Of a stretch of 33,652 nucleotides of DNA, positions 1 through 33,652 are shown one piece after another. Where the stretch lies: positions 55,748 to 89,399 of the forward strand of contig MHMZ01000012.1 in assembly GCA_001819555.1 (NCBI GenBank), read 5' to 3'. Both the position numbers and the translations under genes were made by a program. The notes below the pieces were generated by a model. The model saw only the letters and a program-made list of their open reading frames with translations, did not search any database and was not told the DNA's origin. Numbering within the stretch: the first letter of the stretch is position 1; every line of letters begins with the position of its first letter. The DNA is from Candidatus Portnoybacteria bacterium RIFCSPHIGHO2_02_FULL_39_12 (GTDB lineage Bacteria; Patescibacteriota; Minisyncoccia; Portnoybacterales; UBA2143).

Positions 1-21
1 GTTTCTTAAATCTTGTTCCTT

Positions 22-228
22 TTATCTTTTAACCTTATTCTCCCCGTTAGAAATTTGTTCTGGCGGGGATTTATCTTTTACAATTTTTGATTTACAATAC
101 TTTAAGGCTAATACAATCGGCCGAGTATATGTGTTATACTGCTCGGTAGCGATTTGCCGATTAAAAAGAAACTGCTTGTCTGGTTTTAGAGAAGGTTTGT
201 TTTGTATAAACAATGCTTCGTAAATCAT
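22..228 (-). CDS. short hypothetical ORF (68 aa), possibly spurious
   Basis: Open frame with ATG on the minus strand; no recognised family. Its 3' part overlaps a CCCCG...CGGGG hairpin-like repeat. Confidence 0.2.
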   Translation of the reverse strand: MIYEALFIQNKPSLKPDKQFLFNRQIATEQYNTYTRPIVLALKYCKSKIVKDKSPPEQISNGENKVKR

Positions 229-303
229 TCCGGCTAAGAGCCGGCTAACTCAGATAATCTTAATAAAAGATTATTGGTGAAATGGATGAAATCAGACAAA
301 TAA

Positions 304-425
304 ACGGGCTCGCGTGATTCTGATGGCGATGTGCCGAGCGTCAACTGGAACAACGACAAGTTGAAGGTCAATTGGTACAATCCCGACAATACCAACGATA
401 ATCTCCGTCCTCGTCAGGCAGTCTC
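304..425 (+). repeat. putative DGR template repeat (TR)
   Basis: Reads GSRDSDGDVPSVNWNNDKLKVNWYNPDNTNDNLRPRQAVS in the frame at 301, but that frame has TAA at 301-303 and no start, so it is not a gene. It is rich in AAC/AAT codons, as in DGR TR/VR sequences, and lies next to avd-like and DGR-type RT genes. Exact boundaries unknown without a VR. Confidence 0.75.
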
Positions 426-429
426 TAAA

Positions 430-457
430 AAGAAGCTCCGTATTTTCGGAGCTTCTT
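430..457 (-). terminator. hairpin terminator for avd-like gene / structural hairpin at TR 3' end
   Basis: Perfect 11-bp stem AAGAAGCTCCG / CGGAGCTTCTT with TATTTT loop. On the minus strand it is followed by a T-tract just after the avd stop. Confidence 0.65.
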
Positions 458-476
458 CTTTAGAAGAAAGTTGAAA

Positions 477-797
477 TTATCTTAAATATTTTATCCAACC
501 ATTAGCCATCTTGGAAATTTCCTGTAAATCCGATTCTAAGATAATATATTTTTTCCCAATAATATTCAATTCATAGGCGATTCTGATTAATCTTTTCAGA
601 ACTTCTATTTTTATTCGAGCTGAGTTTAAAATTGGCAATTTATTGTTTTTTGTTTCTAAAGAAGCGGTAATAACTAAATTTATTATCTCAAGACAAATAT
701 TTTCTATTTTTAGATAAATACCAAAACGGTCTTTTTTGGGTATTTTTGGGGATATTAAATAAATCTTTTTATAAAACTCACAAACTTTATGCGCCAA
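477..797 (-). CDS. avd: Avd-like (accessory variability determinant) four-helix-bundle protein; N-terminus probably extends to ATG at 849 if the adjacent G9 tract is one base shorter
   Basis: 106-aa protein ending ...LLIRIAYELNIIGKKYIILESDLQEISKMANGWIKYLR, helical, pattern similar to Avd/S23-like proteins in DGRs; lies between TR and DGR RT. The called start is TTG with no convincing N-terminus. Confidence 0.6.
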   Translation of the reverse strand: MAHKVCEFYKKIYLISPKIPKKDRFGIYLKIENICLEIINLVITASLETKNNKLPILNSARIKIEVLKRLIRIAYELNIIGKKYIILESDLQEISKMANGWIKYLR

Positions 798-1851
798 AGG
801 AATATTAAGCCCATCGGGGGGGGGCGTTAATAGTAAAAGAATTTGTCATAATGTTTTTAGCGAGATAATCTTACTTGATAATCTTTTTTCAGCCTGGCAG
901 GAATTCTGTCGGGGCAAAAAGAAAAGAATAGATGTCCAGCAATTTGAATTCAATCTTGAAGATAATCTGTTTCAGCTCCACCAAGAACTAAAAGCTAAAA
1001 CCTACCAACACTCTCATTATACTCCATTTTATATCCAAGACCCAAAATTAAGACGTATTCATAAAGCCAATATTTATGACCGCGTCTTACATCAGGCGAT
1101 TTTTAGGGTCTTATATCTAATTTTTGACAATGCCTTTATTTTTGATTCTTATTCCTGCCGATTAAATAAAGGAACGCATCGAGCAGTTAATAGATTAGAG
1201 AAGTTTGCCAGAAAATTAAGCAAAAATAACCACAAAAACATCTTTGCTTTAAAATGCGATATTAAAAAGTTTTTTGATTCGGTTGATCAAGAAATTTTAT
1301 TAGCGCTTATTAAAAAGAAAATTAAAGATAACAATACTCTTTGGCTTATTGAGAAAATTATTAAGAGTTTTAAGAAAGAGCGTAATAAAGGATTGCCGCT
1401 TGGCAATGTGACCAGCCAGTTATTTGCCAATATCTACTTAAATGAACTTGACCAATTTGTTAAGCGCAAATTAAAAATCAGGTATTACCTGCGTTATTGC
1501 GATGATTTCGTTATTTTGGGAGAAACTAAAGAGTATTTGTCAGAATTAGTCTATTTAATTGATAAATTTCTCAAGCAAAAATTGAAATTAACCCTTCATT
1601 CTGATAAGATAATTATGAAGAAATATCATCAGGGCATTGATTTTTTGGGTTATGTGGTTTTGCCGCATTACCGAGCATTAAGAATAAAAACCAAAAGAAG
1701 AATGTTTAAAAAAATTAAAAAGAAACATCAAGACTTAGAAGCTAATTTGATTTCTAAAAAATCTTTTAATCAGAGCTTACAATCTTACTTCGGAGTTTTA
1801 AAGCATTGCCAGGGGCATAAGATTAAGAAGAAAATAGAGGAAATTATTTAA
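775..1851 (+). CDS. DGR-type reverse transcriptase (start codon unresolved; frame open from 775)
   Basis: Continuous open frame 775-1851 by manual translation: ...KRICHNVFSEIILLDNLFSAWQEFCRGKKKRIDVQQFEFNLEDNLFQLHQELKAKTY...IHKANIYDRVLHQAIFRVLYLIFDNAFIFDSYSCRLNKGTHRAVNRLEKFARKL...ALKCDIKKFFDSVD...LPLGNVTSQLFANIYLNELDQFVKRKLKIRYYLRYCDDFVILGE. LGNxxSQ is the DGR RT hallmark and YCDD the catalytic box. The ORF track began at an internal TTG (1393). Confidence 0.9.
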   Translation, partial: NSQTLCAKGILSPSGGGVNSKRICHNVFSEIILLDNLFSAWQEFCRGKKKRIDVQQFEFNLEDNLFQLHQELKAKTYQHSHYTPFYIQDPKLRRIHKANIYDRVLHQAIFRVLYLIFDNAFIFDSYSCRLNKGTHRAVNRLEKFARKLSKNNHKNIFALKCDIKKFFDSVDQEILLALIKKKIKDNNTLWLIEKIIKSFKKERNKGLPLGNVTSQLFANIYLNELDQFVKRKLKIRYYLRYCDDFVILGETKEYLSELVYLIDKFLKQKLKLTLHSDKIIMKKYHQGIDFLGYVVLPHYRALRIKTKRRMFKKIKKKHQDLEANLISKKSFNQSLQSYFGVLKHCQGHKIKKKIEEII

Positions 1852-2435
1852 TGATATACAAAACCCAGGGGATTATTATTAAAAAGACCGATTTGGCCGA
1901 GGCAGACCGGCTTTTGACCATTTATACTAAAAATTTGGGTAAGATTTTGGTTAAAGCCAAGGCCATTAAAAAAACACAGGCCAAACTTAAGGGTCATTTG
2001 GAGTTATTTATTCATAGTCATTTGATGCTGGCTCAAGGCAGAAATATGGATATTATAACGAGCGCCGAGACCATTGAGAGCTTTCCTAATCTTCATCAGA
2101 GCTTGCCGGCTTTAGCCAATGCTTATTATTTCGCCGAACTTATTGATAAGCTCATTGCTGGTCCGGAAAAGGACCAAAGAATTTGGGATTTGGTTTTATT
2201 AAGTTTTCAGCGGCTGGATAATAGGAAAGATAGGGGGCAGCCCCCTATTAAGAAAGGGGGCAGCCCCCTATTTTTCCAAGTCATTGATTTTGAGAATAAG
2301 CTTTTAGAATTTTTGGGCTATGATTTAGCCAGCCAGCCGGCCAAACAAGAGCCCTTATCTTTTATTCAATCTCTTTTAGGAGAAAAGATAAATTCAAGGG
2401 AATTTTTACAAAGGACTATTTTTGAGCTAAGATAG
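1851..2435 (+). CDS. recO: DNA repair protein RecO
   Basis: N-terminus MIYKTQGIIIKKTDLAEADRLLTIYTKNLGKILVKAKAIKK is typical RecO OB-fold; contains an in-frame palindromic insert at 2231-2273. Confidence 0.85.
   Translation: MIYKTQGIIIKKTDLAEADRLLTIYTKNLGKILVKAKAIKKTQAKLKGHLELFIHSHLMLAQGRNMDIITSAETIESFPNLHQSLPALANAYYFAELIDKLIAGPEKDQRIWDLVLLSFQRLDNRKDRGQPPIKKGGSPLFFQVIDFENKLLEFLGYDLASQPAKQEPLSFIQSLLGEKINSREFLQRTIFELR
2231..2273. repeat. GGGGGCAGCCCCC palindromic repeat inside recO
   Basis: TAGGGGGCAGCCCCCTATTAAGAAAGGGGGCAGCCCCCTA; similar units at 4416-4451 and 27769-27807. Confidence 0.8.
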
Positions 2436-2532
2436 AACAGGTGTCATCCTGAGCGAAGCGAAGGATCCCGTAGTTAGCAATCTTAGTCAGTTTTCCATGG
2501 GATTTTTCGTTATCACTCAGAATAACAGTAAA

Positions 2533-4407
2533 ATGAGATTAGAAGAATTAGAGAAGAAAATTTATCGGCCCGGAGAAGAATTCGGAGAACGGCCAAGAAG
2601 TCCGGAGATTTTTTCTCCGGGCCAAAGAGAAAAGAAAATCAGACAGGGTAAGTGGCTTAGAACAGAAAAAAGTAAATTGACGCCGAAACAAAAACAATAT
2701 TTGCGCCGCAGCGGCATTTTTTTGATAATCGGATTTTTAATCGCGGCCGGCTTTATGATTTGGCGCAGTTTTATTTCTTTTGACAAAAGCAAAGTCAAAT
2801 TGGAAATTTCTGGACCCGAAAGAATAGAGAGCGGAGACGAAGCTGTTTACGCCGTCAAATACGGCAATAAAAGTAAAATAACCTTAAAAGACATTAAATT
2901 GGTTTTTTATTTTCCCGAGGATTCTTTGCTCATAGAAACGGCAAATGAGGATTTGATTCAAAGTTCAGAACTAAGTGATTTGGGGGCTGGCCAGGAAAGT
3001 TGGATTGAGTTAAAAGCGAGAATTATCGGCCAAAAAGACAGCCAGAAAAAAGTTCAGGCCCGATTAAGTTTTCGGCCGGCCAATCTCGGTTCCCGTTTTG
3101 AAAATCAAGCCGAGTTTTTAACTAAAATTATTTCTGTTCCTTTAATTCTTGATTTTGATTTGCCCAATCGGCTGGTCAGCGGCCAGTCCTTTGATTTTTC
3201 TCTGGAATATCTTAATCAAGGGGAGGTTGCTTTTAAAAATTTAGAGCTGAAACTGGAATATCCGGCTGGTTTTAATTTTAAGTCAGCCGAGCCAGAGCCT
3301 CTGGAAAGAAATAATCTTTGGCCGGTGAGCGATTTAATGGCCGGCGGAGCGAATAAAATTTTTATCCACGGCGCCATTGAAGGCCGGGAAAATGAAAGAA
3401 AATCTTTTAAAGCGCAATTAGGCGTTTTAAGAAACGATCAATTTATCCTTTATACAGAAACAGTTGAGGCCGTTCAAATTTCCGTCTCTCCCCTTTTTGT
3501 TTCTCAAACCGTCAACGGGAAAACCGACTATGTTGCCAAAGCCGGAGAGGTTTTAAATTATCAGATTGATTATAAGAATACGACCGATGTTGGAATTAAA
3601 GATGTGGTGATTACCTCTCAATTGGACGGCTCTGCTTTGGATTTAGCCAGCTTAGAATTGGAAAAGGGCTCTTTTGACGGTTTAAATCGGGTCATTACAT
3701 GGAATGCCGGCAATTTGCCCGCTTTGGAATTTTTGGGGCCAAGACAAGAAGGAAAAGTAGAATTTAGGGTAAAAATTAAAGATTCTCTGCCGATTAAAAA
3801 TTATTCAGATAAGAATTTTTCTATTACTAATACGGTTAAAATTAATTCTTCCCAAATTCCTCTTTCTTTGGCCAGTATCCAAGTGAGCGGCCAGAGCCAG
3901 TTGACCACAAAAATAGCCAGTCAACTGACCTTAGAAGCTAAGGGATATTTCAGGGATGATTTAATTCCCAATTCCGGCCCGATTCCGCCCCGGGTTGGCC
4001 AAGCTACGACCTATACGATAAAATGGCAAGTGTCAAATACTTCCAATGATTTAAAAAATGTCAAAGTTGCGGCTTATCTGCCTCCCCATATCCAATGGTT
4101 AGGCAAAGTCAAACCAAGCGAAGAAGATTTAAAATATAATTCAGGGACCGGTCAGTTAATTTGGTCAATCGGCGATCTGGCGGCGGCTACCGGACTTCTT
4201 TTGCCGGTCAAACAAATCGCTTTTCAGGTGGCGATTACGCCGAGTTTGACTCATGCGGGCGGTTTAGTGGAATTAATTGGTCAATCAATCGCTACTGGCA
4301 AAGATTCTTTTACGGGCTTAGAATTAACAAGCGCAGACGAGCCGATTGATACTGACCTACCCGATGATTTGACCGTTAATCAGCAAGATGGGATAGTGGC
4401 GGAATAA
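2533..4407 (+). CDS. membrane-anchored DUF11/CARDB-like repeat protein (ORF called from 2497; better start at 2533)
   Basis: Single N-terminal TM (SGIFLIIGFLIAAGFMIW) followed by Ig-like repeats (e.g. GEVLNYQIDYKNTTDVGIKDVVITSQL). The 2497 ATG lies inside a palindromic repeat; MRLEELEKKIYRPGEEF is a more natural start. Confidence 0.6.
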   Translation: MRLEELEKKIYRPGEEFGERPRSPEIFSPGQREKKIRQGKWLRTEKSKLTPKQKQYLRRSGIFLIIGFLIAAGFMIWRSFISFDKSKVKLEISGPERIESGDEAVYAVKYGNKSKITLKDIKLVFYFPEDSLLIETANEDLIQSSELSDLGAGQESWIELKARIIGQKDSQKKVQARLSFRPANLGSRFENQAEFLTKIISVPLILDFDLPNRLVSGQSFDFSLEYLNQGEVAFKNLELKLEYPAGFNFKSAEPEPLERNNLWPVSDLMAGGANKIFIHGAIEGRENERKSFKAQLGVLRNDQFILYTETVEAVQISVSPLFVSQTVNGKTDYVAKAGEVLNYQIDYKNTTDVGIKDVVITSQLDGSALDLASLELEKGSFDGLNRVITWNAGNLPALEFLGPRQEGKVEFRVKIKDSLPIKNYSDKNFSITNTVKINSSQIPLSLASIQVSGQSQLTTKIASQLTLEAKGYFRDDLIPNSGPIPPRVGQATTYTIKWQVSNTSNDLKNVKVAAYLPPHIQWLGKVKPSEEDLKYNSGTGQLIWSIGDLAAATGLLLPVKQIAFQVAITPSLTHAGGLVELIGQSIATGKDSFTGLELTSADEPIDTDLPDDLTVNQQDGIVAE

Positions 4408-4503
4408 TGTAATTCGGGGGCAGCCCCCCAAGGAATTGGGGGCTGCCCCCGGGCAAGTTTTTAGGAGCCTCGCTCCTAAAGAATTTAGGAGCGAGGCTCC
4501 TAA

Positions 4504-5838
4504 ATGTCTATGATTACTTTAGAAAAAATCGTTTCTTTTGCCAAACGCCGCGGCTTTATCGGGCCGTCGTCAGAAATGTACGGCGGTTTTGAAAGTTCCT
4601 ATGACTACGGGTTTTTAGGCGCGGAATTAAAAAACAATATTAAAAAAAGCTGGTGGAAGAGTATGGTTCAAATACGGGAAAATATTGTCGGTTTGGATTC
4701 GGCTATTTTAATGTCGCCGAAAATCTGGCAGGCCTCGGGCCACTTAACCGCCGGCTTTGCCGACCCGTTGGTTGAGTGTAAAAAATGCCATCATCGCTTT
4801 AGAAAAGACCATTTAAAAGAAAACAAATGCCCTGATTGCGGCGGAGAATTAACTCCGGAGAAAAAGTTTAATTTAATGCTTAAAACCTTTCTCGGGCCGG
4901 TTGAGGACGAGGCGGCTATCACCTATCTTAGGGCTGAAACCTGCCAAGGAATTTACATGAATTATGAGTTTATGAAAGATACTATGCGCTTAAAAATTCC
5001 TTTTGGCATTGCCCAAATCGGCAAGGCCTTTAGAAACGAAATCACCCCCAGATATTTTATTTTTAAAACCCGCGAATTTGAACAAATGGAAATGCAGTAT
5101 TTTGTCTCGCCGGACGATAAAGAAAAAGATAAATGGTTTGAATTTTGGAAAAAAGAAAGAATGAACTGGTATTTAAACTTGGGAATTAAAAAAGAAAATC
5201 TGCGTTTTAAAGAACACGAAAAAGACGAGCTGGCTCATTACGCTAAAAAAGCCGTTGATATTGAATATAAGTTTCCTTGGGGTTGGGGCGAAATAGAAGG
5301 CATTCATGACAGGGGCGATTGGGATTTATTTAACCACGCTAAACACAGCGGCCGGGATTTAAGTTATTTTGACGAAGCAATAAAAAAGAAATTTATTCCC
5401 CATATTATTGAAACCTCGGGCGGCGTTGAAAGAGCTCTTTTAGCTTTTTTAATTGACGCTTATCAGGAAGTTAAAGGCGGCCGGACCAAAACCACGGAAA
5501 GCGTTAAAGAAATGGAAGTAGTTTTAAAGCTTCATAAAGATTTAGCGCCGATTAAAGTGGCGGTTCTGCCCTTAGTCAAAAACAAAAAAGAACTGGTTAA
5601 AAAAGCCCGGCAGGTTTATGACTTAATTAAGCCGCATTTTATGAGCCAGTATGACGAAGCCGGCGCCATCGGACGCCGTTATCGGAGACAGGACGAAATA
5701 GGCACGCCTTTGACAATCACGATTGATTTTGATAGTATAAAACAAGACGACTTGACTATTCGCGATAGGGATAGTATGAGACAGGAGAGGGTTAAAATTG
5801 AAAAATTAGTTGATTATCTTTGTTCTTTACTAAAATAG
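4504..5838 (+). CDS. glyS: glycyl-tRNA synthetase (single-chain type)
   Basis: MITLEKIVSFAKRRGFIGPSSEMYGGFESSYDYGFLGAELKNNIKKSWW; class II motifs and RYRRQDEIGTPLTITIDFD. Confidence 0.95.
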   Translation: MSMITLEKIVSFAKRRGFIGPSSEMYGGFESSYDYGFLGAELKNNIKKSWWKSMVQIRENIVGLDSAILMSPKIWQASGHLTAGFADPLVECKKCHHRFRKDHLKENKCPDCGGELTPEKKFNLMLKTFLGPVEDEAAITYLRAETCQGIYMNYEFMKDTMRLKIPFGIAQIGKAFRNEITPRYFIFKTREFEQMEMQYFVSPDDKEKDKWFEFWKKERMNWYLNLGIKKENLRFKEHEKDELAHYAKKAVDIEYKFPWGWGEIEGIHDRGDWDLFNHAKHSGRDLSYFDEAIKKKFIPHIIETSGGVERALLAFLIDAYQEVKGGRTKTTESVKEMEVVLKLHKDLAPIKVAVLPLVKNKKELVKKARQVYDLIKPHFMSQYDEAGAIGRRYRRQDEIGTPLTITIDFDSIKQDDLTIRDRDSMRQERVKIEKLVDYLCSLLK

Positions 5839-5880
5839 GATAGGAAAAGAATAAGAAATAGAAAGGAGGTATTTTCTTCA

Positions 5881-6456
5881 ATGAAAAAGATTGAGCGTCT
5901 TCAGTGGATCGAAAAAGTTTTTGGGTCAGGTTTTGCAATAGAATACATTTTTTGTAAAAATTGGGGAGAAATCATCAGGGCAATTGATTATTTTGAAGGT
6001 CGAGGTAAGGGATGGGGGTTGCGTACAGATACGAATACAGAGACTATCCAGCAAAGTTATCTGTGTCCTTTTCTCTTTTCAGGCACTCGAGATGCGGCGG
6101 CGAAAATTTATCAAGAGAATCAAGAGCGACTATATTATATTGTTTGTGAAAACCTACCGGAGGTTTTATGCCACGGAGTCGCTGAATTAGTTGACGCGGA
6201 ACATATTTTTATCGAGTTTAATGATAAGGAGAGAAATATAGCCCAGAGAGATATGTATGATCGGCCTAAGAATCTTAGGCGTTTGGGGGTAGGTCCATCG
6301 AGTTATGTTTTTCATATGGGGATCTGGGTAAGAAGTTTTCACCCGGAGGAAACGAGCCATTATGGATTTGATAAGATTTATTACCCCATGATTTGGAATA
6401 GGATTGAGGAAATAACCTTTAGCGTAAAGACAAACAAGCAAGTAATTATTTGGTAA
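5881..6456 (+). CDS. hypothetical protein (191 aa)
   Basis: Clear ORF preceded by AGAAAGGAGGT Shine-Dalgarno; followed by terminator-like hairpin AGCAGCAGCTGAATAACAGCTGTTGCT plus T-rich tail. No family recognised. Confidence 0.75.
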   Translation: MKKIERLQWIEKVFGSGFAIEYIFCKNWGEIIRAIDYFEGRGKGWGLRTDTNTETIQQSYLCPFLFSGTRDAAAKIYQENQERLYYIVCENLPEVLCHGVAELVDAEHIFIEFNDKERNIAQRDMYDRPKNLRRLGVGPSSYVFHMGIWVRSFHPEETSHYGFDKIYYPMIWNRIEEITFSVKTNKQVIIW

Positions 6457-6559
6457 AGGAGGTGAATTTGAATAGCAGCAGCTGAATAACAGCTGTTGCT
6501 ATTTTTTATTGAGGGGATATAATAAATGGTAGCGACATTCGGGGACTGTCCCTTATTCA

Positions 6560-7825
6560 ATGTTTAAAAAAACTTTTCTCAAAAACGGATTGCGGATTAT
6601 TACGGCGCCGATGGAAGGAACACAGACCGTAACGGTTTTAGTTTTAGTCGGCACCGGCTCTAAATACGAGACCAAAGAAATAAACGGCCTTTCTCATTTT
6701 TTAGAGCATATGTTTTTTAAAGGGACTAAGAAAAGGCCCAACACTTTAGCGCTGGCCGAAACTTTAGATAGAGTGGGCGGCGAGTATAATGCTTTTACTT
6801 CGCAGGAAATGACCGGCTATTGGACCAAGGTTGACGCCGGGCATTTGGATTTAGCCCTTGATTGGGTTTCTGATATTTTTCTGAATTCCAAGCTAAAAGA
6901 AAAAGAAATAGAAAAAGAGAGAGGAGTGATTTTAGAGGAATTGAATATGTATTTAGACACGCCGATTAAGTATGTTGGTGATTTATGGACCGACCTTTTA
7001 TACGGCGACCAACCGGCTGGCTGGCGGGTGATCGGGACTAAAGAAGCGATTAAATCAGTCAAGCGTCCCTGGTTTGTCAATTATTTAAAAGAGCATTATT
7101 TAGCTAAAAATACATTAATTACCGTAGCCGGTAAAATTGATTCAAATGACACAATTAAAAAAATTGAAAAATATTTTTCTAAAATTAAGCTCGGCCAGCC
7201 AAAAACAAAATTGAAAGTTAAAGAAAAACAAAGCCGACCAGAAGTTTTGGTTCATTATAAAAAGACCGACCAGACTCATTTGTATTTAGGGGTCAGGGGC
7301 TATAATATTTTCCATCCGGATAAATACGCTTTAGGCATTTTAGCCACGATTTTAGGCGGCTATATGAGTTCTCGGCTTTGGATTAGGGTTCGGGAAAGAG
7401 AGGGCTTGGGCTACTATATTAGAACCGGAGCCGAAACCGATACGGACAGCGGCTATTTGGCCACCCGGGCCGGCATAGATAATCAAAGAGTTGATAGAGC
7501 GATTAAACTTATTTTAGATGAATATAAAAGAATCAGAGAAAAAAAAGTCGGTCTTCAGGAGCTAAAAAAAGCCAAAGACAATATTAAAGGCGGCACTCTT
7601 TTAGAAATGGAATCTTCTGACGCCCAGGCCTCTTTTTTTGCCGGTCAGGAAATTTTGACCAAAGAAATTTTGACCTTAGAAGAGAAGTTTGCTAAAATTG
7701 ATAAGGTAACCAGCGATGATATTTTAAGGGTGGCGAAAGATATATTTAGGCCAGAGAAATTGAATCTGGCCTTGATCGGGCCGTTTAAAGATAAGAGGCG
7801 ATTTGAAAATATTTTGGGACTTTAA
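6560..7825 (+). CDS. M16 family (pitrilysin-like) zinc peptidase
   Basis: HFLEHMFFKGT (HxxEH) plus downstream ERGVILEELNMY; C-terminal M16 domain. Confidence 0.95.
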   Translation: MFKKTFLKNGLRIITAPMEGTQTVTVLVLVGTGSKYETKEINGLSHFLEHMFFKGTKKRPNTLALAETLDRVGGEYNAFTSQEMTGYWTKVDAGHLDLALDWVSDIFLNSKLKEKEIEKERGVILEELNMYLDTPIKYVGDLWTDLLYGDQPAGWRVIGTKEAIKSVKRPWFVNYLKEHYLAKNTLITVAGKIDSNDTIKKIEKYFSKIKLGQPKTKLKVKEKQSRPEVLVHYKKTDQTHLYLGVRGYNIFHPDKYALGILATILGGYMSSRLWIRVREREGLGYYIRTGAETDTDSGYLATRAGIDNQRVDRAIKLILDEYKRIREKKVGLQELKKAKDNIKGGTLLEMESSDAQASFFAGQEILTKEILTLEEKFAKIDKVTSDDILRVAKDIFRPEKLNLALIGPFKDKRRFENILGL

Positions 7826-7911
7826 ATAAATCCAAATATCAAAATCCAAATGTCAAAAAGTTTTTTGACATTTGACATTTGACATTTAGTCATTTGACGT
7901 TGAATTGATAT

Positions 7912-8955
7912 TTGAGCTTTGAATTTTGGATTTCTATGGTCAATACTTCTCAGACCATCAATATCTCTAACTCTACTATCTTACGGGTTGTTTTAATTTT
8001 ACTCGGCCTTGTTTTTTTATATCTTATCCGCGATGTCTTGATAATAGTTTTTGTCGCCGTTATTATTGCGGCCGCGGTCAACGGGCCGGCCAGTTGGCTA
8101 AGCCGGCGGGGCGTGCCCAGAATTCTTGGCGTTATTTTTATTTATCTTCTTATCTTTTTTGTTTTAGCTTTAATTATTTATCTAATTTTACCGCCCTTAG
8201 CCGAGCAGATTAAGCAATTAACCGTTGTTTTCCCTGAATATATGGAAAAACTCGGCTTCAATTTTAAAGATTGGTGGCAGAGATATCAAGAGAGCGGAGA
8301 AAAGTTGGATAATATTTTAGGTCAAATAAACGAGAGATTAGCTCAAGCCGCTTCCGGTGTTTTTACCACGACCATCGGCATTTTCGGCGGTTTATTTTCC
8401 GCTTTGATTATTTTAGTTATTTCTCTTTATTTATCCGTTCAGGAGAAAGGCATTAAGAAATTTTTAATGTCTTTGACGCCGGCCCAACATCAGGCTTATA
8501 TTTCCGATTTAGTTTATCGGATTCAAATCAAAATGGGTGGCTGGCTGCGCGGCCAGCTCCTTTTGATGATTATTGTCGGCCTTTTGATCTTTTTCGGGCT
8601 TTTTTTTCTGGGCGTAAAATACGCTTTGGTTTTAGCTCTGTTGGCCGGTCTTTTGGAAGTTATTCCTTATGTCGGTCCGATTATAGCAGCTGTGCCGGCG
8701 GTTATTTTAGCTTTTTTCCAAATGCCGTTTTTAGCTCTTTTGGTTATTCTATTATACGTTGTTATTCAACAGCTTGAAAATTATTTGATTGTCCCTTTAG
8801 TCATGAGAAGAGCGGTCGGATTAAATCCGGTTGTCATAATTGTGGCTATGCTTGTCGGAGTTAAATTAGCCGGCATTATCGGCCTTATTTTATCCGTGCC
8901 TATTGCCGCGGCTATTGCCGAATTTTTAAAAGATATAAGGAAGAAAGAGGCGTAG
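7912..8955 (+). CDS. AI-2E family transporter (PerM-like)
   Basis: Multi-TM protein; C-terminal LEVIPYVGPIIAAVPAVILAF...QQLENYLIVPLVMRRAVGLNPVVIIVAMLVG signature. Confidence 0.92.
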   Translation: MSFEFWISMVNTSQTINISNSTILRVVLILLGLVFLYLIRDVLIIVFVAVIIAAAVNGPASWLSRRGVPRILGVIFIYLLIFFVLALIIYLILPPLAEQIKQLTVVFPEYMEKLGFNFKDWWQRYQESGEKLDNILGQINERLAQAASGVFTTTIGIFGGLFSALIILVISLYLSVQEKGIKKFLMSLTPAQHQAYISDLVYRIQIKMGGWLRGQLLLMIIVGLLIFFGLFFLGVKYALVLALLAGLLEVIPYVGPIIAAVPAVILAFFQMPFLALLVILLYVVIQQLENYLIVPLVMRRAVGLNPVVIIVAMLVGVKLAGIIGLILSVPIAAAIAEFLKDIRKKEA

Positions 8956-9021
8956 AAGATTTAAGATTTAAGATTAAAGAAATTCAGCCAAAAAGGCTGG
9001 ATTTTTTGTTTTGGATGAGTT

Positions 9022-9771
9022 ATGATGACTTTTATGAGCAAATTCTATGTGGCGGCCACGCCGATTGGCAATCTTAAAGATATTAGTTTTAGGGTTTTAG
9101 AGGTCTTAAAAGAGGCGGATTTAATACTTTGCGAGGATACCCGGACAACCAAGAGATTGTTAGAGCGCTATAAAATTTCTAAGCCGTGTTTAAGCTACCA
9201 TCAGCACAGCCGGCTTAATAAAATTAATTACATTTTAGACCAGTTGAACCAAGGCAGAAATCTAATTTTAGTTTCAGACGCCGGCACCCCGGGAATTTCC
9301 GATCCGGGCAGCAGATTAATTAAACAGATAGTTGAGAAACTTGGCGGCCAGGTTCAAATTATTCCCCTACCCGGCCCTTCAGCTCTTACAACGGCTTTAA
9401 GTATCTCCGGCTTTTCAGTTGATAAATTTATTTTTCTCGGTTTTCCGCCCTCTAAAAAGAAAAGGAATAAATTTTTTGAAGAAGCAGTTCATTCAAAATA
9501 TACGGTTATTTTTTACGAATCGCCTCACCGGATTTTGAAAACTTTGCAAGAATTGTCTGTCATTGCGAGCGAAGCGAAGCAATCCCGAGGCAAACAGTTT
9601 TCTACGGGATTGCTTCGCTTCGCTCGCAATGACGATAGACGAATAGTCCTCTGCCGCGAACTAACCAAAAAATTTGAAACAGTTTATCGGGGAGATATCA
9701 AGGAAATAATCAGTCAGCTTCAAAAAGATAAAATCAGGGGAGAATTTGTAGTCGTTGTCGGGAGAAAATAG
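9022..9771 (+). CDS. rsmI: 16S rRNA (cytidine-2'-O)-methyltransferase
   Basis: FYVAATPIGNLKDISFRVLEVLKEADLILCEDTRTTKRLL...LVSDAGTPGISDPGSRL. In-frame palindrome insert 9559-9633. Confidence 0.95.
   Translation: MMTFMSKFYVAATPIGNLKDISFRVLEVLKEADLILCEDTRTTKRLLERYKISKPCLSYHQHSRLNKINYILDQLNQGRNLILVSDAGTPGISDPGSRLIKQIVEKLGGQVQIIPLPGPSALTTALSISGFSVDKFIFLGFPPSKKKRNKFFEEAVHSKYTVIFYESPHRILKTLQELSVIASEAKQSRGKQFSTGLLRFARNDDRRIVLCRELTKKFETVYRGDIKEIISQLQKDKIRGEFVVVVGRK
9559..9633. repeat. in-frame palindromic repeat (GTCATTGCGAGCGAAGCGAAGCAATCCCG family) in rsmI
   Basis: 29-bp perfect arms at 9559-9587 and 9605-9633. Confidence 0.95.
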
Positions 9772-9885
9772 AGGATTTTATCCTATATTTTCTGCGTTCG
9801 CTCGGAAAAGCAAATCTGCCCGCATTGCTTTATAGGGCATTGCAGGCGGGTAAGTTTGCTTTTCGCTCGCTCGCTTGAAAATAAC

Positions 9886-11364
9886 ATGCCAAAGAAATTC
9901 TATATTACAACTCCTATTTATTATACTAATAACCCGCCGCATGTCGGGAGCGCTTATACTACTATTGCGGTTGATGTTTTAGCCCGCTATTATCGCCAAA
10001 AAGGTAAAAAGGTATTTTTTTTGACTGGCACTGACGAGCACGGTGAAAAAAATGCTCAAGCCGCGAAAAAAGCCAATAAATCGCCGCAAGAGTTTGTTGA
10101 CGAGATAGCAAAATCTTTCAAAGAAACATGGCGGGCTTTGGATATTTCTAATGATGATTTTATCAGAACCACCGAACCGAGACATATTAAAGGAGCCCAA
10201 AAATTTCTATCGGCTCTCAAAAAAAGCGGAAAAATTTATCAAGGCAAATACGAGGGATTATATTGTATTGGTTGTGAAAAGTTTATTACTAAAAAAGAAT
10301 TGGCAGACGGTAAATGTCCTGACCATCAAAAAGCGCCGAAAAAAGTTTCAGAGACAAATTATTTTTTTAAGTTATCTGATTTTTTAGATAGAGTCAAAAA
10401 ACTGATTAGTCATGATAAAATAAAAATTGAGCCATTAGAACGTAAAAACGAGGTTTTGGCTCTGCTAAAGCAGGGGTTAGAAGATTTTTCAATTTCTCGG
10501 CAAAAAGTAAAATGGGGCATCCCCCTGCCTTTTGATAAAAAGCAAATTTCGTATGTCTGGGTGGAGGCTTTGGTAAATTATATTACGGCCATTGGCTATG
10601 GAAGCAATCAAAAAAAATTTAACCAGCTTTGGCCGGCTGACCTCCATTTAATCGGCAAAGACATCTTAAAATTCCACGCTCTTTATTGGCCGGCTTTGCT
10701 TTTAGCCGTTGGATTAAAGCCGCCCCGGAAAATTTTTGTTCATGGTTTTTTAACAGCTGACGGACAAAAAATGAGCAAAACCTTGGGTAATGTTATTGAC
10801 CCGATTTATTTGGCCGATAAATACGGCGTTGACGCTTTAAGATATTTTCTTTTACGGGAAATTCCTTTTGGCCAGGACGGAGATTTTTCTATTAAACGCC
10901 TTGAGGAACGTTATAACGCTGATTTGGCTAATGGCTTGGGTAATTTAGTCAGCCGGGTTTTGACTCTTTCAGAGAAAGCCGGAAATTTTCCTGTCATTGC
11001 GAGCGAGCGAAAACGAGCGAAGCAATCCCGTAGAAAAAACGAATTAATCAAGGGCGTTAAATCCACTCAAAAAAAATATAAAAAAGCTTTGGAAAAAATA
11101 AAATTTCATGAGGCCTTAGAAGTGATTTGGCGATTGATTAGCGCCTGCGATGAATTTATAGAGAAAAATAAGCCCTGGACTTTAATCAGCGAACAGCGAA
11201 CAGCGAACAGCGAACAAAAATTAAAAGAAATTTTATTAAGTCTTTTACTATCTTTAAAAGAAATCGCTGTTTTACTTCGGCCATTTATGCCAGCCACTTC
11301 AGAAAAGATTTTATCTCAAATCAAACTTAACAAAAAAACCGAGGTTTTATTCCCGCGGTTGTAA
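9886..11364 (+). CDS. metG: methionyl-tRNA synthetase (called from 9856; better start 9886)
   Basis: MPKKFYITTPIYYTNNPPHVGSAYTTIAVDVLARYYR...KMSKTLGN; the 9856 start lies in an inverted repeat. Confidence 0.95.
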   Translation: MPKKFYITTPIYYTNNPPHVGSAYTTIAVDVLARYYRQKGKKVFFLTGTDEHGEKNAQAAKKANKSPQEFVDEIAKSFKETWRALDISNDDFIRTTEPRHIKGAQKFLSALKKSGKIYQGKYEGLYCIGCEKFITKKELADGKCPDHQKAPKKVSETNYFFKLSDFLDRVKKLISHDKIKIEPLERKNEVLALLKQGLEDFSISRQKVKWGIPLPFDKKQISYVWVEALVNYITAIGYGSNQKKFNQLWPADLHLIGKDILKFHALYWPALLLAVGLKPPRKIFVHGFLTADGQKMSKTLGNVIDPIYLADKYGVDALRYFLLREIPFGQDGDFSIKRLEERYNADLANGLGNLVSRVLTLSEKAGNFPVIASERKRAKQSRRKNELIKGVKSTQKKYKKALEKIKFHEALEVIWRLISACDEFIEKNKPWTLISEQRTANSEQKLKEILLSLLLSLKEIAVLLRPFMPATSEKILSQIKLNKKTEVLFPRL

Positions 11365-11367
11365 AAT

Positions 11368-12231
11368 ATGCTTATAGACACTCACGCTCATATCAATTTT
11401 AATGCCTATAAAGATGATGGCGACGAAGCGATAAAGCGGGCGCTTGATCAAGGCGTCTGGCTTATTAATGTCGGCTCGCAATATGATACGAGCCGTCGGG
11501 CAATTGACTATGCCCGAAAATATCCGAAAGGCGTTTATGCGGCAATTGGTTTGCATCCGCATCATTTGGAGGAAATGGAAATAGATGAAAAAGAAGTCGG
11601 CGTTAAATACAAAACAAGAAAAGAAGAATTTGATTTTGAAAAATACTGGGAGCTGGCCCAAGAGCCAAAGGTGGTCGCTATTGGAGAGATTGGGCTGGAT
11701 TATAAATCAGCGAACAGCGAACAGCGAACAGCGAACAGCAGAGAAAAGCAGAAAGAGGTTTTTAAGCAGCAATTGGAATTAGCTCAACAGTCAAATCTGC
11801 CGATAATTTTTCATTGCCGCGAGGCCTACGAAGATTTAATTGAAATTTTAGAAAATTTTAAGAGCGCTTGCGTTGACTGCGACTTTGGCTGTCCGGGTGC
11901 CGGAATAGGCAATTTAAGGGGCGTGATTCATTGTTTTTGCGGCGACTTAAAAACCGCTAAGCGATTTTTAGAGATGGACATTTATCTTGGTTTTAATGGT
12001 TTAATTACTTTTTCCGAAAAGTACGACCAGCTTATTAAAGAAACCCCCTTAGAGAAAATTTTATTGGAAACCGATTGTCCTTATCTTTCGCCAGTCCCCC
12101 GTCGCGGCAAAAGAAACGAGCCGTCTTATGTTAAATTTGTCGCTGAAAAAATTGCCGAAATTAAAAAGATTAGTTTTGATGAGGTGGCAGAACAAACTAC
12201 TAAAAATGCTAAGGAGTTATTTGGTATTTAA
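11368..12231 (+). CDS. TatD family hydrolase
   Basis: MLIDTHAHINF...GLHPHH...VAIGEIGLDY...IFHCREAYEDL...LLETDCPYLSPVPRRGKRNEPSYV. Confidence 0.95.
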   Translation: MLIDTHAHINFNAYKDDGDEAIKRALDQGVWLINVGSQYDTSRRAIDYARKYPKGVYAAIGLHPHHLEEMEIDEKEVGVKYKTRKEEFDFEKYWELAQEPKVVAIGEIGLDYKSANSEQRTANSREKQKEVFKQQLELAQQSNLPIIFHCREAYEDLIEILENFKSACVDCDFGCPGAGIGNLRGVIHCFCGDLKTAKRFLEMDIYLGFNGLITFSEKYDQLIKETPLEKILLETDCPYLSPVPRRGKRNEPSYVKFVAEKIAEIKKISFDEVAEQTTKNAKELFGI

Positions 12232-12268
12232 AGCGTTAGGAAGTAATTTCTAAGGGGGTTGCTTTTGA

Positions 12269-12354
12269 CATAAGTTTGAGGAGCCTCGCTCCTAAGGTTC
12301 TCCTAGGTTTAGCCTAAGGTTTAAGGTTTAGGAGCGAGGCTCCTCAAACTTATG
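12269..12354. repeat. palindrome abutting leuS start
   Basis: 27-bp perfect inverted repeat CATAAGTTTGAGGAGCCTCGCTCCTAA (12269-12295) / TTAGGAGCGAGGCTCCTCAAACTTATG (12328-12354). Confidence 0.95.
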
Positions 12355-14895
12355 TCCGATCCCCTTGCGCCCAAAACTTTAATGAAGTACCATCCGCAAA
12401 AAATTGAAAAGAAGTGGCAGAAAGAATGGGGGAAAGAAAATCTTTATCAAGCCAGGGATTTTTCTAAAAAGCCAAAAAAGTACCTGATGGTGGAATTCCC
12501 TTATCCTTCAGGCGATGGTTTACATGTCGGCCATATCAGGAGCTACACGGCCTTAGATATTTTGGCGCGGCAGAAAAGAATGGAAGGCTATAATGTTTTA
12601 TATCCCATGGGCTGGGACGCTTTTGGTTTGCCTACGGAAAATTATGCCTTAAAGACCGGCATTCATCCAATAAAAATCACTCGGCAGAATATCATAAATT
12701 TTAAAAAACAGATGAAATCTTTAGGTCTTTCTTTTGATTGGTCCCGAGAAACCAATACGACTGACCCGAATTATTATAAATGGACTCAATGGATTTTTTT
12801 ACAGTTTTTTAAGAGGGGTTTAGCTTATCAGGCCGAGATGCCGATTAACTGGTGTCCGAAATGTAAAATCGGCTTGGCTAACGAAGAAGTAATTGGCGGC
12901 AAGTGCGAGCGCTGCGGTGCCCAAACAGAAATACGATTAAAAAAACAATGGCTTTTGAAAATCACCAAATACGCTAACCGCTTAATTAACGATTTAGAAA
13001 AAGTGAATTATTTGGAAAAAATAAAAACCCAGCAAATAAACTGGATTGGCCGTTCAGAGGGAACGAGTATAAAATTTAAAATTTGGGAGTCCATCTCCCA
13101 AAAAGGGAGTCGGACTCCCAAATTCAAGCAATATATCAAGGTTTTTACCACAAGAACTGATACGATTTTTGGCGTCACTGCTTTAGTTTTAGCTCCTGAA
13201 CATCCTTTAGTTGAAAAAATTACTACTCCAGAAAAGAAAAAAGAAGTGGAAAAATATGTCGCGGCTTCTAAAAAGAAAAGTGAATTTGAAAGAACCCAAT
13301 TAGAAAAAGAAAAAACAGGAGTTTTTATTGGCGCTTACGCGCTTAATCCGGCCAATAACGAGAAAGTTCCAATTTGGGTCGGTGATTATGTGGTGGCTGC
13401 TTACGGCGGCGGCGCGGTGATGGTCGTGCCGGCTCATGATAAAAGGGACTATCAGTTTGCGGAAAAATATAATTTGAAAATAAAAGAGGTAGTTATTTCA
13501 GGTCATTCTGAAGGAGGCCGCCAAAAGCGACCGACTGAAGAATCCCGTAGCAAGTCCACAGGATTCTTCACTAACGTTCAGGACGACAAAGAGGGCAGGG
13601 CTTTTGTCGATTACGGGACTTTAATTAATTCTGGTCAGTTTAATGGGCTAAGTTCAGAAGAAGCTATTGAAAAAATCACTGATTGGCTGATTAAAAAAGA
13701 CGCGGCTCAAAAAACTGTTCAATATAAATTAAGAGACTGGATATTTTCCCGCCAGCATTATTGGGGCGAACCAATTCCGCTTGTTCATTGTGAGAAGTGT
13801 GGCATTGTAGCAGTGTCGGAAAAAGATTTACCAATTAAATTGCCTTATGTGGAAAAATACGAGCCGACCGAAACCGGCGAATCACCTTTGGCAAAAATTG
13901 AGAAATGGGTTAAAACAAAATGTCTAAAATGTCAGGGGTCAGCCAAAAGAGAAACAGACACTATGCCCAATTGGGCCGGTTCTTCTTGGTATTTTCTGCG
14001 TTATGTTGACCCGAAAAATAAAAAAGTTTTAGCTGATTTTAAAAAACTTAAATACTGGCTGCCAGTTGATTTATATAATGGTGGCATGGAGCATACAACA
14101 TTACATCTGCTTTATTCCCGTTTTTGGCACAAGTTTTTATATGACTTAAAAGTAGTGCCGACCGCCGAACCATACGAGCGCCGCGTTTCTCACGGCGTGG
14201 TCTTGGCCGAAGACGGTCGGAAAATGAGCAAGAGTTTTGACAATGTGATAAATCCTGATGAGATTGTTAGGACTAATGGCGCTGACGCTTTACGAGTTTA
14301 CGAAATGTTTATGGGGTCTTTTGACCAGACCATCAGCTGGAGCAGTCAGGGACTTCAAGGGTGTTTTAGGTTTTTAAAGCGTGTTTGGGGACTAAAGCCA
14401 GCCGCCAGCCGCCAGCCGCCGGCTACCAGCCAGAAAGATTTAGAAAGACTAACTCATCAAACCATAAAGAAAGTAAGCGAAGATTTGGACAGTTTAAAGT
14501 TTAATACGGCGGTGAGCGCTTTGATGATTTTGGCTAATGCTTTGGGAGAGTCAAAAGAAATTCCGGATAGATATTATAAATTGTTTCTTATTCTACTCTC
14601 CCCTTTTGCGCCGCATCTGTCCGAAGAATTATGGGAAAAGCTCGGAAACAAAAAAAGCATTTTTCTTGAGCCGTGGCCAAAATATGATTCAAAAATAATT
14701 ACCAAAGAAACTTTTTCTTTGATTATTCAGATTAACGGCCGGGTCAGAGACAAAATAGAAACGCCTAAAAATATTTCTGAAAAAGAAGCAAAAGAATTGG
14801 CTTTAGCCCGGCCAAAAATTCAAAAATGGCTGGCTGGCCAAAAGCCCAAAAAAGTAATTTATATTCCGGGCCGATTGCTGAATTTAGTGGTATAA
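12352..14895 (+). CDS. leuS: leucyl-tRNA synthetase (likely start at 12382, MKYHPQKIEKKWQ)
   Basis: YHPQKIEKKWQKEWGKENLY...EFPYPSGDGLHVGHIRSYTALDILARQKRMEGYNVLYPMGWDAFGLP...KMSKS. Confidence 0.96.
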   Translation: MSDPLAPKTLMKYHPQKIEKKWQKEWGKENLYQARDFSKKPKKYLMVEFPYPSGDGLHVGHIRSYTALDILARQKRMEGYNVLYPMGWDAFGLPTENYALKTGIHPIKITRQNIINFKKQMKSLGLSFDWSRETNTTDPNYYKWTQWIFLQFFKRGLAYQAEMPINWCPKCKIGLANEEVIGGKCERCGAQTEIRLKKQWLLKITKYANRLINDLEKVNYLEKIKTQQINWIGRSEGTSIKFKIWESISQKGSRTPKFKQYIKVFTTRTDTIFGVTALVLAPEHPLVEKITTPEKKKEVEKYVAASKKKSEFERTQLEKEKTGVFIGAYALNPANNEKVPIWVGDYVVAAYGGGAVMVVPAHDKRDYQFAEKYNLKIKEVVISGHSEGGRQKRPTEESRSKSTGFFTNVQDDKEGRAFVDYGTLINSGQFNGLSSEEAIEKITDWLIKKDAAQKTVQYKLRDWIFSRQHYWGEPIPLVHCEKCGIVAVSEKDLPIKLPYVEKYEPTETGESPLAKIEKWVKTKCLKCQGSAKRETDTMPNWAGSSWYFLRYVDPKNKKVLADFKKLKYWLPVDLYNGGMEHTTLHLLYSRFWHKFLYDLKVVPTAEPYERRVSHGVVLAEDGRKMSKSFDNVINPDEIVRTNGADALRVYEMFMGSFDQTISWSSQGLQGCFRFLKRVWGLKPAASRQPPATSQKDLERLTHQTIKKVSEDLDSLKFNTAVSALMILANALGESKEIPDRYYKLFLILLSPFAPHLSEELWEKLGNKKSIFLEPWPKYDSKIITKETFSLIIQINGRVRDKIETPKNISEKEAKELALARPKIQKWLAGQKPKKVIYIPGRLLNLVV

Positions 14896-14900
14896 AAAGA

Positions 14901-14940
14901 GGCCAGATAAATTTCTAAAAAGTTAGAAATTTATCTGGCC
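14901..14940. terminator. bidirectional terminator between convergent leuS and response regulator
   Basis: 18-bp perfect stem GGCCAGATAAATTTCTAA / TTAGAAATTTATCTGGCC. Confidence 0.8.
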
Positions 14941-14945
14941 ATTGT

Positions 14946-15311
14946 CTACGGGGCTTCCTGGCTTACATTAAATACAAGAGTCACCAGGTCGCCAATATAA
15001 AAAGGTTTACCCAGAAAACCATCGGCCGGGTTTTCGGCGGGTGCCGGATTACCGCTCATTAGCACTACAGGAATTTCTGGGAAAGTAGCTTTTATCATTT
15101 TTGTTAACTCTACCCCGTTTTTGTCAGGTATTTCCCAGTCAGTGATTACCAGAAAAAGATGATTAAAATTTTTCTGAATTACTTCCCAGGCCTTTAAGCC
15201 GTTTTCAGTAGAAATAATTTCTTTCTCAGGAAAAATCTCTCCTAGGATTTCCCCTGTTAAATCCCTCATTTTTTCATCATCATCCACCACCAAAATTTTA
15301 TTCTTTTCCAT
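14946..15311 (-). CDS. single-domain response regulator receiver protein
   Basis: ILVVDDDEKMRDL...LVITDWEIPDKNG...VVLMSGNP...FLGKPFYIGDL. Confidence 0.9.
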   Translation of the reverse strand: MEKNKILVVDDDEKMRDLTGEILGEIFPEKEIISTENGLKAWEVIQKNFNHLFLVITDWEIPDKNGVELTKMIKATFPEIPVVLMSGNPAPAENPADGFLGKPFYIGDLVTLVFNVSQEAP

Positions 15312-15415
15312 CTTTTTTCCCTCCCTTAATTCTTAATTAAATGTTAAAAAACTTAATAAAAAACTAACCTAAAACACCCTAAAATACAATTACCATATCT
15401 AATCTATTTTGTCAA

Positions 15416-16051
15416 ATGGAAATCATAAAAATCAATCCTCAAAATCCGGAATTAGAGATTATTCAAAAAGCCGCTGATGTGATTCGGCGAGGCGGGGCCG
15501 TGGTTTATCCGACCGACACAGTTTATGGTTTGGGCGTGGACGCTTTAAAACCATACGCGGTTGAACGATTGTTTAAAATAAAAAAGCGGCCAATGACTAA
15601 GCCAGCGCCGGTTTTAGTTAAAGATATTGAAATGGCCAAGAAATTAGCTTTTATTGACAGAAAAACGGAAAAAATTTTGACAGAAGTTTGGCCAGGGGCC
15701 GTAACCGTGGTTTTAGAAAAAAGAAACTCGGTACCCGAAATTTTAACCGGAGGCAAAAGAACAATTGGTTTAAGAATCGCTGATTATCAGATTACCCAAG
15801 CTTTAATGGAACAATTAGATACTCCCCTCACCGCTACTTCAGCCAATTTTTCCGGGCAAGCGCCGTTTCTTTGCGCCGAAGATATAGTCAGGATTTTTGA
15901 AAAAGTTTATCCCCGGCCGGATTTAATTTTAGACGCGGGGCGCTTATCGGCTAGTCAACCCTCAACTCTTTTAGATTTAACCGGCCCCAAGCCAAAGATT
16001 TTAAGAGTCGGTCCGGTGAGTAAAGAGCAGCTGTTGGAAATTTTGAAATAG
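15416..16051 (+). CDS. tsaC: L-threonylcarbamoyladenylate synthase (Sua5/YciO/YrdC)
   Basis: IIRRGGAVVYPTDTVYGLGVDA-type motif, KKRPMTKPAPVLV, SANFSGQAP. Confidence 0.9.
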   Translation: MEIIKINPQNPELEIIQKAADVIRRGGAVVYPTDTVYGLGVDALKPYAVERLFKIKKRPMTKPAPVLVKDIEMAKKLAFIDRKTEKILTEVWPGAVTVVLEKRNSVPEILTGGKRTIGLRIADYQITQALMEQLDTPLTATSANFSGQAPFLCAEDIVRIFEKVYPRPDLILDAGRLSASQPSTLLDLTGPKPKILRVGPVSKEQLLEILK

Positions 16052-16098
16052 ACGCTAAATGACAAAAATCCAAATGATAACTTAGATTCAATAGCATT

Positions 16099-16740
16099 AT
16101 GAAGAACAAAAAAATTCGTTTAGCTTTATTAATCGGCCGCGGCGGCCGTTTAGCCGCTGTTTATGAGCGCGCTAAAAACAATCCTTTGGTTGATTTAGTT
16201 TTAGTGGTTTCTCATAAAAAAGAATCGCCGGGCATTGATTGGGCTAAAGAACGAGGTCTTGAGGCAATCTATTTTAGATTGAATGATTGGCAGGCGGCCG
16301 GCCAGGATAGAAAATCATATAATTTAGAATTAGCTAAAATTTTAAAACAGAGAAAAATTAATTTAGTGGTGATGGCCGGCTGGGACTTAATTATGTCTAA
16401 CGAATTTTTAAAAGAATTTCCCGGAGCGGTGATGAACATTCATCCGTCTTTGTGCCCGGCTTTTCCGGGCCTTGATTCAGAAAAACAGGCCCTGGATTAC
16501 GGAGTTAAATATACCGGAGCCACTCTTCATTTTGTCCCGGACGACGGAGTTGATACCGGCCCGATTATTTTACAGCGGGTCGTGCCAATAGAACCAAACG
16601 AAACCGTAGAAACCCTACAAGAGAAAATTCATCAAGAAGAAAATGAGATACTTTGTCAGGGGATAAAGTTATTTGCCGAGGGTAAGTTGAAGATAGAAGG
16701 CCGTAAAGTAATTATTAAAAATGGATTTTTATTTTTTTAA
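16099..16740 (+). CDS. purN: phosphoribosylglycinamide formyltransferase-like protein
   Basis: VVMAGWDLIMSNEFLKEFPGAVMNIHPSLCPAFPG...YTGATLHFVPDDGVDTGPIILQ formyltransferase signature. Confidence 0.8.
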   Translation: MKNKKIRLALLIGRGGRLAAVYERAKNNPLVDLVLVVSHKKESPGIDWAKERGLEAIYFRLNDWQAAGQDRKSYNLELAKILKQRKINLVVMAGWDLIMSNEFLKEFPGAVMNIHPSLCPAFPGLDSEKQALDYGVKYTGATLHFVPDDGVDTGPIILQRVVPIEPNETVETLQEKIHQEENEILCQGIKLFAEGKLKIEGRKVIIKNGFLFF

Positions 16741-17275
16741 TCTTTTAAATCAATTAGCCGGTCATTGGCTTTGGCTTGATGTTTTAGCTGTCTTTTTAGC
16801 CGGCTATTTAGAATATGTTTTAATTGGGGGGCTTTTATTTTGGTTTTTATGGAAGTTTGTTTTTCAGGCCGCTCAACGCAAAAAAACAGCCCAACTATTT
16901 CTTTGGGCTGTTTTTTCAGTTGTTCTTTCCCGTTTAATCATCACTGAACTGATTAGATTTTTCTATTTTCGGCCCCGGCCTTTTATGAGCCACGAAGTTT
17001 ATCAATTATTAGAGCACTCTCCTACCGGCTCCTTCCCTTCCGGCCACGCGGCATTTTTCTTCGCTTTGAGTACAATTATTTATTTTTACAACAAAAAAGT
17101 TTACCCCCCGCCAAGATTCTGGCGGGGGCCCGGCTTGATATTTTTTAGCGCCAGCTTTTTAATTGTTTTTTCCCGTATCTTTGTCGGCCTCCATTACCCA
17201 ATGGACATTCTTGCCGGGATAATTGTCGGAATCTTTAGCGGGTGGCTGATGGGGAGATTATTCAAGATTTATTAA
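16721..17275 (+). CDS. PAP2 superfamily phosphatase
   Basis: RPRPFMSHE...SFPSGHAAFFFAL...SRIFVGLHYPMDILAGIIVG. Confidence 0.9.
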   Translation: MDFYFFNLLNQLAGHWLWLDVLAVFLAGYLEYVLIGGLLFWFLWKFVFQAAQRKKTAQLFLWAVFSVVLSRLIITELIRFFYFRPRPFMSHEVYQLLEHSPTGSFPSGHAAFFFALSTIIYFYNKKVYPPPRFWRGPGLIFFSASFLIVFSRIFVGLHYPMDILAGIIVGIFSGWLMGRLFKIY

Positions 17276-17326
17276 CTAATTATCGTCATTTCAAAAAAAG
17301 AAGCCTCCAAGGGCTTCTTTTTTGAG

Positions 17327-17411
17327 TGCCGACGGTGGGAGTTGAACCCACACGGGCTTGCGCCCATACGATTTTGAGTCGTACGCGTATAGCCAATTCC
17401 GCCACGTCGGC
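17327..17411 (-). tRNA. tRNA-Leu (anticodon CAA), CCA not encoded
   Basis: Reverse complement GCCGACGTGGCGGAATTGGC...TACGA-CTCAAAA-TCGTA...GGGTTCAACTCCCACCGTCGGCA; class II variable arm GGGCGCAAGCCC. Confidence 0.95.
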
Positions 17412-17504
17412 CGATAGACCTCACACTCTGAAATCTATACTATCATTTTATCCCCAGAATATGTTAATTGTCAATTGAAAAATATCAGAGTATAATGGAA
17501 ATAT

Positions 17505-18269
17505 ATGGCTCAAATTATTTCTATTTGCAGTCAAAAAGGGGGTGTGGGCAAGAGTACGTCAGCAATAAATTTGCTTAGTTACTTAGCCGCCATGGGCAAG
17601 TATGTGCTGTTGGTTGATTTGGACCCTCAAGCTAACGCCACTTCCGGCGTTGGCGTTAATCCTGAAAAAACTCCTTTAAGTTTGTACCATTCTTTAATTG
17701 GCGGGATTTTACCGGAAGAGATTATCAGAAAAACCGAACTTTTCGGCTATGATTTAATGCCCTCTTCGCCGGATTTAGCCGGCGCTCATATAGAATTGGT
17801 TTCCTTGCCTAATCGCGAATTTCAACTTTATGAAATTTTGCGCCGCGTCAGGACCAATTATGATTATATCTTAATTGATTGTCCGCCCAGTTTGGGACTT
17901 TTGACGGTTAATGGTTTGGTGGCGGCTGATGAAGTGATTATTCCGGTTCAATGCGAATATTACGCCTTAGAGGGATTGGGTCAGCTTTTAAAAACTATTG
18001 AATTGGTTCATGAAAACTTGGGCCGGCATTTAAAAATAAAGGGCGCTTTGCTGACGATGTATGACCGGCGGCAAAAACTTTCCCGCCAAGTCAGAAAAGA
18101 AGTGGAGAGAAATTTTCCCGGCTATGTTTTTGAAAACATTATCCCCCGCTGCGTTAAATTAGCCGAGGCCCCCAGTTTCGGCAAGACAATTTTACAATAC
18201 GATCCGCATTCAAAAGGAGCCAGGGCTTATCAGCGATTGGCGCAGGAAATTATAAAACTTGAAAAGTAG
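17505..18269 (+). CDS. parA: ParA/Soj family ATPase
   Basis: SQKGGVGKSTSAINL deviant Walker A; DLDPQANATSG; DCPPSLG. Confidence 0.95.
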   Translation: MAQIISICSQKGGVGKSTSAINLLSYLAAMGKYVLLVDLDPQANATSGVGVNPEKTPLSLYHSLIGGILPEEIIRKTELFGYDLMPSSPDLAGAHIELVSLPNREFQLYEILRRVRTNYDYILIDCPPSLGLLTVNGLVAADEVIIPVQCEYYALEGLGQLLKTIELVHENLGRHLKIKGALLTMYDRRQKLSRQVRKEVERNFPGYVFENIIPRCVKLAEAPSFGKTILQYDPHSKGARAYQRLAQEIIKLEK

Positions 18270-18370
18270 ATGTTAGAGTTGTTAGAAATGTTTATTCAAC
18301 TTTAACAACTCTAACAACTCTAACAATTCTAACAAGCGAGCGAAGCGAGCAATCTAACAATTTTAACATT

Positions 18371-19264
18371 ATGAAAGGCCTTCAATCTCTCATCCCTAAA
18401 AAATCGTCCAAACTAAGCTCTTTTATCGAGGGCCGGATAAAAAAAAGAAACTGGTTTGACTTAAAAAAAGAGAGTGTTTTTAATGTGGAGATTGGCAAAA
18501 TTAAGCCCAATCCCCAGCAGCCGCGTCAGGAATTTAATGAAGAAAATCTTAAAGAACTGGCTGAATCTATCAGGGAGCACGGAGTTTTACAGCCGTTATT
18601 GGTGGCGAAAATTGAAAAACCGACCAAACGCGGCCAAAGGGTTCAATATCAGCTGGTAGCTGGAGAAAGAAGATGGCGGGCGGCCAAGGCAGTCGGTTTA
18701 TCTTATGTGCCGGTGATTATCCGCGATGATTCCAAACGGCAAAAACTGGAAATAGCTTTAGTGGAGAATCTTCAGCGGGAAGACCTTAATCCAATTGAAG
18801 CGGCCCTGGCTTTCAAACAGCTTCGCGATGAATTCGGCTTAAAGCAGGAAGAGGTTGCCAAAAGAGTCGGTCGGAGCCGCGTGGCGGTGGCTAATTATTT
18901 GCGGCTTTTGAATCTGCCAATAAAAATCCAAAAAGCCATTACTGGCGGCCGGCTCACCGCCGGCCACGGCAAAGCTATTTTAATCGCTAAACCGGCCAGG
19001 CAAATTGCCTTGGCCCAAGAAATTATCAAAGATAATTTGAGCGTTCGCGAAGTGGAAGATAGAGCCAGAAAAGCGGCGGCGCGGATACCTTTGGGCGGCC
19101 GAGAAGCGAAAAATCCGATTTTTAAAAAGATAGAAAAAGACCTTCAAGAGGTCCTGGGTAATCGGGTAAATATTACCAAAAGGGGCCGGGCCGGCCGTCT
19201 TGTCCTTCAGTTTTACAGCCAAGAAGAATTGGATAAATTAGCCGGTCATCTTCTAAGAATTTAG
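18371..19264 (+). CDS. parB: ParB/RepB/Spo0J partition protein
   Basis: KIKPNPQQPRQEFNEENLKELAESIREHGVLQPLLV...VAGERRWRAAKAVG...NLQREDLNPIEAALAFKQL. Confidence 0.95.
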   Translation: MKGLQSLIPKKSSKLSSFIEGRIKKRNWFDLKKESVFNVEIGKIKPNPQQPRQEFNEENLKELAESIREHGVLQPLLVAKIEKPTKRGQRVQYQLVAGERRWRAAKAVGLSYVPVIIRDDSKRQKLEIALVENLQREDLNPIEAALAFKQLRDEFGLKQEEVAKRVGRSRVAVANYLRLLNLPIKIQKAITGGRLTAGHGKAILIAKPARQIALAQEIIKDNLSVREVEDRARKAAARIPLGGREAKNPIFKKIEKDLQEVLGNRVNITKRGRAGRLVLQFYSQEELDKLAGHLLRI

Positions 19265-20826
19265 TTTTTAGGATTTTTCAAAGTCCTGTTTTGCTTTTTA
19301 AGCCAGGATTTAATTTCTTTTTTAGCCAGACCGGTTTTGACAAACCTTAGCCAATCGCGGCTGGGTTTTTTATTTTTTTGAGGAATGATTTCCACTATTT
19401 GTCCGTTTTGGAGCGGCTGGGCCAGCGAGCTTAATTTACCGTCTATTTTGGCGCCGCCGCAGTGATGGCCGATTTCAGTATGGACAGAGTAAGCAAAGTC
19501 AATTGGCGTGGCTCCTTCGGGCAAATCAATCACCTCGCCCTTTGGCGTAAAGATAAAAATTCTGTTCTTGAAGAAATCAATTTTTAGCGATTTAAAAAAT
19601 TCTTCAGGCGAGTCAAATTTTTCGGTTTGCCATTTTTGGAGGTTTCTAACCCAGTTCAAACGTTTTGACGGTATCCGAAGGTGAGGAGAGAGCTTTTCTT
19701 TTTGATTTGTTTGCGGCGGAGAAAGGATTTGCTGAATCGGCGAAAGAATTTGAGGAAATGGCAGAAATTTTTGGAAATATTTTTTCAGCCCTTTTTCTTC
19801 TTCATAATACCAATGAGCCGCCACGCCGTATTCGGCTCCGCGATGCATTTTTTCGGTCCTGATTTGTATTTCCACTATTCGGCCGTCAAGCGTAAAGACG
19901 GTGGTGTGGAGAGATTGATAACCGTTCGGCTTAGGCAGGGCAATATAATCTTTAATGCGGCCGGGCAAGGGTTTCCAGAGTTGATGAATAATGCCTAAGA
20001 CCTTGTAGCAGTCCTCAATTTTATCAGGCACGATAACGCGCAGGGCGACCAAATCATAAATTTTATCTAAGTCCTTTTCATAGCGAATAAGTTTTTTATA
20101 TAAGCTGTATTGATGTTTGGCCCGCGAGTGGATATCAGCAATAATAACTTTGTTTTTCTCCAATTCTTTTTTTAAAATTTCCTTAATGTTTTTTAAGTAT
20201 TTTGCTCTTTCTTTATATTTTTCTTTGATGGTATTGATGAGCAGTTGGTATTTTCTGGGATAAACATATGGAAAGGATAGGTCTTCAAGCTGTCCTTTTA
20301 ATTCTCCCATACCCAGCCGATTGGCAATAGGCGCGTAAATTTCTAAGGTTTCTAAGGCGATTCTTTTTTGTTTTTCTTTAGGGAGAATCGAGAGAGTTTT
20401 CATATTATGGAGCCGGTCAGACAGCTTGATTAAAATTACTCGGATATCTTCGGCCGTGGCTAAAATAAGCTTGCGGAAGTTTTCAACCCTTCTTTCACCT
20501 CCCTGATATTTAATTTTATCCAATTTAAAACAGCCCTCAACTAATTTTGATATATTTTCCCCGAAATCTTCTTTTAATTCTTTGGAGGTTATTTTTGTAT
20601 CATCTATATCGTGAAGCAGAGCCGCGGCAATGGTTTCTGAATCTAATCTCCAGTTGACCAAAGTTTTAGCCGCGGCCAAGCAGTGAGAAATGTAGTCTTC
20701 GCCAGAAAGCCGTTTTTGCCCCTGATGGGCTCTTAAGGCGAATTCATAAGCCCTTTTAATCAGTTCCGCATCGCCCGATGGATTATATTCTTTAAAATTT
20801 TTTAGGATTTGCTGGATATTGGCCAT
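19261..20826 (-). CDS. RelA/SpoT-family (p)ppGpp synthetase/hydrolase (no obvious ACT domain)
   Basis: HD region AAALLHDIDDTK, synthetase region DLVALRVIVPDKIEDCYKVLGIIHQLWKPLPGRIKDYIALPKPNGYQSLHTTV, TGS domain. Confidence 0.93.
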   Translation of the reverse strand: MANIQQILKNFKEYNPSGDAELIKRAYEFALRAHQGQKRLSGEDYISHCLAAAKTLVNWRLDSETIAAALLHDIDDTKITSKELKEDFGENISKLVEGCFKLDKIKYQGGERRVENFRKLILATAEDIRVILIKLSDRLHNMKTLSILPKEKQKRIALETLEIYAPIANRLGMGELKGQLEDLSFPYVYPRKYQLLINTIKEKYKERAKYLKNIKEILKKELEKNKVIIADIHSRAKHQYSLYKKLIRYEKDLDKIYDLVALRVIVPDKIEDCYKVLGIIHQLWKPLPGRIKDYIALPKPNGYQSLHTTVFTLDGRIVEIQIRTEKMHRGAEYGVAAHWYYEEEKGLKKYFQKFLPFPQILSPIQQILSPPQTNQKEKLSPHLRIPSKRLNWVRNLQKWQTEKFDSPEEFFKSLKIDFFKNRIFIFTPKGEVIDLPEGATPIDFAYSVHTEIGHHCGGAKIDGKLSSLAQPLQNGQIVEIIPQKNKKPSRDWLRFVKTGLAKKEIKSWLKKQNRTLKNPKN

Positions 20827-21044
20827 ATTTCTATCATAAAATAATCCCTTTATCTTGACAAGGGTTTTGTATGGTCTATGATAAAAGCAATGAAGTTCAA
20901 GCCACGCCCTTGAAAATCTATTTTAGCAAAGGGCGTATTTTATAAATGATTTTTAGGGGCGTGTTTTGTACTTTAAAAAATTTAAAAATCAAAAATAGTG
21001 GGAGAAGAGACGGGGATGGAAAATTAAAAAGGAAGGTGAGTGAA

Positions 21045-21680
21045 ATGAAACTAATTGAATTATGTGGGATTTTCAACGCTGGAAAGTTTAATTTGATCGG
21101 CAGATTAAAAGAGAGATTTTCAGAAGAGGGGTATAGAACCCATTCTATCCAGGCGGATAGAATCATCCCTGGTGAATTTATTGATAGGAAGAATTACCTT
21201 GGCAGAGAATTGTCTATTTTAACAGAGACAATAAGGTCAGTTATTCATGTTAGAGATGCGCATAATGCTGATTTTTTATTTATCCACCGAGGCCTTTGGG
21301 ATGCCATAGCTTTTTTCCAGGGGCTTATTGATGGAGGGCTTATTTCTAAAGAACAGGCTAGCCCAGGAATTTCTTTAGCCGAATCTTATACTGAGTGGAT
21401 AGATTTGGTGATATTAGTAGAAATTCCTATTAAAATCAGCATAGAGAGAAGTTGTTTGCCTGGCGCTGCCATAGACTCGATTAGAGACGAGAAATCTCTT
21501 GAAGCGCTTTTTAACGCTTATGAGGCGCTCAAAAAGAGACTGCCGGAAGGTTCTTTGGTTATTGACGGGACTCCTCGTTTTGGAACCAAGGCCCTTGAGA
21601 GGAATCTTGATATCATTTCAGGGGCGATTCTTTCGCGTTGGGATTGTATTTGTTCGGTAGCTATAGAAGACACAAGTTAA
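21045..21680 (+). CDS. P-loop nucleotide kinase-like protein (dNK/thymidylate-kinase-like), degenerate Walker A
   Basis: MKLIELCGIFNAGKFNLIGRLKERF...HRGLWDAIAFFQ...DLVILVEIPIKISIERS; SD AAGGAAGGTGAG upstream of ATG 21045 (ORF called from 20946). Confidence 0.5.
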   Translation: MKLIELCGIFNAGKFNLIGRLKERFSEEGYRTHSIQADRIIPGEFIDRKNYLGRELSILTETIRSVIHVRDAHNADFLFIHRGLWDAIAFFQGLIDGGLISKEQASPGISLAESYTEWIDLVILVEIPIKISIERSCLPGAAIDSIRDEKSLEALFNAYEALKKRLPEGSLVIDGTPRFGTKALERNLDIISGAILSRWDCICSVAIEDTS

Positions 21681-21700
21681 ACTATCTTCGTTTTCCCCAC

Positions 21701-21746
21701 TTAAAGAGCTATAGTTTGAATAAAAAAACAAACTATAGCTCTTTTT
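21701..21746 (+). terminator. rho-independent terminator after kinase-like gene
   Basis: AAAGAGCTATAGTTTG...CAAACTATAGCTCTTT followed by T-tract. Confidence 0.85.
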
Positions 21747-21778
21747 ACTTTCAGGAGAACAGTTCTCGTAGTGGCATT

Positions 21779-21835
21779 AAGGCGCGCCCTTAAATGACGC
21801 CCTTTCGGCAAGGGCGTCATTTAAGGGCGTGCCTT
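21779..21835. repeat. palindrome overlapping topA 3' end
   Basis: AAGGCGCGCCCTTAAATGACGCCCTT / AAGGGCGTCATTTAAGGGCGTGCCTT, 26-bp arms with one mismatch. Confidence 0.9.
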
Positions 21836-23914
21836 AATTTGCGCATATCGGCACTCTTTATTACTGCACTTAATTTTATTATTTTTTTCCTGAACCAACA
21901 AGGATTCGCACTTCGGGCATTTTTCTCCGGTCGGCTTGTCCCAGAGAGCAAAGTCGCATTTTGGCCAGCGGGAGCAGGAATAAAATACTTTGCCTTTTTT
22001 GGTTTTTCTTTCAATAATGTCGCCCTCAACGCATTTTGGGCAGACAGCGCCGGTGGAAATAACTATCGGTTCCGTGTGTTTGCATTCAGGAAAACCGGAG
22101 CAGGCGTAGAATTTGCCAAAGCGGCCCAATTTAATGACCAAAGGCAGGCCGCATTTGGGGCATTTTTTATCAGTCGGCTCTTCTAATTTTTTCTTTTCCA
22201 CTTCTTGATATTTTTTAGAGAGGTTTTCCTCAAACGGCTTATAAAAATCGCGAAGAACAGGAACCCACTCTTTTTCTCCGGTTGCTACCTTATCCAGGTT
22301 ATTTTCCATCTGGGCCGTAAAATTAACATCAACAATTTCCGGGAAATTTTCAACCAAAAGGTCATTGACGATAAAACCAATTTCCGCGGGAAAGAATTTT
22401 CTTTGTTCGTTTTTCTCTACATAGCCGCGGTCTAAAATAGTTGAAATAATCGGCGCGTAAGTGGATGGCCGGCCAATGCCGTGTTCTTCCAGGGTTTTGA
22501 TTAAAGTCGCCTCTGAATAGCGGGCCGGCGGCTGGGTAAAATGCTGTTCTTTAATAAGTTTGATTAGTTCTAAGATTTCGTCTTTGGTTAAAGACGGTAA
22601 AATAGCTTCGCTAAATTTCATAGGATAAACCTTAAGAAATCCGTCAAATTTCAAAATTTGTCCGGCGGTTCGGAAGGTGTAATTTTTAGCTTGGATGTTA
22701 ATCACAGTGGAATCAAAAATAGCCGGCGGCATCTGGCAGGCAATAAATCTTCGCCAAATCAAATCGTATAATTTATATTGCTGTTTGTCTAAATATTGTT
22801 TTATGTTTTCCGGCTGATAATTAACTTGAGTCGGTCTAATGGCCTCGTGTGCTTCCTGGGCTGTTTTTGATTTAGTTTTATAAACTCTCGGCGCTTCTAA
22901 AGCATAACTTCTGCCAAATTGATTTTTAATAAATGTTTGGGTCGCTTTTAAGGCCTCGGTTGAAAGATTAAGAGAGTCGGTCCGATGGTAGGTAATGAGT
23001 CCGCCAGAACCTTTTTTTCCTAATTCCACCCCCTCATAAAGCTGTTGGGCGAGACGCATGGTCTGCTTGGCTGAAAATCTTAATTTTTGGGCCGCTTCTT
23101 GTTGCAGGGCGCTGGTGATAAAAGGCGGCAGCGGGTATTTTTTTATTTCTTTTTTTAAAATATCTACTGCTTTATATTCCGCTTCTTCTAAATCCTTTAA
23201 TATCTTATCGGCCGCTTCTTTTGTTTTAATACCCAGCTTAGGGATGGTTTGGCCGTTTTGTTTAATCAACTTAGCCAAGAATTCATTTTTTACTGTTCGC
23301 TGTTCGCTATTCGCTGTTCGCTGTTGAAGCTTTGCTTCAATACTCCAGTATTCCTCCGGCTTAAATTTTTCAATTTCTCTTTCCCGGTCAACAATTAAAC
23401 GGACCGCGACCGACTGAACCCGGCCGGCCGAGAGGCCCCTGACGACTTTTTTCCATAAAAAAGGCGATAATTTATAACCCACCAGCCGGTCTAAAATCCG
23501 TCTGGCCTGCTGGGCATTGACTAATTTTAAATCAATTTTTCTCGGATTCTTTAGCGCTTCTTCAATGGCTTTTTTGGTAATTTCGTGAAAGACAATCCGC
23601 TGATACGGCTTTTTTCCGTTTAGATTCAGAATTTGAGCCAAATGCCAGGCAATTGCCTCGCCTTCTCTGTCCGAATCCACTGCTAAAATTATCAAGTCTG
23701 CTTTTTGAGTTGATTCTTTTAATTGCTTAACTATCTTTCGGGCCTTGGCCGGAATAACATATTTGGGTTTAAAGTTGCGTTCTATATCAACGCCTAATTC
23801 ACTTTTGGGTAAATCGCGAATATGGCCGTAGGAAGATAGAACTTTATAATCACGGCTTAGAAATTTACTGATAATTCGGGATTTGGTTGGCGACTCAACG
23901 ATAACGAGATACAT
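21821..23914 (-). CDS. topA: DNA topoisomerase I
   Basis: MYLVIVESPTKSRIISKFLSRDYKVLSSYGHIRDLP...DSDREGEAIAWHL...zinc-ribbon C-terminus CPKCG..CSGFPECK. Confidence 0.96.
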   Translation of the reverse strand: MYLVIVESPTKSRIISKFLSRDYKVLSSYGHIRDLPKSELGVDIERNFKPKYVIPAKARKIVKQLKESTQKADLIILAVDSDREGEAIAWHLAQILNLNGKKPYQRIVFHEITKKAIEEALKNPRKIDLKLVNAQQARRILDRLVGYKLSPFLWKKVVRGLSAGRVQSVAVRLIVDREREIEKFKPEEYWSIEAKLQQRTANSEQRTVKNEFLAKLIKQNGQTIPKLGIKTKEAADKILKDLEEAEYKAVDILKKEIKKYPLPPFITSALQQEAAQKLRFSAKQTMRLAQQLYEGVELGKKGSGGLITYHRTDSLNLSTEALKATQTFIKNQFGRSYALEAPRVYKTKSKTAQEAHEAIRPTQVNYQPENIKQYLDKQQYKLYDLIWRRFIACQMPPAIFDSTVINIQAKNYTFRTAGQILKFDGFLKVYPMKFSEAILPSLTKDEILELIKLIKEQHFTQPPARYSEATLIKTLEEHGIGRPSTYAPIISTILDRGYVEKNEQRKFFPAEIGFIVNDLLVENFPEIVDVNFTAQMENNLDKVATGEKEWVPVLRDFYKPFEENLSKKYQEVEKKKLEEPTDKKCPKCGLPLVIKLGRFGKFYACSGFPECKHTEPIVISTGAVCPKCVEGDIIERKTKKGKVFYSCSRWPKCDFALWDKPTGEKCPKCESLLVQEKNNKIKCSNKECRYAQIKARP

Positions 23915-24049
23915 AATTAGAATCTTGAATTTAGAATTAAGAACTTAGAATGGGAATTAAGAATTTAGAATACAGGGTTAAAATTTTATTCTAAATTCAA
24001 TATTCTGTATTCCTATTCTAAATTCTGAATTCCAGATTCTAAATTCTAT

Positions 24050-25150
24050 TTATCGCGCTAATACATAATTATTCCCTCCCAAATTTTTCACTTTACCCCT
24101 TATTTCCATCATCGTCAAAAGGGAATTCACGATATTTGCCGGCAGTTTAGCTTGAAAAATAATTTTGTCAATATGAAGCGGCTCAAAGGAGAGTTGTTTT
24201 AAAATCAAACTTTCTTCTTGGTTGTCAGCCAAAATATCTTTTCTTTTTATTTCAGTTAAAAGATTTAAATTCAAATCCTCTAGAATATCATTGGCTTCCG
24301 TAACCAGCTTGGCTCCCATTTTGATTAGATTGTTCGGCCCAAAAGAATTTTGAGAAAATATCGGGCCGGGAACGGCGAAAACTTCTCTGTTTTGTTCCAG
24401 CGCTTCTTTAGCGGTGATTAAAGCGCCGCTTTTTTTTGACGCTTCAACGATTAAGACCCCTAAACTCAAGCCGGAAATGATGCGGTTGCGCTGGGGAAAA
24501 TGCGGAGCCAGGGCAGAAACGCCCAATGGGAACTCGCTTAAAACAATTCCCTGCTGGCTGATTTTTTCGGCTAGATATTGATTTTCTCTTGGATAGATGC
24601 TTTTTTTATCCGGACCAGAGCCCAAGACAGCAATGGTTCGGCCGTTGGCTAAAAGAGCGGCCCGGTGGGCTAAAGTATCAATGCCTTTAGCCAAGCCGCT
24701 GACAATGGTTAGGCCGGCCCTGGTTAAATCAGCGGTTAGCGCCGGCGTTATTTGCCGGCCGTAAGACGAAAGCTTTCTGGCGCCCACTATTCCTAAGCTG
24801 AATTCGTCGCTTCTATCAAATTTTCCGCGGCAGTAAAGACAGGCCGGCGGATTGTATATTTCTTTAAGCAGCTTGGGATAATTTTTATCTTCAATGGTGA
24901 TTAAATCAATTCCCTCTTTTTCTAATTTTCCCATTTCCGAATCCGGGTCAATTTTCTGCCGTTTAATTTTAATCTGTTCAATTAAGGAATTATTTAAGCC
25001 GGCTTTGATAAATTGATTAGCATCGGCCAACCAAGCTTCTTTTAAGGAGCTGAAATAACTTAGTAATTTTTTAAAAGTCAAAGGGCCAATTCCATCAACG
25101 AGATTAAAAGCATTGTAGTATTTTCTTTGATTGTCCTTGACATTTGTCAT
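24050..25150 (-). CDS. dprA: DNA processing protein DprA
   Basis: LGIVGARKLSSYGRQITPALTADLTRAGLTIVSGLAKGIDTLAHRAAL...SEFPLG...FPQRNRIISGLS. Confidence 0.95.
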   Translation of the reverse strand: MTNVKDNQRKYYNAFNLVDGIGPLTFKKLLSYFSSLKEAWLADANQFIKAGLNNSLIEQIKIKRQKIDPDSEMGKLEKEGIDLITIEDKNYPKLLKEIYNPPACLYCRGKFDRSDEFSLGIVGARKLSSYGRQITPALTADLTRAGLTIVSGLAKGIDTLAHRAALLANGRTIAVLGSGPDKKSIYPRENQYLAEKISQQGIVLSEFPLGVSALAPHFPQRNRIISGLSLGVLIVEASKKSGALITAKEALEQNREVFAVPGPIFSQNSFGPNNLIKMGAKLVTEANDILEDLNLNLLTEIKRKDILADNQEESLILKQLSFEPLHIDKIIFQAKLPANIVNSLLTMMEIRGKVKNLGGNNYVLAR

Positions 25151-25205
25151 AAAGTTATTTATAATGATTTTGATAGAATTTGAGCTTTGACATTTAGATT
25201 TTCTA

Positions 25206-25412
25206 ATCTCTACCTTTCTGCCTACGGAGTGGTCAATCTGGGGCGAATCCCTCCTAATGCCTCGGCGAGACCTAAGCCCCGCACCTATTAAGGACTTTTT
25301 AATTTTTGATGTCTAAAGCATCGAGTCCTTAATAGGTGCGGGGTAAAGTATTAGGGATGCTCTGTTATTACAGATTCATTCCTGACGCTCCTAGGCAGGA
25401 TGGTGGAGGTTA
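25206..25412. ncRNA. candidate structured RNA between pth and dprA (strand uncertain)
   Basis: Long imperfect closing stem TCTCTACCTTTCTGCCTACGGAG ... CTCCTAGGCAGGATGGTGGAGGTTAGAGA enclosing inner pairings and a perfect 20-bp palindrome (25277-25296/25324-25343). Confidence 0.3.
25277..25343. repeat. CCCCGCRCCT palindromic element, copy 1 (intergenic)
   Basis: 20-bp perfect arms CCCCGCACCTATTAAGGACT / AGTCCTTAATAGGTGCGGGG. Confidence 0.95.
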
Positions 25413-25946
25413 GAGAGTTGCCCAAATTATCTGGACAGCTTTTTTTATTACTGGTCTAATAACCTTTTCTTCGGAAGCAGTAAATTTTTGTAAAACAAAT
25501 TTTTTACTGTTCTCTGTTCTCTGTTCTTTGTTCTCTGATTTTATGCCGATTCTTATTCTTGTAAAATCCTTTGTGTTTAAAGCGTTAATAATTGATTCCA
25601 CGCCTTTATGGCCGGCTGAACCCCGGCCTTTTTGAATTCGGATTTTTCCCAAAGGTAAATCAATGTCGTCATGAATAACAACTAAATTTTCAATTTTCAA
25701 TTTTAAATTTTCAATTAAAAATCTAACCACTCTTCCGGAGTTATTCATATAGATTTGTGGCTTAGCCAGAATAATCTTTTTGCCATTTAAAACATTTTTA
25801 GAAATCAAGGCGTTAAATTTTTTGTTGTAAGTTGCTTGATGTAAGTTGTGAGCTTCAATCAATTCGTCAATCGTTAAAAACCCCAGATTATGTCTGGTTT
25901 TTTTGTACTTATCTCCCGGATTGCCTAAGCCAATGATAAGTTTCAT
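25410..25946 (-). CDS. pth: peptidyl-tRNA hydrolase
   Basis: MKLIIGLGNPGDKYKKTRHNLGFLTID...MNNSG...HDDIDLPLGKIRIQKGRGSAGHKGVESI. Confidence 0.95.
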   Translation of the reverse strand: MKLIIGLGNPGDKYKKTRHNLGFLTIDELIEAHNLHQATYNKKFNALISKNVLNGKKIILAKPQIYMNNSGRVVRFLIENLKLKIENLVVIHDDIDLPLGKIRIQKGRGSAGHKGVESIINALNTKDFTRIRIGIKSENKEQRTENSKKFVLQKFTASEEKVIRPVIKKAVQIIWATL

Positions 25947-25951
25947 AGAAT

Positions 25952-27043
25952 TTACTTTTCATCGTTCAATGTTCGCTTAATGAAATTTCTAATTTCATCA
26001 TAATTTTCTTGTCCTTTTTTTGGCCAAACCATTGAAGATATTTGTCCGTTTAATATTATTGGTCCGCTGGTCATTAAATTAGTTTCTTTTTTATCAATAA
26101 CCAGATTAATAATTTGTGAAGCCCCTATTCTTGAAGCCGACTGCCAAAGAGATTTCATTTCCATTAGACCTAAATCAGTCTGGATATGTTCGTTTAAACT
26201 TTGAAAAATCTTTAAATAAGCGGGAAAATTCCATAAGAGATTGAGCGAAAGAACTTTTTGCTTGAGCGCTTTTAGGATTTGCTGCTGTCTGGCCATGCGG
26301 TCAAAGTCGCTGTTTGGGGAAGTATAGCGGGTGCGGATATATTTAAGCGCTGTTTCGCCGTCTAAGTAGCGCCAGCCGGCCGAAAGCGCGAAGGCCTGAT
26401 AAGAATAATTCGGTCCGGGGAAAAATGGATCATTGATATCTTGAGGAACAAGGATGTTTAATCCGTCAACCAAATCCACAATTTCTTTGACAGCGGCTAA
26501 GTCTATTAAGATGTAGGAATTGATTTGGAGGCCGGTAATTTCTTCTGTTTTCTGTTTAATCATTTCCAAGCCGCCCAAACTGTAAAGATGGTTAATTTTA
26601 GTAAACCCCGCGCCTTTCAAGGGCTCGATGTCTTCGGCATCACGGGTTTGGGAAGCCATTGAAAGGCGCGGGGTAAAATTCCGGCTCTCTGATTCGTTGG
26701 CCGGCCGGATAGGAATTTTGACCAATAAATCGCGCGGCAGAGAAATTAAAACCAGTTTTTCTTGCGCCGGCTTAAAATGCATCAGAATAATAGTGTCGGT
26801 TAAATTTTCTCCGGGATAGCCGGCTCCGGGCTTGCCCAGAGCTAAGATATTTATTTCTTCAATTTCGGCTCCCAATGAAAGATTAAAGGGCGGTATTTTT
26901 TGGGTTTTAGTTGTCGGCTTTTCTGATGATTTAATATTAAAACTTTTAGCCGGCAGGTATTTTAAAAATAGAATTAAAAAAAATAAGATTAAAACTGCGA
27001 CAAGAACAATTCTAATGGTTTTTGGTTTTTTGTCTTCTCCCAT
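25952..27043 (-). CDS. LytR-CpsA-Psr family protein
   Basis: N-terminal TM; LTDTIILMHFKPAQEKLVLISLPRDLLVKIP...GGLEMIKQKTEEITGLQINSYILIDLAAVKEIVDLVDGL...RTRYTSPNSDFDRMARQQQIL. Confidence 0.93.
   Translation of the reverse strand: MGEDKKPKTIRIVLVAVLILFFLILFLKYLPAKSFNIKSSEKPTTKTQKIPPFNLSLGAEIEEINILALGKPGAGYPGENLTDTIILMHFKPAQEKLVLISLPRDLLVKIPIRPANESESRNFTPRLSMASQTRDAEDIEPLKGAGFTKINHLYSLGGLEMIKQKTEEITGLQINSYILIDLAAVKEIVDLVDGLNILVPQDINDPFFPGPNYSYQAFALSAGWRYLDGETALKYIRTRYTSPNSDFDRMARQQQILKALKQKVLSLNLLWNFPAYLKIFQSLNEHIQTDLGLMEMKSLWQSASRIGASQIINLVIDKKETNLMTSGPIILNGQISSMVWPKKGQENYDEIRNFIKRTLNDEK
26606..26673. repeat. CCCCGCRCCT palindromic element, copy 2 (in frame in LytR-family gene)
   Basis: 15-bp perfect arms CCCCGCGCCTTTCAA / TTGAAAGGCGCGGGG. 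Confidence 0.95.
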
Positions 27044-27224
27044 AAGCTGTATCCTTTGGATCGCATTTTGTAATTCAAGAGATATTATATCATAGTTTGC
27101 TTTTTTTTGAAAAATAAATTAAAATTGACAGCGAAGCTGTCATCCTGAGCGAAGCGAAGGAGCCCGTGGATATTCTATGAGATTCTTCGCTCCACTTCGT
27201 TTCGCTTAGAATGACGAGCATTTT

Positions 27225-27761
27225 ATGAAAAAGTTTTTTATTTTTATCTGGGAAATTGTCAAGATAGTTGTTATTTCTTTAGCTATTATTATTCCCATCC
27301 GTTATTATCTGGTTCAGCCGTTTTTTGTCCGCGGCGCTTCAATGGAGCCGAATTTTGACAATGGGGAATATCTGGTGGTTGATGAATTAAGTTATCGTCT
27401 TAGAGAGCCGGAGCGGGGCGAAGTCATAGTTTTTAAGTTCCCCAAAGACCCTTCCCAATATTATATTAAAAGAATTATCGGCCTGCCCAAAGAGACCGTA
27501 GAAGTTAAGAATAATCAGGTAATTATTTACAGTCAGGAGTTTCCGGAGGGATTGGTTTTAGACGAATCTGCTTACTTAATCAATGGACAGTATATTTGGG
27601 GAGATGTTAAGATGGTTTTGGGCGAGAACGAATATTTTGTTTTGGGCGATAATCGGGGAGCCAGTTCTGATTCGCGGCAGTGGGGCCTTTTGTCAAGTAA
27701 AAATATTATCGGACGGGTTTGGGTAAGGGCTTGGCCGTTTGATAAGGCAGAAGTATTTTAA
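27225..27761 (+). CDS. lepB: signal peptidase I
   Basis: FVRGASMEPNFDNGEYLVVDELSYRLREPERGEVIVFKFP...YYIKRIIGLP...GDNRGASSDSRQWG. Confidence 0.95.
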   Translation: MKKFFIFIWEIVKIVVISLAIIIPIRYYLVQPFFVRGASMEPNFDNGEYLVVDELSYRLREPERGEVIVFKFPKDPSQYYIKRIIGLPKETVEVKNNQVIIYSQEFPEGLVLDESAYLINGQYIWGDVKMVLGENEYFVLGDNRGASSDSRQWGLLSSKNIIGRVWVRAWPFDKAEVF

Positions 27762-27768
27762 GAATGGG

Positions 27769-27807
27769 AGGGGGCAGCCCCTCCTCTTCAGGAGGGGCTG
27801 CCCCCTC
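27769..27807. repeat. GGGGGCAGCCCC palindrome upstream of hisS
   Basis: GAGGGGGCAGCCCCTCCTCTTCAGGAGGGGCTGCCCCCTC. Confidence 0.85.
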
Positions 27808-27821
27808 ATCTGAATCTGAAT

Positions 27822-29123
27822 ATGTCAAAAAAACTAACCCCTAAAAAATCTAAATTATTTCAAGCCCCAAAAGGCATGCGGGATATTTTGCCCGAAGAGC
27901 AAGTTTATTGGCAGAAAATTATTCAGGTAGTTAAAAACATAGCGTCAGCTTACGGTTTTGAAAAAATAGATACGCCCATTCTTGAAGAAACAGCATTGTT
28001 TGCCAAAGGCACTGGTTCAACGACTGATATTGTGGAAAAAGAGATGTATAGTTTAAAAACTAAAGGAGGAGATGATTTGAGTTTGCGGCCGGAATTTACC
28101 CCGGGAATTATCCGGGCTTATTTAGAAAATGGACTTTTTAGCTGGCCCCAACCAGTGAAATTATATAGTTTGGGGCCTCTTTTTAGACACGAACATCCCC
28201 AGGCCGGCCGTTATCGTCAGTTCCACCAAATTAATTTTGAGATTATCGGCGAAAAAAATCCGGTGTTAGACAGTGAGATTATTCATCTTTTTTTTATTAT
28301 TTTTAAAGAACTGGGCCTTAAAAAAATCAATATCCAGATTAACAGCATTGGCTGTCCTTCTTGCCGGCCGGTCTTTCGTAAACTTTTAGTTGATTATTAT
28401 CGGAATAAAACCAAGCTAATTTGCGCTGATTGCCAGGAGCGGCTTAAAAAAAATCCTTTAAGATTATTGGATTGCCGCCGGGAAAAATGCCAGGAAATTA
28501 CCGAAGGCGCTCCTCAAATTATTGATGATTTATGTTCCGAGTGCCGCAGCCACTTTAAAAATGTTTTGGAATTTTTAGACGAGCTGGATTTGCCATATTT
28601 TCTCAATAGCCATCTAGTTCGCGGTTTGGATTATTATACCAAAACCGTTTTTGAGTTTTGGCCGGAAGAAACAGAAGGAAAAGCCCAGATCGCTTTGGCG
28701 GCCGGCGGTCGTTATGATGATTTAGTCAAACTTTTAGGCGGACGGCCTACTCCGGCTGTCGGAGCCGCGGCCGGCCTAGAAAGAATTATTGCTTTGATGA
28801 AAGCTCAAGCCGTAAAGACGCTAAATAAGCCGTTGCCTCGGCTTTTCTTGGTTCAATTGGGCGATTTAGGCAGAAAAAAGAGTTTGAAGCTGTTTGAGGA
28901 GTTAAGAAAGGCGGGGCTGGCCGCGGCCGCGTCTTTTAGCCGCGACAGCATCAAAGCCCAGTTAAAAATCGCTGATAAATTAGGAGTAAAATTTTCTTTA
29001 ATTTTAGGCCAGAAAGAAGCGTTAGACAAAACAATTCTTATCAGAGATATGAGCTCTGGGGTTCAGGAAATTGTGCCAACGGAAAAAGTGATTAAGGAAT
29101 TGAAGAAGAGGTTGAAGAAGTAA
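27822..29123 (+). CDS. hisS: histidyl-tRNA synthetase
   Basis: PKGMRDILPEEQVYWQKI...LRPEFTPGIIRAYLENGL...GPLFRHEHPQAGRYRQFHQINFEIIGE...AAGGRYDDLVKLLGG. Confidence 0.96.
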   Translation: MSKKLTPKKSKLFQAPKGMRDILPEEQVYWQKIIQVVKNIASAYGFEKIDTPILEETALFAKGTGSTTDIVEKEMYSLKTKGGDDLSLRPEFTPGIIRAYLENGLFSWPQPVKLYSLGPLFRHEHPQAGRYRQFHQINFEIIGEKNPVLDSEIIHLFFIIFKELGLKKINIQINSIGCPSCRPVFRKLLVDYYRNKTKLICADCQERLKKNPLRLLDCRREKCQEITEGAPQIIDDLCSECRSHFKNVLEFLDELDLPYFLNSHLVRGLDYYTKTVFEFWPEETEGKAQIALAAGGRYDDLVKLLGGRPTPAVGAAAGLERIIALMKAQAVKTLNKPLPRLFLVQLGDLGRKKSLKLFEELRKAGLAAAASFSRDSIKAQLKIADKLGVKFSLILGQKEALDKTILIRDMSSGVQEIVPTEKVIKELKKRLKK

Positions 29124-29244
29124 TGACAAATTTCAAAATCCAAATGTCAAATAAAATCCCAAATCCCAATGACCAAAATAATAGAGATTTGTGATTTGGA
29201 AATTGAGATTTTATTGGAAATTTGAAATTTAGATTTGGGGGTTT

Positions 29245-29577
29245 ATGAATTACTGTATTTTTTGTGAAATTTCCAATCATCAGCAGCCGGCCGATATTGT
29301 TTTTGAGGACGAACAGATGATTGTCTTTAAAGACATTAAGCCAAAAGCAGCGGTCCATTTTTTAATTGTGCCTAAAAAACACATTGATTCAATTGAGGCA
29401 TTAAAAGAAGAAGATAAAGAACTGGTCAGTCAGATGATTTTTTTAGCTAAAAAAATGGCTCAAGAACAAGGTGTTTCCCAAACCGGTTACAAACTACTTT
29501 TTAATGTTTTGCGGGGCGGCGGCCAGCTGATTGACCATATCCATCTTCATTTAATAGGAGGGGAGGTGAGACCATGA
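29245..29577 (+). CDS. HIT family protein
   Basis: CIFCEI...HFLIVPKKHIDSI...GGGQLIDHIHLHLIGG (HxHxH). Confidence 0.95.
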   Translation: MNYCIFCEISNHQQPADIVFEDEQMIVFKDIKPKAAVHFLIVPKKHIDSIEALKEEDKELVSQMIFLAKKMAQEQGVSQTGYKLLFNVLRGGGQLIDHIHLHLIGGEVRP

Positions 29578-29816
29578 ACGAAGAGGCAATTGAACAAAAA
29601 ATTACCTTAAGTTCAAAAAAGAAATGGTTTTGGCTGGGCCTGGCCATCGCTGTTTTAAACCCTATTTTTTCAGGATTGGTTTTAGGCATCGCTTTTTTGA
29701 CCGAACCCCAGCTTAAAAAAGAAGGTAAAATTATTTTGGCTTTGGCCATAATTTGGGGCATAGCCGTTATGTATTTATCGCGTTGGCTGGCCGGACAGGG
29801 AATTTTGAACATATAG
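29574..29816 (+). CDS. small membrane protein (80 aa)
   Basis: Overlaps HIT stop (ATGA); two hydrophobic segments. Confidence 0.6.
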   Translation: MNEEAIEQKITLSSKKKWFWLGLAIAVLNPIFSGLVLGIAFLTEPQLKKEGKIILALAIIWGIAVMYLSRWLAGQGILNI

Positions 29817-30008
29817 CACTAAATCCAAAATCCAAATTGTTCCAAATTATTCCAAATCAAGCCCAAAGCTCAAATGTCAAATTATTTTTTTGACCTTTGG
29901 ATTTTGGATTTGATTTGAAACAATTTGAGCTTTGGAATAATTTGGATTTACGCCTAATCGCTTTAAGCTTTTCAGCTTTGACATTTCATTAAAGTTAAGT
30001 ATATCAGA

Positions 30009-31145
30009 ATGACTAAATCATTCATTTACGCTTTTTCAACTTTGACCGGCACGATTATCGGCGTTGGTTTTTTTAGTCTGCCCTATATCGCTTCTAAGGT
30101 TGGTTTTTGGGTTATGCTTTTTTACTTTATCGTTTTGAGCCTGGTGGTTATCTTAGTTCATCTTTTATACGGCGAAATTGCCTTGAGAACTAAAGGGCTT
30201 CATCGTTTACCGGGTTATGTGGATAAATATTTTGGTTCCGGAGGTAAAATTTTTAGTCTTTCCGCGGCTATTTTAGGAGGGTATGGAGCGCTTTTAGCTT
30301 ATCTCATTGTTGGCGGACAATTTACTTTTTCTCTTTTAAGCCCGATATTCGGCGGCTCTGATTTGGTTTATACTCTAATTTACTTTTTTTTCGGCGTTTT
30401 TTTAGTTTATTTCGGCATCAAAAGCATTGCTCAGATAGAGTTTTTCGCTTTAATTTTATTTTTCGCGGTTCTTTTTCTGATTTTTTGGCGCGGCTCTGCT
30501 TTGATTGAAATAAAGAATTTATTTGTTTTTGATAAAAATTATCTTTTTTTGCCTTACGGGCCAATACTTTTTTCTTTGACCGGCATTGCCTTGATGCCGG
30601 AAATCAAAGAGATGCTTAAAGACAATCCTAAAAGCCTTAAATCGGTTGTCCCTTTGGCCATTTTTGTTTCCGCGCTCGCTTATCTTTTTTTTATTTATTT
30701 GATTTTGGGCATTACCGGCCAAAACACTTCAATTGAAGCTATTGCCGGCTTAAAAACTTTTTTAGGCGACGGCCTGGTGTCTTTAGCTCTTTTTTTCGGG
30801 GTTTTGACCACTTTTACTTCTTTTATTACTCTTGGTTTGACTCTTAAAAAAGTTTTCTGGTATGACTTAAAATTTCATAAGAATCTGTCTTGGTTTTTGG
30901 CTTGTTTTGTGCCCTTGGCTCTCTTTTTTCTTGGATTTAAAAACTTTATAACTATAGTCGGCTTGACCGGCGGCGTAATGCTGGGCATCGATGTTCTTCT
31001 TATTCTTTTTGTTTATCTGAAAGCAAAAACCAAAGGCGAATTAACGCCGGCTTACAGTCTTTCTTTGCCCCGTCCTTTGATTTACTTTTTAATCCTTTTT
31101 TTTATTTTAGGCATTATTTATGAAATCATCTACTTCATTAAGTAA
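30009..31145 (+). CDS. aromatic amino acid permease-like transporter
   Basis: About 11 TM segments; N-terminal STLTGTIIGVGFFSLPYIASKVG resembles the HAAAP/AAAP family. Confidence 0.75.
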   Translation: MTKSFIYAFSTLTGTIIGVGFFSLPYIASKVGFWVMLFYFIVLSLVVILVHLLYGEIALRTKGLHRLPGYVDKYFGSGGKIFSLSAAILGGYGALLAYLIVGGQFTFSLLSPIFGGSDLVYTLIYFFFGVFLVYFGIKSIAQIEFFALILFFAVLFLIFWRGSALIEIKNLFVFDKNYLFLPYGPILFSLTGIALMPEIKEMLKDNPKSLKSVVPLAIFVSALAYLFFIYLILGITGQNTSIEAIAGLKTFLGDGLVSLALFFGVLTTFTSFITLGLTLKKVFWYDLKFHKNLSWFLACFVPLALFFLGFKNFITIVGLTGGVMLGIDVLLILFVYLKAKTKGELTPAYSLSLPRPLIYFLILFFILGIIYEIIYFIK

Positions 31146-31710
31146 ACAAATAAAGGGCAAATATCAGCTGAGAGCGCCCAGGCCAAAAAAAGAAGAGCAG
31201 GAATTCGGCCCCGGGGAAATTGATATTTTAATGTGTCAAAAGTGCGAGGCGGTTTATTATTACAAAAGTTGGCATCATCGGCTGGAGGATTACCAATCGC
31301 TTTCTGAAGATAAACCCCGCACCTTTTCTGGATATGCTTCGCATAAAATTTATAATCCAGAAAAAGCGCGGGGTAAAAGAATAAAATTTATTCTTTGTCC
31401 GGCTTGCCAGATGATTAAAGACAAAAAATACGAAGGCCGGATAATTTTGAAAAATGCGCCGCCAGAGAAAAAAGAAGAAATTTTAGGACTGGTTAAAAAT
31501 ATAGGCGAGCGGGCTTTTCAAAGAGACCCTTTGGACAGAATTATTAGTATAAAAAGCAAAAAAGGAGATATAGAAATTTTAACAACGGAAAATCAATTAG
31601 CAGTGAGTATTGGCAAGCAAATCAAGCGCGCTTTTAAGGGCAGTTTGGAAATCCAATGGTCGCATCAGGAAAGTATAGCGAGGATTATTTGGAATTATGA
31701 AAAAATTTGA
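31120..31710 (+). CDS. zinc-ribbon protein (NMD3/BCAM0308-like?)
   Basis: ILMCQKCEAVYYYKSWHHR ... FILCPACQMIKDKKYEGRI two CxxC knuckles; C-terminal LTTENQLAVSIGKQIKRAFKGSLEIQWSHQ. In-frame palindrome 31315-31373. Confidence 0.5.
   Translation: MKSSTSLSKQIKGKYQLRAPRPKKEEQEFGPGEIDILMCQKCEAVYYYKSWHHRLEDYQSLSEDKPRTFSGYASHKIYNPEKARGKRIKFILCPACQMIKDKKYEGRIILKNAPPEKKEEILGLVKNIGERAFQRDPLDRIISIKSKKGDIEILTTENQLAVSIGKQIKRAFKGSLEIQWSHQESIARIIWNYEKI
31315..31373. repeat. CCCCGCRCCT palindromic element, copy 3 (in frame in zinc-ribbon gene)
   Basis: CCCCGCACCTTTTCTGGA / TCCAGAAAAAGCGCGGGG near-perfect 18-bp arms. Confidence 0.9.
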
Positions 31711-32098
31711 AGTTTTAGAACACACCGCGGATTTAAAAATTAAGGCCTTTGGCAAAGACCCAAAAGAGCTTTTAGAAAACGCTATGCTCGGGATGTATAA
31801 AGGGGCTGGTTATTTTGGCGAGGGAAGGAAAATAAAAAGAGAAATTGAGATTTCTTCCGTGGACACGCCCGCTTTATTAGTTGATTTTCTAAGCGAAGTA
31901 TTATATCTGACTGAAACCGAGCAGGAAGTTTACCAAAAGATTCAATTTCAAGAATGCGGCGAAAAACACATTAAAGCCGCGCTTATTGGTAAAAAACTCA
32001 AAAAAATAGAGACGCAAATCAAGGGCGTCACCTATCACGATTTAGAGATTAAAAAACTTGACAACCGCTGGCAAGCGGTTGTATTATTTGATATATAA
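31697..32098 (+). CDS. archease
   Basis: KFEVLEHTADLKIKAFGKDPKELLENAMLGMY...LLVDFLSEVLYLTETEQEVYQKIQF...IKGVTYHDLEIKKLDNRWQAVVLFDI. Confidence 0.92.
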   Translation: MKKFEVLEHTADLKIKAFGKDPKELLENAMLGMYKGAGYFGEGRKIKREIEISSVDTPALLVDFLSEVLYLTETEQEVYQKIQFQECGEKHIKAALIGKKLKKIETQIKGVTYHDLEIKKLDNRWQAVVLFDI

Positions 32099-32099
32099 G
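32052..32099 (+). repeat. direct repeat copy 1 (archease 3' end) flanking retron module
   Basis: AAAAACTTGACAACCGCTGGCAAGCGGTTGTATTATTTGATATATAAG; offset exactly 1430 bp from copy 2, 28-bp identical core. Confidence 0.95.
32058..32087 (+). promoter_or_regulatory. putative sigma70-type promoter reading into retron ncRNA
   Basis: TTGACA (32058-32063), 18-nt spacer, TATTAT (32082-32087); spacer filled by inverted repeat ACAACCGCT GGCA AGCGGTTGT (32061-32082). Confidence 0.55.
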
Positions 32100-32139
32100 G
32101 GGTTCCGTTTCGTTGAGTTCTTTGAGTTCTTTGCTCATT

Positions 32140-32415
32140 TCTTTAGAAGAAGAGTCAGTTGTAAGAAGAAAAGGAGGGCAGCGAGTGGTTTCTTTTCTTC
32201 ATAAGTTAAGTAAAGAAGATGCCTCCCCTATTTTTAGGGGACTGCTCGTTTGTTAACCTTTTCTCCTGCTGGCTTCCAGCAGGTGGATTGTTTTAGTAGG
32301 GACTCCAGCCGCACCTGGCGTTTCCTGATTTGTCTGGGCCCTTCGACTTACTTTGAGATGCTTTAGAAAAGTTGGTCGAGTAATGGTAGTCTACGAACTG
32401 GCTCTTCTTCGCTTC
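32140..32415 (+). ncRNA. putative retron ncRNA (msr-msd)
   Basis: 15-bp a1/a2 pairing GAAGAAGAGTCAGTT (32146-32160) with AACTGGCTCTTCTTC (32396-32410, one G:U). Internal hairpins: 32165-32172/32193-32200, 32225-32230/32235-32240, CCTGCTGG-CTT-CCAGCAGG 32265-32283, and msd-like stems 32296-32304/32388-32394 and 32343-32354/32368-32379. Immediately upstream of a retron-type RT. Confidence 0.75.
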
Positions 32416-32450
32416 TGTTATTTAACAAATTAAAAGAGGGGTAGAATTGA

Positions 32451-33437
32451 ATGAATAACGAAAAACTGAAAAAAGGAATAAATGAAATTTGTAATTTTCT
32501 TGAGTATAATCCCGGAATAATGGATTTAGAAAAGGCCTTTGAGGGGCGCAATTCTTATCAGCGGATATTTATCCGCAAGCGCGGCGGCAAGAAAAAAGGA
32601 AAACGGGTTATCCATGTCCCGCCGCCAAAATTAAAAAATGTTCAAAGCGTGATTCATAGGCGCGTTCTTGAAATGGTTGAATGGCCGGCGTCGGTCCATG
32701 GATTTGTAAAAAACAGGTCTCATCTGACTGCCGCCCTAAAGCATAGTCGTTCAATTCCTCCGCCTGTCGCGCTTTTGCTTATTGATTTCAAAGATGCATT
32801 TTCTAATGTAGGGGTTAAAAAAGTAGAGCGGGCTTTAGATAAAAGATTACAGCCCAATTTACTTTGTCCTTTAAGTCCCGGGGCCATAAAACTGCTGGCA
32901 AAACTTATTACCTATCGCGGCCGGCTGCCCCAGGGCGCTCCGTCTTCGCCTACGATTTTTAACCTTGTTGCTTTAGATTTAGACGAGGTGCTGTCTGTTT
33001 ATGCTGAAGAGCGTGGCTATACTTATACCCGTTATGTTGATAATATTGCGGTTTCCAGCCCAAAGCCGATTCCGAAAAACGAGCGCGCAGAAATAATTGG
33101 GTTATGCCGTCAATTTGGCTTTCAGGTAGTGTCTGAAAAGGCGCGGTATCAAGAAGCAAAATGGGGCGTATTAGAAATGACCAAGGTTCTTTTACAGCCA
33201 TACGGTGGACAAAAGTGGTACGCAAGCTATGGCCTCGGACTTTCTAACAGAAAATTTGTTGATAAAGTCCGGGCTATGGTTCACCGAGCCCAAAAAGACC
33301 CTTCAATTTCTCTTGCGAGCATTTGGGGAAAAATAGATTATGTCCGGTTGGTTGACCCGTATAAATTGTCCAGTCGGCTAAGTAAACCGATGCGTCAATT
33401 GCGTAGTATACAATCAAATTTAGAAAGGAGGAAATAA
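32451..33437 (+). CDS. retron-type reverse transcriptase with YVDN catalytic box
   Basis: VHGFVKNRSHLTAALKH (region X-like), LLLIDFKDAFSNV (motif A), GRLPQGAPSSPTIFNLVALDLD, YTYTRYVDNIAVSS, VLEMTKVLLQPYG (VTG-region equivalent). Confidence 0.85.
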   Translation: MNNEKLKKGINEICNFLEYNPGIMDLEKAFEGRNSYQRIFIRKRGGKKKGKRVIHVPPPKLKNVQSVIHRRVLEMVEWPASVHGFVKNRSHLTAALKHSRSIPPPVALLLIDFKDAFSNVGVKKVERALDKRLQPNLLCPLSPGAIKLLAKLITYRGRLPQGAPSSPTIFNLVALDLDEVLSVYAEERGYTYTRYVDNIAVSSPKPIPKNERAEIIGLCRQFGFQVVSEKARYQEAKWGVLEMTKVLLQPYGGQKWYASYGLGLSNRKFVDKVRAMVHRAQKDPSISLASIWGKIDYVRLVDPYKLSSRLSKPMRQLRSIQSNLERRK

Positions 33438-33444
33438 AAAAGGG

Positions 33445-33477
33445 GCAGCGAAAAGAAAACGCTACCCTTTTCTTTTT
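33445..33477 (+). terminator. terminator after retron RT
   Basis: GGGGCAGCG AAAAGAAAA CGCTACCCTTTTCTTTTT hairpin with T-rich tail. Confidence 0.7.
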
Positions 33478-33481
33478 GGTT

Positions 33482-33529
33482 AAAAAGTTGACAACCGCTG
33501 GCAAGCGGTTGTATTGTTTGATGTATGAA
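33482..33529 (+). repeat. direct repeat copy 2 (archease 3'-end-like) flanking retron module
   Basis: AAAAAGTTGACAACCGCTGGCAAGCGGTTGTATTGTTTGATGTATGAA; encodes KVDNRWQAVVLFDV-stop in the homologous frame. Confidence 0.95.
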
Positions 33530-33543
33530 CTAACACAGTTCTT

Positions 33544-33570
33544 TTGACAACTTTTTTAAGTAAATACAAT
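33544..33570 (+). promoter_or_regulatory. possible promoter for ORF at window end
   Basis: TTGACA (33544-33549), 15-nt spacer (short), TACAAT (33565-33570); AGGGAGGG SD then ATG 33587. Confidence 0.4.
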
Positions 33571-33586
33571 AGGGAGGGAAAAGAAA

Positions 33587-33652
33587 ATGAGAAGTTTAAT
33601 ATTTGTCTTTTTGGCAATTATTAGCGAAGGAGTGTACGCTACGTTTCATCGA
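33587..33652 (+). CDS. partial ORF, putative signal-peptide/membrane protein start
   Basis: MRSLIFVFLAIISEGVYATFHR..., runs off window end. Confidence 0.45.
   Translation, partial: MRSLIFVFLAIISEGVYATFHR

Follow-up and report, generated by a model that had tools for sequence, protein, structure and literature searches.

The DGR cassette and its closed reading frame

How could a diversity-generating retroelement (DGR) have diversified its target gene when, as assembled, the frame of its reverse transcriptase (RT) is shut? The window, that is, the whole stretch of 33,652 nucleotides that was analysed, contains an RT open frame (RVT_1) at 775 to 1851 on the plus strand. It carries the DGR RT motifs LGNVTSQ and YCDD, the general form of the first, (I/V/L)GxxxSQ, being given in PMC3521204. 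On the minus strand lies avd (bAvd), an open frame at 477 to 797, which matches the Pfam bAvd family with 60.6 bits (cut-off 40, E 2.4e-16) and NCBIfam DivGenRetAVD with 56 bits, under the cut-off of 80 for the latter. The initial annotation had reported that the RT frame offers no ATG, GTG or TTG until the TTG at 1393, and that avd starts, as assembled, only from a TTG. Both statements are borne out by the sequence, in which the avd TTG lies at 797.

The template repeat (TR) was located at 305 to 430 on the plus strand. It matches at 84% a variable repeat (VR) found on another contig of the assembly (G000:C2:6311-6436, minus strand), at the 3' end of a 247-codon frame. Over the 126 nt, 18 of the 20 TR/VR mismatches fall at TR adenines, and up to position 419 this is true for 17 of 18. 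The locus therefore combines an RT with the DGR motif and YxDD, an Avd-type protein, adenine-specific TR/VR differences and a VR at the 3' end of its target, which are features by which a DGR is recognised. As TR/VR differences are almost confined to TR adenines, the cassette has been active in the past, despite the RT frame being shut in the assembly.

Other features were observed around these elements. An inverted repeat with 14-nt arms and a 6-nt loop (427 to 460) lies just after the TR and before the 3' end of avd; it is a possible terminator or DGR hairpin. Directly downstream of the VR, a stretch of contig C2 (G000:C2:6146-6208, minus strand) matches the RT C-terminus (residues 320-340, 76%), and may be left over from a cassette that formerly adjoined the target gene. 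Directly to the left of window position 1, beside the TR, there is a run of Ns (L003 9861-10000). This scaffold gap could interrupt a nearer target gene (229-codon frame, L003 9320-10009). Finally, the window holds a second RT on the plus strand (32451 to 33437), closest to retron RTs (PADLOC RT_III-A, 4e-39) and under the cut-off of NCBIfam retron_St85. It has YVDN in place of the expected YxDD, so this protein is possibly altered in catalysis.

The G9 tract at the avd/RT junction

RT and avd are arranged head to head, with 5' ends that overlap in antisense. As first annotated, this overlap contains a G9 homopolymer at 816 to 824 (C9 on the avd strand), which we propose as a contingency tract. 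It is translated as Gly codons on the RT side and as Pro codons on the Avd side. No other G/C run of at least 7 is found in the window, and the entire 712-kb assembly (38 contigs) has three of at least 8; the remaining two, both G/C8, are in unrelated places on contigs C17 and C35.

The proposed RT start is an ATG at 789 to 791 on the plus strand, and the proposed avd start is an ATG at 847 to 849 on the minus strand, numbered 849 below. Each one is antisense to a CAT (His) codon of the opposite gene, and each comes into frame with its own gene only with one base fewer in the tract (modulo 3). Removal of one unit in silico connects ATG 789 to RT and ATG 849 to avd, leaving both genes open, exactly as had been claimed, while neither connection exists with G9 or G10. 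At G9, the product from ATG 789 is MRQRNIKPIGGGR (13 residues) and that from ATG 849 is MTNSFTINAPPRWA (14 residues). The OFF state of avd is less absolute here than that of RT, because the TTG start at 797 sits downstream of the tract.

The junction thus has a slippage-prone repeat of non-triplet unit in a coding 5' end, where a change of one unit opens or closes the frame in silico, as in contingency loci. Judging from the sequence, we consider it very probable that the G run acts as a phase-variation (contingency) tract which switches a DGR. A search of viral contigs with the exact flanks of this junction and another tract length gave no match, and the same search with the flanks of locus L322 returned only L322 itself.

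Junction repeats in related loci

Searches for the RT in relatives, in a named genome collection, in the class and in the phylum, together with fetched regions, yielded 259 distinct RT 5' ends, of which 251, all in Patescibacteria, have avd in head-to-head orientation; in these the cores of both genes are mostly at most about 80 nt apart. The initial annotation had suggested comparing the tract with related genomes, and in that comparison a simple repeat is found in the avd/RT gap of 184 of the 251 distinct loci, although this is a biased prevalence, because the fetched loci are the best RT matches. All locus counts given here are also not independent of each other, since the loci are related.

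Most of the 184 repeats are poly-G (151), mostly 8 to 12 long, with one poly-C. The other 32 comprise 18 (GA)n, 6 (GT)n, 3 (CT)n, 3 (CCTGT)n, one (ATTG)7 and one ATAG; this last, a 12-nt repeat in locus L069, was rejected as a tract, being at background level. The repeat units have sizes of 1, 2, 4 or 5, and never 3 or 6.

Such repeats are concentrated at the junction. There are 153 G/C runs of at least 7 in 22 kb of junction DNA and only 6 in 900 kb of flanks, a density about 1000 times higher, and 27 dinucleotide repeats against 11 in the same two sets. A chance origin of the junction repeats was rejected, by the flank density and by the comparison with shuffled flanks given below. Parsimony on a quick FastTree phylogeny of 247 RTs, which gives rough counts, requires the repeat type to have changed at least 41 times, the repeat to have been gained or lost at least 28 times, and the phase to have changed at least 68 times.

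Differences in tract length were also seen, in comparisons that cover close relatives and paralogues of the same genome. Loci L016 and L150 have GA tracts of 13 and 17 nt in otherwise similar DNA, and the paralogue pairs L201/L206 and L121/L147 have G10/G12 and G10/G9. One genome (G572) has five DGR loci (L261, L274, L279, L284 and L289), whose separate (GA)n or (GT)n tracts stand in differing phases. The junction of L202 has a C9G9 palindrome, and L211, a relative with 86% identity, has just G9.

As for mismatch repair, the MutS and MutL families were searched in the host genome (93% complete) with no match; each time, the control search was positive for 11 of 14 known genomes. Among 98 relatives only 3 gave a MutS match, all of family f21. 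Slippage may stay unrepaired in most of these 98 relatives' genomes.

Reading-frame phases across loci

For n-1, n and n+1 units of each tract, the frame was evaluated from ATG starts only, with Markov-shuffled flanks as the null. At least one phase opens avd in 182 of 184 loci (shuffled mean 91, maximum 109), and exactly one phase does so in 161 of 184 (shuffled mean 74, maximum 88). Of these 161 single-phase loci, 28 are assembled in the ON phase, 71 would open with one unit less and 62 with one unit more. The share of ON loci (28/161) is below one in three; the excess of OFF may come from selection, from the population majority or partly from consensus error.

Junctions that have no repeat behave differently, with in-frame ATGs for both avd and RT in 62 of 67 and with Ns in two of the five exceptions. 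Co-directional DGRs from viral contigs have neither a G/C run nor a dinucleotide repeat upstream of RT (0 of 53), and 52 of the 53 have an ordinary RT start. Among divergent DGRs from viral contigs, 1 of 11 has a tract, G11.

These numbers bear on the other option raised at the start, that the tract is really G8 and a sequencing or consensus error hides two constitutively open genes. Homopolymers are error-prone, and both genes do open at one base less. However, the tract is conserved, GA, GT, CT and CCTGT repeats substitute for it at the same place, and relatives are spread over three phases, so error would be required at about 83% of loci, while repeat-free junctions are nearly all in frame. 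We consider this explanation very improbable. As a general account it is argued against by the conservation of a slippage-prone repeat across Patescibacteria, although a consensus error at this single assembly could have occurred. The majority of cells here may also hold G8, which would leave the phase-variation reading unaffected. The contingency tract, which had been offered beside it, is supported by the conserved repeat, by units of 1, 2, 4 and 5, by the three phases and by a single shared open phase.

A second alternative leaves the DNA unchanged. The RNA polymerase or the ribosome would slip on the G run in a programmed way, so that a fixed fraction of products is in frame. G runs of at least 9 are slippery, and many loci are out of frame, as this would have it. 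Programmed slippage nevertheless requires one fixed phase, and all three are common (28/71/62); moreover, four- and five-base repeats of 28 to 49 nt are unlikely slip sites for either enzyme. Its probability seems to us slightly smaller still than that of a consensus error.

Coupling of avd and RT

The repeat-bearing loci divide into two classes of 92. In class A there is no ATG between tract and RT, and both genes depend on the tract, whereas RT in class B has its own ATG on the downstream side of the tract, leaving avd as the one tract-dependent gene. The initial claim that one slip switches both DGR proteins is therefore correct here and at roughly half of the loci with a repeat (class A), and does not extend to class B, where avd alone is switched.

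When each gene of a class A locus has one open phase, the phases of RT and avd agree in 50 of 50 cases (shuffled 32%); including loci with several open phases, both genes share one in 82 of 82. Over the first 137 loci with a repeat, an antisense CAT codon in the RT register faces 119 of 136 avd start codons, and 54 of 63 RT starts fall within the avd register. The phases agree because this geometry of start codons links both registers across the tract. The coupling follows partly from inherited start positions.

The location of the tract between divergent genes, and in class B upstream of the RT ATG, could also suit a promoter-spacing switch, in which tract length alters the distance between divergent promoters. 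Spacing alone fails to explain why avd has an open ATG in exactly one phase at most loci, the agreement of RT and avd phases in 50 of 50 cases or the missing units that are multiples of 3. It is about as improbable, as the sole explanation, as programmed slippage. A spacing effect could be additional to the frame switch.

Most RT-OFF class A loci are cleanly closed, as 53 of 63 lack any ATG, GTG or TTG between tract and core. The picture for avd is less clean, and 67 of 143 avd-OFF loci have some start in that interval, including TTG 797 here. The idea that both genes use start codons lying downstream of the tract (GTG, TTG or others), so that the repeat is harmless, draws on the latter loci, and is the least credible explanation of all, given the former, a one-phase ATG beyond the tract far above chance, and repeats more enriched and more triplet-avoiding than harmless ones are expected to be.

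A proposed phase-variable DGR

We propose that the frame switch works as follows. Each start lies beyond the tract, antisense to the CAT of the other gene, so avd and RT starts would connect with their genes only when the registers align, which one in three tract lengths allows. Slippage during replication would alter the tract length within a population, and would probably go uncorrected, since MutS and MutL were not found. RT and Avd would be made only in the open phase, so that a single lineage would have both ON or both OFF; at class B loci, slippage would switch Avd alone. Avd is reported as essential for retrohoming (PMC10053308), and therefore switching avd only could suffice. Most cells would be OFF and keep a stable target protein, with a few ON cells hypermutating the VR of the target.

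More generally, we think it likely that these loci form an undescribed class of DGR, in which one tract in the antisense 5' overlap of avd and RT acts as frame switch for both genes. Targeted hypermutation would then be phase-variable across Patescibacteria and mostly OFF, with the tract type repeatedly replaced (poly-G, GA, GT, CT, CCTGT, ATTG).

Comparison with known systems

Like the type DGR of Bordetella phage BPP-1 (avd-TR-RT), the cassette has an RT with the DGR motif, Avd, a TR and an adenine-altered VR. It differs in the head-to-head layout of avd and RT, whose 5' ends overlap and enclose a repeat tract, in having its target gene on a separate contig and in an RT frame that is shut as assembled. 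Roux et al. 2021 (PMC8144416) assign the DGRs of Patescibacteria to their clade 2; the terms frameshift, start codon and avd are absent from that text. No description of a DGR switched by slippage of a repeat tract was found in the literature searched, which was mostly outside subscription papers; a phase-variable DGR switch is likely, though not certainly, new to the literature. The natural regulation of DGR activity has been termed an open frontier (PMC12875486).

If true, the proposed switch would create diversification in two tiers, with slippage choosing the cells that hypermutate and the DGR then diversifying the target. It would also give a testable reason why Patescibacteria retain DGRs without constant scrambling of their target proteins. 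The state of a DGR could be read from ordinary sequencing reads, as the tract length modulo 3, and RT or avd genes that look truncated or startless in assemblies would be accounted for.

Among switches acting on two genes, TA repeats between the divergent hifA and hifB genes of Haemophilus influenzae switch both via promoter spacing. The likeness is in one repeat that switches two divergent genes; here it is the reading frame that fits the data.

Poly-G/C contingency loci in coding 5' ends are described in Neisseria, Campylobacter and Helicobacter (PMC6321876, PMC4965091), and are alike in their non-triplet repeat near the gene start, in having one open phase in three and in the mixed phases among genomes. 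Those loci mostly govern surface structures, whereas here the tract would govern a system that makes mutations, and a single tract sets two genes on opposite strands. Phasevarions, with phase-variable DNA methyltransferases (PMC7394358, PMC8125046), are alike in that what slippage turns on and off is not one surface protein but a system whose downstream effects are wider. The methyltransferase of a phasevarion alters expression, whereas the RT/Avd pair would alter the sequence of the target gene.

Follow-up and report, generated by a model that had tools for sequence, protein, structure and literature searches.

Elements that integrate at gene 3' ends and leave those ends restored typically rely on tyrosine integrases. 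In Acinetobacter, the pdif/Re27 modules offer a precedent for cargo that lacks a recombinase of its own, with host Xer as the proposed trans-acting enzyme (PMC7399989). Retrons, which combine an msr-msd noncoding RNA (ncRNA) with a reverse transcriptase (RT), do not appear to encode mobility functions according to a 2019 review, which also reports that Retron-Eco5 (Ec107) replaces a palindromic 34-bp intergenic segment (PMC6868368).

We analyzed a 33,652-nt stretch of DNA (the window) from Candidatus Portnoybacteria bacterium RIFCSPHIGHO2_02_FULL_39_12, a small-genome member of the Patescibacteria. Between two copies of an archease gene end lies a retron-like cassette of about 1.43 kb that consists of an ncRNA and an RT. 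In our reading, to which we give a probability of about 0.68, the two units that look like a promoter with a palindrome are the flanking repeats of this inserted cassette, which would have recombined at the end of archease. As in gene-3'-end integrative elements, a short duplicated gene end stands on both sides, a putatively element-borne end keeps the gene intact, and a remnant lies on the far side; however, the cassette measures only 1.4 kb and has no integrase. It resembles retrons in that a structured ncRNA with a long terminal inverted repeat immediately precedes a retron-clade RT, but differs in its flanking gene-end repeats and in the retron motifs NAxxH, VTG, and YxDD, for which this RT reads TAALKH (keeping A and H), MTK, and YVDN; we therefore call it retron-like rather than a retron. 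Like the Xer modules, it would be small cargo between two recombination sites with no recombinase of its own, although here the repeats are gene 3' ends, and we claim no resemblance to dif sites. With Retron-Eco5 it shares a retron location at a palindrome and no other sign of mobility, whereas that case is a replacement without repeats and the window carries a duplicated repeat. Among the hits listed, our literature search, of incomplete coverage, found no account of this arrangement in retrons of the Patescibacteria/Candidate Phyla Radiation (CPR). The features of the locus, in window coordinates, are as follows.

31697-32098, plus strand: archease gene, 133 aa (Pfam PF01951, E 3e-32 over 4-133), its last 15 codons inside repeat copy 1
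32052-32098, plus strand: repeat copy 1 (45 nt to 32096 and the rest of the stop codon TAA), the functional archease 3' end, probably cassette-borne by analogy with dnaJ in genomes G437 and G321
32058-32087, plus strand: sigma70-like promoter candidate TTGACA-N18-TATTAT, matching 11/12 consensus positions, the best candidate for ncRNA transcription (TTGACA 32058-32063, TATTAT 32082-32087, 18-nt spacer)
32061-32082, no strand: palindrome of copy 1, a perfect 9-bp inverted repeat, ACAACCGCT-GGCA-AGCGGTTGT, with a GGCA loop, at the center of the identical core
32146-32410, plus strand: structured ncRNA with an a1/a2-like terminal stem, GAAGAAGAGTCAGTT / AACTGGCTCTTCTTC
32451-33437, plus strand: retron-like RT, 328 aa, active site YVDN (PF00078, E 6.8e-17)
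33441-33476, plus strand: probable intrinsic terminator of the RT gene, an imperfect GC-rich stem and T run found by reading the sequence and absent from the consensus scan
33482-33528, plus strand: repeat copy 2 (45 nt to 33526 and the rest of the stop codon TGA), a displaced archease end, probably the native one
33488-33517, plus strand: promoter-like pair of copy 2, TTGACA-N18-TATTGT, 10/12 consensus (TTGACA 33488-33493, TATTGT 33512-33517)
33491-33512, no strand: palindrome of copy 2, identical to that of copy 1
33544-33570, plus strand: a further promoter-like pair, TTGACA-N15-TACAAT, read by eye and nearer the next ORF than copy 2
33588 onward: ORF after copy 2, cut by the contig end (33588-33652 in the window)

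At 32058-32087 and again at 33488-33517, the preliminary description had reported promoter-like hexamers and a perfect 9-4-9 palindrome, and both units are present in the sequence. Contrary to what had been thought, the palindrome extends beyond the spacer that separates the -35 and -10 boxes, taking in three bases at the end of the -35 box and one at the start of the -10 box; the two copies are likewise real, but the repeated unit is longer than described, at 45 nt plus a stop codon. The copies (32052-32096 and 33482-33526) form a direct repeat that is 93% identical (3 mismatches in 45 aligned nt), has an identical 28-nt core containing the palindrome, and is spaced at 1430 nt; a fourth difference falls in the stop codon, which is TAA in copy 1, TGA in copy 2, and thus kept in both. 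Allowing up to three mismatches, the 45-nt repeat occurs exactly twice in the 712-kb assembly; shuffles of the window gave no match, and viral contigs held no exact copy. Folded as single-stranded DNA, the palindrome hairpin has an energy of -10.5 kcal/mol (z -5.3).

The 45-nt stretch, for all its resemblance to a promoter with a hairpin, represents the final 15 archease codons, which occur twice and flank a small RT cassette. Copy 1 encodes the conserved archease C-terminus, W-x-A-x-V-x-F-D-I-stop, while copy 2, read in the archease frame, gives K V D N R W Q A V V L F D V stop; aligned, the two ends are KVDNRWQAVVLFDV-stop and KLDNRWQAVVLFDI-stop. Each of the four nucleotide differences is synonymous or conservative or preserves the stop, an outcome with a chance probability of about 0.03-0.05, so that this comparison, taken by itself, weakly suggests that copy 2 originated as a gene end. 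Because an in-frame stop directly precedes it, copy 2 is not translated as archease. None of the 22 archease homologs compared has the palindrome, their best stems near the gene end being 3-7 bp; the closest of these homologs is only 48% identical to the archease of the window, and the comparison therefore cannot date the palindrome relative to the insertion. In relatives archease is followed by rtcB, its usual partner, which was not found in this assembly; the contig (C12) ends with the window, about 125 nt after copy 2. The gene directly upstream of archease (31120-31710) is a bacterial one with an NMD3-family match (E 6.8e-9), and it occurs also in G008, G011, and G054.

The cassette itself comprises only the RT and the ncRNA, with no integrase or other notable ORF between the repeats. 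A single tyrosine recombinase match was found in the whole assembly, and it looks like the host Xer enzyme; this Xer-like protein is encoded in the region 6549-7061 of contig C33. The region 32140-32420 folds with a z-score of -4.37, unequaled in 200 shuffles; the terminal stem of the ncRNA, 15 bp long and beside the RT, forms an a1/a2-like inverted repeat as in a retron, and an internal hairpin is recognizable in the relative G041. Rfam returned no match above gathering in the window and one sub-threshold match that we attribute to chance. The RT belongs to the retron clade by its profile matches (PADLOC RT_III-A, E 4.3e-39; NCBIfam retron_St85_RT, 2.5e-37, under the curated cut-off of that model). 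Single-protein scans of viral and genome contigs found no close relatives of it, and an alignment scan of genome contigs gave distant RTs only. The YVDN active site has counterparts in YADA (the closest relative, L005 of G041) and in YADN or FADN (L040, L047, L048, and L055), such that CPR retron-like RTs with an altered second catalytic aspartate form a group. A second RT, of which the C-terminal part lies at 1393-1851, near an N run in the scaffold before the window, is group II/DRT-like by NCBIfam.

At 127 retron-like RT loci, we compared the two flanks of the RT in search of similar sequences. The window ranked first (score 75), followed by G141 (67) and G437 (46), and more than 120 of the loci lacked such a flanking repeat. 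In G437, another Patescibacterium, a related RT cassette stands at dnaJ with the dnaJ 3' end on both sides, the second being a 24-codon end that adjoins the topoisomerase IB gene, 1433 nt from the intact dnaJ. Of these 24 codons, 10 differ synonymously and 4 non-synonymously between the intact gene and the remnant, which are further set apart by an in-frame 6-nt indel. In G321, of the same family, an intact dnaJ directly abuts topoisomerase IB with no cassette, providing the matching empty site. The G437 remnant overlaps the topoisomerase IB stop codon, just as the intact dnaJ does in G321; together with the empty site, this indicates that the remnant is the native end and that the cassette brought in the end now used by dnaJ. 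In G141, the repeat is a 36-nt terminator hairpin with one mismatch, at -321 and +50 of the RT and with only these two copies in the genome. Lower-ranking pairs were kept as weak or chance cases (L041, two similar terminators around the RT with a score of 37; L066, which is ribosome-binding-site-like), and L074 and like pairs, high in the protein-level flank scan, were set aside as GC-rich low-complexity sequence. The repeat pair of L056 was rejected as a second flanking repeat, since both members lie on the same side of the RT and belong to an ncRNA hairpin that occurs twice: the hairpin region upstream of this YADA RT is found at 4043-4077 and 4639-4673 (77% identical), as though the ncRNA, but not the RT, had undergone duplication.

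In a control scan, 128 ORFs picked regardless of RTs gave few scores of at least 45, namely one 49-nt promoter repeat, simple-sequence repeats, and the dnaJ case again. The 49-nt repeat (3 mismatches) lies at 40054-40102 and 41238-41286 of C12 (54-102 and 1238-1286 of L098), with TTGACA on the minus strand, before two small two-gene toxin-antitoxin-like modules. On contig C16 of G732 (L213, 2340-2545), a decayed second dnaJ C-terminal fragment lies about 2.6 kb from the intact gene, with non-RT cargo between them, and the dnaJ 3' end thus seems to be a recombination hotspot in this family. These two cases show that flanking repeats, like the dnaJ hotspot, are not confined to retrons or RTs.

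We postulate that the cassette had its own copy of the final 15 codons of an archease gene, and that recombination of this copy with the resident archease end, within the 28-nt core around the palindrome, would have inserted it. The resident gene would thereby have gained a cassette-borne 3' end (copy 1), and its old end would have been left on the far side as a noncoding remnant (copy 2), a direction of replacement that we assign by analogy with dnaJ. Since the cassette encodes no recombinase, either a trans-acting site-specific enzyme or ordinary short-homology recombination would be responsible. The model predicts an empty archease site that reads ...LFDV-TGA followed by ACTAACACAG, and an excised cassette whose circular joint reads GGTTAAAAAGTTGAC...TTATTTGATATATAAGGGG. 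A duplicated gene end that flanks the insert and leaves the gene intact is found at archease, with a parallel at dnaJ; the empty site is seen for dnaJ (G321 versus G437), and for archease the searches found neither family or genus mates that have the gene nor a close relative with or without the cassette, and so no archease empty site. The earlier proposal of a recombination core is supported as regards an insertion scar, by the duplicated and codon-conserving gene end, the dnaJ case with its empty-site relative, the terminator hairpin of G141, and the restriction of the repeat to just two genomic locations; the palindrome would have served as the core itself.

Copy 1 may additionally drive the ncRNA, which we judge plausible at about even odds. 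A crossover between the -35 and -10 boxes would leave a promoter-like pair at every junction, with the better -10 box in the cassette-borne half, and copy 1 could in this way have acquired such a role. The alternative that copy 1 is simply a working promoter for the ncRNA and RT, with a palindrome incidental to that function, is compatible with insertion, and we consider it a toss-up. Its boxes have an allowed spacing and match 11 of 12 consensus positions, and no better promoter lies between 32098 and the ncRNA stem. Sites with at least 11 matches number 10 in the 89-kb contig (both strands) versus about 0-2 per strand in Markov-shuffled sequence, and the others fall mostly outside genes, suggesting that such matches are usually meaningful in this genome; copy 1 is the only one of the ten wholly inside an ORF, where coding constraint on L-D-N and V-L-F could yield the boxes by chance. 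Several related CPR ncRNAs with clear terminal stems begin 5-7 nt past TTGAnn...TATAAT-like boxes (L044, L046, L048, and L010), whereas 58 nt separate copy 1 from the predicted ncRNA stem, an unusual leader that tells against a promoter here with or without an operator; read-through from archease would, moreover, transcribe the cassette too. Nor is copy 2 the nearest promoter-like pair to the ORF beyond it, the pair at 33544-33570 being closer. The preliminary description had gone further and proposed a shared regulatory module, in which a repressor or activator bound to the spacer palindrome would co-regulate the ncRNA and the gene after copy 2. The near-perfect boxes, the genomic excess of consensus sites, the perfect dyad right in the spacer, and a second copy that also points at an ORF would all fit an operator. 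The genome, however, holds no third copy with up to three mismatches, the cassette has no regulator gene, the promoters of the related ncRNAs examined show no such dyad, and one duplicated coding segment accounts for both units. Conservation of the palindrome where archease has no retron had been set beforehand as a check, and its absence from the 22 homologs counts against a conserved regulatory module while being neutral for insertion. We therefore find the operator unsupported and very improbable.

Two other routes to the flanking repeats were weighed. If the cassette had (retro)transposed and copied 45 bp of its target, with later drift, a direct repeat would bracket an RT element as observed, and the review that describes the palindromic 34-bp site at Retron-Eco5 also cites a possible retrotransposition of Ne160 (PMC6868368). 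The differences between the archease copies, however, preserve coding in a nongenic copy, and the dnaJ ends of G437, with their 10 synonymous codon changes and in-frame indel, show a codon-level divergence not expected of a fresh duplication; such target-site duplication thus appears highly unlikely. Ordinary homologous recombination, by which foreign circular or linear DNA with an archease end and a retron entered through a single crossover over about 45 bp, with no specialized site, would agree with the lack of an integrase and with the presence, in this contig and in G732, of other cargo next to repeated gene or promoter sequence. Against it, the homology is limited to the extreme 3' end (15 codons in archease, about 20-24 in dnaJ), like the attachment sites of integrating elements, the cassettes agree in size (1430 and 1433 nt), and 45 bp with mismatches is short for RecA, so that we regard this route as doubtful though less remote.

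As a long shot, the small retron-type RT/ncRNA cassettes of Patescibacteria may be a class of integrase-less mobile units that carry a host gene 3' end, often one that can form a hairpin, and move by recombination there, either with a recombinase from the host or a helper or by means of single-stranded DNA from the retron itself; in the window, the attachment site would double as the ncRNA promoter. For the question of how retrons spread, cassettes flanked by replaced gene ends, together with the empty-site relative at dnaJ, offer concrete junctions. They also illustrate that a duplicated gene end can mimic a regulated promoter.

What the first reader, a model, noticed from the sequence alone, without database searches (positions are those of the whole stretch)
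32140..32415. Candidate retron ncRNA upstream of the right-end RT
The 250-nt interval before the RT is closed by a 15-bp a1/a2-like inverted repeat. It contains several hairpins, including a perfect CCTGCTGG/CCAGCAGG stem and a long msd-like stem. The typical branch-G context (AGC right after a1) was not obvious, so this may be a divergent ncRNA class.
Basis: partly seen in the sequence, partly recalled or inferred. Interest (0 to 1): 0.8.

Follow-up and report, generated by a model that had tools for sequence, protein, structure and literature searches.

The report
Effector-less retron-like RT and RNA
A small-genome bacterium carries a reverse transcriptase gene paired with a large folded RNA laid out like a retron (a bacterial system that turns part of its own RNA into DNA), but with altered active-site signatures and no visible effector gene, and distant relatives in the same phylum look the same.

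Summary
A 15/15-paired helix (32146-32160 / 32396-32410) closes a 265-nt noncoding interval just before an intact 328-aa reverse transcriptase (RT). Only 2 of 1500 shuffles reach its score, and the interval folds far better than chance. The RT matches retron RT profiles best, so the retron-type reading stands. It is divergent: YVDN for YADD, AALKH for NAxxH, MTK for VTG, no AGC after a1. By strict membership test it is retron-like, not a proven retron.

The main support comes from relatives in the same small-genome (Patescibacteria/CPR-like) phylum. RTs only ~25-35% identical have their own unrelated-sequence a1/a2 helices in the same place. A sister-species pair of such RNAs shows compensatory changes (5-6 versus 0.8 expected) and an RT under purifying selection. 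In relatives checked, these are RT+RNA units between housekeeping genes with no effector; two carry a second copy of the RNA core. Loss of the second catalytic Asp recurs (13 of 51 RTs, against 0 of 80 from other phyla) and is inherited by clades.

The window's cassette is flanked by a 45-bp repeat of the archease 3' end that also reads as a promoter. Whether msDNA is made, and why, is untested.

The parts
32052..32096 (+). left copy of a 45-bp direct repeat: last codons of archease, also a promoter-like TTGACA-18-TATTAT (32058-32087) with a dyad ACAACCGCTggcaAGCGGTTGT (32061-32082) in its spacer
   Evidence: 93% identical to 33482-33526; only these two copies in the genome; promoter and dyad scan
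32097..32145 (+). leader between the archease stop and a1, with a short tandem repeat TTGAGTTCT TTGAGTTCT
   Evidence: sequence, read directly
32146..32163 (+). a1 arm of the closing helix
   Evidence: 15-bp inverted repeat; pair probability 0.95, three further pairs after a bulge
32167..32264 (+). first long branched stem-loop (msr-like by position), including hairpin 32224-32230/32235-32241
   Evidence: MFE and pair probabilities 0.58-0.98
32265..32283 (+). perfect 8-bp hairpin CCTGCTGG-ctt-CCAGCAGG
   Evidence: probability 0.99
32285..32335 (+). third, weaker stem-loop
   Evidence: probabilities 0.50-0.76
32338..32387 (+). last stem-loop before a2 (msd-like by position only)
   Evidence: 7 + 5 bp core, probabilities 0.91-0.94
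32392..32410 (+). a2 arm of the closing helix
32451..33437 (+). retron-type reverse transcriptase, 328 aa, intact; motif C YVDN, region X AALKH, region Y MTK
   Evidence: Pfam RVT_1 6.8e-17; PADLOC retron RT_III-A 4.3e-39; NCBIfam retron St85 2.5e-37, below its cut-off; PDB retron Ec86 1.6e-16; alignment columns
33440..33477 (+). interrupted stem-loop followed by T-rich tail, probable terminator of the ncRNA-RT unit
   Evidence: read by eye from the sequence; not flagged by the consensus scan, which limits loops to 8 nt
33482..33526 (+). right copy of the 45-bp repeat, same reading frame (last residue V instead of I, stop TGA), also promoter-like TTGACA-18-TATTGT; followed by GAACTaacacAGTTCTTTT and then an ORF that runs off the contig end

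Best explanation
This is a two-part retron-like unit: a structured RNA of about 265 nt (32146-32410) and its cognate RT, probably transcribed together from the promoter-like site inside the left repeat. By analogy with retrons, the RT would recognise the folded RNA, prime from a guanosine near the a1/a2 helix, and copy the a2-proximal part into RNA-linked single-stranded DNA. It belongs to a divergent lineage of such units found mostly in one phylum of small-genome (Patescibacteria/CPR-like) bacteria. There the units sit alone between housekeeping genes without an effector, and the second catalytic aspartate is often replaced, mostly by asparagine. Shown here: structure, RT kinship, conserved layout, covariation and purifying selection in relatives, and absence of a recognisable effector in the cassette. 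Inferred: joint transcription, cDNA synthesis, priming site, use of YVDN as an active catalytic site. The biological role is open; an effector acting in trans or a role other than abortive defence are both possible.
For: RT kinship: all top PADLOC matches are retron RTs and the best PDB matches are Ec86, Kva2 and Ec67 retron RTs. Conserved layout: a1/a2-like helices end 23-47 nt before the RT in relatives with unrelated arm sequences: L003 16/16 bp, L117 15/15, L017 17, L002 16, L146 12/12, plus the YADN RTs L129 and L133 at 21-24 nt. Upstream regions of 35 cluster RTs are more structured than those of 35 control genes (Mann-Whitney p = 7e-5; 10 versus 1 with z below -3). Covariation in sister species G888/G890: 6 double changes and 0 broken among 65 pairs, slid controls 0-1; on structures predicted from one sequence alone, 5-6 compensatory changes against 0.8 expected, P <= 0.001. 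That pair's RT: dN 0.092, dS 0.717. Neighbours are DinB, sugar transferase, Mur ligase, Wzy, sigma factor, GyrB, RbfA, FtsK, with no PADLOC hit among those tested. Non-D at motif C in 13 of 51 RTs of this phylum and 0 of 80 others, explained by 4 changes on the tree, so inherited over long branches rather than recent decay.
Against: No AGC after a1; NAxxH, VTG and YADD are all altered in the window RT. The nearest RT found is only 33-35% identical, so covariation could not be tested on this RNA itself. Not every RT in the cluster has a detectable a1/a2 helix. The cluster's support on the tree is modest (SH-aLRT 80). The contig ends 215 bp after the RT, so a downstream effector in this genome cannot be excluded.
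Confidence: 0.68

Rival explanations
1. A catalytically dead or decaying retron: the RT lost the second catalytic Asp and the retron signatures, and the RNA fold is a remnant.
For: YVDN, AALKH and MTK in place of the canonical motifs.
Against: The ORF is full length without stops. The first Asp of motif C, motif A Asp, QG and other columns invariant across 25 retron-type RTs are kept. Non-D at motif C is shared by a 7-row clade that also holds L129 and L133, whose a1/a2 helices are intact, so such RTs persist over deep divergence. The ncRNA helix is intact.
Confidence: 0.13
2. An ordinary tripartite retron whose effector lies beyond the contig end, for example the gene starting near 33587, which has its own copy of the promoter-like repeat and begins with a hydrophobic, signal-like peptide.
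For: The next ORF is cut by the contig end and sits behind a near-identical promoter-like repeat. Some retron effectors are membrane proteins (general knowledge).
Against: A probable terminator and a second promoter separate it from the RT. The relatives examined have housekeeping neighbours and no effector.
Confidence: 0.12
3. Not retron-like: a cis-regulatory leader or another RT class (group II intron remnant, diversity-generating retroelement, DRT) with an unrelated structured RNA.
For: The canonical retron RNA context is missing, and the 3' flank of the RNA can pair with the RT ribosome-binding region.
Against: No Rfam group II or other match above threshold in the window. No template/variable repeat or second copy in the genome. 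The RT has PQG (LPQGAPSSP), unlike the DGR motif as I recall it, and retron profiles dominate its hits; Drt2 and group II scores are far lower. The same a1/a2 layout recurs in relatives.
Confidence: 0.07

Closest known systems
Retrons with separate RT and ncRNA (Ec86/Eco1 kind; PADLOC RT_III-A, II-A, VI, X and 'outgroup' profiles)
   Same: ncRNA directly upstream of the RT, closed by an a1/a2 helix; RT aligns over motifs 1-7
   Different: 265-nt RNA without AGC after a1; YVDN, AALKH and MTK instead of YADD, NAxxH and VTG; no effector in the cassette
Retron Ec107 (inserted in place of a 34-bp palindromic intergenic sequence; cited in PMC6868368; a variant YCDD active site is also noted there)
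   Same: RT-ncRNA cassette associated with a palindromic chromosomal site; variant catalytic motif
   Different: here the palindrome lies within a 45-bp repeat of a gene's 3' end on both sides, and the changed residue is the second Asp
Single-gene RT-protease and RT-TIR retrons (types XI/XII), also present in this phylum (L008, L009, L012, L013)
   Same: same broad RT family; L012 and L013 also have strong a1/a2 helices
   Different: L008, L009 and L012 have long C-terminal extensions; these RTs keep YADD, have shorter RNAs (about 130-150 nt) where measured, and group with RTs of other phyla
DRT/UG reverse transcriptases with ncRNA (Drt2 and others)
   Same: solitary RT with an adjacent structured RNA
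   Different: profile scores far lower than retron (Drt2 1.6e-6 against retron St85 2.5e-37)

Membership tests
retron | RT of the retron clade | tested here: met
   PADLOC, NCBIfam and PDB retron RTs are the best hits; NCBIfam score below the family's curated cut-off
retron | ncRNA next to the RT closed by an a1/a2 inverted repeat | tested here: met
   same layout in relatives
retron | covariation of the ncRNA stems | tested here: inconclusive
   clear in relatives G888/G890 and partly in L129/L133 (fewer broken pairs); no homologue close enough to test the window's own RNA
retron | branch guanosine in AGC directly after a1 | tested here: not met
   sequence after the 15-bp a1 is GTAAGAAG; the only nearby AGC (about 32180-32182) is inside a predicted stem
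retron | YADD catalytic motif (YCDD known in Ec107, PMC6868368) | tested here: not met
   YVDN
retron | NAxxH in region X (Asn varies in Ec48 and Mx65, PMC6868368) | tested here: not met
   AALKH; the Ala and His positions are kept
retron | VTG at the start of region Y | tested here: not met
   MTK; Thr kept
retron | production of msDNA (2'-5' branched RNA-DNA) | not testable with these tools
   needs expression and gel or sequencing
retron | associated effector (tripartite defence retrons) | tested here: not met
   none in the 1.43-kb cassette; archease and an NMD3-like protein upstream; downstream gene cut by the contig end
diversity-generating retroelement | template/variable repeat pair in the genome | tested here: not met
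   no second copy of the upstream region in the genome
group II intron | intron ribozyme domains around the RT | tested here: not met
   no Rfam intron match, even at relaxed threshold

The most novel reading that the evidence does not exclude
A phylum-level lineage of effector-less retron-like units in small-genome (CPR/Patescibacteria-like) bacteria, in which RTs using a YxDN-type active site copy large RNAs, some loci carrying two RNAs per RT with a shared core and a different distal part, for a purpose other than the known tripartite abortive defence.
Probability: 0.4. Interest if true: 0.78.

Novelty: new variant of a known kind. Interest (0 to 1): 0.55.

Why it matters
Known defence retrons pair an RT and RNA with a toxin-like effector. 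Reduced-genome bacteria that keep an RT-RNA unit under selection with no effector in sight suggest either an effector in trans or another use of small cDNAs. The repeated Asp-to-Asn change in the catalytic motif makes a simple enzymology question testable: can such an RT polymerise? Compact RTs with new RNA scaffolds, and loci with two RNAs per RT, may also interest those who build DNA-producing tools. I found no paper describing retrons in this phylum in the library available.

Tried and rejected
Close homologues: single-protein scans of genome contigs and viral contigs found none; phage and plasmid tblastn gave only generic, at most ~31% identical RTs. A 15-sequence alignment was too divergent for the pattern scan. 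Searching the orders of G041 and G350 gave no nearer RT. An empty insertion site could not be shown: archease was not found in 8 same-family genomes. Direct repeats flanking the RT were not seen in 13 other cassettes, so the archease repeat is specific to this locus. A shared TTG at the end of a1 in L001, L002, L003 and L017 was considered as a priming-site signature; it is too short to claim.

Full report
WHAT IS THERE. The window's right end holds archease (31697-32098), a 352-nt intergenic region, and a 328-aa RT (32451-33437). The intergenic region contains a 15-bp inverted repeat at 32146-32160/32396-32410, reached by 2 of 1500 dinucleotide shuffles of the region. The closing helix has pair probability 0.95. 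The plus strand folds better than the minus strand (-100.8 against -84.5 kcal/mol).

THE RT. Profile and sequence searches point to retron RTs. Its motifs are atypical: YVDN for YADD, AALKH for NAxxH, MTK for VTG; definitions of these motifs and of AGC are from PMC6868368. The columns invariant in an alignment of the window RT with 24 retron-type RTs of other phyla include the first motif-C Asp and the motif-A Asp. Fewer signatures than in a textbook retron are met, so I describe it as retron-like.

RELATIVES. RTs of 25-35% identity were found in other genomes of this phylum. Several have strong a1/a2-like helices ending 21-47 nt before the RT, made of unrelated sequences. In the sister pair G888/G890 the RT is 86% identical with dN 0.092 and dS 0.717, and the RNA shows 6 compensatory and no broken pairs of 65. 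To avoid circularity I predicted the structure from one sequence only and scored the other: 5-6 compensatory changes against 0.8 expected from random placement, P <= 0.001. L129 and L133, both YADN, keep nearly the same a1/a2 helix with outer pairs changed on both sides, and have fewer broken pairs than random, though their compensatory count alone is not significant. Over 35 RTs of the cluster, the 245 nt upstream are more structured than upstream regions of 35 neighbouring genes (p = 7e-5).

SOLITARY UNITS. Neighbouring genes of the relatives are housekeeping genes, with no PADLOC defence hit among those tested. In this phylum, RTs with protease-like or other extensions (L008, L009, L012, L121) and L013 instead group with RTs of other phyla. 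Thirty-seven of 51 RTs of this phylum, the window's included, form one cluster with a single outsider; the support is modest (80), and the tree is a quick one with long branches.

MOTIF C. The second Asp is replaced in 13 of 51 RTs of this phylum (11 Asn, 1 Ala, 1 Gly) and in none of 80 others; the 80 came from a scan whose pattern allowed D, N or A at that position, but they are not a random sample. The tree needs 4 changes, and a clade of 7 is uniform for xDN. This argues for a maintained state. Whether such RTs polymerise is unknown; GDN occurs in polymerases of some negative-strand RNA viruses (general knowledge), while the equivalent change is damaging in retroviral RT (general knowledge).

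SECOND RNA COPIES. In L158 (G759) a second structured element follows the RT: 56 nt of the core are 95% identical to the upstream RNA, its own closing helix has a different sequence, and the distal part differs. In L150 (G041, the nearest relative by RT) a 54-nt, 78% copy of a hairpin block lies about 600 nt upstream of its counterpart in the ncRNA. The window's RNA has no second copy in its genome.

THE FLANKING REPEAT. The ncRNA-RT cassette lies between two copies, 93% identical, of a 45-bp sequence that is the 3' end of archease. The right copy keeps the same frame and a stop at the same place (read). The repeat is also a near-consensus promoter with a 22-nt dyad filling the spacer. Two readings fit: insertion at a gene's 3' end by an element carrying a replacement end, or a duplicated promoter/operator serving the cassette and the next gene. 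I cannot separate them without an empty site.

LIMITS. No close homologue was found, so the window's RNA itself has no covariation test. The contig ends 215 bp past the RT. Function, transcription and cDNA synthesis are inferred.

Noticed in passing
window 32052-32096 and 33482-33526: 45-bp direct repeat (93%) of the archease 3' end on both sides of the cassette, which also reads as a near-consensus sigma-70 promoter with a 22-nt dyad in the spacer; only two copies in the genome.
   Followed up: partly
L158 (G759), oriented +1119 to +1272 from the RT start: A second ncRNA-like element downstream of the RT: 56-nt core 95% identical to the upstream RNA, own closing helix, different distal part.
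   Followed up: partly
L150 (G041), about 740-790 nt upstream of the RT: A 54-nt, 78% copy of a hairpin block of the ncRNA, in the locus of the nearest RT relative.
   Followed up: partly
window 31120-32098: NMD3-like protein and archease, usually thought of as archaeal/eukaryotic or sporadic in bacteria; archease was not found in 8 same-family genomes, one of them of the same genus.
   Followed up: no
window 30009-31145; L151 9926-10501; L152 1528-2670: A Trp/Tyr-permease-like gene within about 5 kb of the RT in three loci; Pfam-confirmed only in the window, by eye in the others; may be coincidence.
   Followed up: no
window 32113-32130: Short tandem repeat TTGAGTTCT TTGAGTTCT in the leader before a1.
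   Followed up: no
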